Shown here: positions 1-64,000 of the stretch, one piece after another
Numbering within the stretch: the first letter of the stretch is position 1
Layout of the letters: the number at the start of each line of letters is the position of its first letter
From: Blastochloris sulfoviridis
GTDB taxonomy: Bacteria > Pseudomonadota > Alphaproteobacteria > Rhizobiales > Xanthobacteraceae
Length of the DNA stretch: 64,000 nt
Reading direction: 5' to 3'
NCBI RefSeq assembly: GCF_008630065.1
Contig: NZ_VWPL01000017.1
Location: 1-64,000 of the forward strand
Translations under genes and position numbers: made by a program
The notes under the pieces: generated by a model
Told to the model about the DNA's origin: nothing
Databases searched by the model: none
What the model saw: the letters and a program-made list of their open reading frames with translations, nothing else

Positions 1-111
1 GGTTAGCTCCTGGGGTCATTCCTCCCCCCCCGCTTTGGGGGTGTGGGGGCCGCGCTATCTATTCCCGGCGGGGGGGGGGCGGGGCCAATTCTCCAGCCTA
101 CGCCATATCTA
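1..111. other. G/C-homopolymer-rich stretch, no gene
   Basis: No coding signal is visible. The stretch holds a run of eight C at 24-31 and a run of ten G at 70-79 followed by a further four G. This is unlike the rest of the window and could be a collapsed or error-prone region, or a G-quadruplex former. Confidence 0.5.
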
Positions 112-180
112 CCCCTCACCCGGCTCGACCTCGCTTCGCTCGGTCTCGCCACCCTCTCCCGCAAGGGGAGAGGGAAGAAG
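112..180 (+). repeat. Interspersed repeat family C, single arm
   Basis: This 69-bp unit runs from a CTCACCCGGCTCGACC-type end to a GGGGAGAGGGAAGAAG end. The same unit recurs as inverted pairs at 7844-8005 and 62698-62855. Here only one arm is present. It lies just downstream of the nadE stop codon. Confidence 0.85.
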
Positions 181-227
181 CGGCTCCCGGCCAGCGGTTG
201 TTCCGCGCTGATCGGCTGGAAACCGTG

Positions 228-1904
228 TCACCCCGCCGCGTCCGGCCCCGGATCGCGGAAGCGGTTGGTGATGGGGTAGCGCCGGTCGCGGCCGAAGTTC
301 TTCTCGGTCACCTTGACGCCGGGCGCCGCCTGCCGGCGCTTGTATTCGGCCAGCATCAGCATGCGCTCGACGCGGCGCACCGTCTCGACATCGTGGCCGG
401 CGGCGGCGATGTCAGCGATCGGCATCTCCTTCTCGACCAGCCGCTCCAGGATGTCGTCCAGCACCTCGTAGGGCGGCAGCGTGTCCTGGTCGGTCTGGTT
501 GTCCTTCAGTTCGGCAGTCGGCGGCCGGTCGATGATCGCGTCCGGGATCACCTCGCCGTCCGGGCCGAGCGCGCCCGCCGGCTTCCAGCGGTTGCGCAGG
601 CGCGACAGCCGCCACACCTCGGTCTTGTAGAGATCCTTGATGGGGTTGTAGCCGCCGTTCATGTCGCCATAGAGCGTGGCGTAGCCGGTCGACATCTCGC
701 TCTTGTTGCCGGTGGTCACCACCATCGACCCGAACTTGTTGGAGACCGACATCAGGATGGTGCCGCGGGCGCGCGACTGGAGGTTTTCCTCCGTCACATC
801 GCGCGGCCGGCCGGCGAACAGCGGCTTGAGCGCCGCCTCCAGCCCCTCGACCGCCGGGGCGATCGGCACGATGTCGTAGCGCACGCCCAGCCGGGTGGCG
901 ATGTCGGCGGCATCCGACAGCGACTGGTTGGACGTGTAGCGATAGGGCAGCATCACGCAGTGAACGCGCTCGGGCCCCAGCGCGTCCACCGCCATCGCCG
1001 CGCACAGCGCCGAGTCGATGCCGCCCGACAGCCCCAGCACCACGCCGGGAAACCGGTTCTTGTCGACATAGTCGCGCAAGCCCAGCACGCAGGCGGCGTA
1101 ATTGGCCTCGTCCTCGGCCGGCACGCCGGCATTCGGCCCCTGCCAGCAGCGCCAGCCGGTGGCGGTCCTGGTCCAGCGGGTGAGCGCGACGGTCTCGGCA
1201 AAGGCCGCAAGCTGCGCGGCCGGCGCCCGGTCGGCATTGAGCACGAAGGAGGCGCCGTCGAACACCAGCTCGTCCTGGCCGCCGACCTGGTTGAGATAGG
1301 CCAGCGGCAGGCGGGATTCGCTGATGCGCACCGCCACCACCGCCCGGCGCTGCTCGGCGACGGTGCGGCGATAGGGCGAGCCGTTCGGCACCAGCAGGAT
1401 CTCGGCGCCGGCCGCGGCGAGGTGCGCCACCGGCTCGGGGCCCCAGATATCCTCGCAGATCGGCAGGCCAATGCGCGCGCCGCGCAGTTCGACCGGCTCC
1501 GGCAGCGGCCCCGGCACGAACACCCGCTTCTCGTCGAACACGCCATAGTTCGGCAGGTCGGCCTTGAACCGCAGCGCGACGATGGCGCCGCCATCGAGCA
1601 CCGCCACCGCATTGTGGAGCCGCCCCGCCTCCACCCACGGCGTGCCCACGATCAGCGCCGGACCGCCATCCGCCGTCTCGCTGGCCAGCGCCGCGATGGC
1701 GGCGCGGCAGGCGGCGAGAAAGGCCGGCTTGAGCACCAGATCCTCGGGCGGATAGCCGGCCAGGAACAGCTCGGAAAACAGCACGATCTCGGCGCCGCCG
1801 GCCGCGGCCTCGGCGCGGGCGCGCCGCACCTTCTCGGCATTGCCGGCGATGTCGCCGACCGTGGGATTGAGCTGGGCTAGGGCGATGGCGAGGGTCTGGG
1901 GCAT
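228..1904 (-). CDS. nadE: Glutamine-dependent NAD+ synthetase
   Basis: This cytoplasmic enzyme makes NAD+ from nicotinate adenine dinucleotide, ATP and glutamine, the last step of NAD synthesis. The 558-residue protein joins an N-terminal nitrilase-type glutaminase domain (about 1-250) to a C-terminal NAD synthetase domain. The glutaminase triad is visible as Glu45 (FSELFLAGYP), Lys114 (RFKADLPNYG) and Cys150 (LPICEDIWGP). The ATP pyrophosphatase loop SGGIDS is at about 293-298. Length and order match the two-domain bacterial enzyme. The ATG at 1904 is the only sensible start and leaves the first strand of the glutaminase intact. It lies alone on the minus strand, downstream of dgkA. Confidence 0.96.
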   Translation of the reverse strand: MPQTLAIALAQLNPTVGDIAGNAEKVRRARAEAAAGGAEIVLFSELFLAGYPPEDLVLKPAFLAACRAAIAALASETADGGPALIVGTPWVEAGRLHNAVAVLDGGAIVALRFKADLPNYGVFDEKRVFVPGPLPEPVELRGARIGLPICEDIWGPEPVAHLAAAGAEILLVPNGSPYRRTVAEQRRAVVAVRISESRLPLAYLNQVGGQDELVFDGASFVLNADRAPAAQLAAFAETVALTRWTRTATGWRCWQGPNAGVPAEDEANYAACVLGLRDYVDKNRFPGVVLGLSGGIDSALCAAMAVDALGPERVHCVMLPYRYTSNQSLSDAADIATRLGVRYDIVPIAPAVEGLEAALKPLFAGRPRDVTEENLQSRARGTILMSVSNKFGSMVVTTGNKSEMSTGYATLYGDMNGGYNPIKDLYKTEVWRLSRLRNRWKPAGALGPDGEVIPDAIIDRPPTAELKDNQTDQDTLPPYEVLDDILERLVEKEMPIADIAAAGHDVETVRRVERMLMLAEYKRRQAAPGVKVTEKNFGRDRRYPITNRFRDPGPDAAG

Positions 1905-2054
1905 GGCTCACGTGTACGCCGCGCGCCCGCTCGCCTCAAGAGCGCAATCTGGGCAGGAGCGGACCCCGGCCTCGCGACAGAGACCGCGGAAGATCAATGG
2001 CTTGCGGCCACGATCCGACTCGATCCGTCAGGTCGCTTCACAATCCAAGCCGTT

Positions 2055-2411
2055 TCACAAACCAAGCCGCACGGCGATGGCGGCAGCCCACACCAGCAGC
2101 GCCACCGTCAGCGCGAACGACACCGCGGTCGAGCCCATGTCCTTGATCATGCCGATGTGCGGATGGCGCTCGGGCGTGACGTGGTCGGCGAGCTTCTCGA
2201 TCGCGGTGTTCAGCATCTCGACCGCCAGCACCACCAGGAGCGCCGCGATCATCGCCACGAACCAGCCGATCGACGGCGACAGCAGCCAGCCCACCGGCAG
2301 GGCGAGGGCGAGCAGCACCATCTCCTCGCGCACCGCTGACTCGGTGCCGAGCGCGGCGGAAAGCCCGCGGATGGAGTTCAGCGTCGCGCGGTAGAGGCGG
2401 TGCACGGCCAT
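2055..2411 (-). CDS. dgkA: Diacylglycerol kinase (small integral-membrane DgkA type)
   Basis: DgkA phosphorylates diacylglycerol with ATP in the inner membrane and returns it to phospholipid synthesis. From the ATG at 2411 the protein has 118 residues, the usual family size. The open frame extends further upstream but that part is non-conserved. Family signatures are the N-terminal RATLNSIRGL, the active-site motif EMLNTAIE at 65-72, and KDMGSTAV at 90-97. Three membrane helices follow from the hydrophobic blocks at about 31-45, 50-66 and 97-115. Repeat family B lies between this gene and the upstream DAHP synthase. Confidence 0.93.
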   Translation of the reverse strand: MAVHRLYRATLNSIRGLSAALGTESAVREEMVLLALALPVGWLLSPSIGWFVAMIAALLVVLAVEMLNTAIEKLADHVTPERHPHIGMIKDMGSTAVSFALTVALLVWAAAIAVRLGL

Positions 2412-2475
2412 CCCCGAAATGCCCGTCGATGCCTCGACATAGCATCGCGGCGGGGATCGGCCAATTTCGGCCTCG

Positions 2476-2582
2476 TCACCCCGGCCGAGCGGAGCGGGAG
2501 CCGGGATCATCATCCGGAAAAGGTCCCCTTTCTGCAAACGGTCCCGGGTCGCGCAGCTTCGCTGCTTGCCCGGGACGACGCG
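2476..2582. repeat. Interspersed palindromic repeat family B
   Basis: The unit reads as a GTCACCCCGGCC... start, a spacer with CTGCAAACGGTCCCGGG, then GCAGCTTCGCTGC and CCCGGGACGAC. The inner part is a short perfect hairpin. Related copies lie at 12949-13053, 31977-32123, 45034-45207 and 50219-50377, all between genes. Confidence 0.8.
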
Positions 2583-2588
2583 TGAGGG

Positions 2589-3974
2589 TTACTCCGCCGC
2601 CTCGACGTGCGGCCGGGTCTTGCCGTTGCGGGCCTTCTTGAGCAGGTCGGCGATCAGGAACGCCAGCTCGATCGCCTGCTCGGCATTGAGGCGCGGATCG
2701 CAATAGGTGTGGTAGCGGTCCGACAGGTCGTTCTCGCTGATGGCACGGGCGCCGCCGGTGCATTCGGTGACGTTGCGGCCGGTCATCTCCAGATGCACGC
2801 CGCCGGGGTGCGTGCCCTCGGCCGCGTGCACCGCGAAGAACCCCCTCACCTCCTGCAGGATCAGGTCGAACGGCCGGGTCTTGAAGCCGGTTCCGGCCTT
2901 CACGGTGTTGCCGTGCATGGGATCGCACGTCCACAGCACGGCGCGGCCTTCCTGCTTCACCCGGCGCACCAGGGCCGGATACTGCTCGCCGATCTTGTTC
3001 GCGCCATAGCGGGCGATGAGCTGGATGCGGCCGGGCTCGTTCCCCGGATTGAGGATGTCGAGCAGCTCCATCAGCCCATCGGCCGAAAGCGTCGGGCCGC
3101 ACTTGAGGCCGATCGGGTTCTTGATGCCGCGGCAGTACTCGACGTGCGCGCCCTCCGGCTGGCGGGTGCGGTCGCCGATCCACAGCATGTGGCCGGAGGT
3201 GGCGTACCAGTCGCCGGTGGTGGAATCGACCCGGGTCAGCGCCTCCTCATAGCCCAGCAGCAGCGCCTCGTGGCTGGTGTAGACGTCGGTGGTGCGCATC
3301 TCCGGATGCGTCTCGGGATCGATGCCGCAGGCGCGCATGAAGTCGAGCGCCTCGGTGATGCGGTCGGCGAGCTGCTGGTAGCGGGCGGACTGCGGGCTGT
3401 CCTTGACGAAGCCCAGCATCCAGCGGTGCGCGTTCTCCAGATTGGCGTAGCCGCCGGTGGCGAAGGCGCGCAGCAGGTTCAGCGTCGCCGCCGACTGGCG
3501 GTAGGCCGAGATCTGGCGGCGCGGATCGGGCACGCGCGCCTCGGGCGTGAAGGCGATGTCGTTGACGATGTCGCCGCGGTAGGACGGCAGCTCGACGCCG
3601 TTCAGCGTCTCGGTCGGCGCCGAGCGCGGCTTGGCAAACTGGCCGGCGATGCGGCCGACCTTCACCACCGGCACCGCGCCGGCAAAGGTCATCACCACCG
3701 CCATCTGCAGGAAAACGCGAAAGAAATCGCGGATGTTGTCGGCCGTGTGCTCGGCGAAGCTCTCGGCGCAATCGCCACCCTGCAGCAAAAACGCCTCGCC
3801 CGCCGCGACCTTCGCCAGCGACTTCTTCAGCTTGCGGGCCTCGCCGGCGAACACCAGAGGCGGAAAGGAGGCAAGCTGCGTCTCGGTGGCCGCCAGGGCG
3901 GCCTGGTCCGGATAGTCCGGCACCTGCACGATCGGCTTGTTCCGCCAGCTCGACGGGCTCCAACGCTCAGCCAT
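2589..3974 (-). CDS. Class II 3-deoxy-7-phosphoheptulonate (DAHP) synthase
   Basis: This enzyme condenses phosphoenolpyruvate with erythrose 4-phosphate, the first committed step of the shikimate pathway. The 461-residue protein is of the plant/actinobacterial/rhizobial class II type. Recognisable blocks are [10 protein letters not shown] at 5-14, the metal-site block [27 protein letters not shown], and DPMHGNT with its metal-binding His near the middle of the barrel. ECTGGA follows toward the C-terminus. The ATG at 3974 gives the family N-terminus exactly. The gene lies 7 bp from repeat family B on its 3' side and has a long leader upstream. Confidence 0.95.
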
Positions 3975-4432
3975 GTATCCAATCCTGACACCGCCACGGC
4001 GGAAGCGCCACGGCGGCTGCGTGCTTATACACCAGGGGTGTGCCCTGCAAAATCATACGGGATGCTTAGAGCCTTCTCCGCAGGCATCGAATCCGGCCAC
4101 GCCCGATAAAGCGCGCCCCCCGAACGGCTTGGCGCCGTTTCCGCAGACGCCGGGTGGACCCGGATCGCCGAAGGGCGCCGCCTCAACGCCTTGGAGCGCC
4201 TTCATGCAGATCCACAGGACCGTCAATGACGGCAGCCGCCGGCGCTGACTCAAATCCTCAAGAGGCGCGCCGATCCTCCTGACGGGACTCGGATATGGCC
4301 GGGGCGGCGGCCGGGCGGCGGCGCGAAGCATTGCCGGCTTACCTTCCGCCGCGACACCAAAGGACTCCTTTTTGCGCGCATGTCACCCTCGCTTGGTTGC
4401 GATCATTTGTATTACCTAAGAGTTGCAACCGA
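3975..4432. other. Intergenic region between DAHP synthase and the exosortase cassette
   Basis: No convincing gene is present. The minus-strand frame at 4053-4331 is proline/arginine-rich and lacks a ribosome site. The region should hold the DAHP synthase promoter. A weak candidate reads TTTTGC-N17-TATAAG on the minus strand near 4020-4060. A 25-bp motif at 4404-4428 is nearly repeated upstream of the L,D-transpeptidase (25562-25585). Confidence 0.6.
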
Positions 4433-4461
4433 TTGACACCAGAAATTGCGCTGGCTAGAAA
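4433..4461 (+). promoter_or_regulatory. Sigma70-type promoter of the exosortase cassette
   Basis: A perfect -35 box TTGACA at 4433-4438 is followed after 17 bp by TAGAAA at 4456-4461. This is the best -35/-10 pair noticed in the window. It would start a short leader carrying the ribosome site TAGGAG (4478-4483), nine bases before the ATG at 4493. Confidence 0.7.
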
Positions 4462-4492
4462 TTCAACCGTCATTAGCTAGGAGCCGTCAATC

Positions 4493-4726
4493 ATGGCGAG
4501 AAGTTCTTTGGTTCTTTGCTTGCTCCTGAACTTGGCGTTGGTTTCGCCGGCAGGTGCGTGGGGCTTTCATCCGGGCAATCCAGATCGCCCTCATGATCGC
4601 TTTCATGACCGTTCTCACGGCCATCCTCGCGGCGCGCCTGGTCCCGACGTCGACATCGGCCTGATCGGCCTGGCGATGGTTGGGGTTGCGACGGTCGTCG
4701 CGCTCCGCCGCAAGGGCAAGAACTGA
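4493..4726 (+). CDS. Small secreted His-containing protein with exosortase-type sorting tail
   Basis: The 77-residue product has three parts. There is a signal peptide (1-22, ending AGA before Trp23). A hydrophilic His/Pro/Arg/Asp stretch (23-48) carries five histidines. The tail reads PDVDIGLIGLAMVG and runs through a single transmembrane segment to the basic end RRKGKN. Motif plus helix plus basic cluster is the architecture of PEP-CTERM-like substrates, although the classic Pro-Glu-Pro is replaced by PDVD. The exosortase gene follows 251 bp downstream, so this is probably its dedicated substrate. A strong ribosome site (TAGGAG) and promoter precede it. Function is unknown; the histidines suggest metal binding, but that is inference. 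Confidence 0.75.
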   Translation: MARSSLVLCLLLNLALVSPAGAWGFHPGNPDRPHDRFHDRSHGHPRGAPGPDVDIGLIGLAMVGVATVVALRRKGKN

Positions 4727-4765
4727 TCGCGAACGTTCGGGCCGGACGGAACCGTCATGCCCGAA

Positions 4766-4836
4766 GCTGCAACCGAGCTTGCGCAGGCTGCGTGATTTCG
4801 CCTGCGCCTGCAACCGAGCCTGCGCGGGTCGCATGA
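4766..4836 (+). repeat. Imperfect 30-bp direct repeat
   Basis: Two units, 4766-4795 and 4807-4836, share the core CTGCAACCGAGC(T/C)TGCGC and the ending GCxTGA. They lie between the small substrate gene and the exosortase gene and fall in no credible reading frame. Confidence 0.6.
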
Positions 4837-4886
4837 ATCCGCCTCTCGCGGGCATGCACGGCCAGAAATGTCTTTTGGAACAAAGA

Positions 4887-4919
4887 TGTGGATGACCGAG
4901 ACAAGGCCCGGCCATGACG
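4887..4919 (+). repeat. Interspersed repeat family F, single copy
   Basis: A GTGGATGACCGAGACAAG unit ends in GCCCGGCCATGACGG. It is related to the inverted pair at 32238-32270 and 32341-32373, whose core is GGCCGGGACAAGCCCGGCC. Confidence 0.6.
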
Positions 4920-4977
4920 GCTGCGGTTCAAATTCAGAGGCCGCTGCCATAAGCAGCCGAACTGATCCAGTCTTGCC

Positions 4978-5832
4978 GTGACCGAGTGGAACGGACGTCC
5001 CAGCAACAGCACCCTGCGCAACAGCCTGTTTCGCGACAGGCATGTTCTGCTGATATTCCTGTGCTGCGTCGTTGTCGCGGTTGCGTGGCCGCGCGGGCAA
5101 AGAGTCTCCGATTCAATCGATGTTTCGAACTTTCTCGTCGACGCGGCGGCGGTCGGCGCCGGTGAACTGGTCGCCCTCACCGCCCTGTTTGTCGTCATCC
5201 AGCGGTTTCGCGACGACGTCCTGCTGTCGGCTCGCGACAATTGGCTCCTGGCCGCCGCAAGCTTTCCGATCGCCCTGGCCCCGCTGCACGCCGCCAGTGC
5301 GGCGATGGCGGCGGTCGGGCTCGCCTTCGCGTTCCGGAAGGACGCGCGGCTGGCGGCGGTCGGCCAGCTTCTTCTGGCGCTGGCCTCCTACGAGACCTTT
5401 GGTCCGCTGATATTCCGGCTGGTCCTGCCGCTCGTTCTCGCGTTCGAAGCCAGCCTTGCCGGCCACCTGCTGTCGCTGTTCGGCGACTTCACCCGCGACG
5501 GCGACATGATCGTGGCACCGAACGGTCACGCCATCTTCATCGAGGTGCCGTGCTCTTCGTTCCACAACCTGACATTCTCGATGCTGCTGTGCATGTCGCT
5601 GCTGAAGATCGAGAAGCTGACCATTTCCCGTTCGGATGTTCCGTTGTTCCTGGCCATGGCAGGCATCACCATCGTCTTCAACCTGACCCGGATCGGGCTG
5701 ATGGCCCAGTCCGTGGCGTATTACGAGTTCTGGCACGACGGGCTCGGCGTCAAAATCTATTCGGTCGGCCTGCTGGCTTGTCTTGTCGCAACCTACGGCC
5801 TGTTCCGTCCTTCGACGGCTGCCCAAACATGA
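4978..5832 (+). CDS. Exosortase family integral-membrane transpeptidase
   Basis: Exosortases process C-terminal sorting tails of exported proteins at the inner membrane. This 284-residue protein is largely hydrophobic, with about seven to eight membrane spans. The C-terminal third carries the catalytic signature: Cys192 in EVPCSSFHN, Arg238 in FNLTRIGLM, and His253 in FWHDGLGVK, in the family order and spacing. The family's usual CSG is CSS here. The start is a GTG at 4978 with a weak ribosome site, so the N-terminus is uncertain. The stop overlaps the next gene (ATGA). No polysaccharide-synthesis genes adjoin it, unlike many exosortase loci, so this looks like a stand-alone pair with the 77-residue protein upstream. 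Confidence 0.85.
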   Translation: MTEWNGRPSNSTLRNSLFRDRHVLLIFLCCVVVAVAWPRGQRVSDSIDVSNFLVDAAAVGAGELVALTALFVVIQRFRDDVLLSARDNWLLAAASFPIALAPLHAASAAMAAVGLAFAFRKDARLAAVGQLLLALASYETFGPLIFRLVLPLVLAFEASLAGHLLSLFGDFTRDGDMIVAPNGHAIFIEVPCSSFHNLTFSMLLCMSLLKIEKLTISRSDVPLFLAMAGITIVFNLTRIGLMAQSVAYYEFWHDGLGVKIYSVGLLACLVATYGLFRPSTAAQT

Positions 5833-6356
5833 CGGCGCGGACGGTTGCCGCCGCCGCCATCGCCCTTGCCGCCCTGACAGGATTCTTGAGCAAGCTCGCC
5901 GACACCGTCTGGCGTCCCAAAGTGACGGCATCGCTGGATCTGCCGCCGGGGACGACGCTCGGCCCCGAGCCGGCCGCGCTCATCGTGACATCGATTGTCT
6001 CGTCGCCCGCCGTCGGGGTCGAGATGCAGGCCCCCGGCTGCGACAAATCGATTTTCGGATTTCCATTTTCAATGCTGGTCGTCACCGGTCCGGGCATTGT
6101 CGAATATCAATACCGGAGCCAGGGATATGTCGTCGTCGATGCGCTCTATGGCGAGATCATTCCGGAGAATTCGTACCACGTCCGGCTCATCTACTATGCG
6201 AGAGCCGCCACGGAGAGGATATACCTCTCAACGGCGCCCAGCATGATGCCGTTCTTCATCCGGTTTGCCGTGCCCCAATCGTGCAGGCTCAGCCCATCCA
6301 CGCTGGAGACCGCCTCGCGCGAGCTGGTGGATGCAATTCTCCGCGAGCGAGACTGA
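5829..6356 (+). CDS. Membrane-anchored protein of unknown function, partner of the exosortase
   Basis: The 175-residue product starts at an ATG that overlaps the exosortase stop by four bases, so translation is probably coupled. Residues 4-20 form an N-terminal membrane anchor or signal (AAAAIALAALTGFL). The rest is a soluble domain with no family I recognise. EpsI-type proteins often follow exosortases, and size and position fit that slot, but I do not see EpsI signature residues. Two cysteines lie in the soluble part (QAPGCDKS and PQSCRLS) and could pair in the periplasm. The convergent gor gene ends 29 bp downstream. Confidence 0.7.
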   Translation: MTARTVAAAAIALAALTGFLSKLADTVWRPKVTASLDLPPGTTLGPEPAALIVTSIVSSPAVGVEMQAPGCDKSIFGFPFSMLVVTGPGIVEYQYRSQGYVVVDALYGEIIPENSYHVRLIYYARAATERIYLSTAPSMMPFFIRFAVPQSCRLSPSTLETASRELVDAILRERD

Positions 6357-6385
6357 CGCGCATTCCAGGTGCGCAGGAAATAGCC

Positions 6386-7750
6386 TCACCCCGGCTGCCA
6401 CTTGGTGCGCAGCGTCACCAGCTCCTCGGCGGCTGAGGGGTGCAGCGCCATGGTGGCATCGAAGTCGGCCTTCTTCGCCCCCATCTTCACCGCGATCGCC
6501 AGGCACTGCACCATTTCGGCCGCCGCCTCGCCGATGATGTGGACGCCGAGCACCCGGTCGCTCTCGCCATCCACCACCAGCTTCATGAACACCTTGGTGT
6601 CGCGGCCGGAGAGCGTCGCCTTCATCGGCCGGAAGCTCGTCTTGTAGATGTCGATCGGCGCGCCGCCCGCCCGCGCCTCGGCCTCGGTGGCGCCGACGGT
6701 GCCGATCTCCGGCTCGGTGAATACGGCCGTGGGGATGGCGCCGTAGTCGACCGCCTCCAGCCGGCCGCCGAACAGCCCATCGGCCACCGCGTGGCCCTCG
6801 CGGATGGCGACGGGGGTGAGCGCGACGCGGCCGGTGACGTCGCCGACCGCGAAGATATGCGCCACGCTGGTGCGCGAGACCGCATCCACTGCCACCGCGC
6901 CGCGGGGGTCGAGCGCCACGCCGGTGTTCTCCAGGCCGAGCCCGCTGGTGTTGGGCATGCGCCCGGTCGCCGCCATCAGCAGGTCGGCCTCGATCTCGTC
7001 GCCGCCGGCAAGCTCGATACGCAAACCGGCATCCGCGCGCGCCGCCGCCCGGATGGTCTCGGACAGGCGGAAGCGGATGCCCTGCGTCTCCATCTCCTTC
7101 TGGATCGCCAGCCGGATGTCCTCGTCGAAGCCGCGCAGCACTCGCTCGCCGCGGTGGACCACCGTGACCTCGGCGCCGAGCCCCTTGAAGATGCCGGCGA
7201 ATTCCAGCGCGATATAGCCGCCGCCCTGCACCACCACCCGCCGCGGCAGGCGATCGAGATCGAACGCCTCGTTGGAAGTGGCGGCAAGCTCGCAGCCGGG
7301 GAACACCGGCCGGATGGGATGGGCGCCGGTGGCGATCAGGATGTTGCGGGCGCGGATGCGCCGGCCGGAGCCCTTGAGCAGGACCGTGTGGTCGTCCTCG
7401 AACACCGCGCGTTCGGCAATGACCGTGACACCGGCCCGCTCCAGATTGGCGCGGTAGATCTTCTCCAGCCGGGCGATCTCGCGATCCTTGGCGGCGATCA
7501 GCGCCCGCCAGTCGTGCGCCGGCGTGCCGAGGCTCCAGCCGAAGGCCGCGGCGTCCTCGAACGCGTGGTCGAAGCGCGCGGCATAGACCAGCAGCTTCTT
7601 CGGCACGCAGCCGCGAATGACGCAGGTGCCGCCGACCCGGAACTCCTCGGCCACCATCACCCTGGCGCCGTAGCCGGCGGCGATGCGCGCCGCCCTGACC
7701 CCGCCGGAGCCCGCCCCGATGACGAAGAGATCGGCGTCGAATTCGCTCAT
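6386..7750 (-). CDS. gor: Glutathione-disulfide reductase
   Basis: This cytoplasmic flavoenzyme reduces glutathione disulfide with NADPH. The 454-residue protein has the N-terminal FAD loop GAGSGGVRAAR at 12-22 and the redox-active cysteines Cys43 and Cys48 in GGTCVIRGCVPKK. A second Rossmann motif (GGGYIALEFAG) binds NADPH. The C-terminal active-site block HPSAAEE has its catalytic His at about 437. The ATG at 7750 has the ribosome site GAGGCG. The gene belongs to the rpiA-DUF2059-DUF2059-gor block, but 407 bp of repeats separate it from the upstream DUF2059 gene. Confidence 0.95.
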   Translation of the reverse strand: MSEFDADLFVIGAGSGGVRAARIAAGYGARVMVAEEFRVGGTCVIRGCVPKKLLVYAARFDHAFEDAAAFGWSLGTPAHDWRALIAAKDREIARLEKIYRANLERAGVTVIAERAVFEDDHTVLLKGSGRRIRARNILIATGAHPIRPVFPGCELAATSNEAFDLDRLPRRVVVQGGGYIALEFAGIFKGLGAEVTVVHRGERVLRGFDEDIRLAIQKEMETQGIRFRLSETIRAAARADAGLRIELAGGDEIEADLLMAATGRMPNTSGLGLENTGVALDPRGAVAVDAVSRTSVAHIFAVGDVTGRVALTPVAIREGHAVADGLFGGRLEAVDYGAIPTAVFTEPEIGTVGATEAEARAGGAPIDIYKTSFRPMKATLSGRDTKVFMKLVVDGESDRVLGVHIIGEAAAEMVQCLAIAVKMGAKKADFDATMALHPSAAEELVTLRTKWQPG

Positions 7751-7843
7751 GTTCGCCTCAAGGGGGAGGATGTCTCCTGCGGAAACCGGCCGATCACGCC
7801 GGAAGCCGCCTCATGAGGTTTCCAGATGATCCGCTCGGCTTCT

Positions 7844-8005
7844 TTCTTCCCTCTCCCCTTGTGGGAGAGGGTGGCGAGACCGAGCAAACGCGAGGTCGCG
7901 CCGGGTGAGGGGTAGATACGACAAACTCTGGAAAATTCACCCCTCACCCGCCTCGCGATCTGACGATCGCTCGGCACCCTCTCCCGCAAGGGGAGAGGGA
8001 AGAAG
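7844..8005. repeat. Interspersed repeat family C, inverted pair
   Basis: Two arms of about 68 bp, 7844-7912 and 7938-8005, are inverted around about 25 bp of AT-richer spacer. Each arm carries CCCTCTCCC...GGGAGAGGG and a GAGACCGAGC/GCTCGG block. The layout matches 62698-62855, and a single arm lies at 112-180. A transcript could fold into a long hairpin. Confidence 0.85.
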
Positions 8006-8024
8006 GGCGGCACCCAGCCGCCAG

Positions 8025-8129
8025 CTAGAGCGTCCGCCGATCTGATTGGATCCGGCGGACGCTCTAGGTTTTTGTTTTATCGCATTTTCATTCGCAAAAC
8101 CGGTATCCACTTATGCGGAAAATGCTCTA
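8025..8129 (-). repeat. Interspersed double stem-loop repeat family A
   Basis: On the minus strand this reads AGAGCATTTTCCGCATAAG, then ACCGG, then TTTTGCGAATGAAAATGCG. The second stem, GAGCGTCCGCC-GGCGGACGCTC, comes next. It ends with CTAGAGC. It lies in the gor leader, between gor and the DUF2059 gene. Confidence 0.9.
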
Positions 8130-8157
8130 TTTGGCGCCGATCACGCCGCAGCGCGCC

Positions 8158-8715
8158 TCAGAGCTTGAGATCCTTGCCCGACGCCTTGAGCCGCGCGGCC
8201 GCCGCCTTCACCGCCTCGGGGGCGGCACGGCGCGTCCATTCCTGCAGCGCCTCGGGCATCTTGGTGCCGAGCTGCGGCTGCTTCTTGATGATCGATTGGC
8301 CGACCGGCGTCGAATAGAAGGTCTTCAGCGCGATCAGCTCGTCCTTGGTGTAGATGTCGAGCAGCACATCGACCACCGCCGCCTCGATCTCGGCGGCGCG
8401 CTTGAGCAGGAATTCCTCGAACAGCGCGTCGGAGAACGCGTTCATCGTATCGTTGCTGGCGCCGGGGTTCCTCTGGCGCACATTTCGTACGATCTGTTCG
8501 GAGATCGCCGGCAGCGCGCGCGACAGGCTGGCCGCCAGCTCGGCCGAGCGGGCATAGTCGCGGGCGATCGCCACGACCTGCGGATCGCGCGGCGCTGCGG
8601 GCTGCGCCGGCTGCTGCTGGGCCAGGACCGGCGCCGGCACCATGGGCGCGGCAAGGCAGGCCACGGCAAGACAGGCCACCGCCGCCGCGAACACGCGAGT
8701 GCGAACAGTCATCAT
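8158..8715 (-). CDS. DUF2059 domain exported protein (first of two)
   Basis: The 185-residue protein has a signal peptide (RTRVFAAAVACLAVACLAAP, then AQQQ) and a C-terminal DUF2059 domain. The typical block is YTKDELIALKTFYSTPVGQS, where the PxG turn is a family hallmark. The ribosome site GAGGGA precedes the ATG at 8715; a second ATG follows directly. The gene sits 32 bp downstream of a second DUF2059 gene and rpiA, an arrangement common in Rhizobiales. The protein is probably periplasmic. The molecular role of the family is not established. Confidence 0.88.
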   Translation of the reverse strand: MMTVRTRVFAAAVACLAVACLAAPMVPAPVLAQQQPAQPAAPRDPQVVAIARDYARSAELAASLSRALPAISEQIVRNVRQRNPGASNDTMNAFSDALFEEFLLKRAAEIEAAVVDVLLDIYTKDELIALKTFYSTPVGQSIIKKQPQLGTKMPEALQEWTRRAAPEAVKAAAARLKASGKDLKL

Positions 8716-8747
8716 CTTTCCCTCGACTTCGCTGCGCTGCGAACCAC

Positions 8748-9287
8748 TCAGAGCTCGTGACCCTTCTTGCGCATCTCGACGCGCATCCGCGCCACCATCT
8801 GTTCGGAGAGCTTGGCGCTCCAGGCCTGCATGCGCTGGAAACTGTCCTGCAGCACCGCCGGCAGCACCGAGATGAACTTCCTGCCGGTCGGCGACTGGTA
8901 GAACGTCACCAGTTCGCGCAGTTCGGCCTCGGTGAAGCGCGAGGCGTAGGCCAGCGCGATGCCGTCGACCACCTCGGTGCGCTGGGCCAGGAATTCCGGC
9001 CGCAGGCTGGCCGCCACTTCGGCCAGCGGCGCTGCCAGATCGGGGTTGGTGACGACGAACATGTTGCGGGCCTGTTCGAGATAGGCCGGCACCATGTCGT
9101 CGATGGCGCGCAGCGAGCCGTTCAGCTCGATCAGCTCGCGCGCAAGCTGAACCTGGGCCGCAGACGGCTTGGCGGCCACGGCCTGCTGCGCGGCGGCCGG
9201 CTGCGACGGGGCGAACGCCGCCACCGCCAGGCCGAGCGCGAGAAACCCGCCTCGCAGGGTGGGCGCAGACAGAGAGGGCATGTGCAT
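8748..9287 (-). CDS. DUF2059 domain exported protein (second of two)
   Basis: From the ATG at 9287 the product has 179 residues, with a signal peptide (about 1-33, ending AAAQQ) and a DUF2059 domain. The domain is marked by FTEAELRELVTFYQSPTGRK, the counterpart of the block in the neighbouring gene. The open frame continues upstream through rpiA in another frame, but that part is a shadow. Only two bases separate the start from the rpiA stop, so the two are co-transcribed. The pair looks like an old tandem duplication: same domain, low overall similarity. Function is unknown; envelope location is inferred from the signal peptide. Confidence 0.88.
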   Translation of the reverse strand: MHMPSLSAPTLRGGFLALGLAVAAFAPSQPAAAQQAVAAKPSAAQVQLARELIELNGSLRAIDDMVPAYLEQARNMFVVTNPDLAAPLAEVAASLRPEFLAQRTEVVDGIALAYASRFTEAELRELVTFYQSPTGRKFISVLPAVLQDSFQRMQAWSAKLSEQMVARMRVEMRKKGHEL

Positions 9288-9289
9288 TT

Positions 9290-10006
9290 TCAAGACTCCG
9301 TGTTGGCCGATCGCGTCAGCACCTGCACGCCGCCGTCTCCGGCAACGATGGCCTTGGTCGCCAGCCCTATGAACAATCCGTGCTCCACCACCCCGGCAAT
9401 CCCGGCGAGCCCGCAAGCCAGCGCCGCGGGATCGGGGATGGCGCCGAACCCTGCATCGAGGATGAAGTGGCCCCCATCCGTGACAAAAACGTGGCCATCC
9501 CGGGTCCGCAGGCGGACTTCGCCCTTGAGACCCTGCGCCTCGGCAAGGCGAAGGACCGCGCGCCGCGTCGCCTCCGCGCCGAACGGCACGATCTCGATCG
9601 GCAGGGGAAAACGGCCGAGCGTGCCCACCAGCTTCGCGGCGTCGGCGATCACCACCATGGCGCCGGAGGCGGCCGCCACGATCTTCTCGCGCAGCAGCGC
9701 GCCGCCGCCGCCCTTGATCAGCGCCAAATCCGGGCCGATCTCGTCGGCGCCGTCGACCGTCAAATCGAGCTCGGGCATGTCGTCGAGCGTGGCAAGCGTG
9801 AGTCCAACCTGACCGGCCAGCGCCGCCGTCGCCTCGGAGGTCGGCACGCAGCGCACGTCGAGCCCGCCGCGCACCCGCTCGCCGAGCAGCTCGACGAAGG
9901 CATTGGCGGTGGAGCCGGTGCCGAGGCCGAGCCGCATGCCGGGCTTCACCTCTTCCAGCGCGCGCGCCGCGGCGGCGCGTTTCAAGGCCTCGCTGTTGGC
10001 AGCCAT
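9290..10006 (-). CDS. rpiA: Ribose-5-phosphate isomerase A
   Basis: RpiA interconverts ribose 5-phosphate and ribulose 5-phosphate in the pentose phosphate and Calvin cycles. The 238-residue protein has the phosphate-binding GLGTGSTAN loop near residue 27, the catalytic block [20 protein letters not shown], and GHFILDAGF near the C-terminus. The start was set at the ATG at 10006 because GGGAGGGGGAACCG precedes it. A frame running 41 residues further upstream is not conserved. The gene heads the rpiA-DUF2059-DUF2059(-gor) block and is divergent from gph across 135 bp that must contain both promoters. Confidence 0.96.
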
Positions 10007-10141
10007 CGGTTCCCCCTCCCCTGTCATTGTTCTCGCCTTGCGCGCATCGGGCTTTAGCACGGTCGCTCCACGACAGCCACGCCAGGCTGGACAGGCCGCC
10101 GCCAAGCCGCGATAGGAAGGGCTCCCCAACTGGATGAACCG

Positions 10142-10819
10142 ATGTCCGCGCCCCCGATCGCCGTTTTCGACCTTGATGGAACCCTTGTCGACACGCTGCC
10201 CGACCTGATCGACGTGCTGGCCGACACGCTGGCCAGCCTCGGCCTGCCGCCATTATCGATCGCCGAGGGCCGGCGGCTGGTCGGCGCCGGCATCAAGCCG
10301 CTGATCGCCCGCGCCTTGGCCGAGCTTGGCCGCGACACCGACCCCGCCGAGCTTGAGCGCATCTATGAAGACTATGTGGAGGCCTACGCCGCGCGCATCT
10401 CGCGCCTGTCGCGCCCCTTCCCCGGCGTGACCGGCGCCCTCGACCGGCTGCAGGCCCAGGGGTTCCGCTTCGCGGTCTGCACCAACAAGGTGACCGCGCT
10501 CTCCATCAAGCTCCTGACCGAGCTTGAGCTGATCGACCGCTTCGCCATGGTGGCCGGCTACGATACGTTCCCGGTCAGGAAGCCCGATCCCGGCCACCTC
10601 CTCGGCGCCATCGCCGGGGCGGGCGGCGATCCGCGCCGCGCGGTGATGGTCGGCGATTCGAAGACCGACGTCGCCACCGCCCGCAACGCGGCGCTGCCGG
10701 TGGTGGCGGTGAGCTTCGGCTACACCGACGTGCCGCCCGAGGCGCTGGGCGCCGACCGGCTGATCGACCATTACGACGCCCTGCCGCAGGCGATCGCCGA
10801 CCTGCTGCCGAAGGCTTAG
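10142..10819 (+). CDS. gph: Phosphoglycolate phosphatase
   Basis: This HAD-superfamily hydrolase dephosphorylates 2-phosphoglycolate, the product of Rubisco oxygenation and of some DNA repair. The 225-residue protein has the HAD nucleophile motif DLDGTLVDT (Asp10, Asp12), the CTNK block of motif II, and [10 protein letters not shown] of motif IV. A helical cap domain lies between motifs I and II. In an autotrophic phototroph a role in photorespiratory salvage is likely, and the divergent rpiA fits the same area of metabolism. The stop codon TAG is the first triplet of a family A repeat. Confidence 0.93.
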
Positions 10820-10915
10820 AGCATTCTCCGCAAAAGTGGGAACCGGTTTTGCGAAAGAGAATGCGACAACTCAAAGAGTTGGAGCGGTCGCGTGTCCGCC
10901 GGACCGGCGGGCACG
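10817..10915 (+). repeat. Interspersed double stem-loop repeat family A
   Basis: The copy begins TAGAGCATTCTCCGCAAAAG and continues with ACCGG and TTTTGCGAAAGAGAATGCG, forming the first nested hairpin. The second stem is diverged (GTGTCCGCCGGACCGGCGGGCAC). Its first three bases are the gph stop codon. Confidence 0.9.
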
Positions 10916-11016
10916 CACTGCAGCATCTCGTACACGGCTACCGCTAAGGCGGAATTAACCTTGGTTCGTCACATTGGAAACTGGACGACCGGGCGCATGC
11001 CCGGGCTTCGCGCGCG

Positions 11017-11064
11017 TCAAGCCAAGTATCGAGCCAAGCTTCAAGCCAAGTTTCGAGCCGAGCC
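11017..11064 (+). repeat. Four tandem 12-bp repeats ahead of the chemoreceptor start
   Basis: Four units follow the pattern TC(A/G)AGCC(A/G)AGxx, at 11017-11028, 11029-11040, 11041-11052 and 11053-11064. They end six bases before the ATG at 11070. In the frame of the downstream gene they would read as repeated (V/I/F)(K/E)PS. That matters only if translation starts upstream at 10974. Confidence 0.85.
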
Positions 11065-11069
11065 AAGCC

Positions 11070-12860
11070 ATGCTGAAACTGACGTTCCGACGGCGGCCCG
11101 CCGCCGCGGCTCTCCCCGAGGTCGCAGCCCCCGAACTCGCCGCGTCCCAAGCCGCGCCTGCCGCGGCCGACGGCGAAGACGGCATGGCGCTTCGCCTCGC
11201 CCGCATGCGCGAGGCACTCGATCTGGTGGAGGCGGACCTTGCCGTGCTGATCGGCGACGTCACCTCCGGTACCGACACGGTGCGCTCTGGCCTGCGCGCC
11301 ACCACCGAAGCCCTGGGCGAGATCCGCGACCATTCCAGCCGCATCGCCGACCTCGCCCGCAAGGCCAATGCCGACGCCTGCCAGCTTGCCGCCGCCACAG
11401 AGGAACTGGCGGCTTCCTCCGGCGAGATCGGCCGCCAAGTCGACGAGGCCGGCCGGCTGACCGGCCAGGCCACCGAAGCGGCGGCCGAGGCCAGCCGCTC
11501 GGTCGACGGGCTGAAGACCTCGTCGAACGAGATCGGCCAGGTGGTCGGGCTGATCGCCTCGATCGCCAAGCAGACCAATCTCCTGGCGCTCAACGCCACC
11601 ATCGAGGCGGCCCGCGCCGGCGACGCCGGCCGCGGCTTCGCGGTGGTGGCGCAGGAGGTCAAGGCGCTCTCTGTCGAGACCCAGAAGGCGACCGAGGAGA
11701 TCGCCCGCAAGATCGACGGGCTGCAGTCCGACGCGGCAAGCTCGATCGACGCGGTGAACCGCATCACCGGCGCCATCGGCGCCATCCGCCCGGTGTTCAC
11801 CGCCATCGCCGCCGCGGTCGAGGAGCAGGTCGCCACCGCCGGCGAACTGTCGCGCACCGCCGCCGAAACGTCTTCCTTCGTCACCCGCGTCTCGGACGGC
11901 GCCGCCGAGACCGAGGCCGCCGCCAACCGCATCTTCGACCGCGCCCGCCATATCGACGATGCCAGCGCGCGCGTCGCCGGGCTGGCCGACAAGCTGCGCG
12001 CCCGCCTGGTGGTGGTGCTGCGCACCAATGAGATCGGCGACCGCCGCCGCTTCGACCGCCTGCCCTGCGAACTGGCCGCCCGGCTCGATACCGGCGGCCG
12101 CATCGTCGACGGCCACACCCTCGATCTGTCCGAAGACGGCGCGCTGCTCCGCGCCAACGCCCCGGAGGCGGCCGCGGCCGTCCGCCAGGGTGCGGCGGGC
12201 GAGCTCGACCTTGCCGGCATCGGCCGGCTGCCGGCCCGCGTCGTCGCCACCTCCCCGCTCGGCCTCCATCTACAGTTCGTCCGCACGCCGGAGGCGGTAC
12301 GGAGCGTCATCGACGCCAAGCTCGCAATCATCCGCACCGAGAACGAGGCGGCGGTCGCCAATGCCCGCGCCATGGCGGACGAGATCCAGGTGGCCTTCGA
12401 GGCCGCGATCGCCGACGGTCAGACCACCATCGAGGCGCTGCTCGACAATGCGGTGTCGCCAGTGCCGGGTACCGACCCGCCGCAATTCACCGCGCGGGCG
12501 CAAGGCCTGCTCGAAACCATCCTGCCGCCGATCCAGGAGCGCTATCTCAAGTCCAACCCCGCGCGGGCCTTCGCCATCACCTGCGACCGCAACGCCTTCG
12601 TGGCCGTGCACAACACGGTCTATTCGCAGCCGCAGCGGCCGGGCGAGCGCGACTGGAACGTCGCCAACTGCCGCAACCGGCGCTATTTCGACGACCGCAC
12701 CGGCCTCGCCGCGGCGCGCAACACCCGGCCCTATCTGCTGCAGGTCTATGCCCGCGACATGGGCGGCGGCAAGACGGTGATGATCAAGGAAATCGACGTG
12801 CCGATCCGCATCCAGGGCAAGCACTGGGGCTCGGTGCGCCACGGCTACAGGATGGGGTGA
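11070..12860 (+). CDS. Soluble methyl-accepting chemotaxis protein with PilZ domain
   Basis: From the ATG at 11070 the protein has 596 residues and no membrane segment. Its N-terminal half is a coiled-coil receptor signalling domain. The hairpin tip reads [20 protein letters not shown] then [14 protein letters not shown], the block that contacts CheA/CheW. A PilZ-like segment follows, starting [16 protein letters not shown] and continuing [10 protein letters not shown]; the RxxxR and (D/N)xSxxG elements needed for c-di-GMP binding are present. The C-terminal region (about 350-596, ending [12 protein letters not shown]) resembles the sensory module of other alphaproteobacterial receptors. The protein probably links c-di-GMP to chemotaxis signalling in the cytoplasm. 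A start at 10974 would add 32 residues encoded largely by the tandem repeat. Confidence 0.88.
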
Positions 12861-12948
12861 CGGACGCCACCGGACGGGGCGACGGGGCGATCGGCCCGTT
12901 TGTCCCGGCCCGCGCATGGCGTGGCGGGATCGTCTTTCTCCTTGCCGC

Positions 12949-13053
12949 GTCATCCCGGACGGCGCGCAGCGCCGATCCGGGATCGTCCTCCGGAAATACC
13001 GTCCCTCTTCTGCAAACGGTCCCGGGCCGCGCAGCTTCGCTGCTCGCCCGGGA
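12949..13053. repeat. Interspersed palindromic repeat family B
   Basis: The copy reads GTCATCCCGGACGGCGCGCA, GCGCCGATCCGGGATCG, then CTGCAAACGGTCCCGGGCC and GCAGCTTCGCTGC. It is clearly related to 2476-2582 and 31977-32123. It lies in the gap between the chemoreceptor and pioC. Confidence 0.85.
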
Positions 13054-13063
13054 GACCGAGTCA

Positions 13064-13190
13064 TACCAACGGCGGCGATCGCCGCCGTTGGTTCTGCTTG
13101 CGAGTTTTCGCTAAATCTTTGATTTCCCGAAAGAAAATCCGCGAGAACCAACGGCCCCACGCGTCAGCGTTCGGGGCCGTTGATATAACG
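13064..13190 (+). repeat. Interspersed repeat family D
   Basis: The unit contains ACCAACGGCGGCGATCGCCG, then AATCTTTGATTTCCCGAAAG and AAAATCCGCGAGAACCAACG. It closes with GGCCCC...GGGGCCGTTGATATAACG. Related copies are at 19048-19162 and, inverted, at 21934-22061. Confidence 0.85.
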
Positions 13191-13344
13191 TGGCGGCCCG
13201 TCCGAAAAAAAGCCCCGGCGCAAACGGCGCGCGCCGTTCGGCCGAGGCTCGAAGTTGGTTGCCCTCATCGTCCCGGCCAGCGTGAGCGAGACCCGGGACA
13301 GTTTTTGAAAACACCGCGCCTCGCATTGCGCACGGCCCGGCGCG

Positions 13345-13397
13345 TCCGGCTCATACGGCTTCCGGCCGATCCTTTCGGGCGACCGGAAACCGCATGA
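13345..13397. repeat. Palindromic repeat family E
   Basis: An inverted unit of the type CGGCTTCCGGCCGATC...GACCGGAAACCGCATG lies just downstream of pioC. The same TTTCCGG...CCGGAAACCG palindrome occurs at 41122-41157 and 47798-47920. It may act as a transcript-end hairpin for the pio operon. Confidence 0.55.
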
Positions 13398-13432
13398 CGC
13401 CGCCCGGTCGAGGCGCGACGAGGCGGCCGGGC

Positions 13433-13729
13433 TCACGCCTTCTTGGCGTAGAGACGGCACCAGCCATTGGCGGCGATCTTGCCCTCCACCACCTGGCACG
13501 AGGCCGGGGCGACGAACATGCGGCAATTGTCGCAGCGCTGCGCGCCCTTGGGCGACTCCTGATAGCCCGAGGCCTTGTGGCTGGCCTTCTTGGCGACCTG
13601 GGCCTCGGCGTCGGTGGCGGCAAGGCCGATCGCAGCGCCCGCGCCCAGCACGTAGGCGCTGCAGACGAGCATGTCGCGGCGCGACAGCCGGCGGGACTTG
13701 GTGGTGGCATCCATGATCTTGGCATCCAT
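13433..13729 (-). CDS. pioC: High-potential iron-sulfur protein PioC
   Basis: PioC is a small periplasmic [4Fe-4S] carrier thought to pass electrons from the outer-membrane iron oxidase to the photosynthetic reaction centre. The 98-residue precursor has a Tat signal with SRRDMLV near residue 16 and a hydrophobic stretch ending in DAEAQ. The predicted mature part is 54 residues, beginning VAKKASHK, and matches my recollection of Rhodopseudomonas PioC in length and in motifs such as GYQESP and NGWCRLYA. Four cluster cysteines are present: CDNC, then ASC, then GWC. It is last in the pioABC order, 64 bp after pioB. Confidence 0.94.
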   Translation of the reverse strand: MDAKIMDATTKSRRLSRRDMLVCSAYVLGAGAAIGLAATDAEAQVAKKASHKASGYQESPKGAQRCDNCRMFVAPASCQVVEGKIAANGWCRLYAKKA

Positions 13730-13793
13730 GGGTCTTCCTCCTCCGTTTGATGGCCATTCCGGCCTGGTTATTGGTCGAATACGTTAGACAACT

Positions 13794-16280
13794 TCACCAT
13801 TTCACCGCCAGCGACGCGGCGATCAGATGTGAGGTGTAATTGGGATTGTAGGCGGCCATGGAGATGTTGCGCACCATGTTGCCATCGACGAGATACATGT
13901 ACGGCGTCGTCCAGTCGTTCTGCCAGTTTGTGACCTGGTTCTGCTCCCAGCTGTAGCGAAGCTTGACGTAGACATCGCCAACCAGCCCGACCTTGGTGAC
14001 GAACTCCGGATCGACGTGGTATTTCAGAATGGCATCCAGGCGCTGATAGTCGTTCTTCACCGTCGGGAACGGCTGGCAGGCGCTGTTGACGGCGGCAAGG
14101 CATTGGCTGCTGTCGGTGTAGGGCTGCGCAGTCCAGTTCTCCTTGCCGTGGGCGTAGGCGTAGTTGAGCTTGAGTTCGAGCTTATCGGGAATGAGCTCGA
14201 CGTTCGCCGACGCGATATAAGTGTCGACGTTCTCGTCCATGTTGCTGAAGAAATATCCAACACCCGGCGACATGACCGTCGGATCCTGGTAGCTCATCGT
14301 ACCCTGGCTGCCATACAGATCACGATCGAAATTCTCGTGGACGTAAGCGAGCATCAGCGTCGTGCCGGGTGCGAACGAATAGGCGACCTCAATGCCGACA
14401 TTCCAGCTATTATCCTTGGTCAGGCCAAGTTCGCCTGTTTGGCCAGTGCCATAATTCTGATAGATATTGAAAGGATTGGTCTCGTAGTCATCGAAGCGCA
14501 GGCCGGCGGTCGGGGTGATCGTCAGCCGCTCGATGCCCGACCATTCCAGCAACACATTGGCCTTCTGGCGGTTGCGGTCGGCCATGGTGAACTTCCGCAT
14601 CAGCAGGTTGTTCACAGTAGTATCGACGCCGTCGTATTGGTAATAGGCGACCGATGCCAAGTCGTAATTGTTATAAGTCCGTCCGGCATACAGGTAGCTG
14701 GAGCGCAGACGCGTGTCATCGCCAAGTCGCGCGTCGAGAAACACCTTGCCGCTGAATTCATTGGTGACGTCCACGGAGCGTCGTCCGCGATCGTACTGCT
14801 CCCAGCCGACCGCGCCGCCGATGGTCAGGTTCCTGCTGGGGCGCCAAGTCAATTCCTCCGAAGCGTTTTGCTTGGTGTAGGAATAGGCCAAGTTGCGGCG
14901 GCGGAGCGCGACGTTGGAGGCATCCTCCTGCACGTATTGTGGCCAGTATATTTCCGGCGTATTATTGTTGTTATCATAATAACGATAGCGCAGCGTCGAC
15001 TTGACATCCTTGCCGAGCCGGGTGGAGACGACGTTGTTCACCAGCAGCGTGTCCACCTTGGCGTCGGCGCTGTCCGTCGGCATGGTGCCGATCCCGAGGG
15101 CGGGATTGGGATTGATCGTGCGGTCGATGAACGCATCGTCCTGCCGCATCATGGTGTAGGACACGGTGCCCATATATCGGCTCTTGCCCGGCAGATCGAC
15201 GCCGGCCGTGGTGGCGAAATTGTAGGCCTGGTTGTCGGGCGACAGGCTGACGCGGCCGCAGCGCGGATAGGTGTTGTTGGCTGTCGTCAACGCGCAGTTG
15301 GGGGACGAGCCGGGATTGGTGGCTGAGAACGGATTTTCGAACGTGAAGGAGTCGAAGTCGTTCTGATAGGACGACACGCTGGCCGAGGTGCGGACATTGA
15401 ACTTGCCGCCCCACGGCGTTTCGTCGGCATACTGGCCCGACAGCTTGGCGTTCTGGGTGGTGTCGGCCACCGGCGCCGGCAGTTGCACCATCTGCTGAGC
15501 GCCCATGCCGCCGATGATCGCACCGGCGACCTGGGTGCCTTCGCGCCGCTCGTGCGAATAGTCGGCGCGCACATCCCAGTTCTGGTTCGGCGTCCAACGC
15601 TGCATGGCGGCGAACTTGTCGCGCTCGATGCCAATGTCGATGGTTTTGAGGTTGCCCTGGAGCGCGTTATAGATCGCCGTATTGGAGGCAAGGCCGCTAT
15701 TGGCGATATTGCCGACCCATACCGGCGTGGTGAGGAAGTTCGTGCCGACACCCTCCCAGATGCTCTGGGCCGAGGCGCTGTAGAGGTGTGGGATCTGGTC
15801 CCAAGAATAGGTGCCGTAGAACTCACCGGCCTTCGACCAGTCGAAGACGAAGCGTTGGTTGTTGTTGCCGACATTATCGCCGCGGAAGTCGGCGAAGTAA
15901 TCGCCGTCCTTGGTCTGTGCACTGATGTCAATCTTCTCCAGAAACAGGCCGGGGCTGATGTTGCCGTATTCCTCGAACTTGGCGCGATTGTCGCGGTCGG
16001 TATTGAAGATCGGCGACGGCTGCCCGCCCATCAGTGGATCGGTGCTGGTGCCGGCCGCGGTTGGCGGACCGGCCGGCAGAATCCCCGGCAGCGCGTAGCT
16101 CGGCGGCCGCTCAATGAAGGCGCGGAACCCAGCCTCGATCTCGCCCGAAATGTTCACGCCGCCATGTTCCTCGGCCTCAGCCGGAACCGCCGGTTCTGCG
16201 GCCAAAGCGCCCCGCGAAAGGGCTGATCCGGCCGCGATCAGCAGCACGCTGGTCAGCGCCATTCCCCCGTTGACCTTCAT
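13794..16280 (-). CDS. pioB: Outer-membrane beta-barrel porin PioB (MtrB family)
   Basis: PioB/MtrB forms the outer-membrane sheath through which the decaheme cytochrome passes electrons. The ATG at 16280 is preceded by GGAGGGGGTG and gives 828 residues. The protein has a signal peptide (VNGGMALTSVLLIAAGSALS to ALAAEP). The rest is rich in alternating aromatic strands, with frequent Tyr, Trp, Asn and Asp. The chain ends in AVKW, a terminal aromatic typical of proteins inserted by the Bam machinery. Size matches the roughly 800-residue PioB. I did not see the N-terminal CxxC of some MtrB proteins. It lies between pioA and pioC on the same strand. Confidence 0.93.
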   Translation of the reverse strand: MKVNGGMALTSVLLIAAGSALSRGALAAEPAVPAEAEEHGGVNISGEIEAGFRAFIERPPSYALPGILPAGPPTAAGTSTDPLMGGQPSPIFNTDRDNRAKFEEYGNISPGLFLEKIDISAQTKDGDYFADFRGDNVGNNNQRFVFDWSKAGEFYGTYSWDQIPHLYSASAQSIWEGVGTNFLTTPVWVGNIANSGLASNTAIYNALQGNLKTIDIGIERDKFAAMQRWTPNQNWDVRADYSHERREGTQVAGAIIGGMGAQQMVQLPAPVADTTQNAKLSGQYADETPWGGKFNVRTSASVSSYQNDFDSFTFENPFSATNPGSSPNCALTTANNTYPRCGRVSLSPDNQAYNFATTAGVDLPGKSRYMGTVSYTMMRQDDAFIDRTINPNPALGIGTMPTDSADAKVDTLLVNNVVSTRLGKDVKSTLRYRYYDNNNNTPEIYWPQYVQEDASNVALRRRNLAYSYTKQNASEELTWRPSRNLTIGGAVGWEQYDRGRRSVDVTNEFSGKVFLDARLGDDTRLRSSYLYAGRTYNNYDLASVAYYQYDGVDTTVNNLLMRKFTMADRNRQKANVLLEWSGIERLTITPTAGLRFDDYETNPFNIYQNYGTGQTGELGLTKDNSWNVGIEVAYSFAPGTTLMLAYVHENFDRDLYGSQGTMSYQDPTVMSPGVGYFFSNMDENVDTYIASANVELIPDKLELKLNYAYAHGKENWTAQPYTDSSQCLAAVNSACQPFPTVKNDYQRLDAILKYHVDPEFVTKVGLVGDVYVKLRYSWEQNQVTNWQNDWTTPYMYLVDGNMVRNISMAAYNPNYTSHLIAASLAVKW

Positions 16281-16555
16281 CACCCCCTCCTTCCCGCCAG
16301 CGCCGCACTTGCGCACGCATGCTACGTTTTCCCCATGCCCCGGCGGCTCGCCTTCGGCGGCCACTCTTGAGTGCTGTTGGCGGCCCGCCCCCTTGGCCGC
16401 GGTCTTCCCGGCGGCATGTCGAAGGCAGCCGCAGTCACCCGGCGGCCTGCCGATGGGTGGCCGCTTCTCTCAGCGTCGTGGAGGTCGAGGCCCGGCCGTA
16501 CCGCGCCTCGGAGTTGCCGCCCGCCGCGCTGCGGGCAGCGCCGGCCGGCACCGCG

Positions 16556-18106
16556 TCAGCGGTGCCAGCGCGCGCCGGACGGGCTGTTCGAGCCGTGAAT
16601 GTTCGTGTGGCAGTTCTGGCAGGAACTGCCGACCGCGTAGCGCAGGGCGTTGGCGGTCGCTCCGAGCACACCGAGGCCAGCCTGATTGTGCCGATTGGTA
16701 TGGCAGCGCTGGCACAGCCGCTCGCGCGCCACCACCAGAAGCTTGTCGTGCATCGAGCCGTGCGGTTCGTGGCAGTTCAGGCAGTTTTCGCGAACCGGCG
16801 GATGCTCGAACAGGAACGGCCCGCGCTTCTCGGCGTGGCAGGTGTAGCAGGTGTCGTTGACCGTATCGCCCTTCAGCATCGCCTCGGTGGCCGAGCCGTG
16901 CGGATTGTGGCAGTTGGCGCAGGTGATCTTGCCCTCGCGGATCGGCATGTGCGCCGTGCGCAGCGATTGCGCGCGCCGGTCCTTGTGACACTGGAAGCAG
17001 GTGTCCATCACCGACGTCTTGGCGAGCTGGAAGCGCGGCGTCGTCTTGCGCATCACGGTGTGGCAGTCGACGCAGGCGACGTCGCGGTTCTCGTGCGTCG
17101 AGCCGCGCCAATAGGTCTGCTCGCCCTTCTCGTGGCAGCTCAGACATACACCGTTGGCGTCGGCCACCGAGAAGCGCGGGTCGGTCTTGCGGAAGGAGCG
17201 GATGTGGCCGGCCTCGCGGCCGCCGCCGGCATTGACGTGGCCGGAGCCCGGCCCGTGGCAGCTTTCGCACTCCATCTTGCCCTGGGGCGTCGCCTTCCCG
17301 GACAGGATGTTGCGGCCCATGATGGTCTTGGAGAATTCGTCGAACAGGCCGGCGTGGCACGTCTCGCACGGCTTGGAGCCGACATAGTAGCGCCCCTCCG
17401 GATCATCCGGCGCCGGCATGACCATCAGGGCGTGCCCTTCGGCCGCCGCCGCCGCCTTCGCCCGCTTCTTCGGCTTCGGCGCCGGCTGCGCGACGTCCGC
17501 CTGCGCGACCACGATCGGCTGGTCCGCCGCGCCAACCCCCTCGGCCGTCGCGTGGTCGGCTGCCAAGTGGTCGGCTGCCAAGTGGTCGGCTGCCAAGTGG
17601 TCGGCTGCCCCTTGGACCGCCGAATCGGCCCCGTCACCCTTCAGGCCATGGACCTTGAGGCCATGACCCTTCGAGCCATGACCCCTCGAGCCATGCCCCG
17701 TCGAGCGATCACCCTTCAGGCCATGACCCTCAAGGCCGGTCCCGGCTGGCCCGATACCGGCATGCGGAGAAGCTTTCCCGGCGCCTGCGCGCTCCGACAA
17801 CGCGCCGTGGGCGGCGGTCGCCGCCGCCGCGTGGCCGGCGCCGGCCACGTCGCCCGCCACAACCTGCGGCACGCTCAACCCGACGTCGCGGGCATAGTCC
17901 GCCAAGGCCCGGTATTCGGCCATGAAGTCGCCACGGATGGCCCCGCCGGCATGCGGCGTCTCCGCCTCCACGGTGACCGCACCGAGCCACGCCGCGCTTC
18001 CCAGCACGACCAGCGCCACGGCTGATTTTTTTGATATACGAAATACTGAATACGATTTTCCGAAAGCCGAGCGTCGCCACCGGCTCCAACAGCCTGACAA
18101 ATCCAT
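16556..18106 (-). CDS. pioA: Decaheme c-type cytochrome PioA (MtrA family) with long N-terminal extension
   Basis: PioA is the periplasmic, outer-membrane-spanning cytochrome that takes electrons from Fe(II) or electrodes. Exactly ten CxxCH haem motifs are visible: CETCH (Cys247), CESCH, CLSCH, CVDCH, CFQCH, CANCH, CYTCH, CLNCH, CQRCH and CQNCH. The N-terminus has a basic stretch and a hydrophobic signal (KKSAVALVVLGSAAWLGAV). Before the first haem lies an extension of about 190 residues that is Ala/Gly/His-rich. It contains HG(L/S)(K/R)G repeats (about 128-156) and three DHLAA units (169-183). A 275-bp gap, with no recognised gene, separates it from pioB. It should head the operon. Confidence 0.95.
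   Translation of the reverse strand: MDLSGCWSRWRRSAFGKSYSVFRISKKSAVALVVLGSAAWLGAVTVEAETPHAGGAIRGDFMAEYRALADYARDVGLSVPQVVAGDVAGAGHAAAATAAHGALSERAGAGKASPHAGIGPAGTGLEGHGLKGDRSTGHGSRGHGSKGHGLKVHGLKGDGADSAVQGAADHLAADHLAADHLAADHATAEGVGAADQPIVVAQADVAQPAPKPKKRAKAAAAAEGHALMVMPAPDDPEGRYYVGSKPCETCHAGLFDEFSKTIMGRNILSGKATPQGKMECESCHGPGSGHVNAGGGREAGHIRSFRKTDPRFSVADANGVCLSCHEKGEQTYWRGSTHENRDVACVDCHTVMRKTTPRFQLAKTSVMDTCFQCHKDRRAQSLRTAHMPIREGKITCANCHNPHGSATEAMLKGDTVNDTCYTCHAEKRGPFLFEHPPVRENCLNCHEPHGSMHDKLLVVARERLCQRCHTNRHNQAGLGVLGATANALRYAVGSSCQNCHTNIHGSNSPSGARWHR
17552..17611 (-). repeat. Four tandem 15-bp repeats inside pioA
   Basis: The unit GTGGTCGGCTGCCAA occurs at 17552, 17567 and 17582, with a diverged fourth copy at 17597-17611. 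It encodes DHLAA on the minus strand, so copy-number change would keep the frame and alter only linker length. Confidence 0.9.
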
Positions 18107-18856
18107 TCTTTTAATCCCCCCAACCCCAAAGAACGCCAGCCAGCGTGACGCTGTCCGCCCCCGCGGATTGCCTTTTGAGAAACGGCTATTTTTCTTGTGT
18201 TGAAATCGGTACCAGTCAGGCGGTTACATCGGCAACCGAAAACTTGCCGCAATGACCGCCATGCGTATTCGTCCGGATAGCAACTTTCGGCAAGCGCGAG
18301 ATCGGTACCGCACCGCAACATGGCGGCCCCGGCGCGCACGGCTGCTATCACAGGGCGAACGACAGAGGATGGCCACCACGGGCGGACATCGCTCGCCGCA
18401 TGGCCAGCGCCGCACCGCATCACGGCGATCTCCGGCCGGCGACCCGGCCGTTTCGCCGGATCGTCGAATCACACCGCTTCCGGCTGATCCGGTTTCCGGC
18501 CGACCAAGCCTTCGAGCCGTCGTCCGATCGCCGATAACCCCGCTATCGGAAGGCTCTTGCAGAACCGGCGGCGGGCCGCTTCCGGGATCCCGACGGGATC
18601 AACCTGAAACCGTATCATCCGGGCGGATTCGTCTGGCGGCATCGCCAACCAGGCGCCGCCCGCGGTACCCTCCCGCGGTACCCTGCGGCGCAGGGCGCGC
18701 TGCGTTACGGTAACGGATTCCGAGCGACCTCTGGCTGGCGGTCGGCGCCCTCATTGGCTTGGCGTGCGCCGCCGGCGCAACGTCACCGCACATCGCCGCC
18801 AGCATCGTTCTTGACACCGCTCGGCCGCCCCCCCTAGAAAGCACTTCCGCTTCGGC
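18107..18856. other. 750-bp gene-poor region upstream of pioA
   Basis: No credible gene is seen. The plus-strand frame at 18252-18713 has no ribosome site and atypical composition. On the minus strand GGGGGATT precedes the pioA ATG. The region should carry the pio promoter. A search for the FixK palindrome TTGAT-N4-ATCAA by eye found no match. Parts resemble the TTCCGG-rich family E repeat (about 18475-18510). Confidence 0.55.
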
Positions 18857-18931
18857 GGGCGCGTAGCTCAGCGGGAGAGCACTCCCTTCACACGGGAGGG
18901 GTCACAGGTTCAATCCCTGTCGCGCCCACCA
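18857..18931 (+). tRNA. tRNA-Val (anticodon CAC)
   Basis: The sequence folds as a full cloverleaf. The acceptor stem GGGCGCG pairs with CGCGCCC. The D arm is GCTC...GAGC, and the anticodon stem CTCCC/GGGAG carries the loop TTCACAC. The T arm is ACAGG-TTCAATC-CCTGT. The anticodon CAC reads GUG. The encoded 3' end is ACCA, so CCA is templated. It stands alone between pioA and the luxRI cluster. Confidence 0.97.
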
Positions 18932-19259
18932 TTTTTCCTCAACCCATCCGGTCGATATATCCGTCCAGCGACACGCATCGACGACCCCCAAGGGTCGCGA
19001 TGACCTGGAGCGGCGGCATGTCGGTGGTTTCTTAATGCCAGTGGGCGCAGGGGTGGCCGCTGGTCCCGGTTGCGGAGTCGCGCGAAATCTTTGATTTCGG
19101 ATGAGAAAATCCGCGGGAGTCGACCGCCCCACGCATCGGCGTCCGGGGCCGCTCGTACAATACGATTCTCGGGCTCGATCAGCCGGAAACCGTAGGATCG
19201 TCCGGGCTTCGTCTGGAAGGCTTCGAGCGCCGATCCGATAGGTCGGACCGGCGCGCGCT
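18932..19259. other. Intergenic region downstream of tRNA-Val
   Basis: No gene is seen. A minus-strand frame running from here across the tRNA gene is rejected. The stretch contains a family D repeat (19048-19162) and a family E half-site near 19180-19200 (GCCGGAAACCGTAGG). A short TTTTTCC follows the tRNA and could help end its transcript. Confidence 0.6.
19048..19162 (+). repeat. Interspersed repeat family D
   Basis: The copy shares GAAATCTTTGATTTCGGATG, GAAAATCCGCGGGAGTC and CGCCCCACGC(A/G)TC with the copy at 13064-13190. It ends in GGGGCCGCTCGTACAATACG. It is more diverged than the other two copies. Confidence 0.75.
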
Positions 19260-19460
19260 TTAATTGAGGCTCTTCCTGGTCTCGTCGCTCGGCCGGTGCG
19301 CGTGGGCCTGTTCGAGCTCAAGGCGGGCCATGGAGAGGCAATAGCCGGCGACGCTGCTCACGCGGCGCGCCTCATCCTCCAGATACGCGATAATCTGCAC
19401 AAGAGACATCGTGCTCAGGTGCTCGAACAGCAGGCGAGCGTCGCGTCCATCTTCCGACAT
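19260..19460 (-). CDS. Small protein of unknown function downstream of luxI
   Basis: From the ATG at 19460 (ribosome site AGGGGA, nine bases away) the product has 66 residues. It starts MSEDGRDARLLFEHLSTMS and is mostly helical and acidic, with no signal peptide or membrane segment. The start lies 13 bp after the luxI stop on the same strand, so it is very likely co-transcribed with luxI and under the same lux box. I do not recognise the family. The content (SLVQIIAYLEDEARR, then LELEQAHAHR) suggests a small helical protein. A function in signalling would be a guess from position only. Confidence 0.6.
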   Translation of the reverse strand: MSEDGRDARLLFEHLSTMSLVQIIAYLEDEARRVSSVAGYCLSMARLELEQAHAHRPSDETRKSLN

Positions 19461-19473
19461 GTCTGATAATCCC

Positions 19474-20136
19474 CTACGTATCAAGATGATGAACCACGGG
19501 CTGTCGCAAGCCGCGCCGCGTCAGGACTGAGCCTTCGATCCCGAAACACTTCCTCGTGTTGGCCAGAACCTCGTCATCGACTTTGAACAAGAAGGCATTG
19601 CACCATTCACCCTCGATCTGCGTCGGCAATCCGAGCGGTTCGACCTTCCATCCCATCTCGAGGAAGCGCGGGGTCCACCACATCTCGCCGACCGCGCTGA
19701 TGGCCGAGATGCCCTCGTCCAGCGCGAATTCGAAGATCCCGCACAATACCTCGCCGAGCGCCCGGCCGCCGGCCGCCTTTGCCGTCCCAGCAGCGCCGTT
19801 GGCACCACGTTGGTCCTTGGCGACGAAAATGCGCGTCCATTCGAACACATCGGCACGGCGCGGCACGCCGCGCGGCGCCAGATAGGGGAAGACCTCGCTC
19901 AGCAAATGCGGCTGCATCGAGGGAATGAGACGCGAGCCGCCGAGCAGTTTTCCCTTGTCGATCGAAAGAAGATAGATCGCATCGAGCGTGTCGAACTGGT
20001 CGATCTCTAACGGAACAGGCCGGTCGAGAGCCAGCCATTGCCGGTCACGCACATAAATATCGTAACGAACACGGAAATGTTGCGTCAGCTCCCCTTCGTA
20101 AAGATGCCTGTTCCGGCTGGTAATGACATGGATCAT
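19474..20136 (-). CDS. LuxI-family acyl-homoserine lactone synthase
   Basis: The enzyme makes a homoserine-lactone signal from S-adenosylmethionine and an acyl donor. The 220-residue protein carries the invariant LuxI residues. These are Arg and Trp in FRVRYDIYVRDRQW, Glu/Asp in EIDQFDTLDAIYLL, Arg in GGSRLIPS, and EWTRIFV. The ATG at 20136 follows GGAG by seven bases. The EIDQFDT block resembles the Rhodopseudomonas/Bradyrhizobium group whose members use CoA-linked aryl or branched acyl donors. The actual acyl group cannot be read from the sequence. A near-perfect lux box lies 52 bp upstream, suggesting positive autoregulation by the adjacent LuxR. Confidence 0.95.
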   Translation of the reverse strand: MIHVITSRNRHLYEGELTQHFRVRYDIYVRDRQWLALDRPVPLEIDQFDTLDAIYLLSIDKGKLLGGSRLIPSMQPHLLSEVFPYLAPRGVPRRADVFEWTRIFVAKDQRGANGAAGTAKAAGGRALGEVLCGIFEFALDEGISAISAVGEMWWTPRFLEMGWKVEPLGLPTQIEGEWCNAFLFKVDDEVLANTRKCFGIEGSVLTRRGLRQPVVHHLDT

Positions 20137-20160
20137 TACACCACTCCACTCGTTTCAAGC

Positions 20161-20207
20161 AGGGTAGCGCTCGCCATGATCGATGTCGCCTGTAAGAAAT
20201 TACAGGA
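20161..20207 (-). promoter_or_regulatory. lux box and luxI promoter
   Basis: Between luxR and luxI the minus strand carries CCTGTAATTTCTTACAGG (20189-20206), a perfect inverted repeat with 7-bp arms that closely matches the LuxR-type consensus. A possible -10 box TACCCT at 20161-20166 would place the box centre near -43, the classic position for LuxR activation. It should drive luxI and the small gene behind it. Confidence 0.85.
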
Positions 20208-20223
20208 GATCTTTGCATATGCT

Positions 20224-20961
20224 TCAGCTAATGGAAATCTCGCCGAGCGTGATCGCCCGCGCCACGGCATGGGTGCGCGACACGGCCTGCAGCCGCTGCG
20301 CGGCCGTCGTAACATGATAAGTTACAGTCCGCTCGGAAATGCCGAGGATGCAGGACGTTTCCCACGCCGTCTTGCCAGCTGCCGTCCAGCGCAGAACCTC
20401 ACGCTCACGATCGCTGAGAAGCCGCTTCGTCAGCGCCTTCTGGCCGGCGTGCAGACGCACCGCCCGGGCATGGGCGAACATGCCGACGAGATGGATCATC
20501 CGCCGCACATTGGGGCTCAGCTCCGGCTTGTCGCCGGCCACCGACACGCAGGCCTGCACGCTCCGGCTGGTCAGGATCGGCACGACGAAGCCGTCCCGCA
20601 TGCCGACGCTCGCGGCCTCCGCCATGACCTGCCGCGCCCGCGGCTGACGCTCGGGGTCGACCGGTGCCTCGCCCCAGGTGAACGGATCGATCTGCGTGCG
20701 GCCAGCCTGGGCCACCGGATCGTCGCGGTAGAAATCCTTCTCAATGTAGCGCTCGTGCCAGCCAGCCGGCCAGCTATTGATCAGGAAGAACGGCGTCGGA
20801 TCGGCGGGCGGATCGGGCAGCCCGGTGATCAGCACGACGCCGAACCCGAATGGATCCAGGCAGGAACGAAAGGTCTCGATCAGCTCGCGCGAACCAGACA
20901 CCTTCTCGAGGCGTTCGACCGCCGTGAACGCCAGCCGAGCATGGTCAACCACGGATGCCAT
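20224..20961 (-). CDS. LuxR-family quorum-sensing transcription factor
   Basis: The 245-residue regulator has an N-terminal autoinducer-binding domain (about 20-165) and a C-terminal LuxR helix-turn-helix (about 180-237). Ligand-pocket residues typical of the family are recognisable (WHERYIEKDFYRDDPV and the following PFTWGE). The HTH block reads LSDREREVLRWTAAGKTAWE and ISERTVTYHV. The ATG at 20961 follows GGGGGTCTCG; a TTG four codons upstream is less likely. It lies immediately upstream of luxI on the same strand, the typical cognate receptor arrangement. Confidence 0.94.
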   Translation of the reverse strand: MASVVDHARLAFTAVERLEKVSGSRELIETFRSCLDPFGFGVVLITGLPDPPADPTPFFLINSWPAGWHERYIEKDFYRDDPVAQAGRTQIDPFTWGEAPVDPERQPRARQVMAEAASVGMRDGFVVPILTSRSVQACVSVAGDKPELSPNVRRMIHLVGMFAHARAVRLHAGQKALTKRLLSDREREVLRWTAAGKTAWETSCILGISERTVTYHVTTAAQRLQAVSRTHAVARAITLGEISIS

Positions 20962-21365
20962 CGAGACCCCCAATTGTCACGGGATGATTAAACGCATCAT
21001 TGGCCAAGCGCCATTCGGGCATGCCGCTTACGCCGCGCTTGGAGCGCCCACCAGCGTGTTTGGGACGCATAACAATAATGAACATGGATACAGCGTCAAC
21101 AGCGGAAGACTCAAAGTCAATCACCAAGGTTCACGGACTGATCACAGCGCGAGCTTGACATTGATCACTGCAAATTGACCTTAAGTAATGTAGATCAGGC
21201 TTGCCCAGCGCACCTGCAAGTCTTTCCTAAGACGACTCGTCATAGCCGCAGCCCACCGAATCTCCTGCAGAAGATACCGCAACCCTCGGTTATTCGTCTA
21301 CGCTATCTCTGCAATCTTTTGGTGTGAAAATGCGCTGGCCTCTCTCCCACGCCGACGCCATCGTC
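20962..21365. other. Intergenic region upstream of luxR
   Basis: No gene is seen. This stretch is more AT-rich than its surroundings and must hold the luxR promoter on the minus strand. No second lux box was found by eye. Confidence 0.55.
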
Positions 21366-21782
21366 TCAGCCGACCGCACCGAATTGGCGGGCCAGATGGA
21401 AGCCCGCCCAGGCGCTCGCCGCCGTCACGGCCGTGCCCCAGGCGAGATCCACCATGGCCACCGCCGGCGGAAAGCCGCGCAGCGTCGCCAGATTGGTGAG
21501 GTCGTAGGTGGCGTAGGCGAACAGGCCGAACAGCGCGCCGTAAAGGAGCGCGGTGCCGGGCGCGTTGTCGGCGACGGCGGGCGCCATTGCGAAAATGACG
21601 ATGCCGACGCCATAGAGCAGGTAGAAGGCCACAGCCGGCAGCAGAGCCGGCCGGTCGAGCAGCAACGGCCCGAGTTGCGACTGGTAGAAGCTGCGCGCCA
21701 CCACCCCAAGCCACAAGAGATCGAGCGGCAGCATCACCACCAGCGCGCAGCCATAGAGAACAATCGCCTGCTTCACGCTCAT
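21366..21782 (-). CDS. DUF2177 family integral membrane protein
   Basis: The 138-residue protein has four predicted membrane helices (about 5-27, 48-66, 77-95, 107-128). Family features include the N-terminal LDLLWLGVVARSFY and the central YGALFGLFAYATYDLTNLAT. The typical length is about 130-140 residues. The function of the family is unknown; no transport or catalytic residues are evident. It is monocistronic, between the luxR upstream region and a family D repeat. Confidence 0.88.
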   Translation of the reverse strand: MSVKQAIVLYGCALVVMLPLDLLWLGVVARSFYQSQLGPLLLDRPALLPAVAFYLLYGVGIVIFAMAPAVADNAPGTALLYGALFGLFAYATYDLTNLATLRGFPPAVAMVDLAWGTAVTAASAWAGFHLARQFGAVG

Positions 21783-21933
21783 GCCGCCCTCCCCTGCCCA
21801 CCCGGCAGACCCGCATCACCAAATCCGTCCGACAAAGCCTGTATTTCGCAGTCTTGGCCGAAAAATCCCGTTTCCGAACAAGGGCTTTTCGCCGCCTCCG
21901 GCATCCCGGACGGATCACCCGGAAACCGTTGAA

Positions 21934-22061
21934 TACCAACGGCCCCAAACGCTGATGCGTGGGGCCGTTGACTCTTGCGAATTTTCTTTAAGGAAATCAA
22001 TGATTTCACGAAAATTCGCCAGCGGAGCCACCGGCCGGCTATCGCCGCCATTGATATAACG
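21934..22061 (-). repeat. Interspersed repeat family D, inverted
   Basis: The stretch contains ACCAACGGCCCC, TGGGGCCGTTGA, TCAATGATTTCACGAAAATT and ATTGATATAACGG. Compared with 13064-13190 the segments appear in rearranged or inverted order. It lies between the DUF2177 gene and the P-type ATPase. Confidence 0.7.
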
Positions 22062-22165
22062 GCACAAGCCGCCGGCCGTTCCCGAACCATCCGTACCGAT
22101 CGCCGCCGCCAACCGCGCGGAATTGTCCGCAAGCCATCGGTATATCATGTTAGGATAATTCCAAA

Positions 22166-24187
22166 GTGGTGGGTCAGGTGGCCACGCGCATCCCGAAACG
22201 CTCCCTTGCCGCTCCGTCTCGTACCCTGCTCCGCTTCGGAGTGCTGACACGTCCTCGCATTCGCGCGTTTTGCGCCAAAGCGGACGCAACGCCCCCCACC
22301 GTCGCGCTTGAGGCGTCCCGGCCGGCCGATCCGCCCCCGGTGCCCGATCTGGCTTCGGACGCCGCGCGGCCGTTTGCGCCCGTGCAGGCGGCGCGTATCG
22401 CCGTGGCGGCGCTCGCGGCCGCGGCAGTGTGGTTCGAAGTGTGGGAGCCGCTGGCGCCGCTCAGCCTCATCGGGGTGGCCGCGCTGATCTTCGCCGGCTG
22501 GCCGATCGCCAGGGAGGCGGCTTCGAACCTGCTCGCCCGCCGGATGACGATGGAACTGTCGATGACCATCGCCATCGTCGCCGCCGCCTCGATCTCGGAG
22601 TTCTTCACCGCGCTGGTGGTCACGGTGTTCGTGCTGGTGGCCGAGGAGCTGGAACGCCTCACCGCCGCCCGCGGCCGCCGGGCCATCGGCGACCTCGTCG
22701 AGTTCGTGCCGCGCGAGGCGCGGGTGCGCCGTGGCAGCGCCGTCGTCACCCTGGCGGTCGATGCCGTCGCGATCGGCGACCGGGTGCTGGTGATCCCCGG
22801 CGAGCGGATTCCGGTCGATGGCGCGGTGGTGGAAGGCCATTCCACGGTCGACCAGTCGCGCATCACCGGCGAGTCGATGCCGGCCGAGAAGACGGTCGGC
22901 AGCTTCGCCTATGCCGGCTCGATCAACCAGGACGGCGCCATCGAGATCGTGGTTGAGCGGGTGGGCCGCGACACCAGCTACGGCCGGATCATCGAGGCGG
23001 TCGAGAGCGCCGAGCGCTCGCGCGCCCCCGTGCAGCGCCTCGCCGACCGGCTCGCCGGCTATCTGGTCTATTTCGCCTTCGCCGCCGCCGCCACCACCTT
23101 CCTGGTCACCGGCGACGTGCGCGACACCATCTCGGTGATCATCGTCGCCGGCGCCTGCGGCATCGCCGCCGGCACGCCGCTGGCGATTCTCGGCGCCATC
23201 GGCCGCGCCGCCCGCATGGGCGCCATCGTCAAGGGCGGCATGCACCTGGAGACGCTGGGCCGCATCGATACGGTGGTGCTCGACAAGACCGGCACGCTGA
23301 CCTTCGGCGAGCCGCGGGTGCAGGCGGTGCACGCCGCACCGGGCATCGCCGAGGACGAGGTGCTGCGGCTTGCCGCCGCCGCCGAGCTGCGCTCCGAGCA
23401 CCCGCTGGCGCGCGCGGTGGTGCAGGCGGCCGAGGCGCGCGGGGTTGCGCTGGTCGAGCCGGCGGCCTTCACCAACACGCTGGGCCGCGGCATCACCGCC
23501 GAGATCGCCGGCGCGCAGGTGCTGGTCGGCAACCGCCGGCTGCTCGCCGAGACCGGCATCGCCGTGCCGGCGCCGCACGCGGCCGAAATCGGCTCCGAGG
23601 TTCTGGTGGCGCAGGCCGGGCGCTATCTCGGCCAGATCGTGCTGGCCGACCGGGTGCGCCCGGAGGCGCACGATGCGATTGCCGGCCTCACCGCGCTCGG
23701 CATCCGCACGCTGCTGCTCACCGGCGACAGCGCCGCCGTTGCGGATGCGGTGGCGCGCCAGATCGGCATCGCCGAGGTCGAGGCCGGCCTGCTGCCCGAG
23801 CACAAGCTGGCGCGCGTCGCCGCCCTGGTTGCCGGCGGACGGGTGGTGGCGATGGTCGGCGACGGCATCAACGACGCGCCGGCCTTGAGCCGCGCCGATC
23901 TCGGCGTCGCCATGGGCTCGGGCACCGACGTGGCCCAGGAGAGCGCCGACATCGTGCTGCTCGGCAACGATCTCCTCAAGTTCGTCGACACCGTGCGGCT
24001 GGCGCGCCGCACCCGCGCCATCATCTGGCAGAACTTCGCCGGCACCCTCGGCGTCGACCTCATCGGCATGGCGCTGGCGGCGGCAGGCTTCCTGTCGCCG
24101 CTCGTGGCGGCATCGATCCATGTCGGCTCGGAAATGGTGTTCCTGCTCAATTCGGCGCGCCTGTTGCCGCGCGGCTCCAACGGCTGA
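22166..24187 (+). CDS. P1B-like heavy-metal P-type ATPase with non-canonical CPx motif
   Basis: This predicted metal-exporting ATPase has up to 673 residues from a GTG at 22166; the true start may lie further in. There is no N-terminal metal-binding CxxC domain. Eight membrane helices are expected. The actuator motif TGES is at about 234-237, the phosphorylated DKTGTLT starts at Asp373, the nucleotide-binding SEHPLA at about 410, and GDGINDAPAL follows. The helix-6 metal site, usually CPC, CPH or SPC, reads ACGIAAGTPLA (Cys331). The last helix ends HVGSEMVFLLNSARLLP. Metal specificity is therefore unclear. It stands alone with no metal regulator adjacent. Confidence 0.88.
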   Translation: MVGQVATRIPKRSLAAPSRTLLRFGVLTRPRIRAFCAKADATPPTVALEASRPADPPPVPDLASDAARPFAPVQAARIAVAALAAAAVWFEVWEPLAPLSLIGVAALIFAGWPIAREAASNLLARRMTMELSMTIAIVAAASISEFFTALVVTVFVLVAEELERLTAARGRRAIGDLVEFVPREARVRRGSAVVTLAVDAVAIGDRVLVIPGERIPVDGAVVEGHSTVDQSRITGESMPAEKTVGSFAYAGSINQDGAIEIVVERVGRDTSYGRIIEAVESAERSRAPVQRLADRLAGYLVYFAFAAAATTFLVTGDVRDTISVIIVAGACGIAAGTPLAILGAIGRAARMGAIVKGGMHLETLGRIDTVVLDKTGTLTFGEPRVQAVHAAPGIAEDEVLRLAAAAELRSEHPLARAVVQAAEARGVALVEPAAFTNTLGRGITAEIAGAQVLVGNRRLLAETGIAVPAPHAAEIGSEVLVAQAGRYLGQIVLADRVRPEAHDAIAGLTALGIRTLLLTGDSAAVADAVARQIGIAEVEAGLLPEHKLARVAALVAGGRVVAMVGDGINDAPALSRADLGVAMGSGTDVAQESADIVLLGNDLLKFVDTVRLARRTRAIIWQNFAGTLGVDLIGMALAAAGFLSPLVAASIHVGSEMVFLLNSARLLPRGSNG

Positions 24188-24642
24188 CGGGCTGCTGGCG
24201 GTTTTTCACCTCATTGCCGATTGGTCGACGAGCGAGGCTCGACCGCGGCGGAATCGCGGCGTAATGTGGCCTTGCGCTGAGCGGCGGATCGGGCTGTTGT
24301 CCGCAGCGGATTCGTTTCGCGGCCTGCCGCAGCGCAACGTTCTCAGCCGTTGTGGGTGTGGCACCGTGCAGGACGGCCCGGTGCCCGTGCCCGCGGGCGT
24401 GCGCACCGGCGCGCGGGACCCGCGACAACGGATCTGTTCCACGCTCGGAGGCTTCCGGCGAGGACGTTCGGCACCGACGTCCGGCCCGGCCGCCCGAGCA
24501 GCTCTTTGCGAGTTGCCCTTGGCACGCTTTCCGCAAGACCGGAAGCCGGTTCTGCGACAGAAAACGCGCCAAATCAGGGGGTTAGAGCTTCCGGTTCAGT
24601 CGGACCGCTGAGGGCTCGAAGGCGCACAATCACGGAGGCCCG
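24188..24642. other. Intergenic region, no gene recognised
   Basis: Several short overlapping frames are all arginine/proline-rich and lack ribosome sites. The last third contains a diverged family A repeat. GGAGG at the end is the ribosome site of the BrnA-like gene. Confidence 0.55.
24533..24612 (+). repeat. Diverged copy of repeat family A
   Basis: The copy has CACGCTTTCCGCAAGACCGG, then GTTCTGCGACAGAAAACGCG and GGTTAGAGCTTCCGG. Both stems are weakened by substitutions compared with the consensus copies. Confidence 0.6.
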
Positions 24643-24924
24643 ATGAACGGCAGCAGAACACGACGTCCGCTCGATGCGCGCAGCGCGGCCGAGGCGGCTT
24701 TCAAGGCCATCACCAACAAATCCCCTGCGCCGATCGAGCCGCGCGTCTCCGTCCGGCCGGTGCTGCCGGAATCGAAGGAGGTGTCGGTGCGGCCGGTGCT
24801 GCCGGAGGCCAAGGAGCAGGTGTCGCTGCGCCTCGATCAGGCCGTGCTCGACCATTTCCGCGCCGGCGGCCCCGGCTGGCAGGACCGCATCAACGCAGCG
24901 CTGCGCAAAGCCGCGGGCAAATAG
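24643..24924 (+). CDS. BrnA-like antitoxin without a toxin partner
   Basis: The 93-residue protein has a basic N-terminus, a duplicated linker (SVRPVLPESKEV then SVRPVLPEAKEQ, residues 35-58) and a C-terminal ribbon-helix-helix-like block (QVSLRLDQAVLDHFRAGG to WQDRINAALRKA). That block is typical of BrnA antitoxins. BrnA is normally encoded just after the toxin BrnT, but the 455 bp upstream and the gene downstream hold no BrnT. GGAGG precedes the ATG. It is either an orphan antitoxin or a regulator exapted from one. Its stop TAG belongs to a family A repeat. Confidence 0.78.
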   Translation: MNGSRTRRPLDARSAAEAAFKAITNKSPAPIEPRVSVRPVLPESKEVSVRPVLPEAKEQVSLRLDQAVLDHFRAGGPGWQDRINAALRKAAGK

Positions 24925-25023
24925 AACATTCTCTGCAGGTGGGAACCGGTATTGCGAAATAGAATGCAACGAATCAACAACTTAGAGCGACCCGCCGATG
25001 CCGTCGGATCGGATGGCGCTCTA
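24922..25023 (+). repeat. Interspersed double stem-loop repeat family A
   Basis: The copy begins TAGAACATTCTCTGCAGGTG and has ACCGGTATTGCGAAATAGAA in the middle. It ends with the hairpin CGCCGATGCCGTCGG and GGCGCTCTA. The first triplet is the stop codon of the BrnA-like gene. Confidence 0.88.
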
Positions 25024-25063
25024 ACCTTTACCGAACGTTCAGTGCCCACACCGGAGACCAGTC

Positions 25064-25375
25064 ATGGCCGATGATAACAAGAGCAATCGCGACGGAGCGG
25101 GCAAACCCGGACTCCTGCAGTACGAACTCGACGCCCGCACCTTGCGCGAGAAGACCGAGCGACTGAAGGCCCTGCGGCTGGCGCGCGCTGCGGCCGAGCC
25201 GGGAGCCGATTCGAAGCCCGCCAAGATCCGCTCGGCCCCCCGCTCGGCCGGTTCGACGGCCGCCACCACCAAGGGCGGCAAGCGCACGTCGGGAAAATCC
25301 GGCAAGTCGGCGAAGTCGTCGAGCAGCCTCTCGGACTGGCTGAAGGACCAGGAGGCGCTGGGCCGCAAGCCCTGA
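25064..25375 (+). CDS. Small hydrophilic hypothetical protein
   Basis: The 103-residue product has no signal peptide or membrane helix. Its N-terminal part (LREKTERLKALRLARAAAE, 27-45) is a charged helix. The middle (50-88) is a Lys/Ser/Gly/Thr-rich disordered segment (KGGKRTSGKSGKSAKSSSS). The end reads LSDWLKDQEALGRKP. Similar short proteins occur in related Rhizobiales, but I know of no function. Codon use looks native. The basic linker could bind nucleic acid; this is only a possibility. Confidence 0.65.
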   Translation: MADDNKSNRDGAGKPGLLQYELDARTLREKTERLKALRLARAAAEPGADSKPAKIRSAPRSAGSTAATTKGGKRTSGKSGKSAKSSSSLSDWLKDQEALGRKP

Positions 25376-25689
25376 TCGCTCAAGGTGTTGCGGGCGCAGG
25401 CAAGGCCCCGGCGGCGGCGATTCGAATGGGGCTGGGCCTGACCGCCAGCGCACGCCGGGGCAGGAATGCCTCCGCGCAAGGCTTCCGGGGTTGAAGAACG
25501 CGGCGAAATATGGCGTTCATCCCTCAGCTGGGCCCGCGGCCGTGCCGTCCAGCCCGCACATCATTTGTATACCTTAAGGCTGCAAAGTTCTTCGTCGCGG
25601 ACCGTCGTCCGCGACGCTGCAAATCATAGCTTGTCCCCGTGCAAGACCTGGTTGCACGACGGCAAAGGTTAGGACCGAGAAGGATCGCC
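25376..25689. other. Leader region of the L,D-transpeptidase gene
   Basis: No gene is seen. The region carries the 25-bp motif also found upstream of the exosortase cassette (25562-25585), a perfect hairpin (25593-25616) and the ribosome site GAGAAGGA just before the ATG. Confidence 0.55.
25593..25616 (+). promoter_or_regulatory. Perfect 10-bp stem hairpin in the L,D-transpeptidase leader
   Basis: CGTCGCGGAC and GTCCGCGACG are exact inverted arms around CGTC. No T-run follows, so it does not look like an intrinsic terminator. It may be an operator or an mRNA-stabilising stem 74 bp before the ATG. Confidence 0.5.
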
Positions 25690-26280
25690 ATGCGCTCGAA
25701 GCTGCTCGCGTTTGTCACCCTCGCCGTGGCCGCCGCCGGCCCGACGACGGCCGGCGCCACCTATGACGAACGTTATCCGCACACCTACACCTATGAGCGG
25801 CGGGGCGGCGGCATCGGTTACGAGAAGTTCGGCGCCTCGCCGATTCCGCGCCAGACGGTGCGCTATGACGGCCCCTACAGGCCGGGCACGGTGATCATCG
25901 ACACCGCTGAGCGTCGTCTCTACCTGGTGCAGCCGGGAGGAACCGCTCTGAGGTACGGCATCGGCGTGGGACGCCAGGGCTTCCAGTGGTCGGGCGTCAA
26001 GACGATCTCGCGCAAGGCGGAATGGCCGGACTGGCGGCCGCCGTCGCAGATGCTCCGGCGCCGGCCCGACCTGCCGCGCTACATGCCGGGCGGTCCCGAC
26101 AATCCGCTGGGCGCGCGGGCGATGTATCTCGGCTCCTCGCTCTACCGCATCCACGGCTCCAACGAGCCGGAGACCATCGGCCAGGCGGTGTCCTCGGGCT
26201 GCATCCGCATGACCAATGACGACGTGATCGACCTCTACAATCGCGTGCGCGTCGGCACCACCGTGGTCGTCCGGCGCTGA
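25690..26280 (+). CDS. L,D-transpeptidase (YkuD domain)
   Basis: The enzyme forms 3-3 peptidoglycan cross-links or attaches proteins to peptidoglycan in the periplasm. From the ATG at 25690 the protein has 196 residues, with a signal peptide (1-23, ending AGA). The YkuD domain begins at GTVIIDTAERRLYLV (about 66-80). The catalytic block is HGSN with His155 and SSGCIRM with Cys171. The length suits a single-domain rhizobial enzyme. The ribosome site GAGAAGGA supports this start over the upstream GTG. It converges on higA. Confidence 0.92.
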   Translation: MRSKLLAFVTLAVAAAGPTTAGATYDERYPHTYTYERRGGGIGYEKFGASPIPRQTVRYDGPYRPGTVIIDTAERRLYLVQPGGTALRYGIGVGRQGFQWSGVKTISRKAEWPDWRPPSQMLRRRPDLPRYMPGGPDNPLGARAMYLGSSLYRIHGSNEPETIGQAVSSGCIRMTNDDVIDLYNRVRVGTTVVVRR

Positions 26281-26326
26281 GAGACCGGACTGCCGAGGGG
26301 GGACGCAGCCGCGCCCCCTGCCACCC

Positions 26327-26635
26327 TCACGCCGCCGTCAGCGTCGGGATCTTCTCGATCTCGGCGCCAAGCTCCTTGCGAGCGACGTCGAGGTCGTAGG
26401 TCCGCTGCAGCGACAGCCACAGTTCGGGACCGTTGCCGCACAGCTTGCCCAGCCGCAGCGCCATGCCGGGCGTCACCGGCTGCCTCTCGGCAAGGATGTC
26501 GTAGAGGCTCTGGCGCGAAATCCCGAGCAGGCGCGCGATCTCCGCCTTCGGGATCGCCAGCGCCGGAATGACATCCTCCCGCAGCAGTTCGCCAGGATGC
26601 ATGGGCGGCAAACCAGCCGTCAGCTTTGCCGTCAT
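26327..26635 (-). CDS. higA: HigA-type antitoxin
   Basis: HigA is a DNA-binding antitoxin that neutralises HigB and represses its own operon. The 102-residue protein has the family start PPMHPGELLREDVIPAL and an XRE helix-turn-helix (about 25-62: KAEIARLLGISRQSLYDILA, then PVTPGMALRLGKLCG). The tail is NGPELWLSLQRTYDLDVAR. The ATG at 26635 overlaps by one base the position where an intact higB would stop (TGATG). With the toxin frameshifted, HigA may now act only as a repressor or anti-addiction remnant. Confidence 0.9.
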   Translation of the reverse strand: MTAKLTAGLPPMHPGELLREDVIPALAIPKAEIARLLGISRQSLYDILAERQPVTPGMALRLGKLCGNGPELWLSLQRTYDLDVARKELGAEIEKIPTLTAA

Positions 26636-26912
26636 CAGTGGTAATCCTCCGATCGACGTCGACCGCGTCCTCGCCGGCCCAGCCGAATGTGACCCGCCAG
26701 TTGCCACTGGCATCGAGCGCGTAGCGGCCCTTCTCGCCGCCCTTCAGAGCATGAAAGCGCAGGCCGGGGATATTCAGTTGCTCTGGCCGGCTCGCCGCAT
26801 CCAGCGCCAGCAGAATGCGCCGAAGCCGTGCCGGGTTCTGCACGCTCAGCTTGGAGACGTCGCCGGTCGCGGCAAACCGCTCCAGCCCCTCGCTCCGGAA
26901 TGAGCGGATCAT
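26635..26912 (-). pseudogene. higB: HigB toxin, apparently frameshifted near its 3' end
   Basis: HigB toxins are RelE-fold, ribosome-dependent mRNA endonucleases. The first 87 residues are well conserved: MIRSFRSEGLERFAATGD, LRRILLALDAA, IPGLRFHALKGGEKGRY and NWRVTFGW. After GEDAVDVD the family normally ends (Y)EDYH and stops. Here the GAG-GAT-TAC-CAC-TGA end is present but displaced by one base, so the frame reads on for about 138 residues through all of higA to 26235. The 278-bp span given runs to the ancestral TGA at 26635-26637. A one-base loss explains everything; sequencing error or programmed shifting are alternatives. Confidence 0.8.
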
Positions 26913-26923
26913 GTTTCGGTAGC

Positions 26924-26940
26924 GTAAGGCGATGCCTTAC
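26924..26940. promoter_or_regulatory. Palindromic operator upstream of higBA
   Basis: GTAAGGC-GAT-GCCTTAC is a perfect inverted repeat with 7-bp arms, starting 12 bases upstream of the higB ATG. HigA proteins bind such palindromes in their own promoter. The assignment is by position and symmetry. Confidence 0.65.
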
Positions 26941-26968
26941 ATGCCTCAAGCGAGAGCTTACACCGCCC

Positions 26969-27547
26969 TCACCGCCACTCGGCCCAGCCCTCGCCGACCA
27001 CGCAGACGCGATTCTGCGGCACGTTGAACCGGCACGCCTCGCTGGCGGTCATGCTGCCGAACAGCACCAGCAGCGCCCGCGTCACCCCGCCATGGCTCAC
27101 CACCACGGCGTCGCCGGCCAGCGTCTCGCACCAGCGCTCCAGGCGATCGGCAAGGTCGACGTAGCTCTCCCCGCCCGGCGGCGTGTGGGTCCAGGTGCTG
27201 CGGTCGCGGGCGGTGGCACCGGCGGGATCGGCGGCACGGATCTCGGGCCAGGTCAGCCCCTCCCAGCGCCCGAACGACAGCTCGGCAAGCCGCGCATCCA
27301 CCGCATAGGCTTCCGGCGTCAGGCCGAGCGTTGCGCGCAGAAGCTCCATCGTCTCGCGCGCCCGCACCAGCGGGCTGGCGACGAACGCGACGGACGCGAG
27401 GGCGGCCGGCGGCACGACGCCCGCCAGCCGGCGTGCCGATTCGGCGGCCTGCCGGCGTCCGGTGGGATTGAGCGAAATGTCGCGCCGCCCCTGCAGGCGG
27501 CCTTCGCGGTTCCAGTCGGTTTCGCCGTGGCGGATGAGGTAGAGCAT
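26969..27547 (-). CDS. Histidine phosphatase family protein (phosphoglycerate-mutase-like)
   Basis: The 192-residue protein starts at the ATG at 27547, just before the catalytic LIRHGETDWN (His7). The second catalytic residues are Arg in ASPLVRARET and His in VVSHGGVTRA. The motif LSFGRWEGLTWPEI is typical of small-molecule phosphatases (CobC/GpmB-like) rather than glycolytic mutase. The gene lies directly downstream of fabI on the minus strand, and this dnaJ-fabI-phosphatase order is familiar from Rhizobiales. The substrate cannot be assigned. Confidence 0.88.
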   Translation of the reverse strand: MLYLIRHGETDWNREGRLQGRRDISLNPTGRRQAAESARRLAGVVPPAALASVAFVASPLVRARETMELLRATLGLTPEAYAVDARLAELSFGRWEGLTWPEIRAADPAGATARDRSTWTHTPPGGESYVDLADRLERWCETLAGDAVVVSHGGVTRALLVLFGSMTASEACRFNVPQNRVCVVGEGWAEWR

Positions 27548-27633
27548 CGTCCGCGAGGGGGTGCCGGTCCTATGCAAGACGTGCAACTCCTGCGCAAGGC
27601 TCGTGTCCGTTGCGCAGGGTCCGACGGACCGCG

Positions 27634-28452
27634 TCAGTCCTTGGCCAGGGTCAGGTCCGGCGCGTCGGGGTTCTTCATGCCGACGACGTGGTAGCCGGCA
27701 TCGACATGGTGGATCTCGCCGGTGACGCCGCGCGACAGGTCCGACACCAGATACATGCCGACGTCGCCCACCTCATCAATGGTGACGGTGCGGCGCAGCG
27801 GCGAGTTCAGCTCGTTCCATTTCAGGATGTAGCGGAAGTCGCCGATGCCGGAGGCGGCGAGCGTCTTGATCGGCCCGGCCGAGACCGCGTTGACGCGGAT
27901 GCCGGTGGGGCCGAGGTCGGCGGCGAGATAGCGCACCGAGGCCTCCAGCGCCGCCTTGGCCACGCCCATCACGTTGTAATGCGGCATCCACTTCTCGGCG
28001 CCGTAATAGGTCAGCGTCAGCATGGCGCCGCCGGACTGCATCAGCTTTTCCGCCCGCTGAGCGATGGCGGTGAAGGAGTAGCAGCTGATGAACAGCGACT
28101 TGTTGAAGTTGTCCGCCGAGGTCTCGATGTAGCGGCCGGTGAGCTCATCCTTGTCGGAGAACGCGATGCAGTGGACCAGGAAGTCGAGCCCGCCCCAAAC
28201 CCGCTTCACCTCCTCGAACACCTGGTCGATGGTCGCCGGATCGGTGACGTCGCAATGGCCGACCACGGCCGCATCGAGTTCTGCCGCCAGCGGCCGCACC
28301 CGCTTCTCCAGCGCCTCACCCTGATAGGTGAAGGCGAGTTCCGCCCCCTGCGCATGGCAGGATTTGGCAATGCCCCAGGCGATCGACCGGTTGTTGGCGA
28401 CCCCCATCACGAGGCCGCGCCGGCCCTTCATCACGCCCGAACCACCACTCAT
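27634..28452 (-). CDS. fabI: Enoyl-[acyl-carrier-protein] reductase (NADH), FabI type
   Basis: FabI performs the last reduction of each fatty-acid elongation cycle in the cytoplasm. The 272-residue protein has the nucleotide motif of FabI rather than a classic SDR (GVANNRSIAWGIA). It also has the block LVHCIAFSDKDEL and catalytic tyrosine and lysine in LTYYGAEKWMPHYNVMGVAK. The substrate loop is SAGPIKTLAASGIGDF. The ATG at 28452 was chosen over a frame 25 residues longer because it gives the family N-terminus. It is flanked by the phosphatase and dnaJ genes in the same direction. Confidence 0.95.
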   Translation of the reverse strand: MSGGSGVMKGRRGLVMGVANNRSIAWGIAKSCHAQGAELAFTYQGEALEKRVRPLAAELDAAVVGHCDVTDPATIDQVFEEVKRVWGGLDFLVHCIAFSDKDELTGRYIETSADNFNKSLFISCYSFTAIAQRAEKLMQSGGAMLTLTYYGAEKWMPHYNVMGVAKAALEASVRYLAADLGPTGIRVNAVSAGPIKTLAASGIGDFRYILKWNELNSPLRRTVTIDEVGDVGMYLVSDLSRGVTGEIHHVDAGYHVVGMKNPDAPDLTLAKD

Positions 28453-28599
28453 GTCAGCCTCCGCCGTAACCGCCTCCCTATGGCACGGCCGCTCAGGCGG
28501 CAGCAAGCCGCGATCGAGCGAGCGCATATCCGGCAGTGGATAGACTTTCGTCCGCTTGCGGACCTGACACGCTCAGGGTGCCGTCGCGCGCAGCGCAAC

Positions 28600-29604
28600 T
28601 CACAGCGCCTGCGCGCGCCACTTGCGCATCAGGGCGTCAAGCTCCGGGTCGGCGGCATCGGGCAGCGCGATCTTGAGCGTCACCAGCAGGTCGCCGGCCC
28701 CGCCCGAAGGGTTGGGCAGGCCGCGTCCGCGCAGCCGCAGGGTGCGGCCGCTCGAACTCATCGGCGGCACGGTCAGCTCCACCGCGCCCTCGAGCGTGTC
28801 GACCCGCACCTTGCCGCCCAGCACCGCATCGGCGAGCGGCACCGCCGCCTCGGTGCGCAGATCGGCGCCGTCGGGCTTCAGCGTCGGGTGGGGCGCAACC
28901 TCCACCGTGACCAGCGCATCGCCGGGCTGGCCCTGGCGCAGCGGGCTGGCCTGGCCGAGGCCACGCAGCCGCACCGTCTGGCCGGAGGTGATGCCGGCCG
29001 GAATCGTCACCTCGACCTCCTTGCCGGTGGGCAGCGACACGCGCGTCTTGGCGCCCTTGGCCGCCTCCGCCATGGTCACCGTCACCTGGACGGTGACGTC
29101 CTCGCCGCGGCCGGTCGCCTGGCCGAAGCCGCCCTGGAAGCCCCCCTGGGGGCCGCCCTGCGGCCCGCCCCGGCCGCCGAAGGCGCCGAAGATGTCGCCC
29201 AGTATGTCCTCCATGCCGCCCGGCCCGGCGCCGCGGCCGGCGCGGCGCACGCCGTCGGGGCCGAAGGTGAAGGTCTCGAAGCCACCCGCCGGCCCGCCGA
29301 AGCCGCCGAAACCGGGGTTGAATCCGCCTTGGCCGCGCCCACCGGCGCCGGGATGAACCCCCTCGAAGCCGTGGAAGCGCGGCTTGCCTTCGGCGTCGAT
29401 TTCGCCGCGGTCGAACTGCTTGCGCTTGGTCTCGTCGCCGAGGATCTCGTAGGCGCTGTTGAGTTCGGCGAACTGGGTCGCCGCGTTGGGGTCGGTCTTG
29501 TTGGCGTCCGGGTGCAGCTTCTTGGCGAGCTTGCGATACGCTTTCTTCAGCTCATCGTGCGTCGCCTTGCGGCCGACGCCGAGCACGTCGTAAGGGTCGC
29601 GCAT
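28600..29604 (-). CDS. DnaJ-class co-chaperone lacking the zinc finger (CbpA-like)
   Basis: The 334-residue protein has an N-terminal J domain (4-68) with the DnaK-stimulating HPD at 31-33. A long Gly/Phe/Gln-rich linker (about 78-165) contains GGPQGG repeats. Two beta-sandwich substrate domains follow (EDVTVQVTVTMAEAAKG and onward). The CxxCxGxG zinc-finger repeats of true DnaJ are absent, so this is a type II J protein. It lies upstream of fabI on the same strand. The family A repeat at 29757-29860 separates it from the lipoprotein gene. Confidence 0.92.
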   Translation of the reverse strand: MRDPYDVLGVGRKATHDELKKAYRKLAKKLHPDANKTDPNAATQFAELNSAYEILGDETKRKQFDRGEIDAEGKPRFHGFEGVHPGAGGRGQGGFNPGFGGFGGPAGGFETFTFGPDGVRRAGRGAGPGGMEDILGDIFGAFGGRGGPQGGPQGGFQGGFGQATGRGEDVTVQVTVTMAEAAKGAKTRVSLPTGKEVEVTIPAGITSGQTVRLRGLGQASPLRQGQPGDALVTVEVAPHPTLKPDGADLRTEAAVPLADAVLGGKVRVDTLEGAVELTVPPMSSSGRTLRLRGRGLPNPSGGAGDLLVTLKIALPDAADPELDALMRKWRAQAL

Positions 29605-29756
29605 CCTTTGTCTTCTCCCGCGATCGTATGCCGAAGCTCCCGGCGTCCGTTCAGGCCCGCCGAGGCTTCGCCTCGCTCACCCTGAAGGTGGGGACTGCCG
29701 CGGCAGGATACAACGGTTTGCGCCCGGCTGCGGCATCCCGCTGCGACGAGCGCCCA

Positions 29757-29860
29757 TAGCATTTTCCGCAAAAGTGGGAACCGGTTTTGCGTAAGAAAAT
29801 GCGAAATCCCAATAACCTAGGGCATCCGATCTGATGCGGTCAGATCGGATGGCGCTCTAG
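29757..29860 (+). repeat. Interspersed double stem-loop repeat family A
   Basis: The copy begins TAGCATTTTCCGCAAAAGTG and continues ACCGGTTTTGCGTAAGAAAA. It ends with the stem ATCCGATCTGATGCGGTCAG and GGCGCTCTAG. Its right end supplies, on the minus strand, the TAG stop of the lipoprotein gene at 29857. Confidence 0.9.
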
Positions 29861-30273
29861 GTCTTGACGGCGAGCGGCCGCACCGCCTGCACCTTCCAGC
29901 CGTGCTTGCCGTTGAGGCAGGCCTCGCCCTGGTGCCACGTTTCATTGTCGCCGAAGACGCGCGACAGCAGGAAGGTGCGGCAGGTCTTTCCCGCCGCCGA
30001 GGCCACCGCAGCCGACAGCGGCGTGATGCTGCCGCGCGCACCGGTGAGCGGATTGTCCCACATCACGCTGGCGCCGGCGTCGGTGCGGCTCATCGCCTGG
30101 CTCAGCGCACCGCGGGCGGCGCGCCAGTCCATGTCGGGCACCGGCGTCAGCGCCGGCGGCGTCTTCACCGAGCCGGTGACGGTCGTGTCGTCGGCATCGT
30201 CGCCGAACAGCCCGCCCATCGGGATGGAAATGGCGGCGCAGCCGGACAGCAGCAGCCCGAGCCCGACAGCCAT
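29857..30273 (-). CDS. Lipoprotein of the RT0821/Lpp0805 surface-protein family
   Basis: From the ATG at 30273 the product has 138 residues. It begins with the hydrophobic [15 protein letters not shown], whose LLSGC is a lipobox. The n-region would be very short, and a start further upstream (the frame is open to 30408) would add basic residues, so the start is uncertain. The C-terminal domain carries [30 protein letters not shown] and [13 protein letters not shown], typical of this envelope family. Function is unknown. The gene is divergent from pdxH. Its stop codon comes from the end of a family A repeat. Confidence 0.8.
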
Positions 30274-30408
30274 CGCGGCGGCGCCGAGGCGCCGGCACGA
30301 ACGCGCGGTTTTCTCCTCCCGCCGCGCTCGACTATAAAGCCGCGCCGGCTCGTACGCACCGCTGGCAACCACGAATCGCTTCACTCCGCACACGCGAGAC
30401 CGGTGCAA

Positions 30409-31029
30409 ATGGAAACGCCATCCTGGTTAACGACTGGTGATTTCACCGCGGCCGACGAGCCGTTTCGCCTGTTCCAGGCGTGGCTTACCGATGCGGAAGC
30501 GAGCGAGCCGAACGACCCCACCGCCATGGCGCTGGCCACCGTCGATGCAGACGGCCTGCCCAATGTGCGCATGGTGCTGCTGAAGGGAGTCGATGACCGC
30601 GGCTTCGTCTTCTACACCAACACCGAGAGCCAGAAGGGTCGCGAGCTCGACGGCCAGCCCAAGGCGGCGGTGGTGTTCCACTGGAAGAGCCTGCACCGGC
30701 AGGTGCGCGTGCGCGGGCCGGTGGAGCGGGTGAGCGACGCCGAGGCCGACGCCTATTTCGCCACGCGCCCGCGCGGCTCGCGCATCGGCGCCTGGGCGTC
30801 AGCGCAGTCGCGGCCGCTGGAGAGCCGGCTGGCGCTGGAGAAGTCGGTGGCCATCTTCACCGCCCGCTACGCCATCGGCGAGGTGCCCCGCCCGCCGCAC
30901 TGGACCGGCTATCGAATCCTGCCGGTATCGATAGAATTCTGGCATGATCGGCCCTTCCGCCTCCACGATCGCCTCCAGTTCCGCCGGCAGGCCGATGGAG
31001 GCTGGCAGAAGAGCCGTCTCTACCCCTAG
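30409..31029 (+). CDS. pdxH: Pyridoxine/pyridoxamine 5'-phosphate oxidase
   Basis: PdxH is an FMN enzyme that makes pyridoxal 5'-phosphate. The 206-residue protein shows [19 protein letters not shown] and the FMN and substrate residues in [19 protein letters not shown]. It also has [10 protein letters not shown], and the ending SRLYP matches the family's conserved RLxP terminus. The ATG at 30409 gives the full-length enzyme. It is divergent from the lipoprotein gene. The stop TAG is the first triplet of a family A repeat, and an SDR gene follows. Confidence 0.95.
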
Positions 31030-31130
31030 AGCATTCTCCGCAGAAGCGAGTACCGGTCTTGCGAAAGAGAATGCGATAAACCAAGACCTTGGAGCGTCCG
31101 CTCGATCCGATCGGATCGGCGGATTCTCTG
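31027..31130 (+). repeat. Interspersed double stem-loop repeat family A
   Basis: The copy begins TAGAGCATTCTCCGCAGAAG, has ACCGGTCTTGCGAAAGAGAA in the centre, and ends with GATCCGATCGGATCGG and GGATTCTCTGG. The first triplet is the pdxH stop codon. Confidence 0.9.
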
Positions 31131-31194
31131 GTGTTCCAACCTTAGTGTTGCCGCTGCGCGATCCTGCCCGATCGCCAGCCCGCCGGAGCGTCCG

Positions 31195-31950
31195 ATGAGT
31201 TTCTCCCAGTCCAACCAGCCGGGCCGCACGCTTCTGCTCACCGGCGCCTCGCGTGGCATCGGCCACGCCACGGTGAAGCGCTTCGGCGCCGCCGGCTGGC
31301 GCGTCATCACCTGCTCGCGCCACCCCTTCCCGGAGGAGTGCCCGTGGGCGATGGGGCCGGAGGACCACATCCAGGTCGATCTCGGCGATCCCGACGACAC
31401 GCAGCGGGCGATCGGCGAGATCCGCGCCCGCCTGCCGGCCGGCGAGTTGCACGCGCTGGTCAACAATGCCGCGATCTCGCCCAAGGGCACGGGCGGGGCG
31501 CGGCTCGGCACCATGGATTCGGCGCTCGACATGTGGCGCAGCGTGTTCCAGGTGAACTTCTTCGCGCCCATCATGCTGGCGCGCGGCCTGGTGGAGGAGC
31601 TGAAGGCCGGCCAGGGCGCGGTGGTCAACGTCACCTCGATCGCCGGCGCGCGCGTCCACCCGTTCGCCGGCGCCGCCTATGCGACCTCCAAGGCGGCGCT
31701 GGCGTCGCTGACCCGCGAGATGGCCGCCGATTTCGGCCCGCTCGGCGTGCGCGTCAACGCCATCGCCCCAGGCGAGATCGACACCTCGATCCTGTCGCCG
31801 GGCACCGAGAAGATCGTCGAGGAGCAGATCCCGATGCAGCGGCTCGGCACGCCCGACGAGGTGGCCAAGATCATCTATGTGCTGTGCACCGAGTGGTCGT
31901 CCTACGTGAACGGCGCCGAGATCATGATCAATGGCGGCCAGCACGTGTGA
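31195..31950 (+). CDS. Short-chain dehydrogenase/reductase family oxidoreductase
   Basis: The 251-residue protein has the NAD(P)-binding TGASRGIGHA at 16-25, the structural NNAA motif, the catalytic Ser in VVNVTSIAGARVH, and YATSKAAL with catalytic Tyr and Lys. The end (MINGGQHV) is typical of FabG-like SDRs. Substrate cannot be read. No ribosome site or promoter stands out. It follows pdxH after a family A repeat and could be in the same transcript. Confidence 0.9.
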   Translation: MSFSQSNQPGRTLLLTGASRGIGHATVKRFGAAGWRVITCSRHPFPEECPWAMGPEDHIQVDLGDPDDTQRAIGEIRARLPAGELHALVNNAAISPKGTGGARLGTMDSALDMWRSVFQVNFFAPIMLARGLVEELKAGQGAVVNVTSIAGARVHPFAGAAYATSKAALASLTREMAADFGPLGVRVNAIAPGEIDTSILSPGTEKIVEEQIPMQRLGTPDEVAKIIYVLCTEWSSYVNGAEIMINGGQHV

Positions 31951-31976
31951 AGCGCATCCAATGACCTGAGCCTCGT

Positions 31977-32123
31977 CGTCCCGGGCAAGGGCCGCAGGCC
32001 CGCGATCGTCCGCTGTTTCACGTCGTCCCGGACGGCGCGTAGCGCCGAGCCGGGACCGTGCGCAGGAAGGGGGCCATTTTCGGATGACGATCCCGGCTCT
32101 CGCTCACGCTCGCCCGGGATGAC
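31977..32123. repeat. Interspersed palindromic repeat family B
   Basis: The stretch contains GTCGTCCCGGGCAAGGGCCG, CAGGCCCGCGATCGTCC, GTCGTCCCGGACGGCGCGTA and CTCGCCCGGGATGACAAAG. It seems to be one and a half units joined head to head, between the SDR and GIY-YIG genes. Confidence 0.8.
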
Positions 32124-32237
32124 AAAGCCCGTAGGGTGCAATAGCGAAAGCGTATTGCGCCAATATAGCGTCAGGAAACCGTGGCGGAATACGCTACACT
32201 GTTCTGTCATACATGGTTTTTTCGACCAGCTTTCAAG

Positions 32238-32373
32238 ACGTGGATGGCCGGGACAAGCCCGGCCATGACGGTGTTGCAGCGGCGTTCATTTTTTTGAAAC
32301 ACTCGAACGCCTGAAATTTATACACGTCAACTGTTATCCTCGTCATGGCCGGGCTTGTCCCGGCCATCCACGA
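32238..32373. repeat. Interspersed repeat family F, inverted pair
   Basis: The arms ACGTGGATGGCCGGGACAAG...CATGACGG (32238-32270) and CGTCATGGCCGGGCTTGTCC...CCACG (32341-32373) are exact or near-exact reverse complements. The spacer between them is AT-richer (about 70 bp). A related single copy lies at 4887-4919. Confidence 0.88.
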
Positions 32374-32393
32374 CTTCCTTTTTCTGAATTCGA

Positions 32394-32678
32394 TCAGATC
32401 AGAGTTTCGTACAAATCGTCCCAGTCCGGGTTCACGACGTGGATCAGGCGAACCTTCCAGGCCCTGGGCCAATGCTTGATGTTCTTCTCGCGCTGGATTG
32501 CGTCCGGCAGCGTCGAGAACTCCTCGAAATAGACCAGGCGGTGCAGGTCATAGCGAGCCGTGAAGCCCGCAACGACATGCGTCTTGTGCTGCCAGACGCG
32601 GCGGATCAGGTCACTGGTCACGCCGACATAGAGCGTGCCGTTCGGACGGTTGGAGAGGATATAGACCCATCCCGCCAT
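32394..32678 (-). CDS. GIY-YIG nuclease family protein (short, UvrC-N-like)
   Basis: The 94-residue protein is a lone GIY-YIG domain. WVYILSNRPNGTLYVGVTSD (4-23) provides the two tyrosines. LIRRVWQHK carries the catalytic Arg, and EEFSTLPDAIQREKNIK has the metal-binding Glu. The C-terminus (HVVNPDWDDLYETLI) is typical of this YhbQ-like group. Such small genes are scattered through rhizobial and Bradyrhizobium genomes, often near repeats, and their role is unsettled. The upstream side of its 3' end is packed with repeat families F and B. Confidence 0.9.
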   Translation of the reverse strand: MAGWVYILSNRPNGTLYVGVTSDLIRRVWQHKTHVVAGFTARYDLHRLVYFEEFSTLPDAIQREKNIKHWPRAWKVRLIHVVNPDWDDLYETLI

Positions 32679-32702
32679 CCGAATTCACCTCGTCCAGAGC
32701 CC

Positions 32703-33587
32703 TCACCCCTCCCCGGGGAACGCGAAGGTCGCCCAGTCCGGCTTGACCGGCGTCAGGTGCACCCCGCCGCAGACCAGCGGCAGGCCGGCGGCCAGCGCAT
32801 CGGCCACCCGGTCGAGCCGCAGCAGCGCAAGCCCCCGCCCCTCCACCGCCGAGCCCATGGTGCCCACCGTCTTCTCGCCCGCCAGCACCGGCAGGCCGCC
32901 CTCGGGGAGAAAGCCGCCATCGGCCGCCACCACCGGCACCACGCGGGTGCGCGCCGTGCCGCGGTGCTGCATGCGCGCCACCACCTCCTGGCCGATGAAG
33001 CAGCCCTTCCTGAAGTCGATACCGGCGAGCTGGTCCATGTCCGCCTCGTGCGGAAAGGTCTCGCTCAGCACATAATCGAGGCCCGGCTCGGGAACCCCGA
33101 GCGCGATGCGGTGGCGGTGAAAGGCGCGCTCGTCCTCCAGCGTCGCACCGGCGTCGATCAGCGCGTCCTCGGCGCCCTCGCGGTCGATCACCGCGCGATA
33201 GCCGAGCGCCGGCAGGCGTGGATCGGCCACCGCGTGCGACAGCGTGCCCGGCGCCCCCTCGCCCCACAGTGCCACCACCACGGCCTCGCCGCCGACCTCG
33301 GCGACCGTCACCTTGGCGCGCAGGCGGTAGAGGCCGAGCTTGGCGACAAGCTCGTCCACCTGCGAGCGCGCGACGTCGAGCAGGAAGCCGCCGCCCTCCT
33401 CGGCCGCGATCTCGCTGACGATCGCCTCGGCCACCATCTTGCCCTGCGGCGTCAGCAGCGCCGCGTGGCAGGCCCGCTGCGGCGACACGCCTGCCAGGCT
33501 GTTGGTCAGGAGCCGGTCGAGAAAGCTGCGCGCCTCCTCGCCGCCAACGGCGACCACGGCACGGTTGGTGAGGATGGTGGCGAACAT
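32703..33587 (-). CDS. ygfZ: Folate-binding protein YgfZ
   Basis: YgfZ (IBA57 family) uses tetrahydrofolate to help assemble or repair iron-sulfur clusters. The 294-residue protein has the family signature KGCFIGQEV with Cys196 near the middle, the N-terminal [12 protein letters not shown], and the internal DFR before the signature. The ATG at 33587 gives the normal N-terminus; frames further upstream belong to other readings. It lies 24 bp downstream of where the hypothetical genes' strand continues and is itself followed by the GIY-YIG gene. Confidence 0.94.
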
Positions 33588-33667
33588 CGGCTCCTCCCAT
33601 CGGGCTTCAAGCTGTTGTTTTATTGCATTATTTCGCAGGACCGCAATGCCGTCCCGCGGGCCGCGCG

Positions 33668-34408
33668 CTACTCGCCGGCCACGAAGAAGTGCCACACCCC
33701 GTCCGGCGCGATGCCGACGCGATAGAAGGCGTAGGCGCCGAACTCCACCATCTCGCGATAGTCGGAGCCGGTGACAATGCGGAACAGCTCGACCAGCTGC
33801 TCGGGGTCGAGATTGCGGATCGGGTAGCGCGCGAAATACGGCCAGATGAACATTTCCTGCGGCGTGCCCTGATCGACATGGACGAAGGGCGCCTCCATCA
33901 CGTCGAGCAGGATGCCGAGGACCTCCACGCCCTTGGAATCGGGAAAGGCGGCCTGCCAAAGCGCCAGGGGGTCGCGGTCGTTGCCGAAGGTGAAGATCGG
34001 CATCAGCTCGTTCGACTGCATCACCGTGGCCACCTTCTCCAGGCTGCCGCTCCTCGCCGCCTCCAGGATGCGGGCCCGCATGCGCGCCACCGGCTCGGGC
34101 AGGCGGGCGGAGTCGGTGATCACTTCCGGCGGCGCGCTCTCACCGCCCTTGGTATCGCCCGGCCGCACGGCGTGGGCGCCATTGGCCGGGGCCTGCGACC
34201 GCGCCGTATTGCCGCTGGCCGGCGTCGCGGCGTTACCGGGCGGCGTAACCTGGGGCGTAACCTGGATGGTCTCGGTGCGCACCTTGTTCTGAGCCAAGGC
34301 CGAGTTGTGCACCAAGACACTCCCGGCCGCCAGCACCGCGCTCGCGGCGAGCAGCACAGACAGCACACGGAACCGGCGAATCAGGGAGGCGGCGCAGACT
34401 CGGATCAT
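33668..34408 (-). CDS. Exported hypothetical protein, Rhizobiales type
   Basis: The 246-residue product has a twin-Arg-like basic start ([20 protein letters not shown]) and a signal peptide ending SALAQ (about 39). A low-complexity linker (50-95) precedes a conserved C-terminal domain with [20 protein letters not shown] and [34 protein letters not shown] and [15 protein letters not shown] also lie in this domain. The domain looks globular and soluble, hence probably periplasmic. I have seen such proteins annotated only as hypothetical. It lies upstream of ygfZ on the same strand. Confidence 0.78.
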
Positions 34409-34439
34409 GCGCGGTGGTTAGCGCACCGGCGTGGCGTCA

Positions 34440-34467
34440 GCGAGGCATTCGTGCGCGAATGCCTCGC
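34440..34467. terminator. Perfect 12-bp stem-loop downstream of a small gene
   Basis: GCGAGGCATTCG and CGAATGCCTCGC are exact inverted arms around TGCG. It lies between the end of the small minus-strand gene at 34577 and the start of the exported hypothetical. No T-run follows on either strand, so a role as terminator is only possible. Confidence 0.4.
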
Positions 34468-34471
34468 GCCC

Positions 34472-34543
34472 GAAGTCCACTTTGCGAAGGAAGTCCACTT
34501 TGCGAAGGAAGTCCACTTTGCGAAGGAAGTCCAATTTGCGAGC
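34472..34543. repeat. Four tandem 18-bp repeats
   Basis: The unit GAAGTCCACTTTGCGAAG occurs at 34472, 34490 and 34508, and with small changes at 34526-34543. It is intergenic, just 3' of the small gene ending at 34577. Confidence 0.95.
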
Positions 34544-34576
34544 ACGGCCTTCCGGCTCGATCCGCCGGAAAGCGCC

Positions 34577-34846
34577 TCACTGCTGGACGCGGTACACCGT
34601 GTACTCGCCGGCACGCACCCGCGCGGCCAGGCCTTCGGCGAAACTGGCTGCCGGCTGCTCCCCATAGACCGCGACAAGCTCCTGGAACGCCAGGAAGATC
34701 GCTGCCTGGACGAGGCAGTCCGGGTCGAGCCCGTCCACCGTCGCCTCGTCCCATGCCTCGCCAAGATAGGTCAGCGCTGCCCGGCGCTGCTCGGCATCGG
34801 CGACGGCCTCGGCCGCATGGGATACGCTTTCGGAAGGTTCGGACAC
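34577..34846 (-). CDS. Small hypothetical protein
   Basis: A GTG at 34846 preceded by GGAGAA gives 89 residues, starting MSEPSESVSHAAEAVADAEQ. The frame is open to 34888. The content is acidic and helical (LGEAWDEATVDGLDPDCLVQ, AAIFLAFQELVAVYGEQPAA, VRAGEYTVYRV), with no signal or membrane segment. It is probably a cytoplasmic conserved protein of the order. I do not recognise the family. Confidence 0.65.
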   Translation of the reverse strand: MSEPSESVSHAAEAVADAEQRRAALTYLGEAWDEATVDGLDPDCLVQAAIFLAFQELVAVYGEQPAASFAEGLAARVRAGEYTVYRVQQ

Positions 34847-35106
34847 GACAGCACTTCTCCGCAGCCCCCCTGGGGCAGAACGGGGCACACGCTAGCACGT
34901 CCCGCGCGGCCGTCGCGGCGATCCTGAAGAAACTATTAATAAATCTATTCGAGAAGGTTAACGCTAACCGCCGGATTTTACCGGTCATGCGAAATCCGGC
35001 CTCAAGGCTCGCAATCCCGTCGCCCCGTCGCCGAAAAATCCCTTTTCGATCAAAATCTTTGGCGCTTGCATTTCCGGGATCACGACGTGATCCACCGGAA
35101 TCCGCA

Positions 35107-35718
35107 TCAGTTGCCGTAGCGGGCGACGATGTCGTGGGCGAGCTTGGAGCCCTCGGTCAGATAGCGCTGGACGGCGAGATTGGCCGCCGGGGTGCATGTG
35201 CGGTAGGAGCGCTCGAACGCGACATAGCCATTGTTGAAGCCGCGCGTCAGCGTCTCCTTGCGGTCCTCGGTCGGGGCCTCCGCCTCGATCAGCGCCTGCA
35301 TCTCGTTGCGCCAGCGCTGTCCTTCCGAAGCCCCGCACAGCGGGCGCAGATAATGCAGCGCGCCCATGATCTCGGCGATGCGCAGCAGGTCGCCCTCATA
35401 GGGCGGCGGCACCGAGGCCGGCATGGCAGGCTTGGCCTCCTCGCTCTCGCCCGGCGGCCGCGCGGCGGCGCCCCCGGCCGCTCCACCGCTGGCGCTGCGC
35501 CCGGACGGCGACGGCTTGCGCGGCGTCGATTGCGGACGCTCCTTCAGGTTCATCGGCGGCGGTGGCGGACGCCGCGGCGCAAACAGGTCGAAGAAGAACC
35601 AGCCGCGCTGCGGCGGCGGCGGCCCGGACCGGTTGATCAGCCCGCCGGGCGGGCGCGGCTGCGCCTCGGCGGCCGAAACCGCCACCAGCGAAAGGAAGAG
35701 TATCAGGAGGTGCCGCAT
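35107..35718 (-). CDS. TIGR02301-like exported protein
   Basis: From the ATG at 35718 the product has 203 residues. A signal peptide (LLILFLSLVAVSAAEAQ) is followed by a proline-rich disordered region (24-105, PPPPP runs). The conserved C-terminal domain contains YEGDLLRIAEIMGALHYLRP, LCGASEGQRWRNEMQALIEA and FNNGYVAFERSYRTC. That domain marks the alphaproteobacterial TIGR02301 family. Two or three cysteines in the domain may form disulfides in the periplasm. Function is unknown. Confidence 0.82.
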   Translation of the reverse strand: MRHLLILFLSLVAVSAAEAQPRPPGGLINRSGPPPPQRGWFFFDLFAPRRPPPPPMNLKERPQSTPRKPSPSGRSASGGAAGGAAARPPGESEEAKPAMPASVPPPYEGDLLRIAEIMGALHYLRPLCGASEGQRWRNEMQALIEAEAPTEDRKETLTRGFNNGYVAFERSYRTCTPAANLAVQRYLTEGSKLAHDIVARYGN

Positions 35719-35937
35719 CACGCACACCTATGCCTCGCGCCGCGCCCCGGGACAAGTGATCCTGCGACACGCCCTGCGGCTTCGGGATGATCCCGCCATG
35801 AGCGACGACGCCCGGTCGCCGCAAATCCTGCCATTCGCACGGGGGCGTGCATTCGGGCTCGCGGCGATCGTGCGGCGGGGCTCGGAGACCGCTTGGAAAC
35901 GCGGCCGAACTCCGTATCACCGGCATCGCCCGCGCAA

Positions 35938-36345
35938 TCACCTGCGCTCGCGCGACAGGCCCTTGGCGGCCAATTCGGCCAGATAGCGCTGCCAGCGCTC
36001 GCCGTGCTCTTCGCCCAGCTCCGCGAGGAAGCTCCAGGCATAGAGGCCGGTGGAATGCCCGTCGTCGAAGACGAGGCGGACCGCGTAATTGCCGACCGGC
36101 TGGATCTCGGCAATCGCCACATCGATCTTGCCGGCAACGGTCTTGCGCTCGCTCGGCGTGTGGCCTTGCACCTCGGCCGAGGGGCTCTCGACGCGCAGAT
36201 ATTCGGCACCGAGGACGAAGCTGCGGCCGTCGTCGAACGTGACCGTCAGGTTGCGGCGGTCCTTGCTCAGGCGCAGTTCGACCGGCCAGGCACGGCCCGT
36301 CTGAGACATAAGGGACTCTGGAGACGTGCGGGGCTCGTGAGACAT
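35938..36345 (-). CDS. DUF971 domain protein (butyrobetaine-hydroxylase N-domain-like)
   Basis: The start at 36345 has the ribosome site GGAAGGGA and gives 135 residues; an ATG 12 codons on is also possible. The domain covers most of the protein: WPVELRLSKDRRNLTVTFDD, AEYLRVESPSAEVQGH, and VGNYAVRLVFDDGHSTGLYAW with the DDGHxTG(L/I)Y signature. The family is linked in other bacteria to iron-sulfur-cluster carrier genes such as mrp; no such gene is adjacent here. It is divergent from moaA. Confidence 0.88.
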   Translation of the reverse strand: MSHEPRTSPESLMSQTGRAWPVELRLSKDRRNLTVTFDDGRSFVLGAEYLRVESPSAEVQGHTPSERKTVAGKIDVAIAEIQPVGNYAVRLVFDDGHSTGLYAWSFLAELGEEHGERWQRYLAELAAKGLSRERR

Positions 36346-36521
36346 CGGGCGTTCCCTTCCGCTGCCGGGCCCGGCCCGGCGGCCGTGCATCCGTGCCGCG
36401 GGCAAGTGCCGCGGACCTATCCACTTGTCTGTATCGCCCCGGACGAAGATGATCACAAGCGGCCGGCGACAAAGACCCGCGAGAAAGACCAGCAAGATAG
36501 ACCGGCGTGGGAGGAGCAGGG

Positions 36522-37571
36522 ATGCGACTCGACCACCCGCCCGACGCGGGAATGGGTATGGCGCGGCCGGCCTCGGTGCCGATGGTCGACTCGTTCGGCC
36601 GCCATATCCATTACCTGCGCGTGTCGGTGACCGACCGCTGCGACTTCCGCTGCGTCTACTGCATGAGCGAGGCCATGTCGTTCCTGCCGCGGCAGGAGCT
36701 GCTGTCGCTTGAGGAGCTCGACCGGCTGTGCAGCGCCTTCGTCGCCAGGGGGGTGCGGCGGCTGCGCCTGACCGGCGGCGAGCCGCTGGTGCGGCGCGAC
36801 GCGATGACGCTGATCGCGTCGCTGTCGCGCCATCTCGCCACCGGCGCGCTGGAGGAGCTGACGCTCACCACCAACGGCTCGCGGCTCGCCAAATTCGCCT
36901 CAGCCCTCGCCGACAGTGGCGTCCGGCGGGTCAACGTGTCGCTCGACACCCGCAATCCCGACACCTTCCGCGCCATCACCCGCTGGGGCGGCTTCGAGAC
37001 CGTGCTGGCCGGCATCAAGGCGGCCCGCGCCGCCGGCCTGACGGTGAAGATCAACACCGTCGCCCTCAAGGGCATCAATGACGGCGAGATCGAGGAGCTG
37101 ATCCGCTGGGCGCATGGCGAGGGCATGGACCTCACGCTGATCGAGGTGATGCCGCTCGGCGAGATCGGCGGGGACCGTCTCGACCAGTATTTGCCGCTCT
37201 CTCTGGTCCGCGCCCGGCTCGCCCAGTGCTTCACCCTCACCGACATCGCCCACCGCACCGGCGGCCCCGCCCGCTACGTGCAGGTGGCCGAGACCGGCGG
37301 CCGGCTCGGCTTCATCACGCCGCTGAGCCACAATTTCTGCGAAAGCTGCAACCGCGTGCGCGTCACCTGCACCGGCACGCTGTTCATGTGCCTCGGCCAG
37401 GAGGATGCCGCCGACCTCAGGGCGCCGCTGCGCGCCTCGGCCGGCGACGAGCTTCTCCACGCCGCGATCGGCGCGGCGATCGCGCGAAAGCCCAAGGGCC
37501 ACGACTTCGTCATCGACCGCCGGCGGTCCGAATCGGCGGTCGGCCGCCATATGAGCGTCACCGGCGGCTAG
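36522..37571 (+). CDS. moaA: GTP 3',8-cyclase MoaA
   Basis: MoaA is a radical-SAM enzyme that starts molybdenum cofactor synthesis from GTP with MoaC. From the ATG at 36522 (ribosome site GGAGGAG) the protein has 349 residues. The radical-SAM cluster CDFRCVYC has cysteines at 40, 44 and 47. The SAM block is [13 protein letters not shown]. The C-terminal cluster cysteines are in [14 protein letters not shown]. The chain ends in the conserved Gly-Gly needed for activity. Upstream methionines add non-conserved residues. Its stop TAG opens a shortened family A repeat. Confidence 0.96.
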
Positions 37572-37627
37572 AGCATTCTCCGCAGATGTGGAAACCGGAT
37601 TTGCCGAAGAGTCGGCGGACGTCCTAG
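37569..37627 (+). repeat. Shortened repeat family A
   Basis: The copy begins TAGAGCATTCTCCGCAGATG and keeps ACCGGATTTGCCGAAGAG. It then jumps directly to TCGGCGGACGTCCTAG, losing about 45 bp that hold the 3' half of the first stem and part of the second. Its first triplet is the moaA stop. Confidence 0.85.
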
Positions 37628-37658
37628 AAATCCGGCGGCTGAGAATAGGGAAAGACCG

Positions 37659-38165
37659 ATGAGAGCCGATATCGCCGCCCTGTGCGGCGCGCTTGCCATT
37701 CTGCTCGCCGGCTCTGCGGCGGCGCAGCCGCCGGCCGATGCGTGGGTCACCTACAGGAACCCGCGCTTCGGCACGACGGCCGAGGTGCCGCGCCATCTCG
37801 TGCCGCGGCAGATGCCCGACCCGACGAACGGCGACGGGCGCACCTGGACCAGCGCGGACGGACGCGCCACGGTGACGGTGTTCGGCGCCTTCAACGCGCT
37901 CGACCTGACGCCTGAGCGCTATGTCGAGGACATCCACGCCGACCGCCTTCCCCACGCCAGCTATAGGCGGATCGCCGACACGTGGTTCGTCATTTCCGGC
38001 ACCAAGGACGGCGTCGTCTTCTACGACCGCTGCAATTTCACCGGCGATCTGCGTGTGCAGCATTGCATCGCGCTGAGCTATCCCGAAGGCGACGCCCCCG
38101 CCTGGGATGCGGCGGTGGCCCGCATCAGCAAATCGCTGCGCATCGGCCGCGGCCTCGACGGCTGA
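37659..38165 (+). CDS. Exported hypothetical protein
   Basis: The 168-residue product has a signal peptide (ALCGALAILLAGSAAAQP). The mature domain carries WVTYRNPRFGTTAEVPRHLV, GDGRTWTSADGRATVTVFG and WFVISGTKDGVVFYDRCNF. It is a beta-rich domain common in small alphaproteobacterial exported proteins. Two cysteines (DRCNF, VQHCIAL) may form a disulfide. It is probably periplasmic with unknown function. Confidence 0.78.
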   Translation: MRADIAALCGALAILLAGSAAAQPPADAWVTYRNPRFGTTAEVPRHLVPRQMPDPTNGDGRTWTSADGRATVTVFGAFNALDLTPERYVEDIHADRLPHASYRRIADTWFVISGTKDGVVFYDRCNFTGDLRVQHCIALSYPEGDAPAWDAAVARISKSLRIGRGLDG

Positions 38166-38222
38166 CCTCCCCTGCCCCGCGGCAATCGGCTGAATCGATT
38201 TGACGCTGACCGGCATGGCGCT

Positions 38223-38431
38223 TAGAGCATTCTCCGCAATAGTGGATACCGGTTTTGCAGAAGAGAATGCGACAACTCAATCACTTAGAGCGTCCACCGG
38301 CTTCGATCGGATCGGCGGACGCTGTGGAGCATTCGGCGCAGAGGCGGGAACCGGTTCTGCGTAAGAGAATGCGATAACTCAAGAGATTCGAGCACCCGCC
38401 TGCGTCGTTGGCATTGGTGGGCGCTCTTGTG
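38223..38431 (+). repeat. Tandem pair of repeat family A
   Basis: Two full units lie head to tail. The first (38223-38325) reads TAGAGCATTCTCCGCAATAG to GGATCGGCGGACGCTG. The second (38326-38431) reads GGAGCATTCGGCGCAGAGG to TGGGCGCTCTTG. They are more diverged from each other than most scattered copies, so the pair is not a recent duplication. It sits upstream of the TRAP permease genes. Confidence 0.9.
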
Positions 38432-38538
38432 GTGCGCTCCCGGCACCTGCATCCCGCAGATGTCGGGACAAATCGCCGTACGAGCGAACCACAGCGAACG
38501 CCGCCGGCCACGCTGGCGGCCGGCGGGGGACGAAGCCT

Positions 38539-39195
38539 ATGAAGCTGCTGCTCGGTTTCAGCCGCGCGGTCGACGCCGCGAACCGCACGATCGGCCGTGC
38601 GGCAAGCTGGCTCATCCTGGTGGCCATCCTCGTCTCGGCCGGCAACGCCCTGATGCGCAAGCTGTTCGACATGTCCTCGAACGCCTGGCTTGAGCTGCAA
38701 TGGCAGTTGTTCGGCGCGGTGTTCCTGCTGTGCGCCGCCTGGACCCTGCTCACCAACGAGCACATCCGCATCGACATCGTCAGCAACGCACTGCCCAAGC
38801 GGGTGCGCGACGGCATCGACGTGTTCGGGCACGTGGTGTTCCTGCTGCCGTTCACGCTGGTGATGATCGTCACCTCGGTGCCGTTCTTCCTGTCCTCCTA
38901 CCGGGTGGACGAGCAGTCGATGAATGCCGGCGGCCTTCCCATCTGGCCGGCGAAATTCCTGGTGGTGGCGGGCTTTGTGCTTCTGTTCCTGCAAGCGCTG
39001 TCCGAGCTGATCAAGCGCATCGCCATCATGGCCGGCACCATTCCCGATCCGCACCTCGCCAGCGAAGGGCCGGCGGCCATCGCGGTTCTCGACCGTTCCG
39101 CCATCGGGCCGCAGGTTCCTTCTGCTCGGGATCCTTCTCCGCGGGATCCCGCCCCGCTGGAGCGACCCGCCTCCAAAGACTCGTCCTCGCTCTAA
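38539..39195 (+). CDS. TRAP transporter small permease (DctQ type)
   Basis: DctQ is the four-helix membrane subunit of tripartite ATP-independent importers of organic acids. The 218-residue protein has the family start (AASWLILVAILVSAGNALMR), WLELQWQLFGAVFLLCAAW, and EHIRIDIV as the HIxID motif. Four membrane segments lie before about 165. The last 45 residues form a polar, Pro/Ser/Asp-rich tail (PQVPSARDPSPRDPAPL). The dctM gene starts 18 bp after it. No binding-protein gene (dctP) lies in this window. Confidence 0.93.
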   Translation: MKLLLGFSRAVDAANRTIGRAASWLILVAILVSAGNALMRKLFDMSSNAWLELQWQLFGAVFLLCAAWTLLTNEHIRIDIVSNALPKRVRDGIDVFGHVVFLLPFTLVMIVTSVPFFLSSYRVDEQSMNAGGLPIWPAKFLVVAGFVLLFLQALSELIKRIAIMAGTIPDPHLASEGPAAIAVLDRSAIGPQVPSARDPSPRDPAPLERPASKDSSSL

Positions 39196-39213
39196 GCCTC
39201 GTTACGGTGCCCC

Positions 39214-41076
39214 ATGGCTCTGCTACGCACGATCCGGGTGACGCTTCTGCTGGCGATGCTCGCCATGCTGGCGCTGTATTTCGTCATGCCTGCGAAGGCG
39301 GCCGTTCCGGCGGATCTGGCCGGCTTCCTGGAACACAACATGGCGCCGATCATGTTCGCGGCGCTGGTGGTGTTCCTGCTGCTCGGCTATCCGGTCGCGT
39401 TTGCGCTGGCGGCGAACGGCCTTCTGTTCGGCCTGGTGGGCATCGATCTCGGCCTGTTCCGGCCCGACTTCCTGCAGGCGCTGCCCGAGCGCGTCTTCGG
39501 CACGATGAACAACGACGTGCTGCTGGCGATCCCGTTCTTCACCTTCATGGGGCTGGTGTTGGAGCGCTCGGGCATGGCCGAGGACCTGCTCGACACCATC
39601 GGCCAGCTCTTCGGGCCGGTGCGCGGCGGTCTCGCCTTTGCGGTGATCTTCGTCGGCGCCCTGCTCGCCGCCACCACCGGCGTGGTCGCGGCGTCCGTGA
39701 TCTCGATGGGGCTGATCTCGTTGCCGATCATGTTGCGCTACGGCTATGACCGGCGGATCGCCACGGGCGTCATCGCCGCCTCCGGCACGCTGGCCCAGAT
39801 CATCCCGCCCTCGCTGGTGCTGATCGTGATGGCCGACCAGCTCCAGCGGCCGGTCGGCGACATGTATGAGGGCGCGTTCATCCCCGGCCTTGTGCTGGCC
39901 AGCCTCTATGCGCTGTGGGTGTTCATCGTCTCGATGGTCAAGCCCGAGGCGGCGCCCGGCCTGCCGCCCGACGCCCAGACGCTGCGCGATCCCGACGGCA
40001 AGACCCGCCGGCTGTCGCTGCTGGTGGTGACGGTGATCTCTACCCTCGGCGCGATCGTGCTGATGCGGACGTTCAGCACCGTCAAGGCGGGCGCCGACTA
40101 TGTGGTGCTGACCTTGTCGGCAACCATGATCATCGGCTTCGCGATCGCGCTCGCCAACCGCCTGCTGCGGCTGAAGCTGCTGTCGCGGCTCGCCGAGGAG
40201 GTGGTGTTCGTGATGGTGCCGCCGCTGGCGCTGATCTTCCTGGTGCTCGGCACCATCTTCATCGGCCTCGCCACGCCGACCGAGGGCGGCGCCATGGGCG
40301 CCACCGGCGCGCTGCTGCTCGCCGCCTTCAAGGGACGGCTCAATTTTCGGCTGGTGCAGCACGCGACCGAAGCCACCGCCAAGCTCTCCGCTTTCGCCAT
40401 CTTCATCCTGCTTGGCGCGCGGGTGTTCTCGCTCACCTTCTACGGCGTCAATGGCCACCGCTGGGTCGAGGAGCTCCTGACGTCGCTGCCGGGCGGCGAG
40501 ACCGGCTTCCTGGTGTTCATCAACCTGCTGATTTTCGTCCTCGCCTTCTTCCTCGACTATTTCGAGCTGGCCTTCATCATCATCCCGCTGATCGGGCCGG
40601 TGGCCGACAAGCTCGGCATCGATCTCGTGTGGCTCGGCGTGATGCTGGCGATCAACATGCAGACCAGCTTCCTGCATCCGCCCTTCGGCTTCGCGCTGTT
40701 CTTCCTGCGTTCGGTCGCGCCGAAGGACAGCTTCATCGACCGGGTCACCGGGAAGCACACGGCCGGCATCACCACCGCCCAGATCTATTGGGGCGCGGTG
40801 CCGTTCGTGATCATCCAGCTCATCATGGTGGCGCTGGTGATCTTCTTCCCCGGCATGGTGATGCACTACAAGTCCGCGCTGCCGAAGGTCGACCCCTCGA
40901 CCATCCAGATCGACATCCCGATGCCGCTCGGCAGCGATCTGCCGCCGCCGAACCTGCTGCCGCCCGCGAACCTCACGCCACCTCCGGACCTTGCGCCGCC
41001 TCCTGATCTCACGGCACCGCAAGATCTCGCGCCGCCGCAGGATCGCACAAACGAAACCGCGCCGCCGCAGCAATAG
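39214..41076 (+). CDS. TRAP transporter large permease (DctM type) with proline-rich tail
   Basis: DctM is the sodium-coupled transport subunit. The 620-residue protein has about 12-13 membrane helices and the family motifs NDVLLAIPFFTFMGLVLERS, LIVMADQLQRPVGDMYEGAF and LGTIFIGLATPTEGGAMGA. It also has QTSFLHPPFGFALFFLRSVA. It is about 180 residues longer than a minimal DctM. Part is an N-terminal addition and a central insertion (about 230-300). About 50 residues at the end are a PPP(N/D)L-type repeat (PPPNLLPPANLTPPPDLAPP). The tail probably faces the cytoplasm or periplasm with no known function. Substrate is unknown. Confidence 0.93.
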   Translation: MALLRTIRVTLLLAMLAMLALYFVMPAKAAVPADLAGFLEHNMAPIMFAALVVFLLLGYPVAFALAANGLLFGLVGIDLGLFRPDFLQALPERVFGTMNNDVLLAIPFFTFMGLVLERSGMAEDLLDTIGQLFGPVRGGLAFAVIFVGALLAATTGVVAASVISMGLISLPIMLRYGYDRRIATGVIAASGTLAQIIPPSLVLIVMADQLQRPVGDMYEGAFIPGLVLASLYALWVFIVSMVKPEAAPGLPPDAQTLRDPDGKTRRLSLLVVTVISTLGAIVLMRTFSTVKAGADYVVLTLSATMIIGFAIALANRLLRLKLLSRLAEEVVFVMVPPLALIFLVLGTIFIGLATPTEGGAMGATGALLLAAFKGRLNFRLVQHATEATAKLSAFAIFILLGARVFSLTFYGVNGHRWVEELLTSLPGGETGFLVFINLLIFVLAFFLDYFELAFIIIPLIGPVADKLGIDLVWLGVMLAINMQTSFLHPPFGFALFFLRSVAPKDSFIDRVTGKHTAGITTAQIYWGAVPFVIIQLIMVALVIFFPGMVMHYKSALPKVDPSTIQIDIPMPLGSDLPPPNLLPPANLTPPPDLAPPPDLTAPQDLAPPQDRTNETAPPQQ

Positions 41077-41121
41077 AAGCTGCGGCCCTTGCCACGACCT
41101 CGCGGTCGCAGTCTCGCGGTC

Positions 41122-41157
41122 ACACGGTTTCCGGCTGATCAAGCCGGAGAACCGTGT
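41122..41157. terminator. Palindrome between convergent dctM and feoB (family E)
   Basis: ACACGGTT-t-CCGGCT and AGCCGG-ag-AACCGTGT form a strong stem around GATCA between two convergent genes. Its sequence belongs to the TTTCCGG...CCGGAAACCG repeat family. It could end both transcripts, although no T-run is present. Confidence 0.55.
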
Positions 41158-41233
41158 CAGCAGATCGGAAAGCGGCGCGGCGGCACGCGGCGACGGCCGG
41201 CAACGCCGGTGGCCTGGACAGGAGCCGGCACGA

Positions 41234-43099
41234 TCACGTCAGGGCGCGGGCGATCCAGTAGGTGGCACCGGCAGCGACATAGGCCAGCACCAGCAGATAG
41301 CCGAACTGGAACGCCGTCCAGCCGCGCGAATTGGTCTCGCGCCGCGACACCGCCAGCGTCGAGAAGCACATCGGCGCATAGATGTACCAGGCGAGGAAGG
41401 CGAGCGAGGTCGGCATCGACCAGGCATTGCGCAGCGTACTGACCAACCCTTCGGCGACCATGGTGTCGGAGCCGGACAGCGCATAGACGGTGCCGAGCGC
41501 GCCCACCGCCACTTCGCGCGCCGCCATGCCCGGCACCAGCGCGATGCAGATCTCCCAGTTGAAGCCGATCGGCGCGAACACATAGGACAGCGCGTGGCCG
41601 ATCGAGGCGGCGAAGCTGTAATAGATCGCCGGCTGGGTGGCGCCTTCCGGCGGTGCGGGGAAGCTCGCCAGCGCCCACAGCACCACCGAGGCGGCAAGGA
41701 TGGTGGTGCCGGCGCGCACCAGGAACGCCTTGGCCCGCGACAGCAGGCCGAGGACGAGGTCGCGCAGCGCCGGAAGCTGGTATTTCGGCAGCTCCATCAG
41801 GAACGGCTGCGCCCGCCCGCGCGTCAGGGTCAGCCGCAGCACCGCGGCCATCGCCAGCGCATTGACGATGCCGGCGAGATAGAGCCCGAACAGCACCATC
41901 CCTTGCAGGCCGATGCCCCAGCCGATCGGATCGTTCGGGATCACCGCGGCGATGATCAGCGTGTAGATCGGCAGCCGCGCCGAGCAGGTCATCAGCGGCG
42001 CGATCAGGATGGTGGTCAGCCGGTCGCGCGGATTGTCGATCACCCGCGTCGCCATGATGCCGGGGATGGCGCAGGCGAAGCTGGACAGGAGCGGCAGGAA
42101 GGCGCGGCCATTCAGGCCGACCGACCCCATCAGCCGGTCCATGATGAAGGCGGCGCGCGCCATGTAGCCGGTCTGTTCCAGCACCAGGATGAAGAAGAAC
42201 AGGATCAGGATCTGCGGCAGGAAGACGATGACGCTGCCCACCCCGGCGATGGCGCCATCGGCGATCAGGCTGCTCAGCCGCCCCGCCGGCAGGTGCGTCC
42301 GCACCGTCTCGGCAAGCCACGAAACGCCGTCGTCGACCCAGCCCATCGGCGCCTCGGCCCAAGCGAACACCGCCTGGAACACCACGAACACCAGCGCCAT
42401 GAGGAAGAGCGGCCCGACCACCGGGTTGAGCAGAACGGCGTCGAGATGGCGGGTGATGCGGCTCGCCGTGCCCTCGGCGATCACCACCTTGTTGGCGATC
42501 TCGCGGGCGCGGCGCTGCAGCGCGCGCAGGCCGGCGGCATCGAGCGGCCGGTAGTCGTCGGACGAGGCCGAGCGGCGCGCCATCTTGTCCAGCACGCCGG
42601 GCAGGCGGCGGCGCAGTTCCTCCAGCCCGCCGCGGCGCACCGCGACGGTGGGGATCACCGGCGCGCCGAGTTCCTGCGACAGGCGCTCGATGTCGATGCG
42701 GGTGCCGTTGCGCTCGGCAAGATCGACCATGTTGAGCGCCACCACGAACGGAATGCCGAGGCGCTGAACGTCCAGCACCAGCCGCAGATGCAGCCGCAGA
42801 TTGGTGGCATCGATGACGCAGATCAGCGCGTTCGGCGGCGCCTCGTCGGCGCGCCGGCCCAGCAGCACGTCGCGGGTGATCTCCTGGTCGCGGCTTGCGG
42901 CATCCAGGCTGTAGGTGCCGGGCAGGTCGACGATGTGGAAGCGGGTGCCGTCATCCAGCGTCACGCTGCCCCAGCGCCGCTCGACGGTGGCGCCGGCATA
43001 GTTGGCGACCTTCTGCCGGCTGCCGGTGAGGCCATTGAACAGGGCGCTCTTGCCGCAATTGGGAACGCCGGCGAGCGCGATACGCGGTAGGTGGGGCAT
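41234..43099 (-). CDS. feoB: Ferrous iron transporter FeoB
   Basis: FeoB is the inner-membrane Fe(II) importer with an N-terminal GTPase domain. The 621-residue protein has the G1 loop GVPNCGKS at 11-18, DLPG (G3) in HIVDLPGTYSLD, and NMVD (G4). Two Gate-type membrane cores follow (for example SSFACAIPGIMATRVI and LVPGMAAREVAVGALG). The protein is shorter than enterobacterial FeoB, as in many alphaproteobacteria. feoA lies 13 bp upstream on the same strand. Fe(II) import is relevant in an anoxic phototroph that also encodes pioABC. Confidence 0.96.
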   Translation of the reverse strand: MPHLPRIALAGVPNCGKSALFNGLTGSRQKVANYAGATVERRWGSVTLDDGTRFHIVDLPGTYSLDAASRDQEITRDVLLGRRADEAPPNALICVIDATNLRLHLRLVLDVQRLGIPFVVALNMVDLAERNGTRIDIERLSQELGAPVIPTVAVRRGGLEELRRRLPGVLDKMARRSASSDDYRPLDAAGLRALQRRAREIANKVVIAEGTASRITRHLDAVLLNPVVGPLFLMALVFVVFQAVFAWAEAPMGWVDDGVSWLAETVRTHLPAGRLSSLIADGAIAGVGSVIVFLPQILILFFFILVLEQTGYMARAAFIMDRLMGSVGLNGRAFLPLLSSFACAIPGIMATRVIDNPRDRLTTILIAPLMTCSARLPIYTLIIAAVIPNDPIGWGIGLQGMVLFGLYLAGIVNALAMAAVLRLTLTRGRAQPFLMELPKYQLPALRDLVLGLLSRAKAFLVRAGTTILAASVVLWALASFPAPPEGATQPAIYYSFAASIGHALSYVFAPIGFNWEICIALVPGMAAREVAVGALGTVYALSGSDTMVAEGLVSTLRNAWSMPTSLAFLAWYIYAPMCFSTLAVSRRETNSRGWTAFQFGYLLVLAYVAAGATYWIARALT

Positions 43100-43112
43100 G
43101 AGTTGGGTGAGG

Positions 43113-43367
43113 TCAAGCTTCGAGCGGGGTGACGACGATCAGCCCAGCCTCGCGCCGCCGGATCGCGATCATCTGCCGATCCACGCGCACGCCCAGCGGA
43201 TCGCCGAGCAGGCCGCGATGCATCACCACCACCGTCTTGCCTTCCTCGAAACCGATCTCCAACAGCCGCCGCTCGGACTCATTGTCGTCGTGGCAGGGCG
43301 AGATGCGGTTGATCAGGGCGCTGCGGCCCTTTGGAAGATCGGCTAGCGTGAGGGCTGGCTCCGACAT
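43113..43367 (-). CDS. feoA: FeoA family protein
   Basis: FeoA is a small SH3-like cytoplasmic protein needed for FeoB activity. The ATG at 43367 has GAGG closely upstream and gives 84 residues; an ATG five codons upstream is possible. Family features are the LADLPKGRSALI start, SERRLLEIGFEEGKTV with the LxxxGFxxG pattern, and the end DRQMIAIRRREAGLIVV. It lies upstream of feoB in one transcript. Confidence 0.94.
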   Translation of the reverse strand: MSEPALTLADLPKGRSALINRISPCHDDNESERRLLEIGFEEGKTVVVMHRGLLGDPLGVRVDRQMIAIRRREAGLIVVTPLEA

Positions 43368-43476
43368 GACATCCTCGGTCATCAGCGGACTGCAATTCTT
43401 TCGCGCCTTTACGGGAGCGGTGTCAAGCAATCAAACGCACCTCATCATCATTCTAAACAACAACCTGTTTGGACTA

Positions 43477-43482
43477 ATTATA
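43477..43482 (-). promoter_or_regulatory. Likely -10 box of the feoAB promoter
   Basis: The minus strand carries a perfect TATAAT at 43482-43477, in an AT-rich stretch about 110 bp upstream of feoA. The -35 region (CTGCCG at 17 bp) is weak, suggesting an activator or derepression. A GTTTAGAAT half-site just downstream (43451-43459) resembles one arm of an iron-control (Irr/ICE) element, but the second arm is missing. Confidence 0.45.
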
Positions 43483-43569
43483 GACTGAACAGGACACGCC
43501 GGCAGCGCGACCTCGCCCCCTCGGCGCCCAGCTTGAGGGCACACGCTTGGCGGCCCCGACGATCTCGGC

Positions 43570-43638
43570 TAGAGCACTCTCCGCAGAAGCGGGAACCGAT
43601 TTTGCATAAGAGATTTCAATAATTCAGAGACTTAGAGC
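43570..43638 (+). repeat. Partial repeat family A
   Basis: TAGAGCACTCTCCGCAGAAG, ACCGATTTTGCATAAGAG and then TTCAGAGACTTAGAGCA are recognisable. The second stem is absent and is replaced by the 17-bp direct repeat that follows. Confidence 0.8.
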
Positions 43639-43672
43639 ACCGGAAGGCTTTGAGTGCCGGAAGGCTTTGAGT
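43639..43672 (+). repeat. 17-bp direct repeat in the rimO leader
   Basis: CCGGAAGGCTTTGAGTG occurs twice in tandem (43639-43655 and 43656-43672). It is followed immediately by CCAGGAG, which is the ribosome site of rimO. Confidence 0.9.
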
Positions 43673-43688
43673 GCCAGGAGCCCCGCTG

Positions 43689-45026
43689 ATGCACGATGAA
43701 ACGCCTTCCCGCCCTCCACCGCGCGTGGGGCTCGTCTCTCTCGGTTGTCCCAAGGCGCTGGTTGATTCCGAGCGCATCCTGTCGCGGCTGCGCGCCGAGG
43801 GCTACGCATTCTCGCGCAAGTACCAGGGCGCCGACGTCGTCATCGTCAACACCTGTGGCTTTCTCGATTCCGCCAAGGCCGAGTCGCTCTCAGCCATCGG
43901 CGAGGCGATGGCCGCGAACGGCCGGGTGATCGTCACCGGCTGCATGGGCGCCGAGCCCGACGCCATCCTCGCGCGGTTCCCCAACGTGCTGGCGGTCACC
44001 GGGCCGCAGCAGTACGAGCAGGTGGTGGCCGCCGTCCATCAGGCCGCGGCGCCTGCGCACGATCCCTTCCTCGATCTCGTGCCGCCGCAAGGTATCCGGC
44101 TGACGCCGCGCCATTATGCGTATCTCAAGATCTCGGAGGGCTGCAGCAACCGCTGCAGCTTCTGCATCATCCCGCATCTGCGCGGCGACCTCGTCTCGCG
44201 CCCCGCTGCCGACGTGCTGCGCGAGGCGGAGGCGCTGGTGAAGGCCGGCGTGAAGGAGCTCCTGGTCATCAGCCAGGACACCTCGGCCTATGGGCTCGAC
44301 CTGAAATACGCCCCCTCGACCTTCCAGGACCGCGAGGTGCGGGCGAAATTCCTCGATCTCGCCCGCGAGCTGGGCGCGCTCGGCGCGTGGGTGCGGCTGC
44401 ACTACGTCTACCCCTACCCGCACGTCGACGAGGTGATCGAGTTGATGGCGGAAGGAAGGGTGCTTCCCTACCTCGACATCCCGTTCCAGCACGCCGCGCC
44501 CGATGTGCTGAAGGCGATGAAGCGCCCGGCGGCGCAGGAGAAGACGCTGGAGCGCATTAAACGCTGGCGCGAGATCTGCCCAAACCTCGCCATCCGGTCG
44601 AGCTTCATCGTCGGCTTCCCCGGCGAGACCGAGGACGATTTCGCGTTCCTGCTCGACTGGCTGAAGGCCGCCGAGCTTGATCGGGTCGGCTGCTTCAAGT
44701 TCGAGCCGGTGGCGGGGGCAGCCGCCAACGCTTTGCCCGATCAGGTGCCGGACGAGGTCAAGGCGCAGCGCCACAAGCGGCTGATGGAGGCCCAGCAGGC
44801 GATCTCGGCCAAGCTGCTCAAGCGCAAGGTCGGCAGCCGGCAGAAGGTGATCGTCGATGCCGTCACCGCGTCCGGTGCAGTCGGCCGCTCGGCCGCCGAC
44901 GCGCCGGAGATCGACGGCACCGTGCATGTCGCCGCGCGCCGGCCGCTCAAGGTCGGCGAGATCGTGACGGTGAAGATCGAGCGCGCCGACGCCTACGATT
45001 TGCACGGCAGCGTGGTGGGGTACTGA
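43689..45026 (+). CDS. rimO: Ribosomal protein S12 methylthiotransferase RimO
   Basis: RimO is a radical-SAM enzyme that methylthiolates an Asp of ribosomal protein S12. From the ATG at 43689 (AGGAG eight bases upstream) the protein has 445 residues. The N-terminal UPF0004 domain supplies three cluster cysteines ([37 protein letters not shown]). The radical-SAM CxxxCxxC is in [22 protein letters not shown] domain ends the chain. [12 protein letters not shown] and CGFLD distinguish it from MiaB. It is monocistronic. Confidence 0.95.
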
Positions 45027-45033
45027 GCGCCAT

Positions 45034-45207
45034 CGACGCCCTGTCGCCCCGGCCAAGCGCCGAAGGCGCGCGAGCCGGGGCCGCCCGCAGGATGGGGTGC
45101 CTTTTTCGGATGACGATCCCGGCTCTCGCTGACGCTCGGCCGGGATGACGACAGGGAGAGGTCGTCGTCCCGGCCAAGCGGCTGAAAGGCGCGCGAGCCG
45201 GGATGAC
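45034..45207. repeat. Interspersed palindromic repeat family B, compound
   Basis: Units TCGCCCCGGCCAAGCGCCGA, GATGACGATCCCGGCTCTCG and CTCGGCCGGGATGACG are followed by a second partial unit (TCGTCGTCCCGGCCAAGCGG to AGCCGGGATGACAC). It lies between the convergent rimO and qor genes. Confidence 0.8.
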
Positions 45208-45218
45208 ACGGCGTCAGC

Positions 45219-46196
45219 CTACGGGATCAGCAACGTCGCGCCGGTGGTCGCCCGCCCCTCCAGCGCTTCGTGCGCGCGGCGCGCCTCGGCCAGCGGGAAG
45301 GTCTGGTGGACCTCGATCTTCACCACGCCGCGACGGATCGCCTCGAACAGCTCGGCCGAGATCGCCTCAAGATCGGCGCGCCTGGCGATGTGGGCGAACA
45401 GCGACGGCCGCGTGGCAAAAAGCGAGCCGCGCTGGGACAGCATCATCAGGCTGAACGCCTCGACCGGCCCTGAGGCATTGCCGAACGACACGAACAGGCC
45501 GAACGGCTTGAGGCAGTCGAGCGAGCCGGGAAACGTCGCCTTGCCGACGCTGTCATAGACCACGTCGCACTTTTCGCCCTTGGTGATCTCGGCCACCCGC
45601 GCGACGAAGTCCTCCTCCGAATAGAGGATGACGTGGTGGCAGCCATGGGCGCGGGCGAGCTCGGCCTTGGCCTTGGAGCCGACCGTGCCGATGACGGCGG
45701 CCCCAAGATGCGCCGCCCACTGGCAGGCGATCAGGCCGACGCCGCCGGCCGCGGCATGGAACAGGATGGTGTGGCCGGGCCCGACCTTGAACGTCCGCCG
45801 CAGCAGGAACGCCGCCGTCATGCCCTTGAGCAGGGCCGCCGCTGCCGTGCGGTCGTCGATGTCGTCGGGTAGCCGGATCAGCCGCTCGGCCGCGACCAGC
45901 CGCGCCTGCGCGTAGGCGCCGCCATGGACGACATAGCCGACGCGGTCGCCGGGTCGGACTGTCTCCACCCCCGGCCCCACCGCCTCGACCACGCCGGCCG
46001 CCTCGCCGCCCGGCACAAAGGGCAGCCCGCCGGCCGGCTGGTAGAGGCCGGTGCGGAAATAGGTGTCGACATAATTGAGGCCGATGGCGGTGTGGCGCAC
46101 CCGCGCCTCGCCCGGCCCCGGATCGCCGACCTCGACATCCTCGAACGTCAGCACCTCCGGCCCGCCGAAGCGGTGGACCCGCACGGCCTGGGTCAT
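45219..46196 (-). CDS. Quinone oxidoreductase / zinc-independent alcohol dehydrogenase family
   Basis: The 325-residue medium-chain reductase resembles NADPH:quinone reductase (QorA). It has GLNYVDTYFRTGLYQ, the GroES-like N-domain with VPGGEAAGVVEAVG, and the Rossmann motif AAAGGVGLIACQWA. It lacks the catalytic zinc ligands of alcohol dehydrogenases. The ATG at 46196 overlaps the terC stop by four bases, so the two are translationally coupled. It is the last gene of a pcs-terC-qor operon. The physiological substrate is unknown. Confidence 0.9.
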   Translation of the reverse strand: MTQAVRVHRFGGPEVLTFEDVEVGDPGPGEARVRHTAIGLNYVDTYFRTGLYQPAGGLPFVPGGEAAGVVEAVGPGVETVRPGDRVGYVVHGGAYAQARLVAAERLIRLPDDIDDRTAAAALLKGMTAAFLLRRTFKVGPGHTILFHAAAGGVGLIACQWAAHLGAAVIGTVGSKAKAELARAHGCHHVILYSEEDFVARVAEITKGEKCDVVYDSVGKATFPGSLDCLKPFGLFVSFGNASGPVEAFSLMMLSQRGSLFATRPSLFAHIARRADLEAISAELFEAIRRGVVKIEVHQTFPLAEARRAHEALEGRATTGATLLIP

Positions 46197-46972
46197 TGTC
46201 CCGTCTCCTGCATCGGCCGGTCGGGCACGTCCGCCGTGATCACGCCGTCGGCGCGGCGTCGGCGCTTCTTGCTCGCCAGCACATTGACCAGTTCCACACC
46301 CGCCGCGAACGCCATGGCGAAATAGATGTAGCCGCGCGGAATGTGGAAGCCCATGCCGTCCGCCACCAGCGCCACGCCGATCAAGAGCAGGAACGCCAGC
46401 GCCAGCATCTTGGTGGTAGGGTGCTCGGTGATGAAGTGCGACACCGGCCCCGAGGCCACGTACATCACCGCAACGGCGATGATCACCGCCAGCACCATGA
46501 TCTCGATGTCCTCGGCCATGCCGATGGCGGTGATGATGGAATCGACCGAGAACACGATGTCGATGATGATGACCTGGAAGATGACGAAGGCGAAGGCGGA
46601 GCCGACCGCTGATTTCTTGTCGCCATTGTTGGGATCGTGCTCGATCTCGGCGTGAATCTCGTGCACGGCCTTGTAGAGCAGGAACAGGCCGCCGGCCGCC
46701 AGGATGATGTCGCGCCAGGACACCGCCTTGCCGAAGGCCGTGAACAGCGGATCGGTGAGGCCGATCAGCCATGTCAGGAACATCAACAGCACGATGCGGA
46801 AGATCAGCGCCAGCGACAGGCCGATCTGGCGGGCGCGCTTGGCCTGTTCGGCCGGCAGCCGCGACACCAGCACCGAGATGAACACGATATTGTCGATGCC
46901 GAGCACCACTTCCATCACCGTCAGTGTGACGAGGGCGGCCCAGGCGCCGGGGTCGGCGATCCATTCGAACAT
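46193..46972 (-). CDS. TerC family integral membrane protein
   Basis: TerC-family proteins export metal ions, notably manganese, in several bacteria. The 259-residue protein has about seven membrane helices and the family motifs EVVLGIDNIVFISVL and VDSIITAIGMAEDI. The acidic residues inside the two membrane repeats (GIDN and SVDS) are the likely metal ligands. The C-terminal tail is basic (SKKRRRRADG). It starts six bases after the pcs stop and overlaps qor, so the three form an operon. Confidence 0.92.
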   Translation of the reverse strand: MFEWIADPGAWAALVTLTVMEVVLGIDNIVFISVLVSRLPAEQAKRARQIGLSLALIFRIVLLMFLTWLIGLTDPLFTAFGKAVSWRDIILAAGGLFLLYKAVHEIHAEIEHDPNNGDKKSAVGSAFAFVIFQVIIIDIVFSVDSIITAIGMAEDIEIMVLAVIIAVAVMYVASGPVSHFITEHPTTKMLALAFLLLIGVALVADGMGFHIPRGYIYFAMAFAAGVELVNVLASKKRRRRADGVITADVPDRPMQETGQ

Positions 46973-46978
46973 GAGAAA

Positions 46979-47707
46979 CTACCGCTCCACAGCGTGCGGG
47001 CGGAACAGGCCCGCGAGGATGAAATAGAGGGCGATGGCGCAAAGGGCCGCCGTCACCGCCGGATCTGGCCGCATATCGGTGACGACGGCCCAGAGCGCAA
47101 GCGCCGCCCAGGCCGTCAGCATGGCAATGTTAAGCCCGCGCAACCGCCTCACCCGCAGCGGATGGACGAACACCACCGGCAGGAAGGTCAAGACGGTGAA
47201 CGCCACCACCCCCGCCGCCGCGAGCCAGGGCTCTGGGTGCAGCAGCAGCAGGTAGAACACCACCACGTTCCACACCGCGGGAAAGCCGCGGAAATAATTG
47301 TCGCCGGTCTTCATCTGCCGGTCGGCGAAATAGAGCGCCGAGGATACCAGGATGGCGGCGAGGCAGGGGATTTCCGCCACCGGCGGCAGCAGCCCGGCCG
47401 CGAGAAGCGCATAGGCCGGCACCACCACATAGGTGAGATAGTCGACCACGAGGTCGAGCGCATCGCCCGACCAGCGCGGCAGAAGCTCGGCCACCCGCAG
47501 CCGGCGCGCCAGCGTGCCGTCGACGCCGTCGACCACCAGCGCCACCGCCAGCCAGCCGAACATGGCGGCGAAGCTGCCCCGTACCGCGGCGTCGAGCGCC
47601 AAGAGCCCGAGCACCGCGCCCGAGGCGGTGAACACATGCACCAGGAAGGCCGCCCACCGGCGGCCGCGCAATCCCGCCGAGGGCGGCGACAGATCGGGCG
47701 CCGTCAT
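46979..47707 (-). CDS. pcs: Phosphatidylcholine synthase
   Basis: Pcs condenses CDP-diacylglycerol with choline in the inner membrane, a route typical of Rhizobiales and other plant- or animal-associated bacteria. The 242-residue protein has eight predicted helices. The CDP-alcohol phosphotransferase motif reads DGVDGTLARRLRVAE...GDALDLVVDY, with the required four aspartates. FHV and AAFLVHVFTASGA near the start and YFRGFPAVWN fit the Pcs subfamily. It heads a pcs-terC-qor operon. Confidence 0.92.
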   Translation of the reverse strand: MTAPDLSPPSAGLRGRRWAAFLVHVFTASGAVLGLLALDAAVRGSFAAMFGWLAVALVVDGVDGTLARRLRVAELLPRWSGDALDLVVDYLTYVVVPAYALLAAGLLPPVAEIPCLAAILVSSALYFADRQMKTGDNYFRGFPAVWNVVVFYLLLLHPEPWLAAAGVVAFTVLTFLPVVFVHPLRVRRLRGLNIAMLTAWAALALWAVVTDMRPDPAVTAALCAIALYFILAGLFRPHAVER

Positions 47708-47797
47708 CGCCAGCCCCGGTCAGCGGCGCACCGGCATGGTGCGGACGCTCGAATGGCCGGTGTTCGTTTCCTCGACACGCGCTTCGCTCCTGCTCAT

Positions 47798-47920
47798 GCG
47801 GTTTCCGGTTGATCCCTTCGGATACCGGAAACGGTCTCGCCGAAAAATCCTTGAACCGATGAGGATTTTTCGGCGATCGGAATTCGGCTCCCCAGCCTGG
47901 TCGGCCGGAAACCGTGTCAG
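47798..47920. repeat. Palindromic repeat family E, compound
   Basis: GCGGTTTCCGGTTGATCCC...GATACCGGAAACGGTC (47798-47835) is followed by a spacer and the half-site CGGCCGGAAACCGTGTCAGG (about 47902-47921). It fills the gap between pcs and the DUF2182 gene. Confidence 0.65.
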
Positions 47921-48903
47921 GCCGCCCGCGGCCAATGGCTCCACACCTCGCTGCCGACGATCGCGGCCCCGATGACGAGGAGCACGACGCCGATGGCCCG
48001 GCTGAATCGGGTGGTCTCGGCGACCTTCTCGATCAGCATGATGACGCCGAGCGCCGCCATCCACACCAAATTCATCACCCCCACCGCGAACATCACCGCC
48101 ATCAGCGCCCAGCAGCAGCCGAGGCAGAGCAGGCCCTGCCGCACCCCGAGGCGGAAGCCGCCGCCGGCCGAGGCCGCCCAATGGGCGAGGAAGAACGGGA
48201 ACGGCCGCTGGCAGGCGGTGACGCAGCGGTATTTCAGATCGGAGAACTGGTAGGCACCGGCCAGCAGGAACACCGCGCCCGAGAACAGGCCGGACACCGA
48301 TGTCATCGCCGGATCGAGCAGCCTCGCCGCGGTGAGCCCCCACTGCCCGAGCCCCAGCGCCAGCCCGGCGACCAGCCACACCGCCACATAGCCGCTGGCG
48401 ATGACCGCCGGCGAGGCCGCCCGCTCGCCGCGGGCGGCGGCGGCATCGGCCATTTCGGCATAGGTGAGGATCATCGGCGCCGCGGTCGGCAGCATCATCG
48501 CGAACGCCATGGCGCCCCACATCGCCACCACCAGCGCCACGTCGGCGAGCCCCCACGGCCCGGAACCCGGCATGCCGAAATGCACCATGCCCGGCTGGCA
48601 CAGCGAGGCCAGCAGCGCCCGGCCGAGTTCGGTGCGCGTCTCCGGATTGAGCAGCCGGTCGAACAGCACCATGCCCGGCCCCAGCGTGCCCGCCTCGCCG
48701 GTCTCGGCCATCTCGGCCACCATGATCGCCAAGTAGGCCCACCCCAGCGCGGCCAGCACGACGATGGCGCCGATGGCCAGCGGGCGCGGGCGCGCGAACA
48801 GGCGCCCAAGTCGTGCCTCGGCGGGCGAACGGGCCTCGGCAGGCGAACGGGCCTCGGCGGGCGGCAGCGCCTCGAACGGGTCACGGCGGAGGCCATCGGT
48901 CAC
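47917..48903 (-). CDS. DUF2182 domain integral membrane protein
   Basis: A GTG at 48903 with GGGAGGGA upstream gives 328 residues. The first 30 include a tandem PAEARS repeat. The rest has about seven membrane helices with the family's WGAMAFAMMLPTAAPMILTY and the Cys/Gly-rich LGVRQGLLCLGCCWALMAVM. The histidine and cysteine residues near the membrane suggest metal binding, and such proteins are annotated as predicted metal-binding integral membrane proteins. Function is unknown. It is divergent from the UbiH-like gene. Confidence 0.88.
   Translation of the reverse strand: MTDGLRRDPFEALPPAEARSPAEARSPAEARLGRLFARPRPLAIGAIVVLAALGWAYLAIMVAEMAETGEAGTLGPGMVLFDRLLNPETRTELGRALLASLCQPGMVHFGMPGSGPWGLADVALVVAMWGAMAFAMMLPTAAPMILTYAEMADAAAARGERAASPAVIASGYVAVWLVAGLALGLGQWGLTAARLLDPAMTSVSGLFSGAVFLLAGAYQFSDLKYRCVTACQRPFPFFLAHWAASAGGGFRLGVRQGLLCLGCCWALMAVMFAVGVMNLVWMAALGVIMLIEKVAETTRFSRAIGVVLLVIGAAIVGSEVWSHWPRAA
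48815..48868 (-). repeat. Three tandem 18-bp repeats inside the DUF2182 gene
   Basis: GCCTCGGCGGGCGAACGG occurs at 48815 and, with single changes, at 48833 and 48851-48868. It encodes PAEARS on the minus strand. The reading frame survives any change of copy number. Confidence 0.9.
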
Positions 48904-48986
48904 GGCGTTCCCTCCCCCATCGGTCTTACGGCAACTTGCCGGACCATGGTATCTCGCACGGGAGTATGTGGTCTCCGGGAGTGGAC

Positions 48987-50204
48987 ATGACAGACGCCGA
49001 AGCCGTCGAGGATGTCGAAATCGCCGTCGTCGGCGCCGGGCCGGCCGGGCTCGCCTGCGCGCTTGCGCTCGCCTCGACCGGCGCCGAGGTGGCGCTGATC
49101 GGCCTGCCGCCGCCGCCCGAGGACAACCGCACCACCGCGCTGCTCGGCGGCTCGGTCACCGCGCTGGAGACGCTCGGCGTGTGGGCCGGCCTCGACGAGC
49201 GCGCGGCGCCGCTGCGGGCGCTGCGGCTGATCGACGACACCGGCGGCCTCATCCGCGCGCCCGAGATCACCTTCCGCGCCGCCGAGCTGGGGCTCGACGC
49301 CTTCGGCTGGAACGTGATCAACCGCGACCTGGTGGCGGCCCAGCGCGCCCGGCTCGGCGCCTATCCGCGGCTCAGGCGGCGCGAGGTCCAGGTCGCAGCG
49401 ATCGAACTGACCGGCGCCCACGCCTTCGTCCGCCCGGTCGAGGGCGACACCGTCCGCGCCCGGCTGTTGGTGGCGGCCGATGGCCGGAACTCGCTCGCCC
49501 GCGCCGCCGCCGGCATTTCCGTTTCGCGCCGCCGCTACCCGCAGACCGCGGTCACCCTCAACCTCGCCCACACCCTGCAGCACGACGACACCTCGACCGA
49601 GTTCCACACAAGCCGCGGCCCGTTCACGCTGGTGCCGCTGAAGGGCGAGCGGTCGAGCCTCGTCTGCGTCACCACGCCCGAGGATGCCGAGGCGCTGATG
49701 GCGATGGCGGACGCGGCCCTCGCCCGCACGCTGGAGCGGCGCGCCCAGTCGCTGCTCGGCCAGTTCCGCATTGATGGCGGCCGGGCGGCATGGCCGCTGG
49801 CGGTGGAGACCCCGAGCCGGCTCGCCGCCCGCCGCGTCGCGCTGATCGGCGACGCGGCGCACGTGGTGCCGCCGATCGGCGCCCAGGGGCTCAATCTCGG
49901 CCTGCGCGACGGCGCCATGCTGGCCGAACTGGTGGCCGAGGCCCGGCGCGAGGGCACCGACGTCGGCGACGACAAGCTGCTCGGCCGCTACCACCGCGCC
50001 CGCCAGCTCGATATTTCGAGCCGCGCGTTTGCCATCGACATGCTCAACCGCACGCTGCTGTCGGCGTTCCTGCCCGCCCAGTTCGCCCGCAGCACCGGGC
50101 TGTGGCTGATCGACCGCCTGCCCGGCCTGCGCCGGCTGGTGATGCGCGAGGGGATGGGGCCCCGGCTCGGCGAGCCCAGGCTGATGCGCGGCGAACCGCT
50201 TTGA
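48987..50204 (+). CDS. UbiH/UbiF/VisC-type FAD-dependent hydroxylase
   Basis: The 405-residue flavin monooxygenase has the FAD loop VVGAGPAGLACALALAS at about 14-30. DG in LLVAADGRNSLAR and the second FAD motif ALIGDAAHVVPPIGAQGLNL are also present. The latter is the ubiquinone-hydroxylase signature. It is likely one of the ring hydroxylases of ubiquinone synthesis. Which carbon it acts on cannot be decided from sequence alone. The ATG at 48987 follows GGGAGTGG. It is divergent from DUF2182 across 83 bp. Confidence 0.92.
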   Translation: MTDAEAVEDVEIAVVGAGPAGLACALALASTGAEVALIGLPPPPEDNRTTALLGGSVTALETLGVWAGLDERAAPLRALRLIDDTGGLIRAPEITFRAAELGLDAFGWNVINRDLVAAQRARLGAYPRLRRREVQVAAIELTGAHAFVRPVEGDTVRARLLVAADGRNSLARAAAGISVSRRRYPQTAVTLNLAHTLQHDDTSTEFHTSRGPFTLVPLKGERSSLVCVTTPEDAEALMAMADAALARTLERRAQSLLGQFRIDGGRAAWPLAVETPSRLAARRVALIGDAAHVVPPIGAQGLNLGLRDGAMLAELVAEARREGTDVGDDKLLGRYHRARQLDISSRAFAIDMLNRTLLSAFLPAQFARSTGLWLIDRLPGLRRLVMREGMGPRLGEPRLMRGEPL

Positions 50205-50218
50205 GCGTGTGAAGGCCT

Positions 50219-50377
50219 GTCATCCCGGGCAAGGGCCGAAGGCCCGCGACCCGGGATCGTTCGCCATTATTCCGTCGTCCCGGACCGCGCGAAGCGAGGA
50301 GCCGGAACCGTTTGCAGGACGAGGATCTTGTCTTGAGAACGATCCCGGGTCTCGCTGACGCTCGCCCGGGATGACGA
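50219..50377. repeat. Interspersed palindromic repeat family B
   Basis: GTCATCCCGGGCAAGGGCCG, GCCCGCGACCCGGGATCG, GTCGTCCCGGACCGCGCG and GCTCGCCCGGGATGACGAG form an interlocking palindrome between the convergent ubiH-like and CoA-transferase genes. Confidence 0.85.
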
Positions 50378-50393
50378 GGCCCGCAGGCGCGGC

Positions 50394-51488
50394 TCACCCC
50401 GGCAGCTTCGGCGCCGGCAGAACGGTCTCGGGCCGGCGGAAGCCTTCGGCGAGCGGCAGCGGCAGCGCCGGGATCTCGACGCCCTCGGCGAGCGCCACAC
50501 GCCGCCGGAACAGGCCGCGATTGACGAAGTGCGGATCGGCCAGCGCCTCCTCCAGCGTCGCCACCACCGTGGCGCAGCAATTGGCGGCCTTGAGAATCGG
50601 CCCCCAGTGCGACGCCGGCTGGCTGCGCACCAGCGCGGCGATGGCCGCGCCGGTCGCTGCCGGATCCTTCGTGTCGTCCTGCAGGTCTTCCGGCAGGCCG
50701 ACCGCCGTGCAGAACGTCTCCCAGAACTTGTCCTCCAGCGACCCGCAGGCGACGAGACGGTCGTCGGCGGTGGGATAGAGCCGGTAGCGCGGCGACTCGG
50801 CGGTCGGCCCGGCGTGGGTGATGGTGGCAGAAGCCGCCCTGCCCCAGTGATAGGCGAGATTGAGCCAGCCGAACGTGAACATGGCGTCGGTCATGCCGAT
50901 GTCGATCCGGCAGCCCTGCCCCGTCTTGTCGCGCTGCAGCAGCGCCAGCAGGATGTTGATCACCGCCGGCATGGTGCCGCCGCCGATGTCGGCCGCGTGC
51001 ACCGGCGGCAGGGCCGGATTGGCAACCGGCGTGTCGGCGAGCAGGCCCGCGGTCGCCACGAAATTGAGGTCGTGGCCGGCCTCCTGGGCGCGCGGCCCCT
51101 CCTGGCCGTAGCCGGAGATCGAGCAATAGATCAGGCGCGGATTGATCGCCTTGACGTCGTCATAGCCCAGGCCGTGGCGGGCCATCACCCCGGGGCGGAA
51201 CTGCTCGATCAGGATGTCGGCGCGCGCGATCAACGGCCGCAAGGCTTCGACCTGCGCCTTGTCCTTGAAGTCGACGACGTAGCCCTGCTTGCCGCGGTTG
51301 AGCATGGCGAACGGCATCGCCGTGCCGCCGATCTGCGGGGAGAAGCCGCGCATCGACTCGCCGTCCGGCCGCTCGATCTTGATCACCTCGGCGCCGGCCT
51401 CGGCCAGCATCAGGGCGGCGAGCGGCCCGGGCAGCAGCGTGGAAAAATCGAGCACGACAAGGCCCGACAGCGGCAAGGTGGGGGACAT
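50394..51488 (-). CDS. CaiB/BaiF family CoA-transferase
   Basis: The 364-residue protein belongs to the family III CoA-transferases and alpha-methylacyl-CoA racemases. It begins with the typical LSGLVVLDFSTLLPGPLAAL, then LAEAGAEVIKIERPDG. ISGYGQEGPRAQEAGHDLNF follows, in which the Asp before LNF is the catalytic position. It is the right size for a racemase-like member (about 360 residues). The substrate is not fixed by sequence. It is divergent from an HpcH/HpaI-type lyase gene, so the two may act on the same CoA ester. Confidence 0.9.
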   Translation of the reverse strand: MSPTLPLSGLVVLDFSTLLPGPLAALMLAEAGAEVIKIERPDGESMRGFSPQIGGTAMPFAMLNRGKQGYVVDFKDKAQVEALRPLIARADILIEQFRPGVMARHGLGYDDVKAINPRLIYCSISGYGQEGPRAQEAGHDLNFVATAGLLADTPVANPALPPVHAADIGGGTMPAVINILLALLQRDKTGQGCRIDIGMTDAMFTFGWLNLAYHWGRAASATITHAGPTAESPRYRLYPTADDRLVACGSLEDKFWETFCTAVGLPEDLQDDTKDPAATGAAIAALVRSQPASHWGPILKAANCCATVVATLEEALADPHFVNRGLFRRRVALAEGVEIPALPLPLAEGFRRPETVLPAPKLPG

Positions 51489-51638
51489 CGGCGGCCTATC
51501 CGGCAGGTTGAGGGAGGACGGTTGCGGCAGTAACCTGTCGCGTAACCGCCGCCACCAGCGCGGTCAATCCGCGACCAAAGCAGGACTTCCGCGCCATTCC
51601 GGCATGGGCTACGCGGTATCTTCGGGAGGACCACGCCA

Positions 51639-52682
51639 ATGAAGCTGCCGCGCGATTTCTTCAAGCCCCTCGCCATCGGCGCCCCCGCTCCCCTGCGCGA
51701 GCTGCCGGTGCGGCTGGAGCGCATGATCCATTTCGTGCCGCCGCACATGGAGAAGGTGCGCGCCAAGGTGCCCGACCTGATCGCCAAGGTCGACGTGGTG
51801 CTGGGCAATCTGGAGGACGCCATCCCGATCGAGGCCAAGGAGGCGGCGCGGCGCGGCTTCATCGAGATGGCCAAGGCGTCCGACTTCGGCTCGACCGGCC
51901 TGTGGACCCGCATCAACGCCTTGAACTCGCCCTGGGTGCTCGACGATCTGTTCGAGATCGTCCGCGAGGTCGGCGACAAGCTCGACGTGGTGATGCTGCC
52001 CAAGGTCGAGGGACCGTGGGACATCCATTATCTCGACCAGCTCCTGGCCCAGCTCGAAGCCCGCCATCAGGTGAGAAAGCCGATCCTGATCCACGCGATC
52101 CTGGAGACCGCCGAGGGCGTCAAGAATGTCGAGGCCATCGCCGCGGCCTCCCCGCGCATGCACGGCATGAGCCTGGGCCCGGCCGATCTTGCCGCCTCGC
52201 GGGCGATGAAGACCACGCGGGTCGGCGGCGGTCACCCGGACTATCGGGTGCTGGCGGACGCCACCGAGGCCGGCTCAGCCCGCGCCAGCGCCCAGCAGGA
52301 TCTGTGGCACTACACGGTGGCCAAGATGGTCGATGCCTGCGCGTCGGCCGGCATCAAGCCGTTCTACGGCCCGTTCGGCGACTTCTCCGACGAGGCCGCC
52401 TGCGAGGCGCAGTTCCGCAACGCCTTCCTGATGGGATGCGCCGGCGCGTGGTCGCTGCACCCGACCCAGATCGACATCGCCAAGAAGGTGTTCTCGCCCG
52501 ACCCCGGCGAGGTGCGCTTCGCCAAGAAAATCCTCGACGCCATGCCTGACGGCTCGGGCGCGGTGATGATCGACGGCAAGATGCAGGACGACGCCACCTG
52601 GAAGCAGGCCAAGGTGATCGTCGACCTCGCCCGCATCGTCGCCGCCAAGGACCCCAAGCTCGCCGCCGAATACGGGCTGTGA
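51639..52682 (+). CDS. HpcH/HpaI aldolase, citrate lyase beta / malyl-CoA lyase type
   Basis: The 347-residue protein has the CitE-like barrel with [20 protein letters not shown], where the acidic pair binds metal. It also has [31 protein letters not shown] and [15 protein letters not shown]. CoA-ester lyases such as L-malyl-CoA/beta-methylmalyl-CoA lyase have this layout. ATG 51639 is preceded by GGGAGGACCACGCC. Together with the divergent CaiB-type transferase it could belong to C4/C5-CoA metabolism; this is inference from the neighbours only. Confidence 0.85.
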
Positions 52683-52870
52683 CGCGGTTTCCGGACATCC
52701 GGTTTCCGGTGCGCCACGTACCGGGATCCGGGCGCGATCACCGGCGGTCCGGACCGGACCGATCACAACCTGCTGATGCGGCACGAAACCCGTTTCCCGC
52801 AACCGGTGCGGCGCCTTGACACCCTTTCGGTGGTCTCATAGGTGACCAGCCGTCCGGGGTTCGGGTCGCA

Positions 52871-53200
52871 ATGAAAGCAAGGGTCGCCAAATTCCGCATC
52901 GGCGCTGTGGTCCGTCACCGCTACCATCCGTTTCGCGGCGTCGTGTTCGACGTCGATCCCGTCTTCAACAACACCGAGGACTGGTGGCTCGCCATCCCGG
53001 CAGAGACCCGGCCCGACAAGAACCAGCCCTTCTACCATTTGTTCGCCGAGAGCGCCGACACCGAGTACGTCGCCTACGTCTCCGAGCAGAACCTGCTGCC
53101 CGACACCTCCGGCGAGCCGGTCCGCCATCCGCAGGTGGCCGAGGTGTTCGAGGCCGATGGCCAGGGCGGCTATCGCACCCGCTCCACGGTGATGCACTGA
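52871..53200 (+). CDS. hspQ: Heat shock protein HspQ
   Basis: HspQ is a small hemimethylated-DNA-binding-like protein that enhances Lon protease toward certain substrates. The 109-residue protein has AKFRIGAVVRHRYHPFRGVV, the family core DVDPVFNNTEDWW, QPFYHLFAE and YVAYVSEQNLL. The ATG at 52871 matches the family start. It is monocistronic and ends before a strong hairpin shared with the convergent IalB-like gene. Confidence 0.94.
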   Translation: MKARVAKFRIGAVVRHRYHPFRGVVFDVDPVFNNTEDWWLAIPAETRPDKNQPFYHLFAESADTEYVAYVSEQNLLPDTSGEPVRHPQVAEVFEADGQGGYRTRSTVMH

Positions 53201-53235
53201 GCGCGACGCACGGAACCCTCCACCACACTAACGAA

Positions 53236-53260
53236 AAGGGCGCGCCGCCGGCGCGCCCTT
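53236..53260. terminator. Bidirectional hairpin between hspQ and the IalB-like gene
   Basis: AAGGGCGCGCC-GCC-GGCGCGCCCTT is a perfect 11-bp stem with a 3-base loop. It lies between two convergent stop codons, with an A-run before it and TTCGC after it. It is the best intrinsic-terminator-like hairpin in the window. Confidence 0.65.
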
Positions 53261-53285
53261 CGCAAATCGGCATAGGCTGCTGAGA

Positions 53286-53999
53286 TTACTTCGGCGCGGC
53301 GGCGCTCGGCGTTCCGCCGCCCTGTTCGAGCAGCTTCTTGCGCAGTTCCTCGGCGCGCTTCTGCATCTCGTCCTGCAGCTTCTTCTGCTGCTCCTCGACC
53401 GCCTTGGGGTCGAGCGGCGGACCATCATACGCCTTGGTGAAGCCCGCAAGCGGGATCGGGAAGCTCACCGGCCGGCCGGCCTGGTTGACCACCTGGATCG
53501 CCACCCCCTGCGCCGCCTTCAGCTTCTTCACGAAGTCGGCATCGATCTCCAGCTCGCCGAAGCAGCCGTTCGGGAAGCAGATGGTAAACTTGCCATTGAC
53601 CGGCGGCTGCTTTTCAACCACCACCCGGAAGCCCGGCTGCAACTGCACGGTCAGCGGCGTCACGACGGCAAAGGTTTTCTTCGGCTCGCCCTTGGTTTCG
53701 CGCACCAGCACCGACGCCAGGAACTGCCCCGTCTCGGCACGGAGCTCCATGGTAACGAGGCAGATCTCCTTCTTGGCCTCCTTATCGGTGCTGCACAGCT
53801 TGGTCCAGGGCGAGGAAATGAGCTGCGGCGCCTGGGCCTGCTCGCCCGGCTTCGGAGCCGGCTTGGGCACGACAGGCTGGGCCGGGGCGGTTTGGGCCGA
53901 GGCTTCGGCAGCGAAACCGATGGCCAGCAGCGCCGTGGCGACCGATAGAGCGAGGCGGCGCGCCGTCGGCTGCAACGCGGACCGGATCGGGAACATCAT
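53286..53999 (-). CDS. Invasion-associated locus B (IalB) family exported protein
   Basis: The 237-residue product has a signal peptide (RRLALSVATALLAIGFAAEASAQ, about 14-36) and a proline-rich linker. The IalB-like domain carries SSPWTKLCS, EICLVTMELRAETGQFLASV and NGKFTICFPNGCFGELEID; its cysteine pairs are typical. The tail (200-237) is a charged coiled coil (EEQQKKLQDEMQKRAEELRK). ATG 53999 has GAGGGAG upstream. IalB proteins lie in the envelope of many Rhizobiales, including free-living ones; the function outside Bartonella is unclear. Confidence 0.9.
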   Translation of the reverse strand: MMFPIRSALQPTARRLALSVATALLAIGFAAEASAQTAPAQPVVPKPAPKPGEQAQAPQLISSPWTKLCSTDKEAKKEICLVTMELRAETGQFLASVLVRETKGEPKKTFAVVTPLTVQLQPGFRVVVEKQPPVNGKFTICFPNGCFGELEIDADFVKKLKAAQGVAIQVVNQAGRPVSFPIPLAGFTKAYDGPPLDPKAVEEQQKKLQDEMQKRAEELRKKLLEQGGGTPSAAAPK

Positions 54000-54252
54000 G
54001 CGGAACTCCCTCGTGCGCCTGCGCAGTTCCTCGAACCGCGATTCCGACGCTTTAGGCGGTCCTTCACGGCGAATTGAGGCATCAGCGTGGCGTGGCGGCA
54101 CGGCCGGGCTGCCGAAGGCCCCGAATCCCGCCATGCTGCCGCCCGAGGGTGGGGACAGGGTCCGCACGCAACGGCCGTGCCGCGTGGAATGTTGCGGTGC
54201 GCCGCCTGCCGATCGCCCGCCGACCATAGGTTTCGCCAGCGCCGGGTCCGCC

Positions 54253-56100
54253 ATGCCTCGCCCCGCTTTCATGCCTCGCCCCGCTTTGCCTCGCCGCTGG
54301 GCCGCTTTGTTCGCTCTGATTGCCGCCCTCGTTGGCGGTTTCGTCGGTCCGGTGGCGGCGGCCGGACCGACGCACGCCATCGCCAACCACGCCCTGGCGA
54401 TGCACGGCGAGCCGGCGCTGCCGGCCAGCTTCCAGGCCCTACCCTATGTCAAGCCGGATGCGCCCAAGGGCGGGCGGCTGGTGCAGGGCGTGGTGGGCAC
54501 GTTCGACAGCCTCAACCCGCTGATCGTTCGCGGCACGCCGGCCGCCGGCATCCGCTCCTACGTGGTCGAAAGCCTGCTCGCCCGCAATCTCGACGAGCCC
54601 TTCACACTCTATGGCCTGCTCGCCCAGTCGATGGAGACCGACGCCGAGCGCACCTTCGTCGCCTTCACGCTCGACCCCCGGGCGCGCTTCTCCGACGGCC
54701 GGCCGGTCACGCCCGAGGACGTGGTGTTCTCGTATCGATTGCTGCGCGACAAGGGCCGGCCCAACCACCGCACCTATTATGCCAAGGTCAAGTCGGTCGA
54801 GGTGACCGGCGAGCGCACGGTGCGCTTCGACCTCAAAGGCTCCGACGACCGCGAGCTGCCGCTGATCCTCGGCCTGATGCCGGTGCTGCCCCGCCATGCC
54901 CTCGATCCCGAGACCTTCGACCAGACCAGCCTCGCCCCGCCGCTCGGCAGCGGCCCCTATGTCGTCGCCGAGGTCCGCCCAGGCGACTCGCTCACGCTTC
55001 GCCGCAACCCCGACTATTGGGGCCGCGACCTGCCGATCAATCGCGGCCTCTACAATTTCGACGAGATCCGCTTCGACTATTACCGCGACGCCAACACCCA
55101 TTTCGAGGCATTCAAGCGCGGGCTTTACGACGTGCGCTTCGAAACCGACCCCGGCCGCTGGAAGACCGGCTACGATTTCCCGGCCGTCCGCGACGGACGG
55201 ATCGTGCGCGAAAGCGCCTCGGACGGCCTGCCCGAGCCGGTCACCGGCTTCGTGTTCAATCTGCGGCGGCGGCTGTTCGCCGACGTGCGGGTACGGCAGG
55301 CGCTGATCGAGCTGTTCGATTTCGAGTGGCTCAACACTAGCTACTATTTCGGCGCCTATCGCCGCACCGGCAGCTTCTTCCAGGGCTCGGACCTGTCCGC
55401 CCTCGGCCGGCCGGCGAGCGAGGCCGAGCGCCGCCTGCTCGCCCCCTTCGCCGACGCCGTCCGCCCCGAGGTGATGGACGGCACCTACGCCCCGCCGGTC
55501 TCCGACGGCTCGGGGCGCGACCGCGACAGCCTGAAGCGGGCGCTGGACCGGCTGGACGCCGCCGGCTACCAGCTCGACCGCGGCACGCTGCGCACCAAAC
55601 GCGGCGAACCCCTCTCGTTCGAGATCCTGGTCGCCACCAAGGACCAGGAGCGGCTCGCGCTGGCCTATGCGCGGATGGCGCAGCGGGCGGGGGTCAGCGC
55701 CTCGGTACGCCTTGTCGACAGCGTGCAGTACGAGCGCCGCCTGCAGACCTACGACTTCGACATGATCCTCAATACCTGGACGCCGTCGCTGTCGCCAGGC
55801 AACGAGCAGGCGTTCTATTTCGGCTCCAAGGCGGCCGACGTGCCGGGCACCCGCAACTACATGGGCGCCAGGAATCCGGCCGTCGACGCCATGATCGAGG
55901 CGGTGCTGGCGGCGCGCGACCGCGAGGCGCTGGTGGTGGCGGTGCGCGCGCTCGACCGGGCGCTGATCTCCGGCCTCTACATCATCCCGCTGTTCCACCT
56001 GCCGGACATCTGGCTCGCCCGCTGGCAGACCATCGGCCGACCGGAGAAGACCTCGCTTTACGGTCCCCTCCCCGAAACATGGTGGCGTGTGGCACCCTAG
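54253..56100 (+). CDS. Extracellular solute-binding protein, family 5 (YejA-like)
   Basis: The 615-residue periplasmic binding protein of a peptide-type ABC importer has a duplicated MPRPA(F/L) start. ATGs at 54253 and 54271 are both possible. A signal peptide (LFALIAALVGGFVGPVAAAG) follows. Family features are MHGEPALPASFQALPYVKPD and PKGGRLVQGVVGTFDSLNP. FYFGSKAADVPGTRNYMGAR near the end is close to YejA, which takes microcin C-like peptides. No permease or ATPase genes are adjacent, so it must use components encoded elsewhere. Confidence 0.92.
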   Translation: MPRPAFMPRPALPRRWAALFALIAALVGGFVGPVAAAGPTHAIANHALAMHGEPALPASFQALPYVKPDAPKGGRLVQGVVGTFDSLNPLIVRGTPAAGIRSYVVESLLARNLDEPFTLYGLLAQSMETDAERTFVAFTLDPRARFSDGRPVTPEDVVFSYRLLRDKGRPNHRTYYAKVKSVEVTGERTVRFDLKGSDDRELPLILGLMPVLPRHALDPETFDQTSLAPPLGSGPYVVAEVRPGDSLTLRRNPDYWGRDLPINRGLYNFDEIRFDYYRDANTHFEAFKRGLYDVRFETDPGRWKTGYDFPAVRDGRIVRESASDGLPEPVTGFVFNLRRRLFADVRVRQALIELFDFEWLNTSYYFGAYRRTGSFFQGSDLSALGRPASEAERRLLAPFADAVRPEVMDGTYAPPVSDGSGRDRDSLKRALDRLDAAGYQLDRGTLRTKRGEPLSFEILVATKDQERLALAYARMAQRAGVSASVRLVDSVQYERRLQTYDFDMILNTWTPSLSPGNEQAFYFGSKAADVPGTRNYMGARNPAVDAMIEAVLAARDREALVVAVRALDRALISGLYIIPLFHLPDIWLARWQTIGRPEKTSLYGPLPETWWRVAP

Positions 56101-56115
56101 ACCAAGAGGTGCAAA

Positions 56116-57639
56116 GTGATTCTCGAACGTGACGGCAGCGGGAGCGGTCTCACCGGCCGGGTGACGCTCGATCAGATCTTCCGGCGTGTCGCGGCAGAGC
56201 GGCCCGAGGCCGTCGCCTTGGCCGAGCGGGTCGGCGGCGAGGTGCGACGGCTGACCTATGCCCGCGTCGAGCACGCGGTCTCGGTGCTCGCCTCGCGGCT
56301 GGTGGCGCTCGGCCTGCCGCAGGATTCGGTCGTCGCGCTGCAGGGCGGCACCGGGATGGTGCAGGTGGTGGCGCTCCTCGCCGCGCTGCGCGCCGGCCTG
56401 ATCGCGATGATGGTGCCCGAGCTGTGGCGCGAGGCGGACCTGACGCCGGCCATCGAGGGCTGCGGCACGCGGGCACTGATCTCGCTCGGGCCGTCCGACG
56501 ACCTGCCGCTGACCCACTGCCGGGCCGCCGCCGAAGTGTTCTCCGTCCGCTTCGTCTGCGTGATGCAGGACGAGGCGCCGGACGGCGTCGTGCCGCTCGG
56601 CAGCCTGGAGTCCCTCGTCGATGGCGAGGTCGGCCGCCTGCCGGGCTACCGGTCCGGCAATCCGGCCGAGCACGTTGCGGTGCTGACCTGGGACGTCGGG
56701 CCGGACGGCCCCTATGTCGTTGCCCGCTCGCATCAGGCGCTGATCGCCGGTGCGGTGCCGGTCCTGCTCGCCGGCCGGCTCGACCTCACGACCGCGCTGG
56801 TATCGACGATCGCACCGTCGAGCTTCGCCGGCCTCGCCGCGAGCGTGGTGGTGTGGCTGCTCACCGGCGGCTCGCTGATGCTCGCCGAGCCGGCCGACAC
56901 CGCGACCGTGGTGGAGACCGCCGCCTTGGCGGACGCGACCCACCTGCTGGTGCCGGCCGGTGTCGGCAGTTCGCTGTCGGCCGAGGGCCTGTTCGCCCGC
57001 TGCGGAGACTTGCGCGGCGTGCTGCTGCTGAACCGCGCCCCCGAGCAGGCGCCGGCGCCGTGGCATGCCGAGCCCATCTGCGCCATCGACCTCACCGCCT
57101 GGGGCGAGGCGGCGCTGCTGGCGCGCCGCCGCGAGGGACCGGAGGCGCGCGCCGCCATTCCCACCCGCGCGCACGCCGCGGCTGGCGCCGACCCGGTGGC
57201 GGCAAGCGTGGCCGGCCACCGCACGCTGCAGGGCACGCTCGCCGTCTCCGGCGCGATGGTGCCGAGCGTCGCCTATCCGGTGCCGGCCGGCACCGGCCTG
57301 CCCCTGGTCGCCGACAGCGCCTACGACACCGGCTGGACCTGCCACCCCGACCCCGGCGGTGCCGGCTTGATCTCCGACGCGCCGCCGCGCGGCGTGGCCC
57401 GCGTCGGCGGCTACCGGGTGTCGCTGCGCGACGCCGAGGCCAAGCTGTCGAAGCTGGCCGACGCGCCGGTCGAGGTGGCGGCGCTGCCGCACCGGGTGCT
57501 CGGCCAGCGGGTCGTCGCCACTACCGAAGGCAAGGTCGATCCGGCCGCCGCCGCGGCGCTGCCGCTGGTCGGGGTCTCTCCCGCCAAAGCGCCATCTGCG
57601 GGGACCGCGTCGTCAACCAGGACGCGACGCCCCGCTTGA
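56116..57639 (+). CDS. Degenerate AMP-binding (ANL superfamily) protein
   Basis: The 507-residue product (GTG at 56116 after AAGAGGTGC) has the layout of an acyl-CoA synthetase N-domain: LDQIFRRVAAERPEAVALAE, LTYARVEHAVSVLASRLVAL and QVVALLAALRAGLIAMMVP. The ATP-binding P-loop, normally TSGTTGxPK, reads TWDVGPDGPYVVARSHQ at 191-207, with Ser/Thr and the catalytic Lys lost. The (F/Y)GxTE and C-terminal Lys motifs are also missing. It is therefore likely a non-catalytic paralogue of an enzyme found in related rhizobia. It lies 15 bp after the binding-protein gene. Confidence 0.75.
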   Translation: MILERDGSGSGLTGRVTLDQIFRRVAAERPEAVALAERVGGEVRRLTYARVEHAVSVLASRLVALGLPQDSVVALQGGTGMVQVVALLAALRAGLIAMMVPELWREADLTPAIEGCGTRALISLGPSDDLPLTHCRAAAEVFSVRFVCVMQDEAPDGVVPLGSLESLVDGEVGRLPGYRSGNPAEHVAVLTWDVGPDGPYVVARSHQALIAGAVPVLLAGRLDLTTALVSTIAPSSFAGLAASVVVWLLTGGSLMLAEPADTATVVETAALADATHLLVPAGVGSSLSAEGLFARCGDLRGVLLLNRAPEQAPAPWHAEPICAIDLTAWGEAALLARRREGPEARAAIPTRAHAAAGADPVAASVAGHRTLQGTLAVSGAMVPSVAYPVPAGTGLPLVADSAYDTGWTCHPDPGGAGLISDAPPRGVARVGGYRVSLRDAEAKLSKLADAPVEVAALPHRVLGQRVVATTEGKVDPAAAAALPLVGVSPAKAPSAGTASSTRTRRPA

Positions 57640-57862
57640 CTTGCAACCGAAAATGCATGCGAATTCTGGCCCATTGGGTCGGAGTCTCGCAGGCCGGTCG
57701 CCGGAACTTCCGTTCCCGAACAGGTATCTTCGGCGAGGCCGGAATGCGGAATCGCGCAATGGCGCTGCAGATTCCGCAATATTGACGTGTTCTTTACGGG
57801 CACGTGCTCTCTACGGGCACGCGCTCCTTTTGGCGGATGTTCGAGGTTTGGAAACCTGAGAG

Positions 57863-59125
57863 ATGCGGCTCGACGGTCCGGTTCTGATCGTGACGCGGGA
57901 CGTCGCCGCGCCGATCGTCGACGAACTCTGTGCCGCGATCGACAGCGGCGCGGTGCCGGCCGTGCCGGTCGAGGCGCCCGCGGTGCTGCGCAGCACCGCC
58001 CCGGCTGCGGTGGTGGTTCTCGACGCCGCCGGCTGCGACGAGGCCGCCGACGAGCTCACCGCGGCTGTGCTGACGGCCGAGCATTTCGTGCCGCTGATCC
58101 GCCGCTGGTCGGTGGACGATGCCGAACGCATCGCCACGCTGTGGCTCGCCGCCGATGCCGGCGTGCAGCCGATCCTGACCGCGCTTGCGCGCGCCAACCG
58201 CGTGCGCACGCTGCTCTTGGAGACGCAGCGACGTCGGCGCATCGCCCGCGCTGCGGCGCTCAAGACGCCGGCCCTGCCCGACCCCTGGAGCGCGGTGCGC
58301 GACATCGCCGTGCTGGTGATCGACAATGGCACGATCCTGCCGCTGGTCGCGCCGATCTGCGCCGCGCGCGGCCTGTCGATGGTCGGCGCCCCGGCGACCA
58401 CGCTCGCCGGCACCTATCTCGAACTCCGCCATTTCGACGCGCTGGTGATCGGCCCATCGATCGATACGCTCTCCGCCGACAGCTTCCTCGCCTGGCTGCG
58501 CGACGATCCGCGCTGGAGCGACCTGCCGGCGTTCCGGCTGGTCGAGGATCCGGAGAGCGAGCCGGCCTTCGCCTCGCCCACCGAGGTGCTGGGCGTTCAC
58601 GATCCGCGCTTCGCCACAGCCTTCCCTGCCGCGGCCTGCCTCAACGCGTTCGCAGCCCTGCTGCCGTCGGTGATCCAGGACATGCACGGCGCCGGTCTCG
58701 CCGATCCGGACAGCGGCCTGCTGTGGCCCGAGGCGTTCCGCGCCGGCCTGATCCAGGCCATGGCGTGGTCGGACGCCAATGACCGCGACTTCACGGCCCT
58801 GCGGATTGCCACCGACACCGGCGGGCCGCTGCCGCACGGCGTGCCGCGCATGGTGGCCTGCCTGCTGCGGCGCTCCGATCTCGTGACCCGCATCGACGAC
58901 GGGCTGATGCTGGCGGTGCTGGTCGGCACCGAGCCCGACGCCGCCCAGCGCGTCGCCACCCGCATCTCGCGGGTGCTGTCGCACACCGTGCTGGCGGAAA
59001 CCGGCCAGATCGCGCCGCGCGTCGAGGTCGCCTGCCTCACGGCCGAGCCGGACGAGGCGCCGCAGGCCTTCCTCGCCCGCCTCACCAATCCGGACGAGGA
59101 CGAGTCACTGGCCGCCGCCGGGTGA
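57863..59125 (+). CDS. Protein with a degenerate GGDEF-like C-terminal domain
   Basis: The 420-residue protein has no signal peptide or membrane segment. Residues 1-160 look like an alpha/beta receiver-type module. From about 150, VLVIDNGTILPLVAPICAAR begins a second alpha/beta segment. The C-terminal part resembles a diguanylate cyclase domain. DPDSGLLWPEAFRAGLIQAM aligns with the usual DxLTGLxNRRAF start. RIDDGLMLAVL (343-353) sits where RxGGDEFxxxL is expected. The active GG(D/E)EF residues are lost, so c-di-GMP synthesis is unlikely. It may be a receptor or scaffold. It follows the ANL-like gene on the same strand. Confidence 0.65.
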   Translation: MRLDGPVLIVTRDVAAPIVDELCAAIDSGAVPAVPVEAPAVLRSTAPAAVVVLDAAGCDEAADELTAAVLTAEHFVPLIRRWSVDDAERIATLWLAADAGVQPILTALARANRVRTLLLETQRRRRIARAAALKTPALPDPWSAVRDIAVLVIDNGTILPLVAPICAARGLSMVGAPATTLAGTYLELRHFDALVIGPSIDTLSADSFLAWLRDDPRWSDLPAFRLVEDPESEPAFASPTEVLGVHDPRFATAFPAAACLNAFAALLPSVIQDMHGAGLADPDSGLLWPEAFRAGLIQAMAWSDANDRDFTALRIATDTGGPLPHGVPRMVACLLRRSDLVTRIDDGLMLAVLVGTEPDAAQRVATRISRVLSHTVLAETGQIAPRVEVACLTAEPDEAPQAFLARLTNPDEDESLAAAG

Positions 59126-59153
59126 AGCGGAACGCGCCGCCCCTCAAACACCC

Positions 59154-62100
59154 TCACGCCGCTTCCGCCCGCGCCGCAATCTTCGCGAGGCTGCGCAGGA
59201 TCGCCGTGGTGCCCTTGAGGCGTTCCGACAGCTTCTCGAAATTGCGCAGGAACAGGATGCGCTGGTCGGGCCGCACCTTCACCGTCGGCCCCTGCTCGAC
59301 CAGATAGCTCATCAGCCCGCGGGTGTTCTTGAAGGTGTTGTCGCGGAAGGCGACGACCACGCCCTTCGGCCCGGCATCGACCTTCTCGACATTGGCGCGC
59401 CGGCACAGCGCCTTGATGGCGACGATCTTGAGAAGCTGATCGACCTCCGGCGGCAGCGGTCCGAAGCGGTCGACCATCTCGGCCGCCACCGCCTCGATCT
59501 GGGTGTCGTCGTCGAGATCGGCGAGCCGGCGATAGAGCGCCAGCCGCACATTGAGGTCGGCGACGTAATCCTCGGGAATCGTCACCGGCACGCCGAGCGT
59601 GATCTGCGGCGACCACTGGTCGGACACCGGCTCGGTGATGCCGGCCTTCATCATCTCCACCGCCTCCTCCAGCATCTGCTGGTAGAGCTCGAAGCCGACC
59701 TCCTTGATGTGGCCGGACTGCTCGTCGCCGAGCAGGTTGCCGGCGCCGCGAATGTCGAGGTCGTGCGAGGCGAGCTGGAAGCCGGCGCCCAGCGTGTCGA
59801 GCGACTGCAGCACCTTGAGCCGCCGCTCGGCCTGGACGGTGAGCGGCTTGTCGGCCGGCACGGTGAACAGCGCATACGCGCGCGTCTTGGAGCGCCCGAC
59901 ACGGCCGCGAAGCTGATAGAGCTGCGCCAGGCCGAACATGTCGGCGCGGTGGATGATCAGCGTGTTGGCGGTCGGAATGTCGAGGCCGGATTCGACGATG
60001 GTCGTCGACAGCAGCACGTCGGCGCGGCCCTCATAGAAGGTGGTCATCACCTCTTCGAGGTCCTTCGCCGACATCTGGCCGTGGCCGACAACCACCTTCA
60101 CCTCCGGCACCGTCTTGTCGAGGAAGTCCTTCGCCTCGCTCAGATCCTCGATGCGCGGGCAGACATAGAACGCCTGTCCGCCGCGATAGCGCTCGCGCAG
60201 CAGGGCTTCGCGCACCATCAGCGGATCGAACGGCGCGATGAAGGTGCGCACCGCCAGGCGGTCCACCGGCGGCGTGGCGATGATCGACATTTCGCGCACG
60301 CCCGACATGGCAAGCTGCAGCGTGCGCGGAATCGGCGTCGCCGTCAGCGTCAGCACGTGCACCTCGGCGCGAAGCTGCTTGAGCCGTTCCTTGTGGCCGA
60401 CGCCGAAATGCTGCTCCTCGTCGACGATCAGGAGCCCCAGATCCTTGAAGCTGATGCCCTTGCCGAGTAGCGCATGCGTGCCGACGACGATGTCGATGCC
60501 GCCCGAGGCGATGCCGGCCTTCACCTTCGCAAGCTCTGCCGAGCCGACCATGCGCGAGGCTTCGGCGACGAACACCGGCAGGCCCTTGAAGCGCTCGGTG
60601 AAGGTGCGGGCGTGCTGGCGGGCGAGCAGCGTGGTCGGCACCACCACCGCCACCTGCTTGCCGTTCATCACCGTGGCGAAGGCCGCGCGCAGCGCCACCT
60701 CGGTCTTGCCGAAGCCAACGTCGCCGCACACCAGCCGGTCCATCGGATGGCCGGCGGCGAGATCGTCGGTCACCGCCTCGATGGCCGCAAGCTGGTCCTC
60801 GGTCTCCTCATAGGGGAAGCGCGCGGCGAACTCGTCGGCGAGACCCGGCGCGATCGACAGGCGCGGCGCTTCTTTGAGCGTGCGCTCGGCGGCAACCTTG
60901 ATCAGCGCCGACGCCATCTCGCGGATGCGGTTCTTCATCCGCGCCTTGCGCGTCTGCCAGCCGTGGCCGCCGAGCTTGTCGAGCACCACGCCGGCTTCTT
61001 CCGAGCCGTAGCGTGTCAGAAGCTCGATGTTCTCGACCGGCAAAAACAGCCGGTCGCCACCGGCATAGTGCAGCTCCAGGCAGTCGTGCGGCGCGCCGGC
61101 CGCCTCCACCGTCTTGAGGCCGACGAAGCGGCCGATGCCGTGGTCGACATGCACCACGAGATCGCCGGCCGAAAGACTCGTCACCTCGGCGATGAAGTTC
61201 TGCGCGCGCTTGGCCGAGCGGCGCGGCCGCACCAGCCGCTCGCCGAGAATGTCCTGCTCCGCGAGAACCGCGACGCTCTCGGACTCGAACCCGGCCTCAA
61301 GGCCGAGAATGGCAAGCCCGGTGGTGCGGGCATCGAGCGCCAAGGCCTTGGCCCAGCTCCCCACCGTCTCGACGCGCTCAAGCCCATGATCCTTGAGCAC
61401 GTGGCCGAGGCGTTCGCGCGAGCCCTCGGTCCAGGTCGCCACCACCACCGTCTTGCCGCCCTCCTGCAGGCTGCGGATGTGGGCGTTCACCGCGTCGAAC
61501 AGATTGGCGTCGGTGGCGCGCTCGGCGGCGAAGCTGTGGCCGCGCTTGGCGCCGATGTCGATGACGCCCGGCGCGTCCGGCGCCGCGAACGGCGACAGCC
61601 GCGCCAGCCCGCGCTCGTTCAGCCGGCCCTGCCATTCGTCGGCGGTGAGGTAGAGCTGGTCCGGCGGCAGCGGCTTGTAGACCGCCTGCATGGTGCCGGC
61701 CCCCGGCATGTCGAGCGCCTCGCGCCGCGCCTGATAATAATCGGCGAACTGGGCGAAGCGCTCCTTCACCGCCTCCTCGGCCAACGGTTCCAGCACCAGA
61801 GGCGTGCCGTCGAGATAGTCGAAGAGCGTGTCGAGGCGATCGTGGAACAGCGGCAGCCAGTGCTCGTGGCCGGGCGAGCGGCGGCCCTCCGAGATCGCCT
61901 CATAGAGCGTGTCGCCCTTGGTGGCGGCGCCGAACGCCGCGACATAGCCGAGCCGGAACCGGCGGATCGACTCGGTGGTGAGCTGCAGTTCGCTGACGGG
62001 CACGAATTCGAGCTGGCGCATCTGCGACACCGAGCGCTGGGTCTCGGGATCGAAGGTGCGGATCGACTCCAGCGTGTCGCCGAAGAAATCGAGCCGCACC

Positions 62101-62672
62101 GGCAGCTCCATGCCGGGTGGGAACATGTCGACGATGCCGCCGCGCACCGCATATTCGCCGGTGTCGCGCACCGTGGCGCTGCGCAGGAAGCCGTTGATCT
62201 CCAGCCACTGGATGATGCCGTCCATCGACACCATGTTGCCCGGCGCCACGGCGAGCGACTGCGCCGCCACCATCTCCCTTGCCGGCACGCGCTGCAGCAC
62301 CGCATTGACGGTGGTGAGCAGGATCGCCGGCCGCTCGCGCCCGGTGACGCGGGCGAGCCGCGCCAGCACCGACATGCGCCGCGCGACGATGGCGGCGTTG
62401 GGCGAGGCGCGGTCATAGGGCTGGCAGTCCCAGGCCGGCAGGCTCAGCACCTCGACGTCGGGCGCGAAGAAGCCGAGCGCGCTTTCGACCGCCTGCATGC
62501 GCGGCCCGTCGCGGCACACCATGAGCAGGCTCACCGCCGGTGCGTCGGGACGCGCGGCAGTGGCGCGGGCGAGGTCGGCGGCGACCAGCGGCTCGATGCC
62601 GTCGGCCACGCTGGCGAAGGTCACCGGCTTGCCGGGAACGAGGGTCTGGGGGGCGCGTAGCGGCTTGGTCAT
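59154..62672 (-). CDS. mfd: Transcription-repair coupling factor
   Basis: Mfd removes stalled RNA polymerase and recruits UvrA to transcribed-strand lesions. The 1172-residue protein has the UvrB-homology N-domain and the RNA-polymerase-interacting region (VVHVDHGIGRFVGL). The translocase motor follows, with Walker A GDVGFGKTEVALRA, DEEQHFGVGHK and the TRG motif region (LQLAMSGVREMSI). The C-terminal D7 domain is also present. Full-length family size and the ATG at 62672 make the call secure. sdhE lies upstream on the same strand across a family C inverted pair. Confidence 0.97.
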   Translation of the reverse strand: MTKPLRAPQTLVPGKPVTFASVADGIEPLVAADLARATAARPDAPAVSLLMVCRDGPRMQAVESALGFFAPDVEVLSLPAWDCQPYDRASPNAAIVARRMSVLARLARVTGRERPAILLTTVNAVLQRVPAREMVAAQSLAVAPGNMVSMDGIIQWLEINGFLRSATVRDTGEYAVRGGIVDMFPPGMELPVRLDFFGDTLESIRTFDPETQRSVSQMRQLEFVPVSELQLTTESIRRFRLGYVAAFGAATKGDTLYEAISEGRRSPGHEHWLPLFHDRLDTLFDYLDGTPLVLEPLAEEAVKERFAQFADYYQARREALDMPGAGTMQAVYKPLPPDQLYLTADEWQGRLNERGLARLSPFAAPDAPGVIDIGAKRGHSFAAERATDANLFDAVNAHIRSLQEGGKTVVVATWTEGSRERLGHVLKDHGLERVETVGSWAKALALDARTTGLAILGLEAGFESESVAVLAEQDILGERLVRPRRSAKRAQNFIAEVTSLSAGDLVVHVDHGIGRFVGLKTVEAAGAPHDCLELHYAGGDRLFLPVENIELLTRYGSEEAGVVLDKLGGHGWQTRKARMKNRIREMASALIKVAAERTLKEAPRLSIAPGLADEFAARFPYEETEDQLAAIEAVTDDLAAGHPMDRLVCGDVGFGKTEVALRAAFATVMNGKQVAVVVPTTLLARQHARTFTERFKGLPVFVAEASRMVGSAELAKVKAGIASGGIDIVVGTHALLGKGISFKDLGLLIVDEEQHFGVGHKERLKQLRAEVHVLTLTATPIPRTLQLAMSGVREMSIIATPPVDRLAVRTFIAPFDPLMVREALLRERYRGGQAFYVCPRIEDLSEAKDFLDKTVPEVKVVVGHGQMSAKDLEEVMTTFYEGRADVLLSTTIVESGLDIPTANTLIIHRADMFGLAQLYQLRGRVGRSKTRAYALFTVPADKPLTVQAERRLKVLQSLDTLGAGFQLASHDLDIRGAGNLLGDEQSGHIKEVGFELYQQMLEEAVEMMKAGITEPVSDQWSPQITLGVPVTIPEDYVADLNVRLALYRRLADLDDDTQIEAVAAEMVDRFGPLPPEVDQLLKIVAIKALCRRANVEKVDAGPKGVVVAFRDNTFKNTRGLMSYLVEQGPTVKVRPDQRILFLRNFEKLSERLKGTTAILRSLAKIAARAEAA

Positions 62673-62697
62673 TCAGAATCCAGATAGTCGGCGCAGC

Positions 62698-62855
62698 TCT
62701 TCCCTCTCCCCTTGCGGGAAAGGGTGGCGAGACCGAGCGAAGCGAGGTCGAGCCGGGTGAGGAGTATGTCGGGTCGACATCACTTTCACCCCTCACCCGC
62801 CTCGCGATCTCAAGATCGCTCGGCACCCTCTCCCGCAAGGGGAGAGGGAAGAAGG
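62698..62855. repeat. Interspersed repeat family C, inverted pair
   Basis: Arms 62698-62765 and 62788-62855 are inverted around a roughly 22-bp spacer. They carry CCCTCTCCCCTTGCGGGAAA and, in inverse, CTCCCGCAAGGGGAGAGGGA. The layout is the same as 7844-8005. It lies in the mfd-sdhE gap and may form a long hairpin in the transcript. Confidence 0.88.
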
Positions 62856-62865
62856 GTGGCCTTCA

Positions 62866-63162
62866 TCACGCCTCCGATCCCGGATGGTCGCGATGGAAGT
62901 CACGCAGGCTTTGCAGCAACGCCGTGTCATAGGCTGAGGGCACGGGCCGGCTGCCGGTGATCCAGCCGTAGATGTCGACGTCCTGCGCCTCCATCAAGGT
63001 CTCCAGCGCGTCGACCTCGGCCTCGCTCAGATCCCCCAGGCGGGCATCGGCGAAGCGGCCGATCAGAAGGTCGAGCTCGCGGGTGCCGCGGTGCCAGGCG
63101 CGGAACAGGATGCGGCGGCGGCGCTCGTCGAGACCGGCGCTCGACCGCGTGGTGCCTGACAT
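62866..63162 (-). CDS. sdhE: Succinate dehydrogenase flavinylation factor SdhE (SDH5)
   Basis: SdhE binds the SdhA flavoprotein and promotes covalent FAD attachment. The 98-residue protein contains the family block RRRRILFRAWHRGTRELDLL. Its conserved RGxxE (here RGTRE) is essential in homologues, and it is followed by LIGRFADARL. The C-terminal half is helical (LETLMEAQDVDIYGWITG). It lies upstream of mfd in the same direction, as in many Alphaproteobacteria. Confidence 0.92.
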   Translation of the reverse strand: MSGTTRSSAGLDERRRRILFRAWHRGTRELDLLIGRFADARLGDLSEAEVDALETLMEAQDVDIYGWITGSRPVPSAYDTALLQSLRDFHRDHPGSEA

Positions 63163-63277
63163 TGCTCACCCCAAAATGGACGACGGCCCGCGGAGCCGAT
63201 CGGCCCCCGGGTGCACACGTCCATATAGCCTATCGCGCCCGCGGGCGAGACTGTCCGCGCATCAACCCCGACCCGCA

Positions 63278-63307
63278 TTGATGTTAGTTCTTGTGAATTC
63301 CTGTTAT
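63278..63307 (+). promoter_or_regulatory. Possible parDE promoter
   Basis: TTGATG (63278-63283) and TGTTAT (63302-63307) are spaced by 18 bp in an AT-richer stretch upstream of parD. AGGAGG at 63324-63330 is the ribosome site. The match is moderate. Confidence 0.4.
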
Positions 63308-63335
63308 TGTCGCGCGTCTGGACCAGGAGGGTTTC

Positions 63336-63662
63336 ATGATGCGTACGATGACCATTTCCCTCTCCCACCAGCAGGCGGAACGGGTGCAGCAGGCGGTCGA
63401 GTCGGGCGCCTATGCCTCCAACAGCGAGGTGGTGCGCGAGGCGCTGCGCCTGTGGGCACAGCGCGAGGAAATCCGGGCGCTGGAACTGGCGAAGCTGAAG
63501 CACGCCTATGACCAGGGTATGGCCAGCGGCCCGCCCCGCCCCATCGAGCCCGAGGCGCTCCTCGCCGAGTTCAAGGCCAAAGCCCCCAAGCGCGGCGAGA
63601 GCATTCTCCGCAAAAGTGGACACCGGTTTTGCGAAAGAGAATGCGATAATTCAAAAAGTTAG
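63336..63662 (+). CDS. ParD-type antitoxin with a repeat-derived C-terminus
   Basis: ParD antitoxins are ribbon-helix-helix DNA-binding proteins that block ParE. The 108-residue product has a typical ParD start (TMTISLSHQQAERVQQAVES, then GAYASNSEVVREALRLWA) and toxin-binding region (about 45-85). Its last 22 residues, from ESILRKSGHRFCEREC on, are encoded by a family A repeat that begins at 63597. The internal TAG of the repeat is the stop. A normal ParD would end near residue 86-90 and overlap the toxin start. AGGAGG precedes the ATG. Confidence 0.85.
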   Translation: MMRTMTISLSHQQAERVQQAVESGAYASNSEVVREALRLWAQREEIRALELAKLKHAYDQGMASGPPRPIEPEALLAEFKAKAPKRGESILRKSGHRFCERECDNSKS

Positions 63663-63699
63663 AGCGTCCGATCTGTTGCAATCAGGTCGGACGCTCTAA
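63597..63699 (+). repeat. Interspersed double stem-loop repeat family A inside parDE
   Basis: A complete copy: AGAGCATTCTCCGCAAAAGT, ACCGGTTTTGCGAAAGAGAA, then TTAGAGCGTCCGATCTG and CAGGTCGGACGCTCTAAG. It starts in the parD 3' end and fills the gap before parE. Confidence 0.95.
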
Positions 63700-63709
63700 G
63701 GTCCCATTC

Positions 63710-64000
63710 GTGGCTCGGGTCTCCTTCACGCCGCGGGTCGAGGCCGACCTCTACGGAATATGGTCCTCCATCGCCGCGGACAATGTCGCGGCCGCCGATG
63801 GCCCCTACCGCCGCATCCTGAACAAGGTCGAGCTTGCCGCCGATCTTCCCGGCCTTGGCGCCGCCCGCCCCGAATTGAGCCCGACCGCGCGAATCCTGGT
63901 GGAAGGCCGCTACATCGTGATTTACGAACCGCAGCCTGACGGCGTGCTGGTGGTGGCCATTGTGCACGGCATGCGCGATGTCGAAAACTGGCTGTCCTGA
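63710..64000 (+). CDS. ParE-type toxin
   Basis: The 96-residue RelE/ParE-superfamily protein starts at a GTG at 63710, ten bases after the repeat. Features are VSFTPRVEADLYGIWSSIAA, the helical hairpin (AADGPYRRILNKVELAADLP), then ARILVEGRYIVIYEP and VVAIVHGMRDVENW near the end. This matches ParE toxins that act on gyrase or similar targets. The gene is complete and stops at the window's last base. Whether it is still expressed at the right ratio after the repeat insertion is an open question. Confidence 0.85.
   Translation: MARVSFTPRVEADLYGIWSSIAADNVAAADGPYRRILNKVELAADLPGLGAARPELSPTARILVEGRYIVIYEPQPDGVLVVAIVHGMRDVENWLS

Follow-up and report, generated by a model that had tools for sequence, protein, structure and literature searches.

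A probable dedicated one-target system of an unnamed alphaproteobacterial exosortase lineage in Blastochloris sulfoviridis

Our analysis of the window, the whole 64-kb (64,000-nucleotide) stretch of Blastochloris sulfoviridis DNA presented above, suggests that a three-gene cassette within it is a dedicated one-target system of an exosortase lineage found in Alphaproteobacteria and so far unnamed, a reading that, together with the processing mechanism proposed below, we regard as probable. The original prediction, a stand-alone exosortase cassette with one dedicated, histidine-containing substrate, was borne out as an observation and supported in part as an interpretation. The concept of a dedicated sorting system is established; what is new to the annotation libraries used here is a Pro-x-Pro signature of the lineage and a family of two-cysteine proteins encoded with the enzyme, although earlier descriptions of either may exist. 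Exosortase biochemistry is poorly known, and a single genome often encodes twenty or more exosortase targets. With one 77-residue substrate, a cassette of three genes comes near the minimum for a system of this type, and where cleavage occurs, what the acceptor is and what the extra protein does can all be tested in it directly.

A cassette present or absent as a unit

The three reading frames of the cassette (Table 1) are real genes, and they, the C-terminal tail of the first product, the exosortase residues and the ATGA overlap between the exosortase stop and the ATG of the third gene (5829-5832) are as first described. The small gene and the exosortase gene lie on the same strand, 251 bp apart. 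The small protein starts with a signal-like sequence (MARSSLVLCLLLNLALVSPAGA; signal peptide, residues 1-22) and ends with the tail APGPDVDIGLIGLAMVGVATVVALRRKGKN; between them lies a passenger of residues ~23-48 that carries all five histidines, and the tail itself comprises P49-G-P51, a helix and RRKGKN. In a strict scan of both strands of the 64-kb window for a signal peptide combined with a tripartite tail, this 77-residue frame was the sole match. Since it is 95% identical to its counterpart in the sister species, with a dN/dS ratio of 0.067 (dN 0.027, dS 0.399), it is a genuine gene under strong purifying selection, the ratio being lower than those of the exosortase (0.20) and of the third gene (0.28).

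Table 1. Features of the cassette, its flanks and a second gene cluster of the window
Feature	Position	Strand	Remarks
Class-II DAHP synthase gene	2589-3974	-	flank of cassette
Conserved upstream block	4335-4492	+	holds TTGACA (4433-4438), 17-nt spacer, TAGAAA (4456-4461)
77-aa secreted protein, putative sole substrate	4493-4726	+	sister-species identity, tail profile, dN/dS
Spacer, 251 bp	4727-4977	.	37-nt imperfect direct repeat inside; differs between species
Predicted exosortase, 284 aa, GTG start	4978-5832	+	catalytic C192, R238, H253; invariant N235
Partner protein, 175 aa	5829-6356	+	N-terminal membrane anchor; invariant C71 and C152
Disulfide oxidoreductase gene	6386-7750	-	flank of cassette
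Small iron-sulfur-like secreted protein	13433-13729	-	
MtrB/PioB-type outer-membrane porin	13794-16364	-	Pfam PF11854, E 6e-122
Protein with ten CXXCH haem motifs	16556-18106	-	

All three genes occur in the sister species (G337), with identities of 95, 86 and 82% for the small protein, the exosortase and the third protein, and none occurs in a third species of the genus (G367), where ~320 bp separate the same flanks that are 2.4 kb apart in the window; the cassette is thus present or absent as a unit. Its immediate surroundings, as annotated, comprise NAD synthetase-like, DAHP synthase, disulfide oxidoreductase and rpiA-like genes, no polysaccharide genes adjoining it, and an Rfam search of positions 4000-6500 gave no match. 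Beyond the genus, enzyme and profile searches recovered 34 related loci sporadically distributed in Alphaproteobacteria, a count that depends on the E-value limits used. The enzyme was found in 19 of the 397 genomes sampled from the order and in 11 of the 385 from the class; as up to six candidates were scored per genome in these large surveys, a few of the negatives may be positives. The three genes stand in the same order in Neorhizobium alkalisoli DSM 21826, likewise with no polysaccharide genes next to them. Three genomes carry two exosortases of the lineage, each with its own partner (G230, loci L061 and L063; G155, L016 and L064; G933, L086 and L091).

Upstream of the small gene, positions 4335-4515 are ~93-95% identical between the window and the sister species while the intergenic DNA farther upstream is only 23-77% identical, which makes a conserved control region in this block likely. 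The claim of a near-consensus promoter here is weak, the sequence being only half consensus: TTGACA is followed at 17 nt by a second box and is conserved in the sister species, but that -10 box, TAGAAA, is poor and a scan with the sigma-70 consensus accepted no site. One promoter may drive all three genes, as originally proposed, but the first and second are split by a spacer that is rich in indels between the species. An AT-rich stretch immediately 5' of TTGACA (4401-4432) is bracketed by GGTTGC and GCAACC, and AGTTGCAACCGA, at 4421-4432, has a nearly unchanged copy in the spacer at 4765-4776; both the bracketing pair and the repeat could be operator sites.

The exosortase and its two-cysteine partner

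The second gene product is a multi-helix membrane protein with the Cys, Arg and His that define the exosortase superfamily, and the catalytic residues predicted to be intact (C192, R238 and H253) are indeed present and, together with N235, invariant in an alignment of 24 homologues. Its AlphaFold model is confident (pLDDT 87.5) and helical, with short strands immediately before the catalytic cysteine; Foldseek found no significant match to this model in the PDB (TM-scores ~0.2), and a PDB sequence search found no relative among solved structures. Against the assignment, the enzyme scores 19.6 bits with TIGR04178, the signature model of the exosortase/archaeosortase superfamily, below the curated cut-off of 23. 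Aligned relatives exceed this cut-off (24.0, 24.4 and 28.6 bits for L058, L022 and L065), and 21 of the 24 aligned enzymes match the model at E <= 0.01. The best-scoring named exosortases are cyanoexosortases B and C (TIGR04156, 9.8e-8; NF033464, 1.4e-7), at scores far under their cut-offs (31.8 vs 300 bits). Direct scans with the window enzyme turned up no named relatives, and none on plasmids; only one exosortase of this kind was found in the genome to which the window belongs. Taken together, the residues, the weak but consistent model matches and the tail-bearing neighbours described below identify the protein, at the level of sequence, as an exosortase.

The locus resembles the EpsH/PEP-CTERM system (PMC1569441) in three ways: its enzyme has multiple helices and the invariant Cys, Arg and His, its target is composed of signal peptide, motif, helix and basic cluster, and an extra gene lies directly 3' of the enzyme. 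However, TIGR02602 (8TM_EpsH) has no match anywhere in the window genome, the PEP-CTERM model TIGR02595 does not match the 77-residue protein up to E 10, in agreement with the early view that its tail is unlike the classic PEP, the downstream protein is not EpsI (TIGR02914) by model, and there is one target and no exopolysaccharide locus alongside. Since neither model is matched and there are no polysaccharide neighbours, the enzyme stands outside the named EpsH/PEP-CTERM system. The cyanoexosortases also have a protein of unknown function encoded immediately downstream, although CrtB of Nostoc punctiforme has a group of PEP-CTERM proteins as its targets and is encoded within a polysaccharide locus (PMC12188702), and the window partner does not match TIGR04533, the model of the CrtB-associated protein.

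A homologue of the third gene lies directly 3' of the enzyme gene in 32 of the 34 related loci, often with the same four-base overlap, and was present at nine of the eleven loci left out when the partner profile was built. All 23 aligned partners have an N-terminal hydrophobic segment and the invariant cysteines C71 and C152; the description of a membrane-anchored third protein coupled by ATGA therefore holds, with the anchor at the N-terminus. The protein is thus the near-constant partner of this exosortase lineage and not a chance neighbour. No match of note was obtained with the 23 members in NCBIfam and Pfam, nor with the models of the EpsI family and of cyanoexosortase-associated proteins; a PDB sequence search returned chance-level matches only, and the structure model is uncertain (pLDDT 61). 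In gene position the partner is like EpsI and the CrtB-associated protein, neither of which has a known function (PMC1569441, PMC12188702), but the sequence models place it in neither family.

A Pro-x-Pro tail that follows the enzyme

Small secreted proteins with a tripartite C-terminus adjoin related enzymes as well, with tails such as RGAPFPIAALGLPLAAGLFAYVILKRSKN (Neorhizobium huautlense, L058 and L099), DGAPGPDFGLGAALGVVAGSLYLRRRRCRD (L095) and KNVPGPIAGAGLPLLLAAAGYAAWRRRKAS (L061). In an alignment of 15 such tails only two prolines are invariant, forming a Pro-x-Pro signature. The tail originally described as PDVD-helix-RRK is real in its tripartite design, but its signature is P49-G-P51 and not PDVD; as a recognition motif PDVD was rejected, since P49 and P51 are all that the families share and PDVD is a local continuation. 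PGPD recurs in L095, as DGAPGPDFGLG. A Pro-x-Pro tail protein lies within ~2.5 kb of the enzyme at 20 of 35 alphaproteobacterial loci, the window included, with the small gene either ahead of the enzyme and partner genes, behind them, or nearby on the opposite strand. One enzyme clade (L018, L066, L021 and L067; support 99/100) is distinguished by a tail subtype and a gene order of its own, enzyme-partner-small, which suggests co-evolution of enzyme and tail within it. The tail motif of XrtD/VPLPA-CTERM (TIGR04152) is similarly P-x-P-like; XrtD is matched weakly (0.00026) by two of the window enzyme's relatives but not by the window enzyme itself, and the VPLPA model matches none of the tails of this lineage.

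The distribution of the tail was examined with a profile in 32 enzyme-positive genomes and in a sample of 121 from the order, including four with the enzyme. At E <= 1e-3 the tail was found in 26 of the 32 genomes with the enzyme and in none of the 117 without it, where the best match (E 0.0012) lacks the P-x-P part. Once the 13 genomes that had contributed to the profile were removed the counts were 13 of 19 and 0 of 117, and with their close relatives also removed the tail was still found in 9 of 15 enzyme-positive genomes (Fisher p ~2e-10). A simple scan of open reading frames for P-x-P tails, a secondary and weaker test, gave 11 near enzymes and six far from them (3.2-fold per base), three of the far ones being tail proteins of 215 residues; without the window and the sister species, nine lay near enzymes vs 1.7-3.4 expected (p 7e-5 to 0.008). 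A scan with a degenerate pattern was set aside because the alignment in question (A1) was too divergent.

In the window genome exactly one tail reaches E <= 1e-3, apparent second matches being in unrelated reading frames or devoid of P-x-P. The notion of a stand-alone exosortase with one dedicated substrate is supported by this single enzyme and single tail and by the conservation of the cassette; the outcomes that were to refute it, a pair not conserved in relatives or many other targets, did not turn up. Eighteen genomes have one tail, which adjoins the enzyme in 16 of them, and eight have two to seven, none of which is adjacent to the enzyme in four of the eight. In dedicated systems such as rhombosortase/GlyGly-CTERM a single target and its enzyme are encoded side by side, while numerous targets are encoded far apart (PMC3237569), and the one-target genomes here follow this pattern, that of the window with its one enzyme, one tail and adjacent genes among them. 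Rhombosortase itself differs in being an unrelated serine protease whose motif is GlyGly. The comparison further indicates that systems with one substrate recur within a larger unnamed family, other members of which have six or seven targets.

Counting against a dedicated exosortase, six of the 32 enzyme-positive genomes have no significant tail. They leave room for an enzyme that mainly processes other proteins with a different tail, the 77-residue protein being a minor substrate or a chance neighbour, and a divergent signal could escape the profile, but we think this very improbable given that no second tail comes near significance in the window genome and that small gene and enzyme are gained or lost together.

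Proposed processing and alternative readings

We infer that the signal peptide exports the small protein and that the C-terminal helix and the RRK cluster hold it in the inner membrane, where the exosortase would recognise the A-P-G-P signature at the outer face. Cys192, assisted by Arg238 and His253, would attack the backbone near Pro-x-Pro and release the tail, and the passenger of ~26 residues would be passed to an acceptor or freed. The third protein, with its membrane anchor and a periplasmic domain probably stabilised by a C71-C152 disulfide, would work with the exosortase.

The smallest relatives count against this scheme. Directly 3' of exosortase and partner, L017 encodes four tandem paralogues of 54-62 residues (6345-7128, + strand), each with barely any sequence between its signal peptide and its (T/S)P-x-P tail; in L017 and L068 the passenger predicted to be left after processing is ~4-10 residues long, which is hard to reconcile with the ordinary anchoring of a surface protein. 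Because some putative substrates are almost without passenger, the product may be a short peptide on an acceptor. A more specific version, which we put forward tentatively and hold to be possible but doubtful, is that these enzymes form an exosortase class of their own for which the two-cysteine partner is obligatory, and that its minimal members, instead of sorting proteins, make short peptides: the passenger of ~4-26 residues, flanked by a signal peptide and a Pro-x-Pro tail, would be excised and then either released or attached to a lipid or glycan.

The same tiny passengers could instead mean that the small proteins are membrane subunits or regulators whose Pro-x-Pro helix docks in the exosortase uncut, since signal peptidase and exosortase together would leave so little of them and since, in one-target genomes, their gene is nearly always beside that of the enzyme, as expected of a gene for a subunit. 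This is nevertheless unlikely: motif, helix and basic cluster make up the architecture of a sorting signal, the passenger varies freely and the two prolines do not, and the secreted proteins that carry this tail in multi-target genomes are 170-260 residues long. Some of these larger proteins are weakly similar, below curated cut-offs, to exosortase-dependent or choice-of-anchor families, that is, to folds of exported surface proteins. L019, L059 and L060 (7009-7656 in L060) encode, ~1-2.5 kb from exosortase and partner, a secreted protein of 215 residues that ends in an IPGPVPG tail and has weak similarity to choice-of-anchor C proteins.

For the passenger the original prediction had proposed metal binding, the cassette placing the peptide at the cell surface; a variant of this reading has a histidine-rich peptide released there. 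The passenger has five histidines in 26 residues, six in the sister species, and that of L086 contains DHGHRHHGP. Across the family, however, the histidines are not conserved (zero to six per protein), and since most related small proteins have 0-3 and Gly/Asn/Pro-rich passengers, metal binding is unsupported beyond the genus; with immediate neighbours that are not metal genes either, this function seems to us quite improbable.

Elsewhere in the window, on the minus strand between 13433 and 18106, three genes in a row (Table 1) make up a probable pio-type operon for extracellular iron oxidation.
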